Source: a bacterium (GTDB taxonomy: Bacteria; Chloroflexota; Chloroflexia; Chloroflexales; Kallotenuaceae). From it: 42,457 bases of DNA. Positions within the stretch are counted from its first letter, which is position 1, and each line of letters starts with the position of its first letter. The notes under the pieces were generated by a model. The model saw only the letters and a program-made list of their open reading frames with translations. It was not told the origin of the DNA and did no database searches. Shown here piece after piece: positions 1 to 42,457 of this stretch. The stretch lies in NCBI GenBank assembly GCA_016781505.1, contig JADDQF010000111.1:1-42457 (forward strand), written 5' to 3'. Made by a program: the position numbers and the translations under genes.

Positions 1-776
1 GCCGGTTCAGCTGTCGGCGCAGGGGTGGCTTGTAGCGGGGCGGCTTCAGACGCAGGAAGGGCAGTGGCTGGTGGTGAGGCTAACGCTTCAAGCTGCTCCG
101 CTCCCAAACGCCCTAAGGTTATTGTTCCGTCCGGTTGTTGTTCAATACGTGCTCGCTCGAACCATTGTGTCAGCACCAAGCCAGCGGCACTGGTGGAAGC
201 GATTGAGCTCGAAAGGGGCAGGCCCCACAGCGCCAAGCGCTTGGCTTCCGATGCGGACGGATCGTCGTCGAGGCGAACACCGTATGAACGCCATGCATCC
301 AGAAAAACACCGCACACATTATGGCGTGTTGCGGGCCAGAATTGACATCCGGCCAGCTCGGCCTCCGGCTCAAACATTGTCCACGGCTGGCCTAGCGCCG
401 CGAGCCGTTCTGCTCCTAAACGACCAAGCAGCACGTTGTACGGTGCTGGATTTTCGGGGTGCAGCTCGAAGCGAGCACGCTCAAAATATTGTGTCAAAAA
501 GGTGCCGTCAGCGGTTGTCCGTGGTTCGGCCGGTGCCAGTGGGTAGCCAAACACCGCTACACCGCCGTTAGCTTCCCAAAATTCAAGGAATTGGCCATCA
601 ACACAGGCGGTGACGCCTGGCACTTCAGCGCCAAAGCAACGCTCGCCTTCCGCCGCAACCTGATGTGGAGGCAAGGCGAAACCAAGAGTGGCGGCCAGCA
701 CCAGCAAACAGCCAACCAATATTCTGAGCGAACGTCGACGAGCGGCCCTGCCTGGATACGCCGTTTGGTTAGCCAC
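1..776 (-). CDS. Secreted FGYP-repeat protein, 3'-truncated by the window edge
   Basis: A GTG-started frame stays open from 776 to the left edge (258 codons, no stop), with a TGA two codons upstream of the GTG fixing the start region. Residues 1-42 look like an export signal: a basic RAARRR stretch, a hydrophobic core ILVGCLLVLAATLGFAL, then Ala-rich VAAEG. Two repeats follow. Repeat 1 (about 58-128) has FLEFWEANGGVAVFGYPL, then TQYFERARFELHPENP and a LLGRLG turn. Repeat 2 (about 143-232) has a degenerate first half, then LTQWFERARIE and LGRLGAEQ. This repeat is, from memory, common in secreted Chloroflexota proteins, often beside a CAP, LysM or peptidase domain. The tail becomes Pro/Ala-rich (a linker), so a further domain probably lies beyond the edge. 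Function unknown. The promoter at 813-842 supports this start. Confidence 0.8.
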   Translation of the reverse strand, partial: MANQTAYPGRAARRRSLRILVGCLLVLAATLGFALPPHQVAAEGERCFGAEVPGVTACVDGQFLEFWEANGGVAVFGYPLAPAEPRTTADGTFLTQYFERARFELHPENPAPYNVLLGRLGAERLAALGQPWTMFEPEAELAGCQFWPATRHNVCGVFLDAWRSYGVRLDDDPSASEAKRLALWGLPLSSSIASTSAAGLVLTQWFERARIEQQPDGTITLGRLGAEQLEALASPPATALPASEAAPLQATPAPTAEP

Positions 777-812
777 GGTTCACCTATACCTTCGTCCTGA
801 ATGGCGTAATCG

Positions 813-842
813 AGTATAGCAGAGGGGGTGCTTATTCGACAA
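813..842 (-). promoter_or_regulatory. Sigma70-type promoter of the secreted repeat protein
   Basis: On the minus strand, TTGTCG (842-837), an 18-nt spacer and TATACT (818-813) lie about 37 nt before the GTG start at 776. The predicted transcript would have a leader of about 30 nt with a weak AGGTG ribosome site close to the start. Inferred from motif match only. Confidence 0.5.
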
Positions 843-906
843 ATATCATTTGGTGCCCCTTCCCGGAGCACCGATACCAACAAACCATTGGGTCACCCTG
901 TTGGAT

Positions 907-936
907 TTGTGTTGGCAACTCGCTTAGTAGTATGAT
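907..936 (+). promoter_or_regulatory. Candidate promoter of the first M32 carboxypeptidase
   Basis: TTGTGT (907-912), an 18-nt spacer and TATGAT (931-936) are divergent from the promoter of the secreted protein. Transcription would begin near 943, which argues for the TTG start at 994 over an upstream GTG at 946. Confidence 0.4.
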
Positions 937-993
937 GAGACCGCGGTGAACCGTCCCCAAACGAATGGCAAGCACACATTGAGGAGTTTTCCT

Positions 994-2499
994 TTGAATA
1001 CACAATATGAAGAGCTAAAAGCGCGACTGCTCGAGATCAACGATCTTGAATCGGCGGCAGCGCTGCTGTACTGGGACCAATCGACCTATATGCCTCCAGG
1101 TGGAGCAGCGGCCCGGGGGCGGCAACTTGCGACGCTTGGACAGCTGGCGCACACCAAGTTCACCGATTCCGCGATCGGCCGGCTCCTTGACGCATTACGC
1201 CCATACGAGGAGCAGCTTGATTATGATTCGGACGAGGCGAGCCTGATTCGCGTAACGCGCCGCGATTATGAGCGGGCTGTCAACCTACCGGCTGCATTTG
1301 TAGCCGCAATGTACAGCCATACCTCGGAGGCATTCACGGTCTGGACCAAAGCGCGTCCCGAAAATAATTTTGCAGCGGTGCAGCCATATCTTGAAAAAAC
1401 GCTCGAGCTTAGCCGGCAAGCCGCAGATTTTTTCCCAGGCTATGAGCATATTGCGGATCCGCTGATCGATTGGAGCGACTACGGGATGAAGGCCACCTCG
1501 GTGCGAGCTATTTTTGCCGATCTTCGCGCACAGCTCGTTCCGCTGGTCCAAGCCATCGCCGCCCAACCCGTCGCGGACGACTCGTGTTTGAAGCAGCACT
1601 TTCCGGAAGATCGGCAGTGGGCAGTCGGTTTGGAGGTCGTCAAGCGCTTTGGGTATGATTTAGAGCGGGGTCGGCAAGACAAAACGCATCATCCGTTTAT
1701 GACGAAATTTTCCCTCGGCGATGTACGTATTACCACCCGTGTCAACGAGCACGATCTTGGCGAAGCCTTGTTTGGCACCTTCCATGAGGCAGGCCATGCG
1801 CTGTACGAGCAAGGCATTCGGATGGACTTTGACGGCACCCCACTCGCCAGTGGTACATCGAGCGGCGTTCACGAAAGCCAGTCGCGGCTTTGGGAAAACA
1901 TCGTCGGGCGCGGACGACCGTTCTGGCAGCATTTTTATCCCAAACTGCAAGCTGAGTTCCCGGAACAACTCGGCTCGGTTGCGCTTGACACCTTTTATCG
2001 TGCGATCAACAAAGTTGAGCGCTCGCTGATTCGGACCGACGCCGACGAGGTAACCTATAATTTGCACGTCATCATGCGCTTCGACTTTGAGCTGGATCTG
2101 CTTGAAGGCCGCTTAGCCGTGCGTGACCTGCCCGAAGCGTGGCGGGCTCGGTATCAGTCTGACCTCGGCGTTGCTTCGCCGGATGATCGCGACGGAGTTT
2201 TGCAGGATGTCCATTGGTATGCCGGGCTGATCGGTGGAGCATTTCAAGGCTACGCCTTAGGTAATATTTTGAGCGCTCAATTTTTTGACAGCGCGGTGCG
2301 GGCTCAGCCCGCGATCATCGACGAAATGGCGGCTGGTGAGTTTACAACTCTGCGTAACTGGCTGACCCAACATGTGTACCAGCACGGGCGGAAGTACACC
2401 GCGCCCGAGCTGGTGGAACGCGCGTCCGGCCAGCCGCTCAACACGGAGCCATATCTCCGCTATTTACGCACAAAGTACGCCGAGTTATATCAGCTTTAG
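994..2499 (+). CDS. M32-family metallocarboxypeptidase (first paralogue)
   Basis: Zinc carboxypeptidase of the thermostable carboxypeptidase (Taq) family M32, about 501 residues, the usual family length. The HEAGH zinc motif is at residues 264-268. The M32 signature HESQSRLWEN starts at 293, supplying the third ligand Glu. IRTDADEVTYNLH follows and is also conserved in the family. I place the start at TTG 994: GAGGAG ends 7 nt upstream, and the N-terminus then aligns with that of the paralogue at 6501. An in-frame GTG at 946 lacks a ribosome site. No signal peptide, so a cytoplasmic enzyme trimming C-terminal residues from peptides. The second copy at 6501 shares the same motifs but is clearly diverged, so this is an old duplication. 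Confidence 0.93.
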   Translation: MNTQYEELKARLLEINDLESAAALLYWDQSTYMPPGGAAARGRQLATLGQLAHTKFTDSAIGRLLDALRPYEEQLDYDSDEASLIRVTRRDYERAVNLPAAFVAAMYSHTSEAFTVWTKARPENNFAAVQPYLEKTLELSRQAADFFPGYEHIADPLIDWSDYGMKATSVRAIFADLRAQLVPLVQAIAAQPVADDSCLKQHFPEDRQWAVGLEVVKRFGYDLERGRQDKTHHPFMTKFSLGDVRITTRVNEHDLGEALFGTFHEAGHALYEQGIRMDFDGTPLASGTSSGVHESQSRLWENIVGRGRPFWQHFYPKLQAEFPEQLGSVALDTFYRAINKVERSLIRTDADEVTYNLHVIMRFDFELDLLEGRLAVRDLPEAWRARYQSDLGVASPDDRDGVLQDVHWYAGLIGGAFQGYALGNILSAQFFDSAVRAQPAIIDEMAAGEFTTLRNWLTQHVYQHGRKYTAPELVERASGQPLNTEPYLRYLRTKYAELYQL

Positions 2500-2696
2500 C
2501 CGCGGGACAGCGAACTGCAGCGCTGCATCTCACCCTCTGAGCACCTCATGCTTTCGTACCAAGAGGTTGGTTCAGAGCGAAAGGTATGCCGCTTTGGTTG
2601 ACCGTCGCTTTTTACTACAATACATCGTACGTAACGGTGCACCGCAAAAGCAACCTTTAAACGACAACATCCGAGCCCATACGAGGAGTTTTGTAG

Positions 2697-3077
2697 GTGG
2701 GTAACGTGATACTCATTGCGGATGACGAGCCGTGGCAACGCATGTGGATGGCACAACTGTTACACAAGGCGGGATTTACGTGTAGTACGGTCGCTGACGG
2801 AGCAAGTGTGGTCGAGCAAGCTTTAGCGTTGGACCCGGATTTGGTTATTTTAGACATCGTCATGCCGGGCATGGATGGGATTGCCGCAGCTGAACAGCTG
2901 CGGATTTTGCCCAACACACGCACGCTACCGATTTTGTTTATCACCGGCTACACCCATTCGCGGGAACTTCAAAAAGCGGCAACATTTGAATACGCGGAAT
3001 GGATGCCTAAACCGTTTCATCCGGAAGAATTGCTTGCCCGGGTACGCCGTATGTTGGCTGCGAATCAGCCAAGATAA
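2697..3077 (+). CDS. Stand-alone response-regulator receiver protein
   Basis: A 126-residue single REC domain with no output domain. The acidic pocket is D9-D10-E11, the phospho-acceptor is D53 in VILDIVMPG, T83 sits in FITG, and K105 in WMPKPF is the conserved lysine. The start is GTG 2697, with GAGGAG 8 nt upstream; the next in-frame codons give the canonical ILIADDE strand. Such proteins act as phosphorelay intermediates or signal through partner proteins. No histidine kinase lies in the window, so the partner is unknown. The 200-nt gap upstream holds a TACAAT box near 2616 but no convincing -35. A second receiver protein of the same type occurs at 11025. Confidence 0.9.
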   Translation: MGNVILIADDEPWQRMWMAQLLHKAGFTCSTVADGASVVEQALALDPDLVILDIVMPGMDGIAAAEQLRILPNTRTLPILFITGYTHSRELQKAATFEYAEWMPKPFHPEELLARVRRMLAANQPR

Positions 3078-3087
3078 TTGACTGAAG

Positions 3088-3729
3088 CTAGGCTGTCGCA
3101 GGACGATGAGCGATTGTCCGTAGTGTTTCAAACAGACGTCGTACGGAGCGTGTGCTCAGCGCGCCAAGCACCAGCCAGCCCGCCACCAGCAACAACCTTC
3201 GCCCCCAGGGCATAGCGTCCAAAAAATATGCGCGCTCAATAGCCCACGATTCACGCCACTGCATCAACTGTGGCCAGCGCATTTGGTAAGAGCCATCGGG
3301 CTGCTGAGCGGCAATCGCAACCGCTTGGTTTTCCAAAGCGTTCGCGTGCTTGCCCGGATAGTCGACCCATAAATGATCGAACGAGCCGACCAGGGTGGCT
3401 GGAACGCCTTTGACCCGCAGCAAGCTGGCTAACACCACGGCCCGGCCTTGGCAGTCACCCCGACCAGCCGCAAGCACCTCCCGTGTCGTGGGAAAATACC
3501 AGGGCACTCCATAGGTTTGCCAGGGCACGGCATACGGCACGATTGAGCTGTTGACAGCAGCTTCAATCGCGCGCGGATCGTCGGGCAGGGTTGCAGCTAA
3601 TTCTTGCACCGCTTCGGGGTCAATCACGGGTGACCAGGCTTGTGGAATCGAAACAAACAGCGCGGTTGGATTCGGATACAGCACGAACAACGTCCAGAGG
3701 AACGCAAGCCAGGGGGTGCGGCGGTGCAT
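3088..3729 (-). CDS. Transglutaminase-like membrane-anchored protein
   Basis: 213 residues from ATG 3729, preceded by a strong AAAGGAGG site; longer in-frame starts lack one. The transglutaminase-like Cys-His-Asp triad can be read as C93 (GRGDCQGRA), H119 (SFDHLW) and D123 (WVDY). In this superfamily the fold serves as a cysteine protease or amidase more often than as a cross-linker. A hydrophobic segment at 8-27 is a signal anchor, and a second at about 177-192 is followed by an Arg-rich tail (RSVRRLF), giving two membrane spans with the catalytic domain between them, probably outside. The 3' end lies 10 nt from the stop of the convergent receiver gene at 3077. Substrate unknown. Confidence 0.75.
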   Translation of the reverse strand: MHRRTPWLAFLWTLFVLYPNPTALFVSIPQAWSPVIDPEAVQELAATLPDDPRAIEAAVNSSIVPYAVPWQTYGVPWYFPTTREVLAAGRGDCQGRAVVLASLLRVKGVPATLVGSFDHLWVDYPGKHANALENQAVAIAAQQPDGSYQMRWPQLMQWRESWAIERAYFLDAMPWGRRLLLVAGWLVLGALSTRSVRRLFETLRTIAHRPATA

Positions 3730-4068
3730 CAATGCCTCCTTTGGCATGGGCGATAGGTATGAACTTCGAGGTGTCCAGGCGGGGGCGATGATGCGGCATC
3801 GCATGACTATTTAAGCAAGCAATTGCATCAGAAACAAGATTAACTTAAGGAGTATTTAACCAGCGCCAAATGGGCTATCCTTGCCTAGCGACTGGCTCCG
3901 TATCTAGCGCCCAACTCTCAGTTTTTTCTCAGCTTGGACATGTACACTGTGCCCACCGTTGGCATGCACAGGTCTGCCGCAAGGTTACCGCCGCAGTGCA
4001 ATGTATGACCGCCATTACCCCGTTGGCATAAACAAGGGCGCACCACCGGCGCCGGAAGCAGGAGCAAC
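3730..4068 (+). other. Divergent intergenic region, no gene
   Basis: A 339-nt gap between the starts of the transglutaminase-like gene (minus) and the amidase (plus). It holds an AT-rich patch at about 3810-3860 but I could not match a convincing -35/-10 pair on either strand. It must carry both promoters. No ORF with protein-like composition was seen. Confidence 0.5.
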
Positions 4069-4989
4069 ATGAAGGGAAAGGCACTTGTGCGGCTGGCAGG
4101 CCTCGCGCTTATCCTTGGCAGTTTGGCCTGGTCGGGTACGGTTCACGCCACCACACCGCTGCGCGTCGGACTACAGGCAGGACATTGGCGCGCCAACGAA
4201 TTACCGGACGAGCTGCGCAGTCTGCGGGGAAGCACCGGCGCGGCGGCCGGCGGGTTACGTGAGCACGAGGTCAATCTGGACATCGCGCAACGGACGGCCG
4301 CTTATCTGCAGCAGGCTGGCGTAACCGTGGATGTGCTGCCCTCCACCGTGCCACCGAACTATTATGCCGACGCATTTGTCTCGCTGCATGCGGATGGCAG
4401 CGCGAATACCCGCTTGTCGGGCTTCAAAATTGCCGGCCATTACCGCGAGTGGGCAGCTTCCACCGCCCTGCTTGCAGCGCTACGCGCAGAGTATGGTCCC
4501 GCCTCTGGGTCACGGTGGGACGGGGAGCATGTCAGCTCGGGCATGCGCGGCTACTACGCCATGAGCAGCCATCGGTTTAAGCATACGATCTCATCGTACA
4601 CGCCCGGCGTGATTCTGGAGATGGGCTACCTGACCAATCCCAATGATCGGCGCTTGATGACGCAGGGCGCGGACCGGCTTGCGCGGGCGGTTAGTGATGG
4701 TATTCTGCGCTTTCTCAACTCCAAGCCCGAGGACGGGTGGCCAGCTCCACCACCACTGCCTGAGCTTCGCGCCACCGTTATGACTGCCACGGCAAACGTC
4801 CGATCCGGCCCAGGACCCAAATTCAGTGTAGTCCGTGTGGTAAATCGCAACCGGACATTGTTTGTGTCGGAAGTGCGTGGGGAGTGGCTCAAGCTGCATT
4901 CATATCGGCAGCGGCCAGGTGAACGCTGGATTCACCGGGCTATGGTCAAGCTCGAGCGGATCAACGACGAGCCACCACAGGATAGCTAG
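4069..4989 (+). CDS. Exported N-acetylmuramoyl-L-alanine amidase (Amidase_3) with SH3 domain
   Basis: 306 residues. A signal peptide occupies 1-27 (hydrophobic LAGLALILGSLAWS, then VHA). The Amidase_3 zinc-amidase domain spans about 31-217: H39 in LQAGHW, E65/E67 in LREHEVN, H107 in VSLHADGS, and the catalytic Glu E184 in VILEMGYLTN. It should cleave the MurNAc-L-Ala bond of peptidoglycan. After a Pro-rich linker (about 219-231), residues 233-295 form a bacterial SH3 domain (TANVRSGPGPKFSVV, GEWLKL) of the wall-binding type. The ATG start has GGAG 4 nt upstream. Its role is probably wall remodelling. It appears monocistronic, with a hairpin just downstream at 5011. Confidence 0.92.
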   Translation: MKGKALVRLAGLALILGSLAWSGTVHATTPLRVGLQAGHWRANELPDELRSLRGSTGAAAGGLREHEVNLDIAQRTAAYLQQAGVTVDVLPSTVPPNYYADAFVSLHADGSANTRLSGFKIAGHYREWAASTALLAALRAEYGPASGSRWDGEHVSSGMRGYYAMSSHRFKHTISSYTPGVILEMGYLTNPNDRRLMTQGADRLARAVSDGILRFLNSKPEDGWPAPPPLPELRATVMTATANVRSGPGPKFSVVRVVNRNRTLFVSEVRGEWLKLHSYRQRPGERWIHRAMVKLERINDEPPQDS

Positions 4990-5010
4990 CAGCCCTTAGG
5001 CTTGAAGATA

Positions 5011-5039
5011 GCGCGGCACCCACATCATGGATGCCGCGC
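5011..5039 (+). terminator. Probable terminator after the amidase gene
   Basis: A perfect 8-bp GC-rich stem (GCGCGGCA / TGCCGCGC) with a 13-nt loop begins 21 nt after the amidase stop. It is followed by T-rich but not pure-T sequence (TGTTGCTTTG), so termination may be partial. Confidence 0.55.
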
Positions 5040-5089
5040 TGTTGCTTTGCCACAGCACACTGCTCCGCATATCAGGGACATATGCGCGG

Positions 5090-5118
5090 TTGGCGATATT
5101 CTGAAGACGGGGTACAAT
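5090..5118 (+). promoter_or_regulatory. Promoter of the MFS / carboxypeptidase operon
   Basis: TTGGCG (5090-5095), a 17-nt spacer and TACAAT (5113-5118) lie 32 nt before the ATG of the MFS gene, between the upstream hairpin and the start. Spacing is ideal for a sigma70-type promoter. Confidence 0.6.
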
Positions 5119-5150
5119 GCCGCGCGAACGAGTAAGGGGCGAGAAAGCGC

Positions 5151-6455
5151 ATGATGGGAACCGAACTTCGCCAACGCGTGCGCAATGCCGTCGACACGGT
5201 GCGCCGTCCTGCAAACTCGCTATATGAGCGCAATGCCCGCAATGTCATGATCGATGGCATGGGGGTCGGGCTTGTGCAGGGCGTCGGAACATTTTTGTCC
5301 GTCTTTTTAGCGCGGCTGGGTGCGTCGAACGTGGTGGTCGGGCTGCTGACCGCGATGCCCGCCATCGCCGGCGCGCTGCTGGCTATTCCGCTCGGGCAAT
5401 TTATTGGACGGCAACAACATCTGATCCTGTGGTACGCGCGCTCCCGGCTGTGGGTGCTGTCGTCCTACGCGTTTACCGGCCTGGTGCCGTTTCTGTTCGG
5501 CAACAATTGGGCGCCTGCGGTGATCATTGCGATCTGGGCCGCGGCCACCATCCCCCAAACGCTGGTTAATATCTGTTTTACCTTGGTGATGAGCGCGGTG
5601 GCGGGACCGACCAAGCGCCTTGAACTGATGAGCCGGCGCTGGACCACGCTTGGCATCAGCACTGCGCTTTCGGCCGCCCTGGCTGGCTGGGCCCTTGAGC
5701 AGATCAGCTTTCCGCTGAACTACCAGACCGTGTTTATCTGCTCCTTTCTGGGTGGCTTGCTGAGTTACGCCTTTTCGACCAATATCGAGCTGCCTCATGC
5801 GCCACAACCGTCCACCGAACGGGTTCCCTGGCGTACTTCGCTGCACAAGATGCGCTCGATGTTAGCGCAGCACCGCTCCTTTACGCAATTTGTAGCGAGC
5901 CAGTTTGTGTTTCGCTTTGGCATGGCCATGGCGATCCCGTTGTTTCCGCTTTACTGGGTCCGTACAATTGGCGCATCCGACGCGGCGATTGGACTGATTA
6001 CCACCGTCCAAAGCGGAATTTTGTTGATCGCATACGCGCTCTGGACATATGTCGCCCGCAAACGCGGCGCGGGCACGGTATTACTGCTGTGTACCTTTGG
6101 GCTGGTCTTGTATCCTTGCTTAACTGCGCTCACTTCCCAGGTTTGGCCACTCTTTGTGTACGCGGCGTTGGCCGGTATGTTTGCTGCTGGAACCGATTTG
6201 GTGATCTTTGACGTGCTGATTGCAACCGCCCCCGAAGAAGGCCGGGGTACGGCGATCGGCATTTATCACACCACCAATTACATCGCAACCTTTGTGGCGC
6301 CGCTGATCGGTGCCGCGGCGGCAGGTGTGGTCGGAATAGGGACGATGTTGCTGGTAGCAGCGTTTCTGCGCCTGCTCAGCGGACTGTTGTTCTTGTTGCT
6401 GGGCGTCGGTCGGGAAGCGCCGCAGGCGGTAAAGGCTGTCCGTTCCGGAACCTAA
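5151..6455 (+). CDS. MFS transporter
   Basis: 434 residues with about 12 hydrophobic segments, the size and hydropathy of a Major Facilitator Superfamily permease. A loop rich in charged residues near the middle (about residues 215-240, TNIELPHAPQPSTERVPW) divides the two six-helix halves. The N-terminal half has a GVGLVQGVGTFLSVFLARLG helix followed by a short GQFIGRQQ loop resembling the MFS motif between helices 2 and 3. The substrate cannot be read from the sequence; drug efflux or peptide/amino-acid uptake are both possible. The gene is 45 nt upstream of the second M32 carboxypeptidase, with no terminator between, so co-transcription is likely. That hints at a peptide-uptake-and-digestion link, but this is inference only. 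Confidence 0.85.
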   Translation: MMGTELRQRVRNAVDTVRRPANSLYERNARNVMIDGMGVGLVQGVGTFLSVFLARLGASNVVVGLLTAMPAIAGALLAIPLGQFIGRQQHLILWYARSRLWVLSSYAFTGLVPFLFGNNWAPAVIIAIWAAATIPQTLVNICFTLVMSAVAGPTKRLELMSRRWTTLGISTALSAALAGWALEQISFPLNYQTVFICSFLGGLLSYAFSTNIELPHAPQPSTERVPWRTSLHKMRSMLAQHRSFTQFVASQFVFRFGMAMAIPLFPLYWVRTIGASDAAIGLITTVQSGILLIAYALWTYVARKRGAGTVLLLCTFGLVLYPCLTALTSQVWPLFVYAALAGMFAAGTDLVIFDVLIATAPEEGRGTAIGIYHTTNYIATFVAPLIGAAAAGVVGIGTMLLVAAFLRLLSGLLFLLLGVGREAPQAVKAVRSGT

Positions 6456-6500
6456 GGCTCGCCCATTCAATGTTTCGTATCTCCGCAGCTAGGAGGATAT

Positions 6501-8012
6501 ATGGCTGATGCACTCGCAGCGCTCAAGGAGCGGCTGGCCACGGTAATGGATCTCAACTATGCAGCCGCGGTTTTAGGCTGGGATCAGCGGACCTACATGC
6601 CGCCAGGTGGGGCAGTCGGGCGTGCGAACCAACTGGGAACATTGCGCAAACTTATTCACGAACACTTTACGGCGCCCGAGATTGGGCACCTGCTCGACGA
6701 GCTTGCGCCACTCGCCGCCGACGGGCAGAACGACAGCAATGACGCAGCGCTGGTGCGGCGCACTCGCCGCGATTATGACCAGGCGCGCAAGCTGCCGGCC
6801 GAGTTTGTGGCCGAATGGGCTCGCGCCCGCGCGATCAGCAACCAGGTGTGGGAGGAAGCCCGGCGCACCTCTGACTTTGCGCTGTTCCAGCCACATCTTG
6901 AAAAGCAGTTCGATTTCGCCAAACGCCAGGCCGAATATTTGGGCTACCAAGACCATCCCTATGACGCGCTGCTTGATCAATACGAGCCCGGAATGAAGAC
7001 AGCGCAGATCAAGACACTGTTTGCCGAGCTCAAGGCGGGAACGCTGCCGCTGTTGAAAGCCATAGTCAACAGCGGCGTGCAGGTTGACGATAGTCTCCTG
7101 CACCAGCCGTATGACGAAGCCAAGCAGGAACAGTTTGGCGTTGAAGTGACACGCGCATTCGGCTACGATTGGCAACGCGGCCGGCAGGACCGGACGGTTC
7201 ACCCCTTTTGCACCCATTTTGGGCGGGACGATGTCCGTATTACCACCCGCTTCTACCCCGACTTTCTTAGCGCGGCGCTTTTCGGTACCATGCACGAGGC
7301 AGGTCACGCTATGTACGAGCAAGGCGTCGATCCGGAACTGAGTCGCACCTTGCTCAGCCGTGGAGCATCGCTCGGCGTGCATGAATCACAATCTCGGATG
7401 TGGGAAAATTTGGTGGGCCGTAGTCGTCCCTTCTGGCAGGCTAATTTTGGCCGCTTGCAAGCATTGTTTCCCCAACAGCTGGGCAATGCGGACGTCGAGA
7501 TGTTCTACCGCGCGGTTAACAAAGTCCAGCCATCGTTGATTCGCGTTGAGTCGGACGAGCTAACCTACAATTTGCATATTATGTTACGTTTTGAGCTGGA
7601 AGCAGCCATACTTGAAGGCAACGTTCAGGTAGCCGATCTGGCCGAAGAGTGGCATAGCCGCATGGACGATATGCTTGGCGTTACGCCGCCAAACGATGCA
7701 CAGGGCGTGCTCCAAGACATGCACTGGAGCGGCGGCAGCGTCGGCTATTTTCCAACCTACACTCTGGGCAATGTGCTTTCCGTGCAGCTATGGGAGCGCG
7801 CACTGGCGGCTCATCCTACGATTCCTGAGGAGATTGGGCGCAACGAGTATGGCACGTTGCTGCAGTGGCTGCGGGACAATGTGCACCGCTACGGCCGAAA
7901 ATACGAGCCCAATGAGCTAATCGAGCGCGTTACCGGCGAATCGCTGAACGTCCAACCATACATGAACTATCTACGAACCAAGTTTGGGGACATCTACGGC
8001 GTGGCGGTGTAA
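6501..8012 (+). CDS. M32-family metallocarboxypeptidase (second paralogue)
   Basis: 503 residues. HEAGH is at 265-269, HESQSRMWEN follows about 30 residues later, then IRVESDELTYNLH, all hallmarks of M32 zinc carboxypeptidases. The ATG start has AGGAGG 6 nt upstream. No export signal. It parallels the copy at 994 along its whole length (same YWDQ/GWDQ-type N-terminus, same VLQD-HW motif), with clear divergence in the loop after HEAGH (VDPELSRTL versus IRMDFDGTP). That divergence may alter substrate choice. It sits behind the MFS gene in a probable operon and ends at the convergent hairpin at 8019. Confidence 0.94.
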   Translation: MADALAALKERLATVMDLNYAAAVLGWDQRTYMPPGGAVGRANQLGTLRKLIHEHFTAPEIGHLLDELAPLAADGQNDSNDAALVRRTRRDYDQARKLPAEFVAEWARARAISNQVWEEARRTSDFALFQPHLEKQFDFAKRQAEYLGYQDHPYDALLDQYEPGMKTAQIKTLFAELKAGTLPLLKAIVNSGVQVDDSLLHQPYDEAKQEQFGVEVTRAFGYDWQRGRQDRTVHPFCTHFGRDDVRITTRFYPDFLSAALFGTMHEAGHAMYEQGVDPELSRTLLSRGASLGVHESQSRMWENLVGRSRPFWQANFGRLQALFPQQLGNADVEMFYRAVNKVQPSLIRVESDELTYNLHIMLRFELEAAILEGNVQVADLAEEWHSRMDDMLGVTPPNDAQGVLQDMHWSGGSVGYFPTYTLGNVLSVQLWERALAAHPTIPEEIGRNEYGTLLQWLRDNVHRYGRKYEPNELIERVTGESLNVQPYMNYLRTKFGDIYGVAV

Positions 8013-8018
8013 GGCGAT

Positions 8019-8086
8019 CACGAGCTGAGAGCCTGCCGGTGTAGGCTTGGTTCTCGGCTCGTGGAGTTGGTTCTCGGCTCGTGGAG
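8019..8086 (+). terminator. Convergent terminator hairpin with tandemly duplicated 3' arm
   Basis: The 5' arm 8019-8033 pairs over 15 positions (two G-U) with 8049-8063 around a 15-nt loop, just after the carboxypeptidase stop. The 3' arm belongs to a 20-bp unit, TTGGTTCTCGGCTCGTGGAG, present twice head to tail (8047-8066 and 8067-8086). The second copy can therefore form a competing hairpin with the same 5' arm. The repeat abuts the stop codon of the minus-strand doc gene at 8087. No clear T-run follows on either strand. Confidence 0.65.
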
Positions 8087-8482
8087 TTATGGCTGCAGCG
8101 CATGTGTGTGTGCCTGCAGCCAGGCTTTGACCTCGTCTACATCATTCCGGCCCAGCACAATCCCTTTGGTGAAGGCCGACGCTTCCTCGTGCGAAACCAC
8201 TAGCTGCCAGCCATTGCGGCGCAAAAACTCGCGCACTCCCAGCATCGCTATCCGCTTATTGCCGTCGTAAAAGGGATGATTTCGGATCAGCAGGGTAAGC
8301 AGCGTGGCGGCTTTGTCCCACAGCAAGGGGTAGAGCTCCTGGCCAAAGACGACCTGCCGCGGTGCGGCAAGCGCCGACTGCAGCCCATTTAGATTCATAA
8401 CGTCGAACTGCTCACGCAGCTCAGCCGCGAGCTTGGTCCGAATTTGCAGCATGTCAAATTGCGATAAATAATTAATCGCCAT
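8087..8482 (-). CDS. doc: Doc-type Fic protein, distal copy
   Basis: 131 residues. The Fic/Doc core motif is H69-PFYDGNKR-77, matching the Doc variant (Lys in the place of the second Gly of canonical HxFx(D/E)GNGR). The preceding helices (LQSALAAP, FGQELYPLLWDKAATLL) are typical of death-on-curing proteins. In P1 Doc this fold phosphorylates EF-Tu and stops translation; whether this copy is toxic is inference. The start ATG lies inside the 3' end of the upstream doc gene (11-nt overlap), so translation is coupled. It is the last gene of the minus-strand cassette. An alternative is a chromosomal Doc-like protein with a non-toxin role. Confidence 0.88.
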   Translation of the reverse strand: MAINYLSQFDMLQIRTKLAAELREQFDVMNLNGLQSALAAPRQVVFGQELYPLLWDKAATLLTLLIRNHPFYDGNKRIAMLGVREFLRRNGWQLVVSHEEASAFTKGIVLGRNDVDEVKAWLQAHTHALQP

Positions 8483-8882
8483 CCACCACTAACCGTTTCC
8501 CGATCCACTCGGCAATGTCGCTCTGGTAGGCATCAGACGCAGCGGCCATGGTGAACTCGTAAAGGGCTTCCTGGTCCGCCATTAACCGTGCTCGGTTGCG
8601 CTCCAAATACGACAACAACCCGACGAGTGCAACCCGCTTGTTGCCGTCCGAAAAGCCATGTGCCCGTGCCAGACGAAAAAATAACGCCGCGGCTTTGGAC
8701 GGTAGGTCGGGATATAAATCCTCGCCAAACATCGACACATCTGGAGCAGCCAGGGCGCCCTCAAGCTTGCCGAAGCCGTGCTCCGTCACCCCGCGCATCC
8801 CGCCGAAGGTCTCGATCAAGAGCTCATGGATCAGCAACACCTCGGTCAGGGTCAGTGATGTAGTTGGGGGAGTAGCGGTCAT
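8472..8882 (-). CDS. doc: Doc-type Fic protein, proximal copy
   Basis: 136 residues. The core motif is H75-GFSDGNKR-83, with the family helices LEGALAAP, FGEDLYPDLPSKAAALF before it. The N-terminus TLTEVLLIHELLIETFGG matches the usual start of Doc-family proteins. It is diverged from the neighbouring Doc at 8087, so the tandem pair is an old duplication or two independent acquisitions. Its ATG overlaps the stop of the upstream small gene as ATGA, the classic antitoxin-toxin junction, and its own end overlaps the next doc by 11 nt. Predicted role: kinase-type toxin acting in the cytoplasm on the translation machinery, by family analogy. Confidence 0.9.
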   Translation of the reverse strand: MTATPPTTSLTLTEVLLIHELLIETFGGMRGVTEHGFGKLEGALAAPDVSMFGEDLYPDLPSKAAALFFRLARAHGFSDGNKRVALVGLLSYLERNRARLMADQEALYEFTMAAASDAYQSDIAEWIGKRLVVDGD

Positions 8883-9106
8883 GCTAATCGACGCAGCACA
8901 TCGGCGTGCTCGGCTAACATTTTGCGAATACGCGCCACCAGTGTGGGATCGACATCGGGCAGCGACTGCAGCACCAGCCGGCCATCGTCCATCTGCTCAA
9001 CCGATACCAGCAGGGCGTTGGCGCCGCGCTCATGCAGCCAGGCGCTGAGGGTAGGCGGAACATCATTGGCCGGTAAAACTAAAACATCAGGGAGCGTTCG
9101 TTCCAT
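8879..9106 (-). CDS. Small protein, candidate antitoxin for the Doc pair
   Basis: 75 residues from ATG 9106. I do not recognise the family; it lacks an obvious Phd/AbrB N-terminus. The N-terminal half is beta-like (DVLVLPANDVPP, ANALLVSVEQMDDGRLVLQSLP) and the last 25 residues form a charged amphipathic helix (TLVARIRKMLAEHADVLRRL), the kind of C-terminal helix that in Phd-like antitoxins covers a Doc groove. Its TGA stop overlaps the ATG of doc by four bases. There is no ribosome site; instead a TGC-TACAAT box ends 8 nt before the ATG, so the message may be nearly leaderless. The antitoxin role is inferred from size and position only. A start 54 nt upstream is possible but would lie above the -10 box. 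Confidence 0.6.
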   Translation of the reverse strand: MERTLPDVLVLPANDVPPTLSAWLHERGANALLVSVEQMDDGRLVLQSLPDVDPTLVARIRKMLAEHADVLRRLA

Positions 9107-9114
9107 GGTGGTAG

Positions 9115-9123
9115 ATTGTAGCA
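9115..9123 (-). promoter_or_regulatory. Extended -10 promoter driving the small gene/doc/doc unit
   Basis: On the minus strand, TGC followed by TACAAT (9120-9115) is an extended -10 element ending 8 nt before the ATG at 9106. No good -35 is seen, as expected for extended -10 promoters. Initiation would fall at or next to the start codon, giving a leaderless or nearly leaderless mRNA and an independent promoter inside the cassette. Confidence 0.45.
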
Positions 9124-9191
9124 AGCTCTGCGCCGCAAAGTAGTGCTTACGTCCCAACAACCGAAGCGGGCAGTAGCTCTGCTTGCAACAA

Positions 9192-10844
9192 TTATGTCAA
9201 TAAGATTGAACGGATCAGCTCATCGAGGGCTGTAGTTTGTCCGGGCAGTAGCGGCAGTGCTCCCACCTGATCGGCTGTGGCCAACGCCCTGGTTCCAGGA
9301 AACAACAAGTAGGCTCCCAGGGTCGCGCGGGCGGCACCGACACCGATCGCGCTGCGATACGCATAGGCATCGTCGAGCGCATCCTGGGGTATGCTGCCAT
9401 CCGCAGCCACGCGATATTTGGCATCGAAAACCAGCACCCGTGCCTCACCTCCGGGCCGAACCACCTCAACCGCAATGTCGGGAATGCGCACATATGGATC
9501 GAGCGATCCTAAACGCTTGGTCGAGGTAGGCTGGGGCTCAAACCGCCGTTGATACCAGACCACAAGTCGGGTTTGGTTTGGCAGTCGCAGTTCCAGCAGC
9601 GGTTGGTGGTGTTGTAAGCGTACCGTTAATCTGGTTTGGGTCGGCTGCTTTGCGTTCGGCACCGCCTCAACCAGCTGTTGTGCCGCTACCTCGCCATGGG
9701 GCAACAGCGTCTGGACGACCTGCAGCACACACCACTGCTCATACAGGGTGGGCAGATCGTGGATCGGCAGCCACAAGGCCGGCAGCTCAACGGCGCTCAA
9801 CGGCGTTGAGCGTAAGGCCTGATACAGCGCAAAAAGCCGCCGATAGCGCGGCTCTCGCCGCATTAATTGCGTCGGCCCATGCAGCGTCACCTGTTCGCCG
9901 ACACCCGCTAGCCATGGCACGGCTAACGCTTGGCGTAACCTTCGCAGCGCCTCCTGGCATCCTTCCAGCCAGGCTTGCATGGTTGCTGCGGCCGCCAGGC
10001 TGTCAACCAGCTCGGCATTGCGCTCACGACGCTGCAGCTCATGGCGCGTCAACTCTCGTACGTGCCCAACCCGCCATTGCAGGCCGTGCAACACCTGCTG
10101 GAGTACACGGTGCTCAACGATATCGTGCGTGGCGACAGAGCGTGGAGTTGGCACTAAGCGTGGAAGTGGCCCCCCCCGTCGCTGGGCAGGTGGGCGAAGC
10201 GCGGCTTGCAAAGCCGGCAGCACATCTTCCGCCACATCGTCTAGCGTGGTGCGCGGAAGAGCAGCCAGAACACTTGGATCTAGCCGCTCGAGCTGACCCA
10301 ACTGCGTACTGCCCTGCTTAGCGATCAGCTGTTGCTGCGGACGTGCACCGATCTGCTGCACCAATTTGAGTGCTTCGGCCACATGACCTTGAACCAGTGT
10401 GTGGTATTCCTCGACCAAAGTTTGCGGCAGTGTCGGTTGGAGGACGGCGCCTTGCTGGCCGCCATGGATGGCATACACAATCGCACGCGCGTCGCGCTGA
10501 ATCGCTGCGAGCAAGGCCTCGTAGCATTCGATGTCCAGCTTACGCGGCACAATTCGCAGCCGAAGTGTTTCACTGATACGCGTACCGTCGCCATGACGCA
10601 GCTCCATGCTCGCCTGGTACTGGCCGACGGCATGTTGCGGATTCCAGTGCCAGCGCCACAGCGTATCCCCCAACATCGTGGCTGGCGGTCCCAACGGCAC
10701 ATTGTTCACGCTTAGTGTTGCGCCCACAATGCCGGGCTGAGCTGGACATGTAATTTCAAGCGCTTGCCATTCAAACCAATCTGCGACAACCATGCCCGTA
10801 GAAATCGGCTGCCCATTGATCGTGATTGTGTCGAGAATGCTCAT
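9192..10844 (-). CDS. DUF2357 / PD-(D/E)XK nuclease (McrC-like), orphan
   Basis: 550 residues. The C-terminal quarter carries a readable PD-(D/E)XK core: P455-D456 in RIPDIAVEV, then D474-A-K476 in LVFDAKYR. It resembles the PDDEXK_7 (DUF524) family, with a DUF2357-like beta-rich N-terminus (about 1-100) and a long helical middle. Relatives usually pair with an McrB-like AAA+ GTPase as a modification-dependent restriction or anti-phage module. No AAA+ gene lies beside it here. It is transcribed toward, and 85 nt upstream of, the small gene/doc/doc unit, which suggests one accessory locus. The ATG start has no strong ribosome site; a TACAAT box lies near 10868-10873. Family assignment from motif memory; the middle region was not assigned. 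Confidence 0.75.
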   Translation of the reverse strand: MSILDTITINGQPISTGMVVADWFEWQALEITCPAQPGIVGATLSVNNVPLGPPATMLGDTLWRWHWNPQHAVGQYQASMELRHGDGTRISETLRLRIVPRKLDIECYEALLAAIQRDARAIVYAIHGGQQGAVLQPTLPQTLVEEYHTLVQGHVAEALKLVQQIGARPQQQLIAKQGSTQLGQLERLDPSVLAALPRTTLDDVAEDVLPALQAALRPPAQRRGGPLPRLVPTPRSVATHDIVEHRVLQQVLHGLQWRVGHVRELTRHELQRRERNAELVDSLAAAATMQAWLEGCQEALRRLRQALAVPWLAGVGEQVTLHGPTQLMRREPRYRRLFALYQALRSTPLSAVELPALWLPIHDLPTLYEQWCVLQVVQTLLPHGEVAAQQLVEAVPNAKQPTQTRLTVRLQHHQPLLELRLPNQTRLVVWYQRRFEPQPTSTKRLGSLDPYVRIPDIAVEVVRPGGEARVLVFDAKYRVAADGSIPQDALDDAYAYRSAIGVGAARATLGAYLLFPGTRALATADQVGALPLLPGQTTALDELIRSILLT

Positions 10845-11024
10845 GTATTGCTTTCGGTTGAGTTAATTGTACCTCGACACAGCCAACATCTGCTGGCCAC
10901 ACACGGTTTCCGCGGCCGGCAGTAACCTTCGCCAGTTAAAGCCCGTTATATACGCATGGCATAGCACGTGCTTTAATGAACCGAACGCTGCACTACGCAG
11001 AACAACAGCGTGGGATAAAACCGC
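10845..11024. other. Divergent intergenic between the nuclease and a receiver gene
   Basis: A 180-nt gap feeding the minus-strand nuclease cassette and the plus-strand receiver gene. On the minus strand a TACAAT box sits about 20 nt before the nuclease ATG without a clear -35. No gene seen. Confidence 0.4.
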
Positions 11025-11429
11025 ATGAACCGCACAAATCCGCACAGCAGATGCATCTTGGTCGTCGAGGACGATTTTTTTATCCGTGACATGCTGGTCG
11101 AACTGTTGGAAGAAGAAGGCTATCCGGTTGTAAGCGCGGCAAACGGTCACGAAGCCTTAGCTCTGCTGCGAGAAACAGCGGACCCACCCGCGCTTATTTT
11201 GTTGGACTTAATGATGCCGGTTATGGATGGTCGGCAGTTTCGCTCGGCGCAGCAAGACGATGCCATACTCCAAGCGGTGCCGGTTGTTGTTTTGACCGCC
11301 AGTTCCGACAATGAAGAGCTGCCGGCCTCGTTTCAGCCTGCCGCCTATGTTCCCAAACCGATTAATTTACAGCTGCTCCTGGAAACTGTGGCGACCCATT
11401 TCAACAATCACTGCTCCAGCGGCCAATAG
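11025..11429 (+). CDS. Stand-alone response-regulator receiver protein (second)
   Basis: 134 residues, a lone REC domain: E15-D16-D17 acidic pocket, D61 phospho-acceptor in LILLDLMMPVMDG, T91 in VVLTAS, K111 in YVPKP. There is no output domain and no kinase nearby. A nine-residue polar N-terminal extension precedes the first strand. It is divergent from the nuclease cassette and convergent with the esterase operon, so it is probably monocistronic. It differs enough from the receiver at 2697 to be a separate signalling protein. Confidence 0.9.
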   Translation: MNRTNPHSRCILVVEDDFFIRDMLVELLEEEGYPVVSAANGHEALALLRETADPPALILLDLMMPVMDGRQFRSAQQDDAILQAVPVVVLTASSDNEELPASFQPAAYVPKPINLQLLLETVATHFNNHCSSGQ

Positions 11430-11512
11430 CGCGTAGATCGGTGAAAAGAACGCGCGGCGCCACAACCCTGGAGTGTGCCAGTGCGCGTCGTTACATGATG
11501 GGGTAACGCCCG

Positions 11513-12163
11513 CTACTTCACAAGTGCCGCCAGCATGTTCCGCACAAAGGCCACCTCATCCTCGTTCACTGTATGGCCCATCTGCGGATACAACCGCTCG
11601 GTCACTTCTCCGCCCATCCGCCGCAGCACCGCCGCCGATTCGAGCACGCGCGCTTTTGGAATGTGAACATCGACGTCACTACAGCCCAGAAAGATCGGCG
11701 TTCCTGCGAGCGAACCGGCATAGTCGCGTTGTGTCCCATCCGGTCCGATCAGTCCGCCGCTCAGCGCCACCACACCGCCATACCGCCGCGCATTGCGCGC
11801 GGCAAACTCCGACGCGAGGCAAGCACCCTGCGAAAAGCCAAGCAATAGTGTTCGTTCCGGCGGTATGCCTGCGGTAGTCACCTGAGCCAACACCGCAGCC
11901 ACCTTTGCAAGCGCCGAGGAAAGAAAGGGCTCGTTGCTTTGCAAGGGAGCCAGGAATGTATATGGATACCAGGTATTGTCCAGCGCTTGTGGCGCGATGT
12001 ACGCAAACCCTGGTTGATCGAGCACATCAACAAGCGATAAAATGCTTTCGGCTGTGGCTCCGCGGCCATGGAGCATGATCACGGCTGCGGCGGCTTGATC
12101 GATGGGCACGCCGGCATTAACCACAGGTGTGGCTGCATGGGGCTGTTGGGAGGCCATGGACAT
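11513..12163 (-). CDS. Carboxylesterase/phospholipase of the MhqD type (alpha/beta hydrolase)
   Basis: 216 residues of the PF02230 phospholipase/carboxylesterase family. VIMLHGRGATAES is the oxyanion-hole region, the nucleophile Ser sits in LLGFSQGA, the acid Asp is in GCSDVDVHIP, and the His is in MGHTVNEDE. The ATG overlaps the stop of the upstream dioxygenase remnant as TAATG. That arrangement matches the mhqO-mhqD order known from hydroquinone/quinone-stress operons of Bacillus, where the dioxygenase cleaves the ring and this esterase follows. Here only the esterase is intact. Cytoplasmic, no signal peptide. Confidence 0.88.
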   Translation of the reverse strand: MSMASQQPHAATPVVNAGVPIDQAAAAVIMLHGRGATAESILSLVDVLDQPGFAYIAPQALDNTWYPYTFLAPLQSNEPFLSSALAKVAAVLAQVTTAGIPPERTLLLGFSQGACLASEFAARNARRYGGVVALSGGLIGPDGTQRDYAGSLAGTPIFLGCSDVDVHIPKARVLESAAVLRRMGGEVTERLYPQMGHTVNEDEVAFVRNMLAALVK

Positions 12164-12501
12164 TATTTTTCATCCTTCGGATTGTGCCACTCCGGCACGG
12201 TAAGCGGACGCAAGCCCTCCGTAATTTGGGCACGCTGGGGCTCAAGCCATGGCGGGAGCTGCAATGCTTGGCCTAATGCCGGCTCAGCCTCATCCGTCGC
12301 AAAGCCAGGACCGAGTGTAGCCAGCTCAACGATGTGACCATCGGGATCGTTGGTATAAATGCTCTTGAAGTAGCAACGGTCCATTACCGGCGAGACACGT
12401 AATCCCGCGCCGATCAACCTTTCACGCCCGGCCAGTTGTGTTGCTTCGTCGGGCACAACCACCGCAGACGTGCTTACTTTTTGTATGTGTATTACAAACA
12501 C
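12163..12501 (-). pseudogene. C-terminal remnant of an MhqO-like ring-cleaving dioxygenase
   Basis: 112 residues, against about 310 for an intact family member. The recognisable part (VVVPDEATQLAGRERLIGAG, VSPVMDRCYFKSIY, HIVELATLGPGF, LPPWLEPQRAQI) corresponds to the last third of MhqO-type vicinal-oxygen-chelate dioxygenases. It keeps the C-terminal HIVELAT strand that carries the metal-ligand Glu. About the first 12 residues (MFVIHIQKVST) are unrelated-looking and overlap the end of the upstream methyltransferase-like gene by 10 nt. The N-terminal VOC modules with the remaining ligands are missing, so ring cleavage is not expected. The TAATG junction with the esterase is preserved, implying a fairly recent 5' deletion. 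Confidence 0.8.
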
Positions 12502-13118
12502 GTCGGCTCGTCAAGCCTTGGCGACTGCGACTTTTCCCAGGTGGACTCGCTGGTGCGCCAGCGCTGATGTACAGCTTCGCCCCGCTGCAACCATGGCAGC
12601 GTCCAGCCCCAGCGCGGCACCCGTGCTTGATAGGCCCGATAGGCCGAACCAAAGTGGCGCAGCAGAAACGGCTCCTCGACAAGCACAACCCACGCGTGGG
12701 TGCCGACCGCGAATACAAGGCTGGCCACACCCGTCCGTAAACTGCCGCAGCACACCGAACGACCAAGCAGCATCAGGAAATTGCCTAGCTCCATCGGATT
12801 GCGACAATACCGATACGGCCCATGGGTCACGAACACTTTGGGAGGATCGTGCGGTGCAGGGGTGCCGTCACCATACCGCACCAAGGTGTAGACAGCAGCG
12901 GTGGTGAGCCAACAGCCGATGGCAGCTAGCGCAATACCCGCGCCCCGCGCCGCCGGTGGAAGCTTCAGGCGAGTTTCGGGCCGCGGCCAAGGAACCAGGG
13001 CTGGACAGCCAACATGAATCAGCGGCAAATACCAGAGCGCGGCCTGGGTTGTGCGCCGCCACGGTCCCGGCCGTGGCTTGTGAAGTCGCGGTGAGGAAAT
13101 CGGGGTGGTGTCCCTCAT
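12492..13118 (-). CDS. Isoprenylcysteine-methyltransferase-like membrane protein
   Basis: 208 residues from ATG 13118, which has GAGGTG 7 nt upstream; an earlier start at 13133 is possible. Hydrophobic segments lie at about 27-43, 58-80, 111-120 and 128-147. The C-terminal half carries the family's SAM-binding signature: HGPYRYCRNPMELGNF (99-114) and EEPFLLRHFGSAYRAYQARVPRW (148-170). Such bacterial ICMT/PEMT-like proteins probably methylate small or lipid substrates at the membrane; the substrate is unknown. The 3' end overlaps the dioxygenase remnant, so the three genes 13118-11513 form one transcription unit. Confidence 0.8.
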   Translation of the reverse strand: MRDTTPISSPRLHKPRPGPWRRTTQAALWYLPLIHVGCPALVPWPRPETRLKLPPAARGAGIALAAIGCWLTTAAVYTLVRYGDGTPAPHDPPKVFVTHGPYRYCRNPMELGNFLMLLGRSVCCGSLRTGVASLVFAVGTHAWVVLVEEPFLLRHFGSAYRAYQARVPRWGWTLPWLQRGEAVHQRWRTSESTWEKSQSPRLDEPTCL

Positions 13119-13480
13119 TGCTTCGCACCTCATGGAGAGAGGAAAAGTTCGCGAGCACCTGGGACAATCTTAACATATTCCAGCAACAAGCAGTACACAA
13201 GAAAGCAGCCCACAGGCTGTGGATAAGCCTATGGGCTGCTGAGGTCGTCCCAACGATGGGGGGTGAAGCGCAAGAGCTAATCTTATCGGCTCAGGTCAAA
13301 CGTAGCGCTGAGGGGTGTAAGGGCGACACGTTGGAGTCACTGATCACGCCGCTTCTTGTCCATCAATCACACAATCAGTTGTTTGCCGTTTCGCTGTGCG
13401 TAGCTTCAACCATGTGTTTTGCACAAGCTTTGCTTTCTCACCTCGACCCGGAACCAGCAGCGCATGTATTGAGGATGGTT
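13119..13480. other. Intergenic region with a large hairpin, no gene
   Basis: The 362 nt between the methyltransferase-like gene (minus) and the LacI control region. The main feature is an inverted repeat at 13204-13240. No protein-like ORF on either strand: the open frames here are short and rich in unusual residues. The half at 13240-13470 could hold a minus-strand small RNA ending at the hairpin, but nothing proves it. Confidence 0.5.
13204..13240 (-). terminator. Stem-loop upstream of the methyltransferase-like gene (attenuator or sRNA terminator)
   Basis: The arms 13204-13218 and 13226-13240 pair at 14 of 15 positions (one C-A mismatch) around a 7-nt loop. Read on the minus strand, the stem is followed by TTTCTTG, as in a weak intrinsic terminator. 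No minus-strand gene lies upstream of it, so it would end either a leader of the ICMT-like operon or a small RNA. Confidence 0.45.
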
Positions 13481-13517
13481 GTACTTTACCAACCGCACCT
13501 TACCACGCACCTTACCA
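13481..13517 (+). repeat. Three short direct repeats ahead of the LacI promoter
   Basis: GTACTTTACCA (13481-13491), GCACCTTACCA (13495-13505) and GCACCTTACCA (13507-13517) are three near-identical 11-mers spaced 14 and 12 nt, ending 39 nt before the -35 box. The phasing suggests an activator or regulator site on one face of the helix; the binder is unknown. Confidence 0.5.
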
Positions 13518-13556
13518 ATCGAGAACTTGCCAAAGACGTTGATCAGTCGCGACTAC

Positions 13557-13606
13557 TTGACGATTCACACCACCTCTGCTATAGTCGATGCAGCACTTAA
13601 ACGTTT
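13557..13606 (+). promoter_or_regulatory. Promoter and operator of the LacI-family gene
   Basis: TTGACG (13557-13562), a 17-nt spacer and TATAGT (13580-13585) form a near-consensus sigma70 promoter. The palindrome AAACGTTT (13599-13606), extended with matches on its flanks, lies just downstream of the expected start site near 13592. AA-CG-TT cores are typical LacI-family operators, so binding there would block transcription: autorepression. Confidence 0.7.
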
Positions 13607-13613
13607 CAATAGT

Positions 13614-14606
13614 ATGGCGACGATCAAAGAAGTAGCCCGGCAGGCCAACGTATCGATTGCCACCGTGTCGTACGTGCTGAACGGCACCGGCTCGGTTTCG
13701 GCGAGCACCCGTAGCGCTGTGCTTGCCGCAGTTGATGCGCTTAACTATCGGCCATCCTACCGTGGCCGGGCGCTTCAATCCCGGCGCAGCATGACCGTCG
13801 GGCTGGTGCTGCCGGTTCCGGCACGGGCGACCGATCCTTCGTTCGGAGCGCTGCTGGCAGGACTGAGTGAAGGCGCAGCGCAGGGCGGTTATTATGTGCT
13901 CCTGGCGGCCAACACCGCAGCGCAGCCGGAGGCCAGCCTGCATGGGGCATGGCATCGCTCTGGCCGGGTTGACGGGGTGGTGATCATGGACGTTCAGTCC
14001 GATGATCCGCGGATTGCAGCCGCGCGGGCGGTTGGCGTGCCCTTTATCTGTGCCGGTCGCACGCCCACGGCCGGGGCATTTGTGGCGGTGGACGGCGTGG
14101 CGGGCATGCTTGAAGCCATGGCGCACCTGATTGTACGTGGGCACGAGCGCATCGCCCTGCTGCAGCCGCCGCTTGAAGGGCTGTTGGCAGCCGAGCAGGA
14201 AGCGGGCTACCGCGAAGCGCTGAGTGAAGCAGGGCTGGTCTTCGATCCGGCACTGGTGGTGGAAAGCGGCGGCAGTGAGGCCGAGGGCTACGCCGCAACC
14301 GAAGAGTGGCTGGCGCAGCCGGAGCCCCCGAGCGCGATCGTCGCCGGAACCTCGGCGTTGGCATTTGGCGCCCTGCACGCGCTGCACGACGGGGGGCTGC
14401 GCATCGGGCCTGATGTGGCGCTGCTGAGTTTTGAAGACACGCCAGCAGCCGCGCACACAGCACCGCCCTTAACCGCGCTGCGGCAGCCAATGCACGAGTG
14501 GGGCCGCGCCCTGGCTCGGGGCTTGATCGATGTGATCAATGGCGTGGCGGAAACCCAGGTGATCGTGCAGCCGCAGCTGATTGTGCGGCGTTCGTGTGGC
14601 GAGTAG
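13614..14606 (+). CDS. LacI-family transcriptional regulator
   Basis: 330 residues. The N-terminal helix-turn-helix (1-26: ATIKEVARQANVSIATVSYVLNG) and hinge region (NYRPSYRGRALQSRRS) are classic LacI/GalR. The periplasmic-binding-protein-like sensor follows: VGLVLP, GRVDGVVIMD, GVPFICAGR, VAVDGVAGM, GHERIALLQPP and SFEDTPAAAHTAPPLTALRQP. The start is ATG 13614, where the HTH begins; there is no clear ribosome site. The next gene encodes a sugar ABC ATPase, so the ligand is probably a sugar. The operator at 13599 suggests it represses itself. A longer upstream reading frame would run through the promoter and is rejected. Confidence 0.92.
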   Translation: MATIKEVARQANVSIATVSYVLNGTGSVSASTRSAVLAAVDALNYRPSYRGRALQSRRSMTVGLVLPVPARATDPSFGALLAGLSEGAAQGGYYVLLAANTAAQPEASLHGAWHRSGRVDGVVIMDVQSDDPRIAAARAVGVPFICAGRTPTAGAFVAVDGVAGMLEAMAHLIVRGHERIALLQPPLEGLLAAEQEAGYREALSEAGLVFDPALVVESGGSEAEGYAATEEWLAQPEPPSAIVAGTSALAFGALHALHDGGLRIGPDVALLSFEDTPAAAHTAPPLTALRQPMHEWGRALARGLIDVINGVAETQVIVQPQLIVRRSCGE

Positions 14607-14687
14607 GCGGCGAGGTGTCGTTGGCGACATCCTGATCGTTTGGTCTGCAACCTTGGACTGGCAACCGGTAACAAAGGAGTTGGAACC

Positions 14688-15791
14688 ATGGCAGGAATCA
14701 AGTTCGACCACGTTGACAAGTATTTTGGCAACGTCCACATCCTCAAAGACCTGAACATTGACATTCCCGACAAGGAATTTTTGGTGTTGGTCGGTCCATC
14801 GGGCTGCGGTAAATCGACGGCGTTGCGGTGCCTGGCCGGGCTGGAAGAAATCACCAACGGCAAGATCATGATCGGCGACCGCGTGGTCAACGACGTTGCG
14901 CCCAAAGATCGCGACATCGCGATGGTGTTTCAAAGCTACGCGTTGTATCCCCACATGTCGATCTACGACAACATGGCCTTCGGTCTGAAGCTGCGCAAAA
15001 CGCCCAAAAACGAGATCGACAAGCGCGTCAAGGAAGCCGCCGAGCTGTTGGGCATCGCTCACTTGCTCGAGCGCAAGCCCAAGGCGTTGTCGGGCGGTCA
15101 GCGCCAGCGTGTTGCGCTCGGACGGGCGATCGTGCGCGACCCAGCCGTGTTCTTGATGGACGAGCCATTGTCTAACCTGGACGCCAAGCTGCGGGTCCAG
15201 ACGCGCGCTGAAATTTCCAAGCTGCACCTGCGACTGGGCACCACCTTTATCTATGTGACCCACGACCAAGTCGAAGCTATGACGATGGGGACCCGCATCG
15301 CCGTGATGCGTGATGGCATTATGCAGCAGCTGGACTCTCCACAGGTGCTGTACCGCAAGCCGACCAACATGTTTGTGGCTGGCTTTATCGGCTCACCGGC
15401 CATGAACTTCTTCGAGGCTACACTGCGTCGGGGTGATGGCGGCTTGACGGTGGACACAGGCTCATTTGCCGCGCCGGTGCCGCGCCAGCTGCAAGAAAAC
15501 CTGGGCCGGCACATCGACCGCCCGGTGTACTTCGGCATTCGGCCGGAAGACGTGCACGACGCGCAGTTCGTCCCACCCGGCACACATGACATTGCGCCGC
15601 TTGATGCAAGCGTCACCGTCACCGAAAACATGGGCGCCGAAGTCTTCGCCTATGTGCAGGCCGGCCAGAAAGAGTTCGTGGGCAAGCTCGATCCGCGGAC
15701 GCGGGCCGAACCGGGCGGGGGTATCCGGCTCGGGCTTGATATGGCTAACATGCATCTCTTTGATCGTGAAACGGAGCTGGCGTTGGTGTAG
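14688..15791 (+). CDS. Carbohydrate ABC transporter ATPase (MalK/UgpC/MsmX type)
   Basis: 367 residues, the usual length of the family. Walker A is GPSGCGKST (36-44), the Q-loop is in VFQSYALYPH, the ABC signature is LSGGQRQRVALGRAI, Walker B and D-loop are FLMDEPLSNLDAKLR, and the switch His is in YVTHDQ. After about residue 240 comes the regulatory OB/TOBE region (MNFFEATL, IRPEDVHD, ENMGAEVFAYV) of the CUT1 class. The start ATG has AAAGGAG 8 nt upstream. It lies 81 nt behind the LacI gene with no permease or binding-protein gene in the window, so it may be a shared ATPase serving several sugar importers, as MsmX does. A strong terminator follows at 15817. Confidence 0.95.
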   Translation: MAGIKFDHVDKYFGNVHILKDLNIDIPDKEFLVLVGPSGCGKSTALRCLAGLEEITNGKIMIGDRVVNDVAPKDRDIAMVFQSYALYPHMSIYDNMAFGLKLRKTPKNEIDKRVKEAAELLGIAHLLERKPKALSGGQRQRVALGRAIVRDPAVFLMDEPLSNLDAKLRVQTRAEISKLHLRLGTTFIYVTHDQVEAMTMGTRIAVMRDGIMQQLDSPQVLYRKPTNMFVAGFIGSPAMNFFEATLRRGDGGLTVDTGSFAAPVPRQLQENLGRHIDRPVYFGIRPEDVHDAQFVPPGTHDIAPLDASVTVTENMGAEVFAYVQAGQKEFVGKLDPRTRAEPGGGIRLGLDMANMHLFDRETELALV

Positions 15792-15816
15792 AAACGCCGC
15801 CGCAAGTGCCGGTGCA

Positions 15817-15848
15817 GGGGTTGGGCTATGGCTCAACCCCTTCTTTCG
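15817..15848 (+). terminator. Intrinsic terminator after the sugar ABC ATPase
   Basis: A 10-bp stem (GGGGTTGGGC / GCTCAACCCC, one G-U) closed by the tetraloop TATG at 15827-15830 is followed by TTCTTTCG. It starts 26 nt after the stop codon. Confidence 0.85.
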
Positions 15849-15923
15849 TTGTTTGCGTGTTGAATCAGCACAGACGAGCCTTTACTACCGTCCATGGGAC
15901 TAGGCGTGACACCGGATCTGGGG

Positions 15924-15929
15924 TATAAT
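15924..15929 (+). promoter_or_regulatory. -10 box ahead of uvrB
   Basis: A consensus TATAAT lies 50 nt before the uvrB ATG, downstream of the terminator. No good -35 at normal spacing is present; GTGACA at 15906 is too close (12 nt). I see no palindromic LexA-type box in the leader. Confidence 0.4.
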
Positions 15930-15979
15930 ACAAGCAGTGTAAAGCTTTTCCAACCCTCCTGGACCAAAGGATTGTGTGC

Positions 15980-18133
15980 ATGCCTCCTTTTCGAGTCAAC
16001 GCCCCGTATCAGCCAACGGGCGACCAACCCGCTGCCATTCAACAGCTGGTCGATGGCCTCCAAAACGGGCTTAAGCAGCAAACGCTGGTAGGTGCCACAG
16101 GTACCGGCAAAACGGCGGTGATGGCGTGGATTGTGGAACAGGTTCAGCGGCCCACCCTGGTCATGGCGCACAACAAAACCTTGGCCGCACAGCTCTACGC
16201 GGAGTTCAAAGAATTCTTTCCCGATAACGCGGTCTCATACTTCGTTTCCTACTACGACATGTACACGCCGGAGGCCTATGTGCCATCCAAGGATTTGTAT
16301 ATCGAGAAGGAAGCGCAGATCAACGAGGAGATCGACCGGCTCCGGCATGAGGCGACACAAGCGCTGTTGTCGCGCAAAGACGTATTGATTGTGGCGTCGG
16401 TCTCGGCGATCTATGGTCTGGGCTCACCCCAGGATTATGGACAAGTAGCCCTGCCGCTCCGCACCGGCGAGGTGCGCAATCGCGACAAGATTTTACGTCA
16501 ACTGATCGATCTCCAGTTCGAGCGCAACGATATCGACTTTCACCGCGGCACCTTTCGAGTACGGGGCGATACGCTTGAAATCTTTCCCGCCAATGCGGAA
16601 ACGGCGTATCGCATCGAGTTTTGGGGGGACGAGATCGAGCGGATGGTCGAGGTCGATCCGCTTACCGGCGAGCTGCTGGTCGAAAAGAAAGCGATCGACA
16701 TCTTTCCGGCCAAGCACTTCATCACCACGGGCGAAAAGCTGCAGCTGGCGATCCGCGATATTCAGGCCGAGCTCGAAGAGCGGATCAAGGAGCTGGAGGC
16801 CGACGGCAAGCTGCTGGAAGCCCAGCGACTGCGCCAGCGCACGCTGTACGACCTGGAGATGATGGCGGAAATGGGGTACTGCTCCGGCATTGAAAACTAC
16901 AGCCGACACATGGATCGGCGGCAAGAGGGGCAGACACCGTGGACGCTGCTGGACTACTTTCCGGATGACTTTCTGCTGTTTGTGGACGAGTCGCATATTT
17001 CAGTGCCGCAGGTTCGGGGCATGTTCAACGGCGACCGCAGCCGCAAGCAAACGCTGGTGGACTTTGGCTTTCGGCTGCCAAGCGCACTCGACAACCGGCC
17101 CTTAACCTTTGACGAATGGACCCAGCATCTGCACCAGGTAGTCTACGTCTCGGCAACGCCCGGCCCGTATGAGCTTGAGCACTCAGAGCGCATGGTCGAG
17201 CAGATCATCCGGCCAACCGGGCTGCTCGATCCGGTCATCAACGTACGGCCCTCGCGCGGGCAGATCGACGACTTGCTGGGCGAGATCAAGCAGCGGGTGG
17301 AGGCCCAGCAGCGCGCATTGGTGACCACGCTAACCAAGCGCATGGCCGAGGATTTGGCAGATTATCTCAAGGAAATGGGCATTCGCACCCAGTATCTGCA
17401 CGCCGATATCGATACGATCGAGCGGGTGGAGATCTTGCGCGATCTGCGGCTGGGCGTTTATGATGTGGTGGTAGGTATCAACCTGCTGCGTGAAGGATTG
17501 GACCTGCCCGAGGTTTCCCTGGTTGCGATCCTGGATGCCGACAAAGAAGGCTATCTGCGCTCCGCCTCCGCGTTGATCCAAACGGTTGGGCGGGCAGCAC
17601 GCCATGTGGACGGCACCGTCATCATGTATGCGGACAGCGTAACTCGCTCCATGGATCTGGCGATTAAAGAAACACAGCGTCGCCGCGATATCCAGAGCGC
17701 CTACAACCGGCAGCATGGTATCGAGCCGCGTGGTATTGTTAAGCAGATCCGGGATTTGACGAACCAGCTCAAGCGGGTAGCCGAAGAACAAGCGCCCTAT
17801 ATCGTCGGCCAAGGTGGTGATATCGCCATTCCCAAGGACGAGCTGCTCAAGATGATCAAAGAGCTTGAAAAGCAGATGAAGGATGCGGCCAAGAACCTGG
17901 AGTTCGAGAAAGCAGCACTGCTGCGCGATCAGGTCGTCGAGTTTCGTCGTACCTTGGCGCTTGAAGACACCACAGCTCTGCTGGAAAGTGTGCACGAGCG
18001 GCCCAACGGCCCAACGCCAACTGCAACCCCCAGTGCAACCGGCGCGTCTAAGGCAACAAGCACGAGCCGTGGCGGCAAGCCAACCGCCAAGAGCCGGAGC
18101 ACTGCGCCGCACAGTGGAGGGCGCCGCCGGTAA
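15980..18133 (+). CDS. uvrB: UvrABC excinuclease subunit B
   Basis: 717 residues. UvrB is the DNA-damage verification helicase that hands nicked lesions between UvrA and UvrC. The N-terminus has the family pattern [17 protein letters not shown] and Walker A GATGTGKT (38-45). The beta-hairpin region ([21 protein letters not shown]) that clamps the strand follows. Walker B-like [16 protein letters not shown], and motifs V/VI ([26 protein letters not shown]) complete the helicase. The C-terminal UVR domain ([22 protein letters not shown]) is intact. The last 45 or so residues are a low-complexity Ser/Thr/Pro/Ala tail ending in GGRRR, longer than usual. The ATG start has AAAGGA 8 nt upstream. Confidence 0.98.
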
Positions 18134-18223
18134 CACAGGCTAAACAGCTGCCTGCGGTTTGGGCAGCCGCGGCACAACAATTGGTGTTGCCCCGCTCCGG
18201 CAGTTACATCTTGGGAGAGCGTT

Positions 18224-19531
18224 GTGGCCGTCCAAGTGTGGATCGGCGAAAAGCCGGATAATCCAAACGAGCGCAAAGCGATCATCGCTTTAGCCAACGG
18301 TCTTGACCGTTTGGAAGGGCTGTATGTGATGATCGCTAATTTCAGCGTGGGCGGACGCGCGATTGATCTGGTCATCCTTAAGTCTGACGCGATCTTTATC
18401 ATGGAATTGAAACACGTTGACGGGCAAGTCTTTGGCTCGGTCAACGGCAAGTGGAAAGTTGTCAGCAAAAGTGGCTCTACCAAGGAGCTGAATCCCGGCC
18501 GTAAAAATCCGTACGGACAGGTAGTTAATTACTTCTACAACTTCACCAACTTCCTGAACGACCATAAAACCGAGATCGTATCGCCCCAAAAGGCAAGCAA
18601 TATTGATTTTAGGGCTGCCAAGCGGGTGATCGTGCTGGTGCCCACGGTTGAGCCAGGCTCGGAGATCGATCTTGATTGGAAAGTGCAAGTCAAGGGGCTG
18701 GACGAGCTGCCGACCTATCTGCTGACCGAGCGATCCAGCGGCATAGAGCTGTCGGACGACGAGCTGCAGCGCATTCCCAAACTACTTCACTGCGAGCCGT
18801 GGCAGGAGCTTAACAACTTGCTGGCGGGCGTGATGCCGGCCTGGGCTGCCACCCCATCGGAGCCGCAGGTGCCCTTACCGCCGGCCGAGCCAGAGCCTCC
18901 CGTTCAAGCACCTCCTCCTCCTGCGGCGCCCTGGTGGCAAACGGCGCTGCGCGGAGCCAACAGCTGGACAGGCGGGGTGCTGACTGTGTTTGTGCTGCTG
19001 GCCTTGGTCTGGACACTGGCAGCGCTACAGCCACTCCGTCCGACGAGTAATGAGCCGATTAACCAAGCGACAATCGGCCCCGTGCCTACAATCCCTGAGG
19101 GTGGACTGCCGGAGAACGTGGTGAACGGTGTGGCCGAAGTGCATCAACGCGTGGCGCGACGCTGGGATCGGCAACAAGCTAAATGGATCGGCGCCGACGA
19201 AGAAAGCGCGGATATTCTGGTAACGCTTGAAACGGTAGATTTCAACAACGGCAACATTCGGCTGAGCTGGACCATCGAAAACCGCCGTAATGTGCCCGCG
19301 AAAATGGCGCTTGTGCCCGAAAACATTGTGATCGCCGACAACCAAGTCAAGTATCTGATCGACGCGACGCGCTCTGATCCTGTTGGAGTTGTGGAAGTGA
19401 AACGTGGCGGCAAGCAAACCGCGACCGTTGTTGTGCCCCAAGCGGTGCGGCCGAATGCCATAACATTGAAGATCGGTCTTGTGAGTCAGCCCTTCGGTGG
19501 GGCAAGCTGGATCGTCAACGTGCCGCAATAA
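18224..19531 (+). CDS. Membrane-anchored NERD-domain (nuclease-related) protein
   Basis: 435 residues from GTG 18224 (GGAG 6 nt upstream). The NERD domain, a PD-(D/E)XK-like fold, occupies about 1-130: D49 in AIDLVIL, then E61-L-K63 in FIMELKHV, giving the D...ExK catalytic pattern. A conserved-looking helical region runs to about 200. Next comes a very Pro-rich linker (209-236), one transmembrane helix (about 250-270) and an extracytoplasmic domain of some 160 residues with beta-strand character (VTLETVDFNNGNIRLSWTIENR). The nuclease-like part should therefore be cytoplasmic and tethered to the membrane. It lies 90 nt after uvrB and could be co-transcribed. The role is unknown; NERD proteins are suspected in DNA processing. 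Confidence 0.82.
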   Translation: MAVQVWIGEKPDNPNERKAIIALANGLDRLEGLYVMIANFSVGGRAIDLVILKSDAIFIMELKHVDGQVFGSVNGKWKVVSKSGSTKELNPGRKNPYGQVVNYFYNFTNFLNDHKTEIVSPQKASNIDFRAAKRVIVLVPTVEPGSEIDLDWKVQVKGLDELPTYLLTERSSGIELSDDELQRIPKLLHCEPWQELNNLLAGVMPAWAATPSEPQVPLPPAEPEPPVQAPPPPAAPWWQTALRGANSWTGGVLTVFVLLALVWTLAALQPLRPTSNEPINQATIGPVPTIPEGGLPENVVNGVAEVHQRVARRWDRQQAKWIGADEESADILVTLETVDFNNGNIRLSWTIENRRNVPAKMALVPENIVIADNQVKYLIDATRSDPVGVVEVKRGGKQTATVVVPQAVRPNAITLKIGLVSQPFGGASWIVNVPQ

Positions 19532-19966
19532 CCTACCAACGTGAGCACAACCTGCGCTAACCCGCCGAAAATCCCCCTGTTATCAGCTGTTTCCCGAATA
19601 CCCCCGCAGGCTTAACGTGTCATAACAGCCCCACGCACTCGCTTGCTCAGTGATATGCCAAACCGCTTGGTATGGACACACATCTTGGAATCGGGTTTGC
19701 AAAATGCTCCACCGGTTCCCACTCTGCATGTTGTCGGATCGCCTGCCCAATAGCACCACCATGTGCGTGTGCCGCTTGCTCCCAGCATCAAAGATGGATT
19801 CTTGGGCCACAGGTTGCTATAGCGCTTGTGGTAGGGCTCCAGCGATTCGCGAGTTTTGCCGCGGCTATCCACCCGATGGATAGCATTCGGCATACAATGA
19901 AATGATGGTGATCCTGCGAGGAAATATAATGCATCGGTTGGCAATATCCGGAAAGGAGCTGCGGAG
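19532..19966. other. Intergenic region, possibly a decayed gene
   Basis: The 435 nt between the NERD and ZIP-like genes. The open frames on both strands (up to 110 codons) are rich in Cys, Trp and His and lack family features, so I do not call genes. A minus-strand stretch (about 19640-19800) reads HTHMVVLLGRRSDN...WSILQTRFQDVCPYQAVW. It faintly recalls the IS1-type transposase pattern V-V-x-G-D-R-S ... W ... Y-x-C ... Y-x-x-F-W, but the frame breaks on both sides. No terminator or promoter was recognised. Confidence 0.35.
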
Positions 19967-20704
19967 ATGATGCATCCGTTGATAGCTTTGCTTGCTGCGG
20001 CTAGCCTCGCGGTTGCTCATGTTGTTGCCGACCAGCTGCGTTTTTTGTCTGGAACACCCCGCAGTCGCTGGCTGTCGATTGCGGGAGGTGTGTCTGTCGC
20101 CTATGTGTTTTTACACTTGCTACCAGAGCTCGGCGCAGGGCAGGAAGTCGTTGCTGAAGCCGCTGGCGAAGCGTTAGCCTTTCTCGAACATCATGTTTAT
20201 CTGATTGCGCTGTTGGGGCTAGCGATCTTCTACGGCTTAGATCGAGCTGCGGTCCATTCGCGACGTCAATCGCAAGCCGAAGGTGAAGCAGACGAAACCG
20301 AGCAAGGAGTTTTCTGGCTCCACATGGCATCATTCGGCGTGTATAACACGTTGATCGGCTACTTACTGGTACATCGTGAACAGGAAAGCATGATTGGATT
20401 CTTGCTGTTTGTGATCGCCATGGCTTTGCATTTTGTGGTGAACGACTATGGACTCCGAGAACACCATAAGCGCGACTATGATCGAAGTGGCCGTTGGGTA
20501 TTAGTTGCTACGCTTTTTCTGGGCTATGGTCTCGGCCTGGTTTTCACGCTGGCGGAAGCAACGATTGCTATACTTGTCGCCTTCCTCGCGGGCGGCATCA
20601 TCCTGAATGTACTCAAGGAAGAGTTACCCGAAGAGCGCGCCAGCCGCTTTTCAGCGTTTGCACTCGGAGCCGGACTGTACGCCGTCCTTTTGCTGGCCCT
20701 ATAA
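19967..20704 (+). CDS. ZIP-fold-like integral membrane protein
   Basis: 245 residues with about seven hydrophobic helices. The layout recalls ZIP metal transporters: an early helix with FLHLLPELGAG (ZIP proteins often have H-x-x-P-E there), a His-flanked helix (LEHHVYLIALLGLAIFYGLD), a charged cytoplasmic loop (RRQSQAEGEADETEQG), then LHMASFGVYNTLIGYLL and a final FLAGGIILNVLKEELPEE. The canonical ZIP metal site (HNxxD / HExPH) is not present, replaced by HMASFGVYN and HFVVNDYGLREHH, so transport of a metal is uncertain. The ATG is preceded by AAAGGAG 8 nt upstream. It is 96 nt ahead of the ion-channel gene and probably co-transcribed. Confidence 0.7.
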   Translation: MMHPLIALLAAASLAVAHVVADQLRFLSGTPRSRWLSIAGGVSVAYVFLHLLPELGAGQEVVAEAAGEALAFLEHHVYLIALLGLAIFYGLDRAAVHSRRQSQAEGEADETEQGVFWLHMASFGVYNTLIGYLLVHREQESMIGFLLFVIAMALHFVVNDYGLREHHKRDYDRSGRWVLVATLFLGYGLGLVFTLAEATIAILVAFLAGGIILNVLKEELPEERASRFSAFALGAGLYAVLLLAL

Positions 20705-20800
20705 CCAGGTCGACAACACAATTCTGCTAGCCGCTCAATGTGCAAACGGCCGCCAGCAGAAGCTCAGCAGTGGAATATGGGAAATTACGGAGAGCGGAGG

Positions 20801-21694
20801 ATGAGGACACAACCGGAACATGACTCCCAGCAACAGTTGAAGCATGAGCGCTGGGCATTACTTGAACAGATCAACGCGCTAACCGACAAACCAATGATTG
20901 TGCTGTCATTTATCTGGCTTGCACTCCTTATTCTCGACTTCACGGGCGGACTGAGTCCATTTCTGCAAACAGTCAGCTACATTCTTTGGGGCTTGTTCAT
21001 CCTTGATTTTGCCATCGAATTCATGATTGCTCCGCACAAGCTCGACTATTTGCGACGAAATTGGTTAACTGCTGTCTCGTTGCTGTTGCCGGCACTCCGC
21101 ATCCTGCGTATTTTTCGGGCCCTGCGAGTGCTGCGCGCCGCACGCGCGCTCCGCTCAATCAGCTTGCTCCGCTTAGTCACCTCGCTCAATCGGGGCATGC
21201 GCGCGGTCGCCAAAACAATGGGGCGACGGGGCATTGGGTATATCGCTTCGTTGACGCTCATTGTGACGTTTGCGGGAGCAGCAGGCATGTACGCGTTTGA
21301 AAGCCCCGCCGCTCTGAGCGAAGCACAGATAGAGGCAACTGGGCTGGTTAACTACGGCGAGGCCGTTTGGTGGACAGCGATGATCATGACAACCATGGGC
21401 TCGGAATACTGGCCCAAAACGGGAGAGGGCCGCATACTGGGCTGGCTTCTGTCACTGTATGCGTTCGCGATCTTTGGCTATATCACCGCTACAATCGCCA
21501 GCTACTTTGTCGGCCAAGATGCGGCCGGCGATCAAGCGGAAGGCACCGGCGCGCTAAGTGCGCAGGAGACGGCAACGTTGAGGCATGAGATTGCCACACT
21601 TCAAGCCCACGTTGCTGCCTTAACTCACGAGCTACAGCGAGGCCGAGCTGTTTCCTTGACCTCATCCACCGATCAGCCCATGGACAAGCGGTAA
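20801..21694 (+). CDS. Voltage-sensor-type 6-TM ion channel with non-canonical filter
   Basis: 297 residues of the ion transport (PF00520) family. S1-S3 span about 32-78. S4 (100-124) is an Arg ladder: RILRIFRALRVLRAARALR. The S5, pore and S6 region covers about 145-236. The pore helix VWWTAMIMTTMG aligns with the WW..TTVG of K+ channels, but the filter reads T198-M-G-S-E-Y-W-P205, not TVGYGD. K+ selectivity is therefore unlikely; an acidic E202 at the mouth fits a cation-permeable pore (inference). The cytoplasmic tail (about 253-285) is a short coiled coil, ALSAQETATLRHEIATLQAHV, which could set the tetramer. The start is ATG 20801, GGAG 6 nt upstream; ATG 20777 is an alternative. Confidence 0.85.
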   Translation: MRTQPEHDSQQQLKHERWALLEQINALTDKPMIVLSFIWLALLILDFTGGLSPFLQTVSYILWGLFILDFAIEFMIAPHKLDYLRRNWLTAVSLLLPALRILRIFRALRVLRAARALRSISLLRLVTSLNRGMRAVAKTMGRRGIGYIASLTLIVTFAGAAGMYAFESPAALSEAQIEATGLVNYGEAVWWTAMIMTTMGSEYWPKTGEGRILGWLLSLYAFAIFGYITATIASYFVGQDAAGDQAEGTGALSAQETATLRHEIATLQAHVAALTHELQRGRAVSLTSSTDQPMDKR

Positions 21695-21778
21695 GCAATG
21701 GTGCTCGATTAAGCACGGGCGGCCCTACCGCGCTACAATAAGGAGGAGAAACCCAAGTTCCGCGCGAAAGGCAGCAGC

Positions 21779-22609
21779 ATGGACACCTTCCAGCATTCCG
21801 ATACCCAAAATAAGGCAATTCCAACAACCAAGCCCGACGGTTGGGCTACGTGGCGAGCCCTGCCGCGGCAGCTGATTAGCCCACAATGGCGCTGGCAAAC
21901 CCTGATTGTGATTGTGATTGCCTTTGGTTTCATCCGCCTGGGCATGTGGCAACTGCAGCGCCTCGGGGAACGACGAGTCCAAAACGCAGTGATCGCCAGC
22001 CGCACCGTGCAACCGGCCCTTCCGATTACGGGCGCAGCGGTGGATGTGGCAGCCCAAGAGCACCGCCGAGTGCGGGTTCGGGGAACCTTTGATTATGCCA
22101 ACGAGATTGTGCTCCGTACGCAATCGCGCAACGGCGTGGCCGGCGTTGAAATCATAACTCCGCTCCGCATCGCGGGCAGCGATCAGCATGTACTCGTCAA
22201 TCGAGGCTGGGTACCGCTGCTGCAATACGATGCAAGGGCATTGCAGCAATATGCAGTTCCAGGCGAAGTTGAGATCGAGGGCATTCTGCGCAAACCACAG
22301 CCGCGAACCACAGCCATCGGACCAATCGACCGCCAACCCTCAAGCGGCAGATTAGAAACATGGTTCCGGGTGGATGTGGCGCGCATCGCCGAGCAGGTGC
22401 CGTATCCGCTGCTCCCATTTTTTATTGAACAGCTGCCAGTGCCGGACGCACCTGCGCTTCCCGATCCCCAACCCGACATTCAACTTGCCGAGGGCTCGCA
22501 TTTGAGCTATGCCATTCAATGGTTTTCATTCGCCGGAACTGGATTAGCTGGATATGCCACCCTGGTTGCCACACGCACACGAAAGGATGCAGCGCCAACA
22601 AGCGCTTGA
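21779..22609 (+). CDS. SURF1-family cytochrome oxidase assembly protein
   Basis: 276 residues with the SURF1 plan. The N-terminal helix (about 41-58, TLIVIVIAFGFIRLGMWQLQRL) carries the family's G-x-WQ-x-x-R. A soluble domain follows with YRRVRVRGTFDY-like RRVRVRGTF, GVAGVEIITPLRI and VLVNRGWVP, then a C-terminal helix with HLSYAIQWFSFAG. SURF1 helps insert heme into subunit I of heme-copper oxidase. No oxidase or heme-A genes lie nearby, so its partner is elsewhere. It is the last gene of a plus-strand run and converges on the Asp-box gene, with only 45 nt between stops. Confidence 0.92.
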   Translation: MDTFQHSDTQNKAIPTTKPDGWATWRALPRQLISPQWRWQTLIVIVIAFGFIRLGMWQLQRLGERRVQNAVIASRTVQPALPITGAAVDVAAQEHRRVRVRGTFDYANEIVLRTQSRNGVAGVEIITPLRIAGSDQHVLVNRGWVPLLQYDARALQQYAVPGEVEIEGILRKPQPRTTAIGPIDRQPSSGRLETWFRVDVARIAEQVPYPLLPFFIEQLPVPDAPALPDPQPDIQLAEGSHLSYAIQWFSFAGTGLAGYATLVATRTRKDAAPTSA

Positions 22610-22654
22610 CCACGGTTAACAGCTTTGGAGGTGACCGGCTCAGCCTGGAACGCT

Positions 22655-24235
22655 CTATTCGTTCTCGATTGCCTCGGGTGCTGGGCTTCGATTGTGCCTG
22701 GCTGGTCCCGCTTCACGCACCGCGTAGGGCAAGCCCCAGTGCTCGTCCTGGATCGAGGCCGAGTACACCTCCTGCTGGCCGTCGCGTGTTTCGTTCCAAA
22801 AGAGCTGGACCTCGGTATCATCCGACACAAGGGCTTGATAATCGCCATAAAAGCCAGCGTCGCCGGCGAGGGGTAAGCCGACAGTGGGATCGGACGCAAC
22901 GTTCGTTACGCGCAGCTCGCTCCAAGTAACTCCCCCGTCGGTTGAACGGCCCGCATAGGTGTGCACGAGGAGGTCAGCGGGATCGTCCCGCCGATCAAAC
23001 CACTGCACAAAGACCTCGCCATTGGCGTCAGCCGCTACCCATGGCTGGAATTGGTCGTTTGTGATATCGCCATTAATCACCACGGGCGCTTGCCAGGTAG
23101 CGCCGCCATCTGTCGAGCGGCTAAACAGAACATCCGCATCACCTAAACGCCCGTCATCCCAAACCAAGTACAGTGTTTGCGGTCGGCGAGGATCGGCGGC
23201 GAGCGCCGGCAGCACAAAGCTGCGGCGTAAATTGCCGTTCAGCGGATCGACATTGCGGAAGGCCAGGCCGTGCCGCGGTGGCGTAAAGCTGAAACCGCCA
23301 TCCACGGACACGCTCGACTCGAAGTAGCTGCCGGATAAGTTGCTCCATACCACATACACTTCGCCGCCCGAACCGACCGTCACCACCGGCCCTTGCCGTG
23401 CCACGCGCTCATCTGCAGCCAACACCCGCGGTTCTGACCATGTTGCACCGGCGTCGGTCGACCGTGCAAACAATATTCGGTACGTGTCGTCGACGATCTG
23501 CACCCAAGCCGTGTACAGGTTGCCGTCATGTGGTCCACCGGAAAGATCAACAGCCAGCCACTGCTTATCGTTAAAGCCGCGGGCGTCATCCGACACAAGC
23601 AGCGGCTGCCCCCATGTAGTGCCTCCATCCACCGATTTATACAGGTACAACGACGAGGCCGAGCGAGAACCGCGCGTAGCTGCCAGCACTTCGACATAGG
23701 CCGTGCCCGCGTTGTCAAAGGCGACAACCGGATCCGACGTTACCTCGAACTGTTCCAGGCCGGGTAAATGCCCATTGTCGGTCCAGGTCTGTCCACCATC
23801 TTGCGTGACGTACGTTCCGATCCGAAATTGGTAGCTGGCATTGTCGGTGAACATTTTGGAAGCGCCCACCATATTTTCGCTGTTCCGGGGGTTCCGGGCC
23901 AGCGTGACCTCGCTGTGTCCGGTAAAGCGGCCCGCACTAACACGCACGTTCGGCGCTTCAGCCAATTGGGCTGGCCGTGGAGCAGCAGCTAAAGCCGTGG
24001 GCGACGGAGCAATTGTGGGCGCTGGCGGAGAAGTAGCATTCGCAGTCGGAACTGCAGCCTGAGCCCGTAAGCTCGCCGTCGCAGCGGGGGCTGAGCTAGC
24101 CGAAGTCGGGCGACTGGTGACGAACTGCGCCTGCACGCTGTACCAGGCCAGCGCCCCACCTAGCACAACCAGGCCGAGCAGGCAAAAGGTGCGGATAGCG
24201 CGACCGATCGTTTGTCGCGTTGATTGTTGCTGCAT
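22655..24235 (-). CDS. Secreted Asp-box (BNR) beta-propeller, sialidase-like
   Basis: 526 residues. Residues 14-36 are a hydrophobic signal/anchor, followed by an 80-residue Ala/Pro/Thr/Ser-rich linker (SSAPAATAS..., SPPAPTIAPSPTA). The propeller then shows five Asp boxes, TQDGGQTW, SVDGGTTW, STDAGATW, STDGGATW and STDGGVTW, plus a degenerate SVDGGFSF: a six-bladed fold as in sialidases. The sialidase FRIP motif and Arg triad are not evident (only FRIGTY near the first blade). It is better called a sialidase-like or glycan-binding exoprotein. It is probably displayed on the surface through the N-terminal anchor. The ATG start has GGAG 11 nt upstream. Confidence 0.85.
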   Translation of the reverse strand: MQQQSTRQTIGRAIRTFCLLGLVVLGGALAWYSVQAQFVTSRPTSASSAPAATASLRAQAAVPTANATSPPAPTIAPSPTALAAAPRPAQLAEAPNVRVSAGRFTGHSEVTLARNPRNSENMVGASKMFTDNASYQFRIGTYVTQDGGQTWTDNGHLPGLEQFEVTSDPVVAFDNAGTAYVEVLAATRGSRSASSLYLYKSVDGGTTWGQPLLVSDDARGFNDKQWLAVDLSGGPHDGNLYTAWVQIVDDTYRILFARSTDAGATWSEPRVLAADERVARQGPVVTVGSGGEVYVVWSNLSGSYFESSVSVDGGFSFTPPRHGLAFRNVDPLNGNLRRSFVLPALAADPRRPQTLYLVWDDGRLGDADVLFSRSTDGGATWQAPVVINGDITNDQFQPWVAADANGEVFVQWFDRRDDPADLLVHTYAGRSTDGGVTWSELRVTNVASDPTVGLPLAGDAGFYGDYQALVSDDTEVQLFWNETRDGQQEVYSASIQDEHWGLPYAVREAGPARHNRSPAPEAIENE

Positions 24236-24323
24236 CGTTAAACCTGCTCCCGTTTCATGCTCAGGCTTAACTGTACCGGAGCTTGCTTAGCGTAGGCTAA
24301 GAGCGACGCAGCCAAAGGTAGGG

Positions 24324-24830
24324 CTAGCACGCTCGACCATTCGGAGGCAAGTGCTGAGCTTTCCAGCGCCCGCCGCGGTTATGCAAGCCCCACACCATGC
24401 ACTCCAATAGATGATTGCCACGATAATCTTTGGGAGGCAGCACGATTTCGTTGTGGGTCAGCGTTCGTAGCAGCTCGGTAAGTGGCGCGGCATGCGAAAA
24501 CAGTGCAACCACTCGCACATCCGACTGCGCTAGCGCTGCCCGTAGCATACGCACATTGACATCGGCCGCAGCTTCGCCAGGCTGCTGTTCACGCAGATCG
24601 TCGTCAATGTGCAAATCCATATTTAATGCCGCAGCCAGGGGTTCAGCCGTCATGGTGCAACGGCGCAAAGGCGAGCTGACCAGCCGCTCAATCCCAACCT
24701 GGCGCAGCATCGGTACAAGCGCCGCAGCCTGCGCGAGGCCATGCTCGGTTAGCCCAGGACCGGGCGGAACATGATACGGAACGGGGGCGTTATAGTGGGG
24801 CTGGGCATGGCGAATCAGATACAAATACAT
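24324..24830 (-). CDS. Histidine phosphatase (phosphoglycerate-mutase-like)
   Basis: 168 residues from ATG 24830, AGGAAA 8 nt upstream. The longer in-frame extension upstream is Arg/Cys-rich and not protein-like. The N-terminal YLIRHAQPHYN carries the phospho-acceptor His (H8), SSPLRRCTMTAEPL the phosphate-binding Arg, and H113 in ALFSHAAPL the second His. LTEHGLAQA and DLREQQPGE fit the family. Likely a small-molecule or sugar phosphate phosphatase; the substrate is unreadable. It sits between the Asp-box gene and speA on the same strand, but the speA terminator separates it from speA. Confidence 0.9.
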   Translation of the reverse strand: MYLYLIRHAQPHYNAPVPYHVPPGPGLTEHGLAQAAALVPMLRQVGIERLVSSPLRRCTMTAEPLAAALNMDLHIDDDLREQQPGEAAADVNVRMLRAALAQSDVRVVALFSHAAPLTELLRTLTHNEIVLPPKDYRGNHLLECMVWGLHNRGGRWKAQHLPPNGRAC

Positions 24831-25024
24831 CGTGTATGTTTCCTGTGTTTCTCGTTTCGGATGGTCTCCGCACCAGATACGGAGAGCGCCCCTCCGTCGC
24901 TTGATCGTACCATCCCCAGGGCGGACTGTCACCATCAGTTCGCCTAAGCTGTGCCTACTTCTTTGACGGGGCAACCGAGCCGAAACATGCCTGATCGCGC
25001 TGCAACAGGCCGGCATCCATTCAC

Positions 25025-25058
25025 AAAAAAGAAGGAACGTGCTTGACCACGTTCCTTC
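25025..25058 (-). terminator. Intrinsic terminator of speA
   Basis: On the minus strand, a perfect 11-bp stem (25058-25048 with 25041-25031, loop of 6 nt) is followed immediately by six T residues (25030-25025). It starts 25 nt after the speA stop codon. One of the clearest terminators in the window. Confidence 0.92.
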
Positions 25059-25082
25059 CAACGATTAATAGACTAAGCTACC

Positions 25083-26654
25083 TTAGCTAGAAAGTATCCA
25101 TGGTGCGTTAGGCGTTCGCCGCTGTGGCGTTACGCGCACCGTAGACCGCCAAACATCGGGCCGACGTACACGCGGCGCTGGCGTGCGGCGAATCCGCGCC
25201 CGCTCCGTCTCGGTGGTGTAGCCCAAGGCCGTCATGATCTGGGACAAGCTCTGCTCTTGGACGACACGCGTGACGAGCTGCTCGCCGTCTTGCTCGATGA
25301 TCACGCGCTTCATCTCCGGATTGAGGCAGTGATGGGCGCCGCCCTTGCCGGCCAGCATCGATTGATACGCGCCAACGCCGAACACGGCGATGATCAAGCC
25401 GCCGTCGCTTTTGGGCAGCAGCAGCGGCGCTTGACCCGGCCGGGGATACTGATCGTCCGAATCGCACGTACGCCGACCACCCAGCCGGACTTCCTGAGCT
25501 TCCTGCTCCCAATCCGTCAGCGGCAGCACAATGAACTGCTGATCGTCCACAATCAGCGTGTCTGGCGCGCTGACCATCAGCGAGCCATTCAGCAGATACC
25601 AGGGCGCTTCGCCGTTCCGCCCCCGCTTGACCTTGCCGACCTCGATCAGATACATGCTGTGGGAGGCGACCGTGTAGCGGCCGAACTCGCCGACAACATC
25701 CGGCACCGGCACATCAAAGCGCGCGCAGGTGGCGGCGATTGTGGCGAAGAGCTTCCGCATGAACTCGGCGTAGTCGAACCTAAAGCCGAGGTTGTAGGCC
25801 GACGTCGGCATGCCACCGCCGAAGTTGAACATATGCAGCGTGGGCACGCGGCGGCGCAACAGGCAGTAGGCCTCAACCGCCCCTGCCAGCTTGCTCAACC
25901 AAGCATCCTGGTCTTCCAGCTGCGAACCGACCATCGCATGGTACAACACCAGCTGATGCGCCGTCTCATCCAGTGTTGCCACGACGTCGTCAATCTCGGC
26001 GGGCAGCAGGCCAAACCGATCGCCGCCTGAGCACTTCGCATACTCGCGCGCGCGCACGCCGATCTGCATCGGCACGGGGCTGGCGCGGTAAGCAGCCCAC
26101 TCGTCCAGATCGTCAAGCACCGACACGACGTTGGCGTTGCCCGCGAGCCGGAGCCGCAGCACCGCCGCAATGTAATCGTCTTCCTTGGAGCCGTTGCAAA
26201 AAATATATTGCTCAGCTGGCACGACTCCACGTCGCCACAGATCCAGCGCTATCCGGGCGTCCGCAACCGACGAGGTCTCGTAGTGCGCGCCCGCATTCAG
26301 CGCCGTCCGCACGACTTCTTCGCTAAAATTGGCTTTTGTGGCGTAGGCGTAAACAAAGCGGGCATCGTACTGCGTATCGCGCAGTGCTTGCTCCGCTACC
26401 TCCTGCATCCGATTAATTTGTTCCGTGATGAGCGGACAATATGCAATCTCCAGTGGCGCCCCATGCTCTGCCACCAGAGCCTCCAAATCCACATTGGCGA
26501 ACATCAGCTTGCCATCACGCCGGCTGATGAACTCGTTCAGCGACCCGTTGTCACCAACTCCATAGCGGGCCCGAAGGTACTCACGATATGTCTGCTCCAA
26601 TTCGAATAGGTCCTCCCATGCAAGCATTCTTAAAATAACGACACGATCGGCCAT
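25083..26654 (-). CDS. speA: Arginine decarboxylase, PLP fold-III type
   Basis: 523 residues from ATG 26654. Fold-III PLP decarboxylase: the Schiff-base Lys is K107 in VYAYATKANF, then HYETSSVADARIALDL, the PLP-phosphate loop GGDRFGL, MFNFGGGMPTS, and GEFGRYTVASHSMYL. The size (shorter than the ~630 of E. coli SpeA), the HYETSS motif and the N-terminal TYREYLRARYG fit an arginine-decarboxylase-like enzyme forming agmatine and CO2. Ornithine or diaminopimelate decarboxylase is a less likely alternative. The C-terminal 40 residues are an Arg/Pro-rich tail. A weak ribosome site and a structured leader upstream (26695-26841) suggest control at the mRNA level. Arginase at 30079 competes for the same substrate. 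Confidence 0.85.
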   Translation of the reverse strand: MADRVVILRMLAWEDLFELEQTYREYLRARYGVGDNGSLNEFISRRDGKLMFANVDLEALVAEHGAPLEIAYCPLITEQINRMQEVAEQALRDTQYDARFVYAYATKANFSEEVVRTALNAGAHYETSSVADARIALDLWRRGVVPAEQYIFCNGSKEDDYIAAVLRLRLAGNANVVSVLDDLDEWAAYRASPVPMQIGVRAREYAKCSGGDRFGLLPAEIDDVVATLDETAHQLVLYHAMVGSQLEDQDAWLSKLAGAVEAYCLLRRRVPTLHMFNFGGGMPTSAYNLGFRFDYAEFMRKLFATIAATCARFDVPVPDVVGEFGRYTVASHSMYLIEVGKVKRGRNGEAPWYLLNGSLMVSAPDTLIVDDQQFIVLPLTDWEQEAQEVRLGGRRTCDSDDQYPRPGQAPLLLPKSDGGLIIAVFGVGAYQSMLAGKGGAHHCLNPEMKRVIIEQDGEQLVTRVVQEQSLSQIMTALGYTTETERARIRRTPAPRVRRPDVWRSTVRVTPQRRTPNAPWILSS

Positions 26655-26694
26655 TAAAAGAACCGCTTTGCAGGGCAGCACTACACGTTTTGGG

Positions 26695-26735
26695 CATAAA
26701 AATACCCCGTAGCCAGGCGGCGCGGGGCGAAGGAG
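26695..26735 (-). terminator. Terminator-like hairpin in the speA leader (attenuator candidate)
   Basis: On the minus strand a 6-bp stem, GCCCCG (26728-26723) with CGGGGT (26709-26704), encloses a 13-nt loop. It is followed by ATTTTTATG, a five-T run, about 40 nt before the speA start. The position between promoter and start codon fits transcription attenuation. Confidence 0.55.
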
Positions 26736-26785
26736 GCAAGGGGGATCAGGTTAACGCAGACGCGTTACCCCAGGCGCTCGGCCTC
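26736..26785 (-). promoter_or_regulatory. Upstream stem-loop of the speA leader
   Basis: On the minus strand the leader has GGTAACGC, a 4-nt loop GTCT and GCGTTAACC: eight pairs with one bulged A. Flanking GGGG and CCCC can extend it. It precedes the terminator-like hairpin, so the two could be alternative or sequential folds. No known riboswitch consensus was recognised. Confidence 0.4.
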
Positions 26786-26811
26786 GGCGCTGGCGATTGT
26801 GTAGAACGCTT

Positions 26812-26841
26812 ATTATCGCAAAGCGGTTCGTTGTACAGCAA
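26812..26841 (-). promoter_or_regulatory. Candidate speA promoter
   Basis: On the minus strand TTGCTG (26841-26836), an 18-nt spacer and GATAAT (26817-26812) lie about 158 nt upstream of the speA start, giving a leader of roughly 150 nt. Confidence 0.45.
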
Positions 26842-27213
26842 ACGTCCATAACACCTAGGGGAACGCCCGATTCGGATTGGACCAGACCGCGGTTGTGCGG
26901 TGTTCCATCAAAAGAACTGGTCATCACGGGCAAGCACCGCTGTGGGAGACCATCTCACCACTTGCGACCGCTGCGCCGAACGGGCTCGGATACCGGTGCG
27001 ATTTATGCAATCGCGAGTACGGATTGTACCGTGTTTTAGCCGATTGTCAAGCGGCAAATACACTGCTTGGGCTATGCCAGCACAGGCAGATGCCCGAACC
27101 TTGCCAGGACTGGCCGACGTTACCGCTCCGCGTTGCTACAGATCACGTATTGCAATGGTACACTGGAGCATAGCACGCATGAGCGCCAAGACCGCAGCAC
27201 AAGAGGAGCATTC
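26842..27213 (+). other. Intergenic ahead of the ABC exporter, no gene
   Basis: The 372 nt between the speA promoter and the ABC exporter ATPase. Open frames here have Cys/Arg-rich, non-protein-like composition. A TACACT box near 27158 lies about 50 nt before the ATPase start, without a good -35. Nothing else was recognised. Confidence 0.45.
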
Positions 27214-28257
27214 GTGAAACACCTGCCTGCCCATACGATCCAGGTAGCCGGCCTCCAAAAGCATTACGTGGTGCATGAAAAAGAGCCAGGCTTGGCCGGC
27301 TCGCTTCGCGCTTTTTTTCACCGCAAGACCAAGCTGGTGCAGGCCGTCGCCGGCGTTACCTTTACGATCGATCCAGGTGAGATGGTTGGCTTTTTAGGAC
27401 CAAATGGTGCCGGCAAGACTACAACCCTTAAAATGCTGGCCGGCCTGCTCCACCCGAGCGGGGGCAGTGTAGACGTCGCAGGGTTCACGCCCAAGGAGCG
27501 GCGGGCGGCGTTTTTGAAACTGATCACCTTGGTGATGGGCCAAAAGCAACAACTTTTGTGGGACCTGCCGGCGCTCGACAGCTTTCGCGTCAATCAGGCG
27601 ATCTACGAAATTCCCGATGACGAGTACCAGGCAACGATGCGTGAGTTCAACACGATCCTTGAGCTGGAGGGCATCTTGAAAAAGCAGGTACGTAAGCTGT
27701 CGCTGGGTGAGCGCATGAAGTGCGAGCTGGCTGCGGCGCTGCTGCATCGGCCCAAGGTACTGTTTTTGGACGAGCCGACGATCGGCCTGGATGTTAACAT
27801 GCAAGTGCGCATCCGCGAATTCGTTGCGGAGTACAATCGACGCTTCCAGGCCAGCGTTATTCTGACGAGCCATTACATGGCCGACGTTACTGCCCTATGT
27901 AAGCGGATCATCGTGATCGACAAAGGCCAGATTGTGTTTGACGGCGATTTAGGAGAGCTGACCGAGCGCGCTGGGGCGCGCAAGGTGATCAGCGTCGAGC
28001 TGGCGCGGCTGGTCACGCTTGAACGGCTGGCCAGCTATGGGCAGGTGCAATCCGTGGAAGGCTTGCGGGCACGACTGGAGGTGCCACGACAAACCACGAG
28101 CAGCACGGCGGCAAGGCTCTTGGCCGAGCTGCCGATCGCCGACGTGACGATTGAAGACCCGCCGATCGAAGAGGTGATTGGGCAGATGTTTGGCGGCCAC
28201 CGCCCCGCGACAGCAGACATGGTCAGGGCTCAAGAGCCGCAGGAGGTGGGGTCGTGA
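27214..28257 (+). CDS. ABC exporter ATPase (COG4586-like)
   Basis: 347 residues from GTG 27214, GAGGAG 5-6 nt upstream. Walker A is GPNGAGKTT (62-70), the signature is LSLGERMKCELAAALL, Walker B is VLFLDEPTIGLD, and the switch His is in VILTSHYMADV. The N-terminal KHYVVHEKEPGLAGSLRAFFHRKTK insertion before the first strand, and QLLWDLPALDSFRV after the Q-loop, are typical of the COG4586 branch that pairs with two ABC2_membrane_6-type permeases. Those follow directly: GTGA overlap with the first, then a 50-nt gap. The substrate is unknown. A C-terminal extension (about 240-347) is regulatory or dimerising. Confidence 0.92.
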   Translation: MKHLPAHTIQVAGLQKHYVVHEKEPGLAGSLRAFFHRKTKLVQAVAGVTFTIDPGEMVGFLGPNGAGKTTTLKMLAGLLHPSGGSVDVAGFTPKERRAAFLKLITLVMGQKQQLLWDLPALDSFRVNQAIYEIPDDEYQATMREFNTILELEGILKKQVRKLSLGERMKCELAAALLHRPKVLFLDEPTIGLDVNMQVRIREFVAEYNRRFQASVILTSHYMADVTALCKRIIVIDKGQIVFDGDLGELTERAGARKVISVELARLVTLERLASYGQVQSVEGLRARLEVPRQTTSSTAARLLAELPIADVTIEDPPIEEVIGQMFGGHRPATADMVRAQEPQEVGS

Positions 28258-29087
28258 AGCGTATGGTGGCGACCAAGTACCGCGACACTGGCCGACCATC
28301 AAAGGCACGGACGCTGCTTGAAGTCTGGTTCGCCAACATGAGCGCGTATCGGGCCGAAATCGTTATCTGGATGCTAACCGGCTCGATACCACTGATCATG
28401 CTCGCGGTTTGGATCGGCAAGGCTCAGGCGGCCGGCGGTGCTGTTGGTGATTTTACGCCACAACGTTTTGCCGCGTATTTTCTGGCGGCATGGGTGTCGC
28501 AGCAGCTCGTGGTAGCCTGGGTGGCCTGGGAGCTGGATCTGCAGATTCGGCAAGGCATTTTGTCGGCCAAGCTTCTCCGGCCGTTGGACCCGCTGTGGGA
28601 ACATTTGGCGATGCATGTAACCGAACGACTGGTACGTGTGCCGCTGGCGATCATCGTCATTGTGGTCGGGCTATTCATCGTTCCCGGTACGCAGCTAACC
28701 CCGGACCTGCCCCATGCTTTGCTCTACCTGCTCAGTATCAACCTCGCGTTCTTGATTCGCTTTTTGATCGCCTACTGTGTTGGCATCCTCGCCTTCTGGT
28801 TTGAGCAAGCGATCGCGGTGGAGGAGCTGTATTACAGCATCGCTATGTTTTTGACCGGCAGCTTTGCTCCACTCGATTTGTATCCTGTATGGGCGCGGAC
28901 GATTATCGAATGGCTGCCTTTTCCGTATGTCATCTATTACCCGGTACAAATTTTGACGGGTGAAGCAAACGGTTTGGAGATTGTGCGGATCATCGCGGTA
29001 CAGCTTGCATGGATCACCATTTTCGGCGTGCTGCGATCCTTGCTGTGGCGACGTGGGCTACGTCGTTATGGCGCGGTTGGCGCGTAA
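28254..29087 (+). CDS. ABC-2 exporter permease 1 (COG4587-like)
   Basis: 277 residues with about six helices. It starts at GTG 28254 inside the stop of the ATPase gene (GTGA), so translation is coupled; ATG 28263 is an alternative. The N-terminal cytoplasmic region (RDTGRPSKARTLLEVWFANMSAYRAEIVIW) leads into helix 1. LDLQIRQGILSAKLLRPLDPLWEHLAMHVTERLVR is the characteristic family loop that contacts the ATPase. FAPLDLYPVWARTIIEWLPFPYVIYYPVQI is also conserved in the family. It forms a heterodimer with the next gene product. Confidence 0.9.
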   Translation: MKRMVATKYRDTGRPSKARTLLEVWFANMSAYRAEIVIWMLTGSIPLIMLAVWIGKAQAAGGAVGDFTPQRFAAYFLAAWVSQQLVVAWVAWELDLQIRQGILSAKLLRPLDPLWEHLAMHVTERLVRVPLAIIVIVVGLFIVPGTQLTPDLPHALLYLLSINLAFLIRFLIAYCVGILAFWFEQAIAVEELYYSIAMFLTGSFAPLDLYPVWARTIIEWLPFPYVIYYPVQILTGEANGLEIVRIIAVQLAWITIFGVLRSLLWRRGLRRYGAVGA

Positions 29088-29137
29088 AGCAAGCCGCACA
29101 CTTCCGGCAGCGTAATCGAGCAGGCAGGGCAGCACAC

Positions 29138-29980
29138 ATGGGTCGATCAAGCACACAAACAGCAACCAGGGGCAAGCGCGGTCCGTTTGGCTTTATCCTG
29201 CGGTATCTGCGCCTGGCTGGGATTTTTGCCGCTGCCAGCGTGAGCGCACAGCTTGAGTACCGAACGAATTTTGCGCTCGGCGTACTGGGCGCGCTGCTCG
29301 AAGCCACGGGCGCGCTCTTCGGCTTACTTATCCTGCTGGGCGACGGGCAGTCGCTGGGTGGGTGGAGCTACTATGAGGCTGCAGTGCTGCTCGGTCTGTT
29401 CACGTTTATTCAAGGCATGATCGGGGGGTTGTTGCGGCCGAATCTGAACAAGATGGCCGAAGCAGTGCGCAGCGGCACGATGGATTTTACGCTGCTCAAG
29501 CCGATCGATACGCAATTCTTGGTTTCCGCGCGCAACGTCAACATCTTTGTGTTACCCAATCTCCTGACCGGACTGGGTGTGATGGGTTGGGCATTAGCCC
29601 AGCTGCCCGGCGTGACCATCCTGAGCATCCTAGGGGGAATCGTCCTTGTGGGTGCGGCGCTCACCATTGTGTACGCGGTCTGGTTTATGCTCACCACCAC
29701 CGCCTTCTGGTTTGTGAAGGTAGAAAATATTACCGAGCTTTTCAACGGCTTGTTCAGGGCCGGACAATTTCCAGTTACCGTTTTTCCCTCCTGGGCTCGG
29801 TTCCTGTTCACCTTTGTGCTGCCGATCGCATTTATCACCACCGTGCCCGCCGAAGTGCTGCTTGGTCGGATCCGCCCGGCAAGTGTGGTAAGCGCCTTGG
29901 TCGTGGCGGTGGGGCTGGTGGTCGTGTCACGCTGGCTATGGCTCCGAGCCATCGGCAGCTACACCAGCGCCAGCTCGTAG
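29138..29980 (+). CDS. ABC-2 exporter permease 2 (COG3694-like)
   Basis: 280 residues from ATG 29138. A basic N-terminus (TATRGKRGPFGFILRYLRLAG) is followed by about six helices. The loop NKMAEAVRSGTMDFTLLKPIDTQFLVSARNVN parallels the family loop of permease 1, and VFPSWARFLFTFVLPIAFITTVPAEVLLGR is typical of COG3694. It completes the three-gene exporter starting at 27214. The ribosome site is weak, so it may depend on read-through from the upstream cistron. No terminator follows before the convergent arginase gene. Confidence 0.9.
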   Translation: MGRSSTQTATRGKRGPFGFILRYLRLAGIFAAASVSAQLEYRTNFALGVLGALLEATGALFGLLILLGDGQSLGGWSYYEAAVLLGLFTFIQGMIGGLLRPNLNKMAEAVRSGTMDFTLLKPIDTQFLVSARNVNIFVLPNLLTGLGVMGWALAQLPGVTILSILGGIVLVGAALTIVYAVWFMLTTTAFWFVKVENITELFNGLFRAGQFPVTVFPSWARFLFTFVLPIAFITTVPAEVLLGRIRPASVVSALVVAVGLVVVSRWLWLRAIGSYTSASS

Positions 29981-30078
29981 CTCCGGCTGTACGAACATCG
30001 AAAACAGGTTCGGTCGCTTGGCATTGGCGAACGGGGAGCACACGCGCCAGCACATGCCACACAGCGCGCATTCTGGAG

Positions 30079-30987
30079 CTACAAGGTCCCCCAGATGCGC
30101 TTGCCGAACGCCGAAAACGCAAGTTGCACGGCGAGCTCCGCAGTCATGTTGGTCCGATCCAGGATCGGATTGACCTCGACCAAATCCATCCCGACCAGCC
30201 GCTTGGTTTCAGCCAGCAGCTCCACGGCCAGATGCGCTTCGCGAAAGGTGAGGCCACCAGGTACCGGGGTGCCTACTCCTGGCGCGAACATGGGGTCGAT
30301 CCCGTCTAAATCAAGGCTCAAATAAATTCCATCTGTGCCGCGGCACGCGGTCTCAATCGCGCGATGCACCACTTCGTTGATACCTAGCCGGTCGATGGCT
30401 TCCATGGAGTAGACGGCTACCCCGGAGGAGCGCAATAGCCGCCGCTCCTCCGGATCGATATCCCGCGCGCCGATGATCGCAATGTTATGCGGATCGACCT
30501 TCGGCCCTTCTGGCACACCATGGTTCAACGTTACCAGCGCCGACGCGCCATAACCGCAGAGCGCAGCCAGCGGCATGCCGTGAATATTGCCTGAAGGCGA
30601 CGTTTCGTGGGTGTTGAAGTCGCCATGCGCGTCGAGCCAGATCAGGCCGAGCTTACGACCACGGGCGGCACCAATCACGGAACCAAGCGCCAGGCTATGG
30701 TCGCCGCCAAGCACCAGCGGCAATCGCCCTTCGGCTAGCGTATTGGCGACCCGCTCGGCCAGCCGCTGCGCAACCCCGATGATCGGCTCCATGTATTTAA
30801 GTTTGGGGTCGCCAACTTGGCATGTTTCGGCCAGCGGCACCGCGATATTGCCATAATCCGTGACGTCGAGGCCCAGCGCTTCCAAGCCTTGGCGCAGCCC
30901 TGCGTAACGAATAGCGCTCGGCCCCATATCCACACCACGGCGTCCCGCTCCAAAATCGAGCGGAACGCCAATCAAATCAAGCTGCAT
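30079..30987 (-). CDS. rocF: Arginase
   Basis: 302 residues from ATG 30987, AAGGAGGAG 3 nt upstream. Binuclear-manganese ureohydrolase: GGDHS with H97, D119-A-H121-G-D123 in WLDAHGDFNT, and SLDLDGIDP with the last two ligands. SGNIHGMPLAAL and GVGTPVPGGLTFRE are arginase-type features, so hydrolysis of arginine to ornithine and urea is favoured over agmatinase. Cytoplasmic. Paired in the neighbourhood with SpeA, the other arginine-consuming enzyme. It converges on the ABC permease gene with about 100 nt between. Confidence 0.93.
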   Translation of the reverse strand: MQLDLIGVPLDFGAGRRGVDMGPSAIRYAGLRQGLEALGLDVTDYGNIAVPLAETCQVGDPKLKYMEPIIGVAQRLAERVANTLAEGRLPLVLGGDHSLALGSVIGAARGRKLGLIWLDAHGDFNTHETSPSGNIHGMPLAALCGYGASALVTLNHGVPEGPKVDPHNIAIIGARDIDPEERRLLRSSGVAVYSMEAIDRLGINEVVHRAIETACRGTDGIYLSLDLDGIDPMFAPGVGTPVPGGLTFREAHLAVELLAETKRLVGMDLVEVNPILDRTNMTAELAVQLAFSAFGKRIWGTL

Positions 30988-31153
30988 ATGCTCCTCCTTG
31001 AGCAAGCCGTCGCGAGGCACGCCGGGTCGTCCAACATAACCACGCTCTACATTATGTTAGCGTGCAGCGTATGATACAGTTTGGGCGGCGCTTTTGCCAA
31101 GGGGTGGCAGTACTCGAGACGCGAGTACGGGATCCAGTGCCAGGAGTTGACGC

Positions 31154-31172
31154 TGCGGCCAACCCGGCCGCA
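31154..31172 (-). terminator. Small hairpin between the LOG-family and arginase genes
   Basis: A perfect 7-bp stem (TGCGGCC / GGCCGCA) with a 5-nt loop lies about 40 nt downstream of the LOG stop. There is no clear T-run, so it may be only a weak terminator or an mRNA-stabilising element. Confidence 0.35.
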
Positions 31173-31210
31173 CTAATTCTCCGTCGACTTAATTTCAGGC
31201 CGTGCTGTTC

Positions 31211-32062
31211 TCAAGGTTTGGAGCGGCGTTTAGGTGCAGTCGTTTGACGATCCTTGCCCAGGACTGCGCGGGTCGCTTTGCGGGCTTCTTCTTCCTGCTC
31301 GGTGCGCCAGGGCTGGCCTTGGACCGACTTCACAATCATGTCCCGGACATCAGTCGGCGAGTCGGTCACGATCAGCAGGTCGAGGTCAGCTGGCGAAATC
31401 TTACCCTCGACCAGCATCGTGGTTCGCAGCCAGTCGAGCAAGCCATGCCAGAAAGCCGAGCCAAACAAGATCACCGGGAAGTTTTGAACCTTGCCCGTTT
31501 GGATCAGCGTCAGCGCCTCAAACAGCTCGTCCATGGTGCCGAAGCCACCGGGAAAGATCACAAACGCCTGAGCGTACTTCACAAACATGGTTTTGCGGAC
31601 GAAAAAGTAACGAAAGTCAATGGCAACGTCCACAAACGGGTTTGAGCCTTGCTCAAACGGCAGCTCGATATTCAGGCCAATCGAGGGCACACCCGCGACC
31701 TGGGCACCACGATTGCCAGCCTCCATGATCCCCGGACCGCCACCGGTGATAATCGTAAAGCCCGCCTCGCCAAGCAACCGCGCGACTTCGACCGCTGCGG
31801 CGTACTGCGGATCGTCGGGTTTGACGCGGGCCGAGCCAAAGATCGTGACGGACGGACCCAGCTCAGCCAGCTCGTCAAAGCCTTCCACAAACTCGGCCAT
31901 GATGCGCATGACTCGCCAAGGATCGGTTTGGGTAAACAAAGGCTGTTGCACAGGAACTGCTAGCAGTTGCTCATCCTCGGTCGGGCGTCCGGTGCGTGTC
32001 GCACTGTTTAACTCCGGCACATCAGTTAGCTGGCCGGCAGACGAACTTTCATTATTTGTCAT
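31211..32062 (-). CDS. LOG-family phosphoribohydrolase (TIGR00730 type)
   Basis: 283 residues. The Rossmann-fold core shows VTIFGSARV, TGGGPGIMEAGNRGA and PGGFGTMDELFEALTLIQTGK, the two signature motifs of the LOG / 'lysine decarboxylase-like' family, which cleaves the N-glycosidic bond of cytokinin-type nucleoside monophosphates. The old label 'lysine decarboxylase' should be avoided. An N-terminal extension of about 65 residues, polar and probably disordered, precedes the core. The C-terminal 25 residues are Arg/Lys-rich. In bacteria the role is likely nucleotide turnover. Confidence 0.92.
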   Translation of the reverse strand: MTNNESSSAGQLTDVPELNSATRTGRPTEDEQLLAVPVQQPLFTQTDPWRVMRIMAEFVEGFDELAELGPSVTIFGSARVKPDDPQYAAAVEVARLLGEAGFTIITGGGPGIMEAGNRGAQVAGVPSIGLNIELPFEQGSNPFVDVAIDFRYFFVRKTMFVKYAQAFVIFPGGFGTMDELFEALTLIQTGKVQNFPVILFGSAFWHGLLDWLRTTMLVEGKISPADLDLLIVTDSPTDVRDMIVKSVQGQPWRTEQEEEARKATRAVLGKDRQTTAPKRRSKP

Positions 32063-32188
32063 AGCGCATCTTCTTTCTTGGTAGCCAGGGTAAGGGCACG
32101 TTGCCTTAGTGCATCAAGCGCAAGGCACTCCTGCATGTTTGGTTGCGGTGTTGGCGGGCGGTGCAGAAGCTATGCCACGCCCTTTGCC

Positions 32189-32218
32189 ATTGTATACCGT
32201 ACGCACCACCACGAGCAA
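32189..32218 (-). promoter_or_regulatory. Candidate promoter of the LOG-family gene
   Basis: On the minus strand TTGCTC (32218-32213), an 18-nt spacer and TACAAT (32194-32189) lie about 127 nt before the ATG, predicting a leader of some 115 nt. Confidence 0.4.
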
Positions 32219-32332
32219 CAATGCGGGCACAGGGTCAATTATGCGCTATGAACGACAGATGCGTAAGAGCCAAGCTCCGTGTTCGGCAGCGCTTTCAACG
32301 CTGCACAGCGTCGCTTTGGCGTTGGCGCGAGC

Positions 32333-32346
32333 CCTGCTATAGCAGG
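32333..32346. repeat. Perfect 14-bp palindrome
   Basis: CCTGCTATAGCAGG has full dyad symmetry and lies 75 nt downstream of the DedA stop on the minus strand. It could be a regulator site or a short hairpin; no neighbour explains it. Confidence 0.45.
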
Positions 32347-32420
32347 TGTATGCCGGAAGCAACGCACACGCGCCGCATCGACCAACGCAACGGCCGCTGC
32401 AACATCTAAAAGCTTGCGTG

Positions 32421-33203
32421 TCACACCAAGGGACTGCCGCCTTCAAGACTGTTCGGGCGTGTTTCGGGCAGCGTCGACGAGCTTCGTCGCAGCACTTTCC
32501 AGCCCAGGAATGCAGCCAGTGAAAGTCCCACAAACCACAGTCCCAGACGGCCAATCAACGTGGCCACCCCTTCGATTTGGGCGCTAAATGTCACACCTAA
32601 AAATACGGTAAGACAGACGTACAATGTTTCGCCGAGCACATCGGCTACAAAAAAGCGACCCATCGGATAGCGAAGACTGCCACAAATCCAATTACACGGA
32701 CTGCCCAGAGGCAGTAGCAGCCAACGACTCAAGAAAATCGCCATCCAGCCTCGCTCGCGAACCGTGGCCTGCGCCCGTGGGAGCTGCTCCTCGCTCTTCA
32801 GCAGGCGTGCAAGGCGCTGTACGAGCCAGCGTCCTCCGCTCCAACCAAGCAAGTAGCCTAGATGATCGCCAAGTACGGCCGCAACCAGAGCAACGCCGAT
32901 CACCAGGGCAACCGAATATTGTCCCTGCCCTGCGGCTGCCCCAACCGCCAACAGCAGCAACGAAACTGGCAGCGGAATGCCAGCAGCTGCAACGGTCACT
33001 CCGCCGAAAAGGAGCGGCAAACCATACTGCTCCAGTGCTTGCAGCAGCCATGGTTGTTCGCTAGCTTCGCCGGCTGGTTGAGTTTCCAGCAGTTGACGCG
33101 CAGCTTGAAACACCTGATTGCCAAAAAAAAGCAGCCAGATCAGCGTCAAGATCAACATTGTCACAAAAATGGTACGGCGACGAGGGGCACGCAGATTTAT
33201 CAT
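32421..33203 (-). CDS. DedA-family membrane protein
   Basis: 260 residues. Hydrophobic helices at about 12-30 and 60-115 precede the DedA (SNARE-associated, PF09335) core: GDHLGYLLGWSGGRWLVQR, then RERGWMAIFLSRWLLLPLGSPCNWICGSLRYPMGRFFVADVLGE, and two final helices. The Arg in FLSRW corresponds to the conserved membrane-embedded Arg. Family members act as undecaprenyl-phosphate or other lipid flippases. The Cys-rich SPCNWICG replaces the more usual RTxxPxxAG stretch, a notable deviation. The ATG start has AAGGA 4 nt upstream. Confidence 0.85.
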   Translation of the reverse strand: MINLRAPRRRTIFVTMLILTLIWLLFFGNQVFQAARQLLETQPAGEASEQPWLLQALEQYGLPLLFGGVTVAAAGIPLPVSLLLLAVGAAAGQGQYSVALVIGVALVAAVLGDHLGYLLGWSGGRWLVQRLARLLKSEEQLPRAQATVRERGWMAIFLSRWLLLPLGSPCNWICGSLRYPMGRFFVADVLGETLYVCLTVFLGVTFSAQIEGVATLIGRLGLWFVGLSLAAFLGWKVLRRSSSTLPETRPNSLEGGSPLV

Positions 33204-33443
33204 GGGTCCTTCTTATCGTATCCAATAATTATTCAGTGCCTGCCCTGCTCGTGCAGTGCTCGCCGGCAGCTCTGTCAATACCAATTGTCGTGCCACTTAC
33301 CGTCATGGTCTGGGTCCCTTATAACGGACATGTCGCGTCAGGCAGGCACATACGACCTTAGCCGGATACGTGTACCGCAGCTGGCATCCAAATCGGTGTA
33401 CTATACGAGTATGGTTCAAAGTCGGATAGCCTAGGTTGGATAC

Positions 33444-34556
33444 ATGATCTCCAGTAATTTTGTGGAACACGATTTACAGCCGGTATTTGCCGACCTGATC
33501 GCGCCTACAAACATTCAGCGCTCGGAAGACGGCACGATTATTGTGCGAGGCCGTTTGCTGGAAGCGCCCGACCGAGTGTACGGACCGCTGCGCAAGCGCT
33601 TTGAGCGCCTGGGATACACACCATTTCTTAGGGCACACGCGGACGGCATCGAGGTGATTGCGGCGCGTGGAGTTGTGACACGCCGACCGCTGCGCTGGGG
33701 AATCAACGCGGCGCTGTTTGCTGCAACCATTATCAGCGTGCTGATCACCGGCACGTTGAACGAGCTCCAAGAGCTTGATTTTGCCAGGTTGTTTCGCGAG
33801 CCCGCCTTGCTCGGGCTCGGCGTGCCATTTGCCGCAACGCTGCTTGGTATTTTATTTACGCATGAGATGGGCCATTTTGTGGTGAGCCGTATCAGGGGCG
33901 CGCCGGCGAGCTTGCCTTACTTTATTCCCATGTTGCCGGGCATTTCGCTGACCGGCACATTGGGCGCAGTCATCGTTCAGCGGGAGCCCTTCGAGGACCG
34001 CCGGACGCTGCTGGAAGTAGCTGTAGCTGGTCCGCTGGCAGGGTTAGTTGTGGCGATCCCGCTGTTGCTGTATGGCCTTGCCACTTCAACCGTTGACGGA
34101 CCACCGGCCGGTACATATATACAGGAAGGTAATTCGCTGATATATGCCGTGGCCAAGTATGCGGTGTTTGGTCAATGGCTGCCGGGAAACGGCGTCGACG
34201 TGCAGCTCAACGCGGTGGCTTGGGGTGCGTGGATCGGCTTGCTCATCACGATGTTCAATTTGTTGCCGGTCGGGCAGTTGGACGGTGGACACATTGCCTA
34301 TGCGCTGTTTGGTCGTGGCGCTGACTTGCTGGCCTATACGGTGATGGGCATGTGTGTCATTTTGGGACTATTCTTGCCCAACAACTACCCGTGGCTGATC
34401 TGGGTCGCCCTGATCGCGCTGATGGGTCCGCGCCATCCACCGCCATTCAACGATGTGCTGCGCCTCCGCCCCGCTCATGTTGTCCTCGGCACGGTGGGAT
34501 TGTTAACATTTCTTGCGCTGTTTATGCCCAGCCCACTGGTGGTTGTGGGCGGCTAG
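33444..34556 (+). CDS. Site-2-protease-like M50 membrane metalloprotease
   Basis: 370 residues. The N-terminal 85 form a soluble domain (LIAPTNIQRSEDGTIIVRGRLLEAP). The zinc motif H140-E-M-G-H144 lies in a transmembrane helix, and the third ligand is D280 in FNLLPVGQLDGGH. About seven helices in all. The architecture resembles the EGY/S2P branch found in cyanobacteria, plants and Chloroflexota, with GPLAGLVVAIP before the second active-site helix. Role: intramembrane proteolysis; the substrate is unknown. No PDZ domain. The start is ATG 33444; a weak TAGG ribosome site is present. Confidence 0.9.
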   Translation: MISSNFVEHDLQPVFADLIAPTNIQRSEDGTIIVRGRLLEAPDRVYGPLRKRFERLGYTPFLRAHADGIEVIAARGVVTRRPLRWGINAALFAATIISVLITGTLNELQELDFARLFREPALLGLGVPFAATLLGILFTHEMGHFVVSRIRGAPASLPYFIPMLPGISLTGTLGAVIVQREPFEDRRTLLEVAVAGPLAGLVVAIPLLLYGLATSTVDGPPAGTYIQEGNSLIYAVAKYAVFGQWLPGNGVDVQLNAVAWGAWIGLLITMFNLLPVGQLDGGHIAYALFGRGADLLAYTVMGMCVILGLFLPNNYPWLIWVALIALMGPRHPPPFNDVLRLRPAHVVLGTVGLLTFLALFMPSPLVVVGG

Positions 34557-34567
34557 GTCGGTGGCGA

Positions 34568-34600
34568 CGCACGCCATTAACTGGCCCGGGATGGCGTGCG
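34568..34600. terminator. Hairpin after the M50 protease gene
   Basis: A perfect 10-bp stem (CGCACGCCAT / ATGGCGTGCG) with a 13-nt loop starts 11 nt after the stop. There is no T-run, so it may act with Rho or as an mRNA 3' end. A second small stem (CTGGC / GCCAG) lies at 34616-34628. Confidence 0.5.
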
Positions 34601-34888
34601 CTGCCCGACTCGCAGGCTGGCTAAGCCAGGATTTAACATAACAGTTGAGCTACTCGTTCATCTCCATCACTTTGGACTTCGCTGAGCGCGTCGGGCCGTT
34701 ATGAATCAATGAGATCCAATCCAGACAGCCGAGCCTGAAGCAATCACCGGCAGCAACGCAATCACCGCCTCCTGCATCTCCAAAAATCAACGGCGAAAGA
34801 TTCCTTTTGAAGCACTCAGGGCAATTGCCAAACGGCACCGGGCCACGTATACTTAGAAGCCGCACTCGCGGGAGGTTGCTTACCGATC

Positions 34889-35305
34889 ATGCCTACCTCG
34901 GATCAGCACAGGCCAGTTTTGGAACTGCGCGTAGCGCTTACCACCCAAGCGTACGATCGGCTGATGCAATTTTATTGTGCTGGTCTTGGACTGGAACCGG
35001 CCGAACTGTGGACCAATGAGCAAGGCCATGCTGCCATTCTGGAGCTAGGACAGGCTACGCTTGAGATTTTCGACGAGGGACACGCAGCGGTCGTCGATCA
35101 GATCGAGGCGGGAAAACGTGTGAGTGCGTCCATCCGCTTTGCGCTCCGCGTTCCTGATTTGCAAGCGGCGACAGAGCGATTGCTCGGGCATGGAGCGATC
35201 ATCGTTCACCCGCCCGTTGTTACCCCATGGGGGCACTATAACGTTCGTCTGCAAGACCCCGATGGTATGCAAGTTACTCTTTTTCAGGTATTGGATACAC
35301 CATAA
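34889..35305 (+). CDS. VOC-superfamily (glyoxalase-like) protein
   Basis: 138 residues, two beta-alpha-beta-beta-beta modules. VLELRVALTTQAYDRLMQFYCAGLGLEPAELW and AILELGQATLEIFDEG form the first. RFALRVPDLQAATERLLGHGAIIVHPPVVTPWGHYNVRLQDPDGMQVTLFQ forms the second, with the usual glyoxalase/bleomycin-resistance ending DPDGMQVTLF. Candidate metal ligands are near E48-type positions and H in WGHYN, but the set is not certain, so the reaction (isomerase, dioxygenase or drug binding) is open. The gap to the next gene is 56 nt, so co-transcription with the flavin oxidase is likely. Confidence 0.85.
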   Translation: MPTSDQHRPVLELRVALTTQAYDRLMQFYCAGLGLEPAELWTNEQGHAAILELGQATLEIFDEGHAAVVDQIEAGKRVSASIRFALRVPDLQAATERLLGHGAIIVHPPVVTPWGHYNVRLQDPDGMQVTLFQVLDTP

Positions 35306-35361
35306 ATCTGCAGGCCGGGGAATACTCGTGGTGTTCGCTTTTCCGCTCAGGGAGTACGTAA

Positions 35362-36633
35362 ATGACCGTCAATCTTAAGAATTGGGCTGGCAATTACACA
35401 TACCAGGCCGCTCGATTACATCGCCCAGAAACAGTTGAGCAAGTACAAGAGCTGGTAGTCAACGGCAGCAAGCTCAGGGCGCTTGGCACCCGGCATTCAT
35501 TTAACGACATCGCGGATAGCCCCGAAGATCTGATCTCGCTCGAATATTTCACCGACATCGTGGCCCTAGACCAGAAGCGACGCACTGTTACCGTTGGCGC
35601 CGGTGTGCGCTATGGTGACCTTTGCCGCGAACTGCACGCCGCGGGCTATGCCGTGCATAACATGGCATCATTGCCCCATATTTCGGTGGCGGGCGCTTGC
35701 GCAACGGCTACGCATGGCTCGGGCGTGACACATGGCAATCTTGCGACGATCGTGTCGGCCCTTGAGTTGGTGACGGGCACCGGCGAGGTTGTGGTCTTAT
35801 CCCGCGATCAGCATGGCGAGCAGTTTCAGGGAGCGGTTGTTGGGCTTGGCGGACTGGGCGTGGTCACGCAGCTTACCCTGGATCTTGTGCCGGCATTTGA
35901 GGTCCGGCAGGATGTGTACGAAAATTTGTCGCTGGCCCAAGTGACAGACCACTTCGAGGAGGTGGTTTCGAGCGCCTACAGTGTTAGCCTATTCACCAAC
36001 TGGCAAAACCAGGCCTTCAACCAGGTGTGGCTGAAGAGCGTCGTCACCGACCCTCGCGCTGCGGAGCTTGAGCCGGAATTGTTTGGGGCGACGCGCGCAA
36101 CCAGGAAGCTCCATCCCATTCCGGGAATCTCGGCCGAAAATTGTACCGAGCAAATGGGTATTCCAGGTCCGTGGCACGAACGATTACCCCACTTTCGGCT
36201 GGAGTACACGCCAAGCAGCGGGGAAGAGTTGCAAACCGAGTACTTTGTTCCCCGCAAGCACGCCGTCGAGGCCGTTCACGCGATCTCGGGATTAAGTCAG
36301 CACATCGCGCCCCTTTTGCAGATCTCCGAGATACGCACAATAGCCGCCGACATGCTGTGGATGAGTCCAGCATTCAAGCAGAACAGTGTAGGCATTCACT
36401 TTACCTGGGAAAAGAATTGGATGGGTGTCAGCAAGGTACTGCCGTTGATCGAAGAGGCGCTCGCACCATTCCAGGCTCGTCCACATTGGGGCAAGCTGTT
36501 TACCATGTCGCCCGGACATCTGCAAGCGCTCTACCCCAAGCTGCCCGAATTTCAGCAGCTCCTGCAGCATTACGATCCACAGGGCAAGTTCCGTAACACT
36601 TTTTTAGACACCTATATTTTCGGCAACCACTGA
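35362..36633 (+). CDS. FAD-linked alditol/xylitol-oxidase-like enzyme
   Basis: 423 residues of the vanillyl-alcohol-oxidase-type FAD family. The covalent-flavin His is predicted as H45 in LGTRHSFNDIAD. VGAGVRYGDLCRELHAAGYA and the flavin-binding HISVAGACATATHGSG stretch follow, then ALELVTGTGEVVVLS. The C-terminal HFTWEKNWMG and RPHWGKLF are typical of alditol oxidase (AldO) and aldonolactone oxidases. AldO is the closest match, oxidising polyols such as xylitol or sorbitol with release of H2O2. The start is ATG 35362; the upstream GGGAG is 8 nt away. It converges on the ArsR-DUF2087 gene with a strong hairpin between. Confidence 0.9.
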   Translation: MTVNLKNWAGNYTYQAARLHRPETVEQVQELVVNGSKLRALGTRHSFNDIADSPEDLISLEYFTDIVALDQKRRTVTVGAGVRYGDLCRELHAAGYAVHNMASLPHISVAGACATATHGSGVTHGNLATIVSALELVTGTGEVVVLSRDQHGEQFQGAVVGLGGLGVVTQLTLDLVPAFEVRQDVYENLSLAQVTDHFEEVVSSAYSVSLFTNWQNQAFNQVWLKSVVTDPRAAELEPELFGATRATRKLHPIPGISAENCTEQMGIPGPWHERLPHFRLEYTPSSGEELQTEYFVPRKHAVEAVHAISGLSQHIAPLLQISEIRTIAADMLWMSPAFKQNSVGIHFTWEKNWMGVSKVLPLIEEALAPFQARPHWGKLFTMSPGHLQALYPKLPEFQQLLQHYDPQGKFRNTFLDTYIFGNH

Positions 36634-36655
36634 TAATGCTACGAGGCTTAGGAGC

Positions 36656-36681
36656 GCGGCACACAATTCCAGGTGTGCCGC
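36656..36681. terminator. Bidirectional hairpin between convergent genes
   Basis: A perfect 9-bp GC-rich stem (GCGGCACAC / GTGTGCCGC) with an 8-nt loop sits between the AldO-like gene (plus) and the ArsR-DUF2087 gene (minus). No T-run on either side. Confidence 0.55.
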
Positions 36682-36703
36682 ACGCAGCATGGCCAGCTGT
36701 GAA

Positions 36704-38164
36704 TTAGGTTGTCTGGTCGTCCACGCGCCAGTAGCGAGCACCATCGCTTGTGCGCTGCATCAGCCGTTCTTCCATCAGCTTGCGCCGCAGTGTTGCATGG
36801 TCCACCGCGAAGTCGACGGTGTGCTCCCAAGGAGCGCTTACATTCGGCTTGCCGATCCGCTGGATCAAGACCTCGTTAACCTGTTTCTCTGTGTATTCTT
36901 GGCCAGGTTGAAACTGATCGGCGAGATAGCGCAGCACCGTAACTTGATCTTTGCGACGAGCCGGCCAGGTAGTGATCCGTCCGTCCGTGTTGAGAAAGCG
37001 CTGTAGCTCCATTGCAAATGGATGTGCTGGCTGATCCGCTGCGCGCGTTGGCTGCGTCAGAAGCTGCTTGAGCGCAAGAAAGGCCCAGTCAACCTTCGCT
37101 TCATTCAGCCGGTAGCGTTTATTAGCTCCTTCACCCCGGCGTTCTTGCAAAAACCCGGCGGACGTCAGCTGTTTGAGATGCCGCGACACGCTCGACTGGC
37201 TCAGGCCGAGCTGCATGATGATGTCCTGCGCGAGTAACTCCCCCTGCGCTAACAGCTCCAGGATGCGGAGCCTCGTCTCATCGGCGAGTGCGCTGAACGG
37301 TCCGACCAGTTCAACCCGCTTCACCGGTGATTGACGCAGTGGCAGATCGAGCGTCGGGCGCTGATGGGGCTGGTCGGGATGAGCACGGCCGCGCGCAAAT
37401 ACCCAGATCGTCGTGTCACTGCCAAAGCGTGAAGCGTAGGGACCGACATGTGGCGATACGGAGAAGACGATGCGCTGCACTCCGTCAAGCTGCGCGCTGA
37501 TTGTCGGCGGCAGGTCACGGCCAATAAACGCACGGATGGCTTCAGTTACCGTGGTGTTGGGCCATTCACGGTCGCGCAGCATATGCACAACACTGCGCAG
37601 AAACGGCAGCCGACGCTGCCACTCATCCGCCAGATAGCCCCACCACATCGAGCGCAAATGCGTTACAACCAGGTCATGCAGCCCGCACGGATCGTTCAGC
37701 AGCGTATGCACCTCGGTCTGCAGTACGTCGTCAACTGGGTCGGCCGGATACAACCGTTCGAGTTGGCGCAGAAATACCTGCTTGTCTGACAAGAGCCGTA
37801 CGTGCGTTGGCACTCCTGAGCTCGCGCCATTGGCGGACGGCACTGCGCGACAAAGCCGCCGAAGCAGATGATCGCGAAAGGTAGCAGGCGGCACAGCTTT
37901 TAGATGATCCAGATACGCGGGGAAGTCCGCCCAACTTTGATCAGTTGTTAATGCCTCGCCAAGCCCTTCAAAAACCAGCCGGTTGTGATGGCGCTGCTCC
38001 GATGTGAGCTGAGCTGCCGTCTGGATGATCCATGGATCGGGATCAGGCACATAGTTGACCGCGTTCAGGAGCGACAAACTCGTCAAGGCGTTGTACACCG
38101 GCTCAAGGGACACTTCCGAGGTAACCGGTTTGGGCGTTGAAAACCGAAATGGTGCTTGTCCCAC
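36704..38164 (-). CDS. ArsR-type regulator fused to DUF2087
   Basis: 486 residues from GTG 38164, AAGGAAG 6 nt upstream. Three parts: an N-terminal domain of about 280 residues of no recognised family; an ArsR winged helix (about 288-358: LADETRLRILELLAQGE, QLGLSQSSVSRHLKQLTSAGFLQERR); and a DUF2087 domain (about 395-480: GRITTWPARRKDQVTVLRYLA, YTEKQVNEVL, DHATLRRKLME, ARYWR). There is no Cys metal site typical of SmtB/ArsR, so the signal is probably not a metal. The gene has its own strong promoter with an inverted repeat at the start site, so autoregulation is likely. An ABC-exporter remnant lies immediately upstream, divergently oriented. This combined domain order is best known from Chloroflexota (inference from memory). 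Confidence 0.88.
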   Translation of the reverse strand: MGQAPFRFSTPKPVTSEVSLEPVYNALTSLSLLNAVNYVPDPDPWIIQTAAQLTSEQRHHNRLVFEGLGEALTTDQSWADFPAYLDHLKAVPPATFRDHLLRRLCRAVPSANGASSGVPTHVRLLSDKQVFLRQLERLYPADPVDDVLQTEVHTLLNDPCGLHDLVVTHLRSMWWGYLADEWQRRLPFLRSVVHMLRDREWPNTTVTEAIRAFIGRDLPPTISAQLDGVQRIVFSVSPHVGPYASRFGSDTTIWVFARGRAHPDQPHQRPTLDLPLRQSPVKRVELVGPFSALADETRLRILELLAQGELLAQDIIMQLGLSQSSVSRHLKQLTSAGFLQERRGEGANKRYRLNEAKVDWAFLALKQLLTQPTRAADQPAHPFAMELQRFLNTDGRITTWPARRKDQVTVLRYLADQFQPGQEYTEKQVNEVLIQRIGKPNVSAPWEHTVDFAVDHATLRRKLMEERLMQRTSDGARYWRVDDQTT

Positions 38165-38175
38165 GATTTCTTCCT

Positions 38176-38228
38176 TTTATGCATTTATTTGCATAAACAC
38201 TTATAGAACAGACACCACCAGTTGTCAA
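38176..38228 (-). promoter_or_regulatory. Promoter and operator of the ArsR-DUF2087 gene
   Basis: On the minus strand TTGACA (38228-38223, full consensus), a 17-nt spacer and TATAAG (38205-38200) make a near-perfect promoter. Just downstream an inverted repeat TTTATGCA (38176-38183) / TGCATAAA (38190-38197), spaced 6 nt, covers the transcription start and lies 12 nt before the GTG. It is a likely self-operator for the ArsR domain. Confidence 0.78.
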
Positions 38229-38284
38229 GGGGGAACATTCGCAAAGTTTCAACACCATCGCCGGTTCAGCCCGATCAGGGTAGG

Positions 38285-38515
38285 AAGGATGCTCGAAACC
38301 GAAGCGCTGATTCACCATGCGCTTGCAACGCTGCTAGCTGGACGAACCAGTGTCGTCGCGCACCGCCGCAGCACGATCCGTCATGCTGATTTGATTCTGG
38401 TGATTGAGGAAGGCCGTATTGTTGAACGCGCCACTCATAACGAGCTACCGGCGACCTCGGGCCGCTATCCCGCGTTGTACCGCCGTCAATTGAGGGAGGT
38501 TGCTGCCCCTCATCC
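38285..38515 (+). pseudogene. C-terminal remnant of an ABC exporter ATPase
   Basis: About 75 codons recognisable as the end of an ABC exporter nucleotide-binding domain: ETEALIHHALATLLAGRTSVVAHRRSTIRHADLILVIEEGRIVERATHNEL, then GRYPALYRRQLREVA. The switch-His region keeps VAHR but has Arg for the usual Leu in AHRLST. The transmembrane domain, Walker A, signature and Walker B are absent. The upstream sequence belongs to the divergent ArsR-DUF2087 control region. The fragment is 57 nt from that promoter, so an exporter once sat divergently from this regulator and was probably its target. Confidence 0.8.
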
Positions 38516-38629
38516 CTGGCAGTATCACCATGCAGTGCAATATCCCGACTTCGAGCAACATGAGCGGGGCCTGCGGTCATGCTTCTGTGGTATGCGCCTG
38601 CAACGCTCCTTGTGACGCGTTAGCATGGT

Positions 38630-39475
38630 TTACAAGTGGGTGTTGGACTCTTCGACCTCGCGTAAAAATTCGAGCACAACGCGGTTAAATTCGTCGGGAC
38701 GCTCCATGTTTGGCATGTGCGCTGTGCCGGCGATGACAATCTTGCGCGCCTCGGGGATTGTGCGGGCCATCGTCTCGCCTGCTTCGATCACACCTGGCTC
38801 GTCCAGAGCGCCGACGATCACCAATGTCGGCACTTGAAGCTCACCCAAACGCCCTACTGCGGGCGGCTCCAACGGTTGATTGATCCCGCCCAAGTTAGCA
38901 GCGTCGCTTCTTAAAGCAATCAGATTCATTGCACGCACGCGGTCACGGATTGCCGCGGGCACTTGATAGGGCGAGCGCTTTCGGCCATCCACCCAGATTT
39001 GCACCTCAAGCTCGGATGCACGCTCGAGATCTCCTGCATCAAAGGCGGCAATAACCTCATTCAACTGTCGCGGTGGCTCACCGGTAAACTGTTAGCCGCT
39101 CGGCGTGCTGCACACTGGAATAAGCGCGGCAGCCATCTCCGGATGCTCCAAGGCAAAGTCGATGATCGTGGTCCCGCCCTGCGAACAGCCAAGCAGATAC
39201 GCCTGCCCGATACCCAGAAACCGCAGTAGCTCGAACAAATCGTGCCGGTGCGCGAACGGACCCGCCACCATCGGCGTATCGCCAAAGCCTCGCATGTCGT
39301 AGCGAATCACCTGATAGTGCTCGGCAAACACCGACCATTGATCGTCCCACATCCGCCGGTCGGCGATGCCGGCATGCACCAACACCAACGGATGACCGTG
39401 TCCCGCCACCTCATAAACAAAGCGCGTCCCATTGATGTCGGCTGTGCCCACTCTGCTTCGTGGCTGCTCGCTCAC
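38630..39475 (-). pseudogene. Alpha/beta hydrolase interrupted by one in-frame stop
   Basis: The frame 39475-38630 reads as one complete alpha/beta-hydrolase of about 280 codons except for a TAA at 39094-39092 (codon 128, context GGC TAA CAG). The reading continues in the same frame on both sides with no length change. Part 1 has VLVHAGIADRRMWDDQ, the nucleophile elbow GCSQGG (S98) and the TPMVAGPFAHRHDL lid. Part 2 has the acid in IVGALDEPG and the His in GTAHMPNMERP. All three triad residues survive but sit on opposite sides of the stop. Either a fresh nonsense mutation or a sequencing error. Function when intact: hydrolase of unknown substrate. Confidence 0.85.
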
Positions 39476-39568
39476 ACAATTCCTCCTGCCCTACTGTTGC
39501 GCCATGTTTTCGTCCATACTGGCTAAGACCATGACCTCACCATTGAAGGTCACGCGTAAAGCCGTTAT

Positions 39569-40018
39569 CTAAGGCTCGCTCGGGGTTACGCCAATACCAT
39601 GCACCTGCACCAGCCCATGCCCGTTATACACCGTAAACAGCAGCACAGCTACACCCAAAAGTGCGCCTGCCGCATACGGCAGCGTGGCGCCAATATCGTT
39701 TCCGCGACGAAGCATACGCCAGCGCCACCCGGCTAACACTAAAAATAGCGCAGTTGTCGCAAATGCCAGATACTGATGTTGCTCAATCAGCGGGAGCAGC
39801 GGGCTGGTCTCATAGGGCAGATGAGCCAGCAAACCAGTGATTGTGGCGGGCAGCGTCGCCAAGGAACCGAGCACGAGAGAGCACCAGGCGGCGCGGCGCA
39901 GCAACCGAGATTGGCCGGCTCTGAAGTCAAGCACAACGCTTACCAGCAACAGCGCAATCGGAAAATGCACCACCCCAGCATGGAGGTGCACGATCACCGT
40001 TCGAAATAGCTCACCCAT
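39569..40018 (-). CDS. DUF2231-type membrane protein
   Basis: 149 residues from ATG 40018, AAGGAAAC about 6 nt upstream; the longer frame to 40051 has no ribosome site. Four hydrophobic helices: HLHAGVVHFPIALLLVSVVLDF, AAWCSLVLGSLATLPATITGLLA, YLAFATTALFLVLAGW, YAAGALLGVAVLLFTVYNG. The VHFPIALL motif in helix 1 and the closing YNGHGLVQVHG with several His fit DUF2231, a family of small redox-linked or heme-interacting membrane proteins. The exact role is unknown. Probably monocistronic. Confidence 0.8.
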   Translation of the reverse strand: MGELFRTVIVHLHAGVVHFPIALLLVSVVLDFRAGQSRLLRRAAWCSLVLGSLATLPATITGLLAHLPYETSPLLPLIEQHQYLAFATTALFLVLAGWRWRMLRRGNDIGATLPYAAGALLGVAVLLFTVYNGHGLVQVHGIGVTPSEP

Positions 40019-40194
40019 TTCTGTTTCCTTATTCCTTCGTGTCCGTCCCATTACGGGAGGCTGATGTTGTAGTTGACGGGATGAAGCTGTCCCCTCACAC
40101 TAGCACGGTACAGCAATCGGCACAAGTAGGTGTGTGACAGTGGTTCGTTTTGCACGCGCCTTGGGGTGCTGGAACAATCTTGAAGGAGTTCATC

Positions 40195-40956
40195 ATGGAT
40201 TTAACCGGCAAAGTGGCTTTGGTAACCGGTGCGGGCAGTGGCATAGGGCAGGCGATTGCGGAGGCATTTGCGCAGGCGGGCGCTGCGGTTGTGGTTCATG
40301 ACCTCAAACCAGGGGCACAAGCCATAGCCGACGCGCTTGGCGGTCGATTTGTGGCCGCGGATCTGGCGGATCAGGCAGCAGTGCGTCAGCTAGCTACCGC
40401 AAGTCTGGCGACTTATGGGCAGATCGATATTTTGGTTAACAATGCCGGCTTTCAGCATATCGCTCCCGTTGACGAGTTTCCTGAACAAACATGGAACACC
40501 ATGCTCCAAGTGCTGCTCACCGCGCCCTTTCAGCTGATTAAGTATCTGCTGCCGGGCATGAAGCAGCGAGGCTGGGGCCGCATCATCAACGTAGCCAGCG
40601 TGCATGGACTGGTGGCTAGTCCCTACAAATCAGCTTACATCACCGCCAAGCATGGCTTGCTTGGCTTGACCAAAACAGTTGCGCTTGAAGTTGGTACGGC
40701 CGGCGTCACCGTTAATGCGCTCTGCCCCGCATACGTACGGACGCCGTTGGTTGAGCACCAAATTGCAGATCAAGCCCGGACGCGCGGCATTCCCGAGGCC
40801 GAGGTTATCGAGCGGGTCATGTTGGAGCCAGCCGCGATCAAACGGCTGATCGAGCCGACAGAGGTGGCGAATTTGGCGCTCTTTTTGGCATCCGATCAGG
40901 CAAGCGTCATCACCGGCGCGTCGTACACGATCGACCTGGGCTGGACGGCGCGCTAG
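40195..40956 (+). CDS. SDR dehydrogenase, 3-hydroxybutyrate-dehydrogenase-like
   Basis: 253 residues, classical short-chain dehydrogenase. The NAD-binding TGAGSGIGQAIA, NNAG in LVNNAGFQH, catalytic Ser in NVASVHG, and Y-x-x-x-K in SAYITAKHG are all present. QHIAPVDEFPEQTWN, HGLVASPYKSAY and CPAYVRTPLVEHQIADQA closely recall D-3-hydroxybutyrate dehydrogenase (BdhA) of the NAD type, which interconverts 3-hydroxybutyrate and acetoacetate. It ends in the usual ITGASYTIDLGWTA. The start ATG has AAGGAG 7 nt upstream. No other ketone-body or PHB gene is nearby. Other 3-oxoacyl reductase activity remains possible. Confidence 0.9.
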   Translation: MDLTGKVALVTGAGSGIGQAIAEAFAQAGAAVVVHDLKPGAQAIADALGGRFVAADLADQAAVRQLATASLATYGQIDILVNNAGFQHIAPVDEFPEQTWNTMLQVLLTAPFQLIKYLLPGMKQRGWGRIINVASVHGLVASPYKSAYITAKHGLLGLTKTVALEVGTAGVTVNALCPAYVRTPLVEHQIADQARTRGIPEAEVIERVMLEPAAIKRLIEPTEVANLALFLASDQASVITGASYTIDLGWTAR

Positions 40957-41009
40957 CGCAGCTGGTTTTATCTGGCTTTCGTTATGTGATATTAGGCCAG
41001 GTTCCTGTG

Positions 41010-41047
41010 ACGGCACCGCAGCTTTTGAACCAGAGGTCAGGTGCCGT
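41010..41047. other. Inverted repeat downstream of the SDR gene
   Basis: ACGGCACC (41010-41017) and GGTGCCGT (41040-41047) are perfect inverted arms 22 nt apart, with no T-run. They may form a 3'-end hairpin for the dehydrogenase message or a protein site for the next gene. Confidence 0.35.
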
Positions 41048-41213
41048 GGTAAATGTAGCGTTGATCACATGGTGATACCATAACGGACATAGCTGGATAT
41101 TCGCCAATCCATTGCAGGTGATTACATGCAGCCTGTACACTGTCGCAATGTTCATTGCTGCCGCTTGGCTTACAGGCGGCGTTGGGTAATCCGTGCGTAG
41201 CGCAGGAGAAGCT

Positions 41214-42170
41214 ATGACAACACCAACAGATCGAGAATCAGGCGGGTCGACCAAGATCGGGGTGGTGCTGCCGATCGCGGAAGATGAACAGCTTGGCCGG
41301 CCGCCCAGCTTCAGCACCATCCGCGATTTGGCGCTGCAAGCTGAAGGTAGCGGCTTCGACTCGGTGTGGGTCTTTGACCACCTGCTGTTTCGCTCTCCCG
41401 AAGGCCAGACTGCGGGCATTTATGAGGCGTGGACGATACTCTCTGCGCTGGCTGTGGCAACTTCTCGCGTTGAGTTGGGTACGCTGGTGATGTGTACGCC
41501 CTTCCGCAACCCGGCGCTGTTGGCCAAGATGGCCAGCACGGTCGAGGAAGTAAGCAACGGTCGACTGATCCTCGGTTTGGGGGCGGGCTGGCACCAGCCC
41601 GAATTTGATGCGTTTGGGTTTCCGTTTGACCACAAGGTTGACCGGTTTGAGGAAGCGCTCCAGATTATTGGACCACTGCTTCGGGAAGGACAGGTTGATT
41701 TCCAGGGCAAGTACTATAGCGCGCCCAACTGTGAGTTGCGTCCGCGCGGTCCCCGGCCAGCCGGCCCACCCCTGCTGATTGGTGCATTCAAACCACGTAT
41801 GCTGCAGCTTACCGCGCGCCATGCCGATAGCTGGAACACCTGCTGGCTGGGCCATGCCGAAGCGCTGGCCGAACCACGAGCGAAAATGGAGGCGGCCTGT
41901 GCAGCGGAAGGTCGTGATCCGGCGACGCTGGACGTAACAGTGGGTGTTACCCTGCAGTACCCGGCGGCTGTCGAAGCCGACGCACCGCCGCCAAACCGTG
42001 AAAAAGTAATCACCGGTACGCCCGACGAAGTTGCCGCAGCATTCCAGGAATATGCGCAGTTGGGCGTGGCCCAGCTGATCTGTGCGCTTCACCCCTGTCA
42101 CGGCGAATCGCTTGCCTGGCTCGCGCAAGCGCTCAGCCTGTACCGGTCGCAACAGTCCAGTGCAGCATAA
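41214..42170 (+). CDS. LLM-class (luciferase-like) F420-type oxidoreductase
   Basis: 318 residues, TIM-barrel luciferase-like monooxygenase fold. KIGVVLPIAEDE, GFDSVWVFDHLLF, VELGTLVMCTPFRNPALLAKMASTVEEVSNGRLILGLGAGWHQPEFDAFGFPF and FDHKVDRFEEALQII are the family's signature blocks. PPLLIGAFKPRMLQLTARHADSWNT and VITGTPDEVAAAFQEYAQLGV close the barrel. The pattern fits the F420-dependent branch rather than FMN luciferase. The substrate is unknown; the coenzyme assignment is inference. The ATG has AGGAG 6 nt upstream. Upstream (40957-41213) there is no gene. Confidence 0.92.
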   Translation: MTTPTDRESGGSTKIGVVLPIAEDEQLGRPPSFSTIRDLALQAEGSGFDSVWVFDHLLFRSPEGQTAGIYEAWTILSALAVATSRVELGTLVMCTPFRNPALLAKMASTVEEVSNGRLILGLGAGWHQPEFDAFGFPFDHKVDRFEEALQIIGPLLREGQVDFQGKYYSAPNCELRPRGPRPAGPPLLIGAFKPRMLQLTARHADSWNTCWLGHAEALAEPRAKMEAACAAEGRDPATLDVTVGVTLQYPAAVEADAPPPNREKVITGTPDEVAAAFQEYAQLGVAQLICALHPCHGESLAWLAQALSLYRSQQSSAA

Positions 42171-42275
42171 CGGCGGCAAGGAACAAGCGGTGCCCCAATC
42201 TGCCCAAGCATCATGGCCTGGAGTGCGGAGTGCGTCGCACAGGAAGAAACAGTCCAACTACACAACAGTCGGGGC

Positions 42276-42457
42276 ATGGAGGCAACGCAGCGTAGTACCA
42301 GCGTAGATGTTGAGAGGGTGCTGCTTGCCCGGAGTGGAGAGCAGGAGGTCGAATCGTTTATGGAGCTGACACGGCGCCAGGTGGCCGACCTTCAGCTTGA
42401 CGACGAAGTCAAGCGACAGGCCCAATACGCCGGCGATCTTCTGAGCGCCACCGCGCC
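42276..42457 (+). CDS. Partial ORF at the right edge, unknown
   Basis: An open frame of 60 codons from ATG 42276 runs off the window. The peptide is charged and helical (STSVDVERVLLARSGEQEVE, FMELTRRQVADLQLDDEVKRQAQYAGDLL) and could be the start of a cytoplasmic protein; no family recognised. An in-frame ATG at 42213 is an alternative start. The frame is also in phase with the LLM gene and open back to its TAA, but the intervening codons look non-coding. The ribosome site is weak. Confidence 0.4.
   Translation, partial: MEATQRSTSVDVERVLLARSGEQEVESFMELTRRQVADLQLDDEVKRQAQYAGDLLSATA

Follow-up and report, generated by a model that had tools for sequence, protein, structure and literature searches.

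Introduction

In systems of the McrBC type an McrB GTPase works together with a nuclease subunit, McrC. Besides the classical form, a variant of the McrB signature, NxD, has been described, and McrC proteins of this NxD clade were found to bear an Ig-like domain (Bell et al. 2024, PMC11090510). The same study mentions a methyltransferase-associated NxD branch, which it defers to a later paper, and notes that McrB GTPases of the NxD type still await characterisation. Toxins of the Doc type, whose catalytic motif is given as HxFx(D/N)(A/G)NKR, are bound by the C-terminal helix of the antitoxin Phd both in E. coli (P1) and in E. faecalis (PMC13034048). Phd from E. faecalis departs from the canonical form in its N-terminal domain and keeps two Docs together as a dimer (PMC13034048). 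Here we describe a locus in which relatives of both systems follow each other on the minus strand of a 42,457-nt stretch of DNA, referred to as the window, and compare it with related genomes.

Results and Discussion

The array consists of four genes with the following features (residue numbers refer to the nuclease):

8087-8482, minus strand: doc2, Doc/Fic protein, 131 aa
8472-8882, minus strand: doc1, Doc/Fic protein, 136 aa
8879-9106 (ATG at 9106, stop ending at 8879), minus strand: small ORF, probable antitoxin, 75 aa; N-terminal domain of about 50 residues followed by a C-terminal helix (DPTLVARIRKMLAEHADVLRRLA)
9192-10844, minus strand: McrC-like nuclease, 550 aa
about residues 1-102: N-terminal Ig-like beta-sandwich
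about residues 105-383: DUF2357 helical region
about residues 385-548: PD-(D/E)XK domain with D456, D474 and K476

Coordinates and overlaps of the tight array reported in the preliminary description were confirmed. The small ORF and doc1 share 4 nt (ATGA), doc1 and doc2 share 11 nt, and a spacer of 85 nt lies between nuclease and small ORF. Matches in Pfam and NCBIfam likewise confirm the earlier assignment of a DUF2357/PD-(D/E)XK nuclease and two Doc proteins, and both databases give the 75-residue protein no family, in line with its previous description as unrecognised. Values of dN/dS, taken from close pairs of which some are near saturation at synonymous sites, amounted to 0-0.17 for the small ORF, 0.03-0.28 for doc1, 0.03-0.12 for doc2 and 0.11 for the nuclease; due to these low values all four can be regarded as real genes under purifying selection. 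A scan for promoters and terminators revealed nothing exceeding shuffled expectation. Since the neighbours examined (M32 peptidase, MFS transporter, amidase, response regulator, esterase) are housekeeping genes, the location in a small defence island, as suggested before, is unsupported.

The cassette of small ORF and doc1 was found in 19 of 60 relatives, a set that includes the window's own genome. Its carriers belong to the window's own family (f1) and three others (f2-f4), and doc2 is also present in 18 of the 19, with G036 having doc1 only. Family f2 is that of Herpetosiphon, f3 that of Roseiflexus, and f4 corresponds to Chloroflexaceae; one f1 genome, G004, was deposited as a Herpetosiphonaceae MAG. 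Among 400 sampled genomes of the phylum, those outside the order contained no small ORF except for one marginal match of 36 residues.

Both Docs match the Pfam Fic family (E 2e-14 and 1e-14) and reach 44.1 (doc1) and 55.9 bits (doc2) with NCBIfam TIGR01550 (Doc), for which the cut-off is 38.65. Among PDB entries, doc1 matched the Doc 3k33 (E 3.5e-8) and doc2 the E. faecalis Doc 9vzc (E 1.8e-14). PADLOC matches of the docs to PDC-S23, S04, S05 and M59B reflect the Fic domain only. The catalytic motif is intact in both, HGFSDGNKR with histidine H75 in doc1 and HPFYDGNKR with H69 in doc2, and HxFxDGNKR is intact in every cassette Doc1 and Doc2 aligned. The GGMxG segment of other Docs is kept in doc1 and absent from doc2. 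In the cassette trees DOC1 (87/87) and DOC2 (99/97) each form one clade spanning families, and they are therefore old paralogues that were kept together, not products of a recent duplication.

In all 19 genomes the small ORF lies directly upstream of doc1, in most of them with a 4-nt overlap; in G005 its start may lie slightly further in. Its profile resembles that of a small protein preceding a Doc-like protein near lysS in the order (hhalign P 7e-4), and its C-terminal helix shows weak similarity to the one in an RHH antitoxin whose gene precedes a single Doc (P 0.035). On account of this position and weak similarity the small ORF is most likely an antitoxin. No match to the Phd/YefM, AbrB or RHH antitoxin families was obtained from Pfam or NCBIfam, and the structural model (pLDDT 75) gave no match above noise in Foldseek and VIA-align. 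Hits to PF20916 (E 1e-4) and DUF6907 (E 0.14) were below the Pfam cut-offs and, like matches to Hook3 profiles, were taken as chance. By every test run on its sequence the small ORF is not a member of the Phd family. The toxin-antitoxin reading proposed earlier for small ORF and docs is supported by the TIGR01550 matches, the intact motifs and the placement of the small ORF, and judged by sequence the three genes represent a new toxin-antitoxin variant; a literature search, which was not exhaustive, returned no case of two Docs with one antitoxin.

According to this reading, small ORF, doc1 and doc2 would form a type II toxin-antitoxin operon in which the C-terminal helix of the small ORF holds the Doc toxins. 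Once released, these would act as kinase-type Fic enzymes and be expected to phosphorylate EF-Tu. As ancient paralogues with intact catalytic motifs, Doc1 and Doc2 would be co-produced, with probably one and the same antitoxin neutralising both. In E. faecalis, Doc occurs as a dimer bound to its antitoxin (PMC13034048), and by analogy it is reasonable to suppose that the small ORF might keep Doc1 and Doc2 together as a pair. Alternatively, the small ORF might not be the antitoxin of both Docs, and one of them, probably doc2, could serve as inhibitor or regulator in an antitoxin-toxin-modulator unit. The pairing of the small ORF with doc1 alone in G036 and the loss of the GGMxG segment from doc2 would agree with such a role, whereas every catalytic-motif residue is retained in 14 aligned copies of doc2, which is also under purifying selection; neither would be needed if doc2 served for binding only. 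We assign this alternative a minor but appreciable probability.

The nuclease was also found in families f1 to f4. Adjacency of nuclease and cassette is confined to f1, where all six genomes, from three genera, show the same strand and order, with gaps of 85, 34, 45 and 5 nt, a 17-nt overlap in G004 and an insertion of about 2 kb in G003. Outside f1 the two occupy different loci wherever both occur, with RlmN, CorA, an amidase, RdgB and a peptidase (named by sequence reading) as neighbours of the nuclease, and 28 of 47 nuclease-bearing relatives have no cassette. Since adjacency is limited to f1, the four-gene order is a trait of this family and no defining architecture. The preliminary description had proposed to search relatives for the gene order, which turned up in the six f1 genomes only, and had considered a composite module of all four genes, which as a general entity is contradicted by the separate loci. 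With these separate loci, the two findings it had named as speaking against its own reading, a nuclease independent of the small ORF/doc/doc unit in all relatives or an McrB gene elsewhere in the genome co-evolving with it, were largely obtained.

A composite module would work in abortive infection, with the nuclease sensing or cutting invading DNA and the two Docs and small ORF providing a second, suicidal layer. It would explain why the same-strand order persists throughout f1, including G004 with its different flanking genes. This is opposed by the separate loci, by the many nuclease carriers devoid of the cassette, by the insertion in G003, which leaves the cassette intact, and by the partner GTPase that the nuclease has in trans (see below). 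Functional coupling of nuclease and cassette is unsupported, and overall we consider a composite module improbable; within f1 only it is possible, with proximity as its sole support, and the order kept in six of six genomes and three genera could mean more than neighbourhood.

The nuclease itself gave Pfam matches to DUF2357 (E 2.9e-15) and PDDEXK_7 (E 3.4e-18), both above cut-off (PF09823 and PF04411), and the catalytic D...D-x-K residues D456, D474 and K476 are invariant among 18 aligned homologues. An AlphaFold2 model (pLDDT 83) consists of the Ig-like beta-sandwich, the helical DUF2357 part and the nuclease domain. With this model the Foldseek list was taken up by Ig-like domains; VIA-align then gave McrC, the top four rows all being McrC chains (6ut6_G, 6ut7_G, 6hz4_M, 6ut5_G) with Z 9.1-10.1, among them 6ut6_G with Z 10.1 over 272 residues. 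The alignments cover 171-279 residues with an rmsd of 5-12, as expected for a multi-domain protein. When E. coli McrC was compared with the nuclease profile (hhalign), the DAKY region alone aligned (P 0.004), and PADLOC PDC-M26B matched weakly (E 0.1). In the nuclease tree each of the families f1-f4 forms one clade, pointing towards vertical descent.

An McrB-type GTPase had been reported as missing, and the nuclease was accordingly called an orphan. The absence holds for the neighbourhood of the array but not for the genome. With the GTPase part of E. coli McrB as query (E 6e-7) a 569-aa McrB-like GTPase was found on another contig (G000:C57:6496-8202); AAA_5, which had been tried as query, is unspecific with matches in every genome and was replaced. 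Its Walker A and Walker B motifs read GISGTGKT and CLDELN, and GTLNVDES represents the NxD variant of the McrB signature. A search of the PDB with its family profile listed solved McrB GTPases first (6hz4, E 2e-7), and in PADLOC the protein matches the candidate component PDC-M26A (1e-49).

Of the 60 relatives, with full-length family members counted as present, 46 have nuclease and GTPase and 11 have neither. The three discordant genomes, G025 and G052 with the GTPase alone and G051 with a nuclease but no full GTPase, are drafts in which gap and loss are indistinguishable. In total the nuclease occurs in 47 of the 60 and in 21 of 23 genera, at one locus per genome, and 110 genomes of another Chloroflexota class contained none. 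Co-occurrence is reflected in a Fisher p of 3e-9, uncorrected for phylogeny, and in genus g5 nine genomes are devoid of both genes and the sole holder, G035, has both. The UvrB tree offers only three independent pairs for a paired co-loss test, with which significance is unattainable, and with so few independent changes co-occurrence alone would not settle the pairing. Within the order the genes are unlinked: the nuclease loci fetched had no GTPase in their flanks, and 54 GTPase loci, inspected out to 7 kb or as far as the contig reached, had neither nuclease nor small ORF nearby.

Stronger evidence for the pairing is provided by plasmids. In the loci fetched from the order mcrB and mcrC do not share an operon (in the window's own genome they are on different contigs), but in the plasmid relatives they do: all eight plasmid records with a nuclease homologue carry a homologous GTPase gene directly upstream. 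The hosts are Deinococcus gobiensis, Deinococcus sp. QL22, Azospirillum, Caballeronia, Skermanella, Salinibacter, Thiospirochaeta and Candidatus Chlorohelix, the last from another order of Chloroflexota and the rest from different phyla. Four of the pairs were aligned, and all show NxD together with an intact PD...(D/E)xK motif or a close variant. In the annotated regions a DNA methyltransferase is adjacent in three of four and a Vsr-type gene occurs in two of four, which fits the methyltransferase-associated NxD branch of PMC11090510. The term orphan fails because the nuclease co-occurs with a GTPase in trans and the two genes are adjacent in plasmid relatives. Taken together with the McrC-like fold, these findings mark the nuclease as the probable McrC component of an McrBC that is split and passed on vertically, in which it would contact the GTPase. 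No unlinked McrBC was found in the literature, the search not being exhaustive. That the nuclease acts alone in a housekeeping role and shares no more than vertical inheritance with the GTPase would suit two near-universal, unlinked genes with few independent losses and the case of G051, but is quite unlikely in view of the adjacency of both families on all eight plasmids, the retained DUF2357 region and McrC-like fold, and genus g5, where both genes are either lacking or, in G035, kept.

Two separate modules side by side, a split-McrBC nuclease and a small ORF-doc1-doc2 toxin-antitoxin operon that need no functional link, are therefore, in our assessment, the probable explanation. Observed gene identity, conservation, co-occurrence, plasmid linkage and fold form its basis, from which we infer protein contacts, targets, toxicity and co-transcription. 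In this view the nuclease would serve as McrC in an McrBC of the NxD type, the GTPase of which is encoded elsewhere in the genome. By analogy to McrBC, the GTPase would assemble as a ring and bind its target via its own N-terminal domain, the DUF2357 stalk of the nuclease would stimulate it, and the nuclease would then cut. In the order both would be inherited vertically as two unlinked genes, and in f1 the McrC gene would have come to sit just upstream of the doc operon, with which it is probably co-transcribed. The preliminary description thus stands with respect to gene identities and the toxin-antitoxin unit, but not for the orphan, the composite module and the defence island. A more far-reaching picture would be that a split McrBC was domesticated in Chloroflexales-type bacteria to become a cell function that nearly all of them inherit vertically, and that in one family the nuclease gene of this McrBC became co-transcribed with a two-toxin operon, a Doc1-Doc2 heterodimer being held by one antitoxin; this is speculative and, as a whole, rather unlikely.

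New in this study are the split McrBC and the operon of one antitoxin and two Docs. Censuses of McrBC mostly pair neighbouring genes, and an unlinked pair, here seemingly carried by a whole order, is therefore easily filed as two orphans. In the cultured Herpetosiphon aurantiacus DSM 785 (G021, CP000875.1) nuclease (~5.31 Mb, about 5306875-5308371), GTPase (~1.02 Mb, 1024243-1025862) and cassette (~0.69 Mb) are found at three loci of one chromosome, making the pairing directly testable. The double-Doc operon raises the question of how one antitoxin gene serves two ancient Doc paralogues that, by their motifs, are probably still active.

Comparison with Known Systems

CoCoNuT systems likewise have an NxD GTPase and McrC homologues that bear an Ig-like domain at the N-terminus (PMC11090510); in contrast, the GTPase described here has only 569 aa and the active site of the nuclease is intact. 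With E. coli K-12 McrBC the McrC fold of the nuclease and the homology of the McrB GTPase are shared. Differences are NxD in place of NxxD, genes that are not in one operon, a GTPase without a recognisable McrB DNA-binding domain and an extra N-terminal Ig-like domain on the nuclease.

Phd-Doc (P1; E. faecalis, PMC13034048) is similar in the Doc motif and the small upstream overlapping gene, and by analogy the C-terminal helix of the small ORF could bind Doc. Unlike Phd-Doc, the cassette has two different Docs per antitoxin gene (18 of 19 cassettes) and no detectable Phd domain, and it was limited to one order in the searches made.

Compared to the methyltransferase-associated NxD branch of McrBC (Bell et al. 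2024, PMC11090510; PADLOC PDC-M26), the GTPase and nuclease genes of the order are unlinked and vertically inherited, and in the neighbourhoods examined neither gene had a recognisable methyltransferase next to it. The likeness lies in the NxD GTPase, in an McrC that combines an Ig-like domain and DUF2357 with a PD-(D/E)XK nuclease, and in the GTPase and nuclease genes that are adjacent in the plasmid relatives of the window's nuclease.

Further features of the window and of related loci

The window contains a pair of similar carboxypeptidase Taq (M32)-like genes within about 4 kb of one another, and two consecutive ORFs at 38630-39475 resemble the halves of one alpha/beta hydrolase.

946-2499, carboxypeptidase Taq (M32)-like gene
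6501-8012, second carboxypeptidase Taq (M32)-like gene, confirmed by Pfam
39092-39475, minus strand, putative alpha/beta hydrolase half
38630-39064, minus strand, putative alpha/beta hydrolase half

As read from the sequence, the two-part hydrolase suggests that a frameshift or nonsense change has split the gene, or that the assembly is wrong here.

Several families of the order have, beside lysS-like genes, a Doc-like protein with a conserved partner of 70-80 residues (L115-L119 and, in the window's own genome, L112 at G000:C67:20675-21049). The partner is similar to the small ORF of the doc1-doc2 cassette, and the Doc-like protein carries a degenerate motif, e.g. RPFLSGNEATAL in place of HxFxDxNKR. 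Together they seem to be a Doc pair that has fallen out of use or taken on another role.

Among the McrB-like GTPase loci examined, eight (L209:5654-6361, L210, L211, L212, L215, L219, L221 and L224) have a conserved gene immediately upstream of the GTPase gene; its product of 221-237 residues gave no Pfam match and is a possible third component of the split McrBC. The GTPase of the order was also present, with 65% identity, on a contig labelled Candidatus Gracilibacteria (JAAUTF010000142.1, L282), which is probably mis-binned.

The related genome G043 encodes a second McrB-like GTPase of 722 aa and NxxD type (GTMNTADRS; L139 = G043:C133), with a McrC-like gene of 400 aa immediately downstream. 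This genome thus carries an ordinary linked McrBC as well as the split pair.
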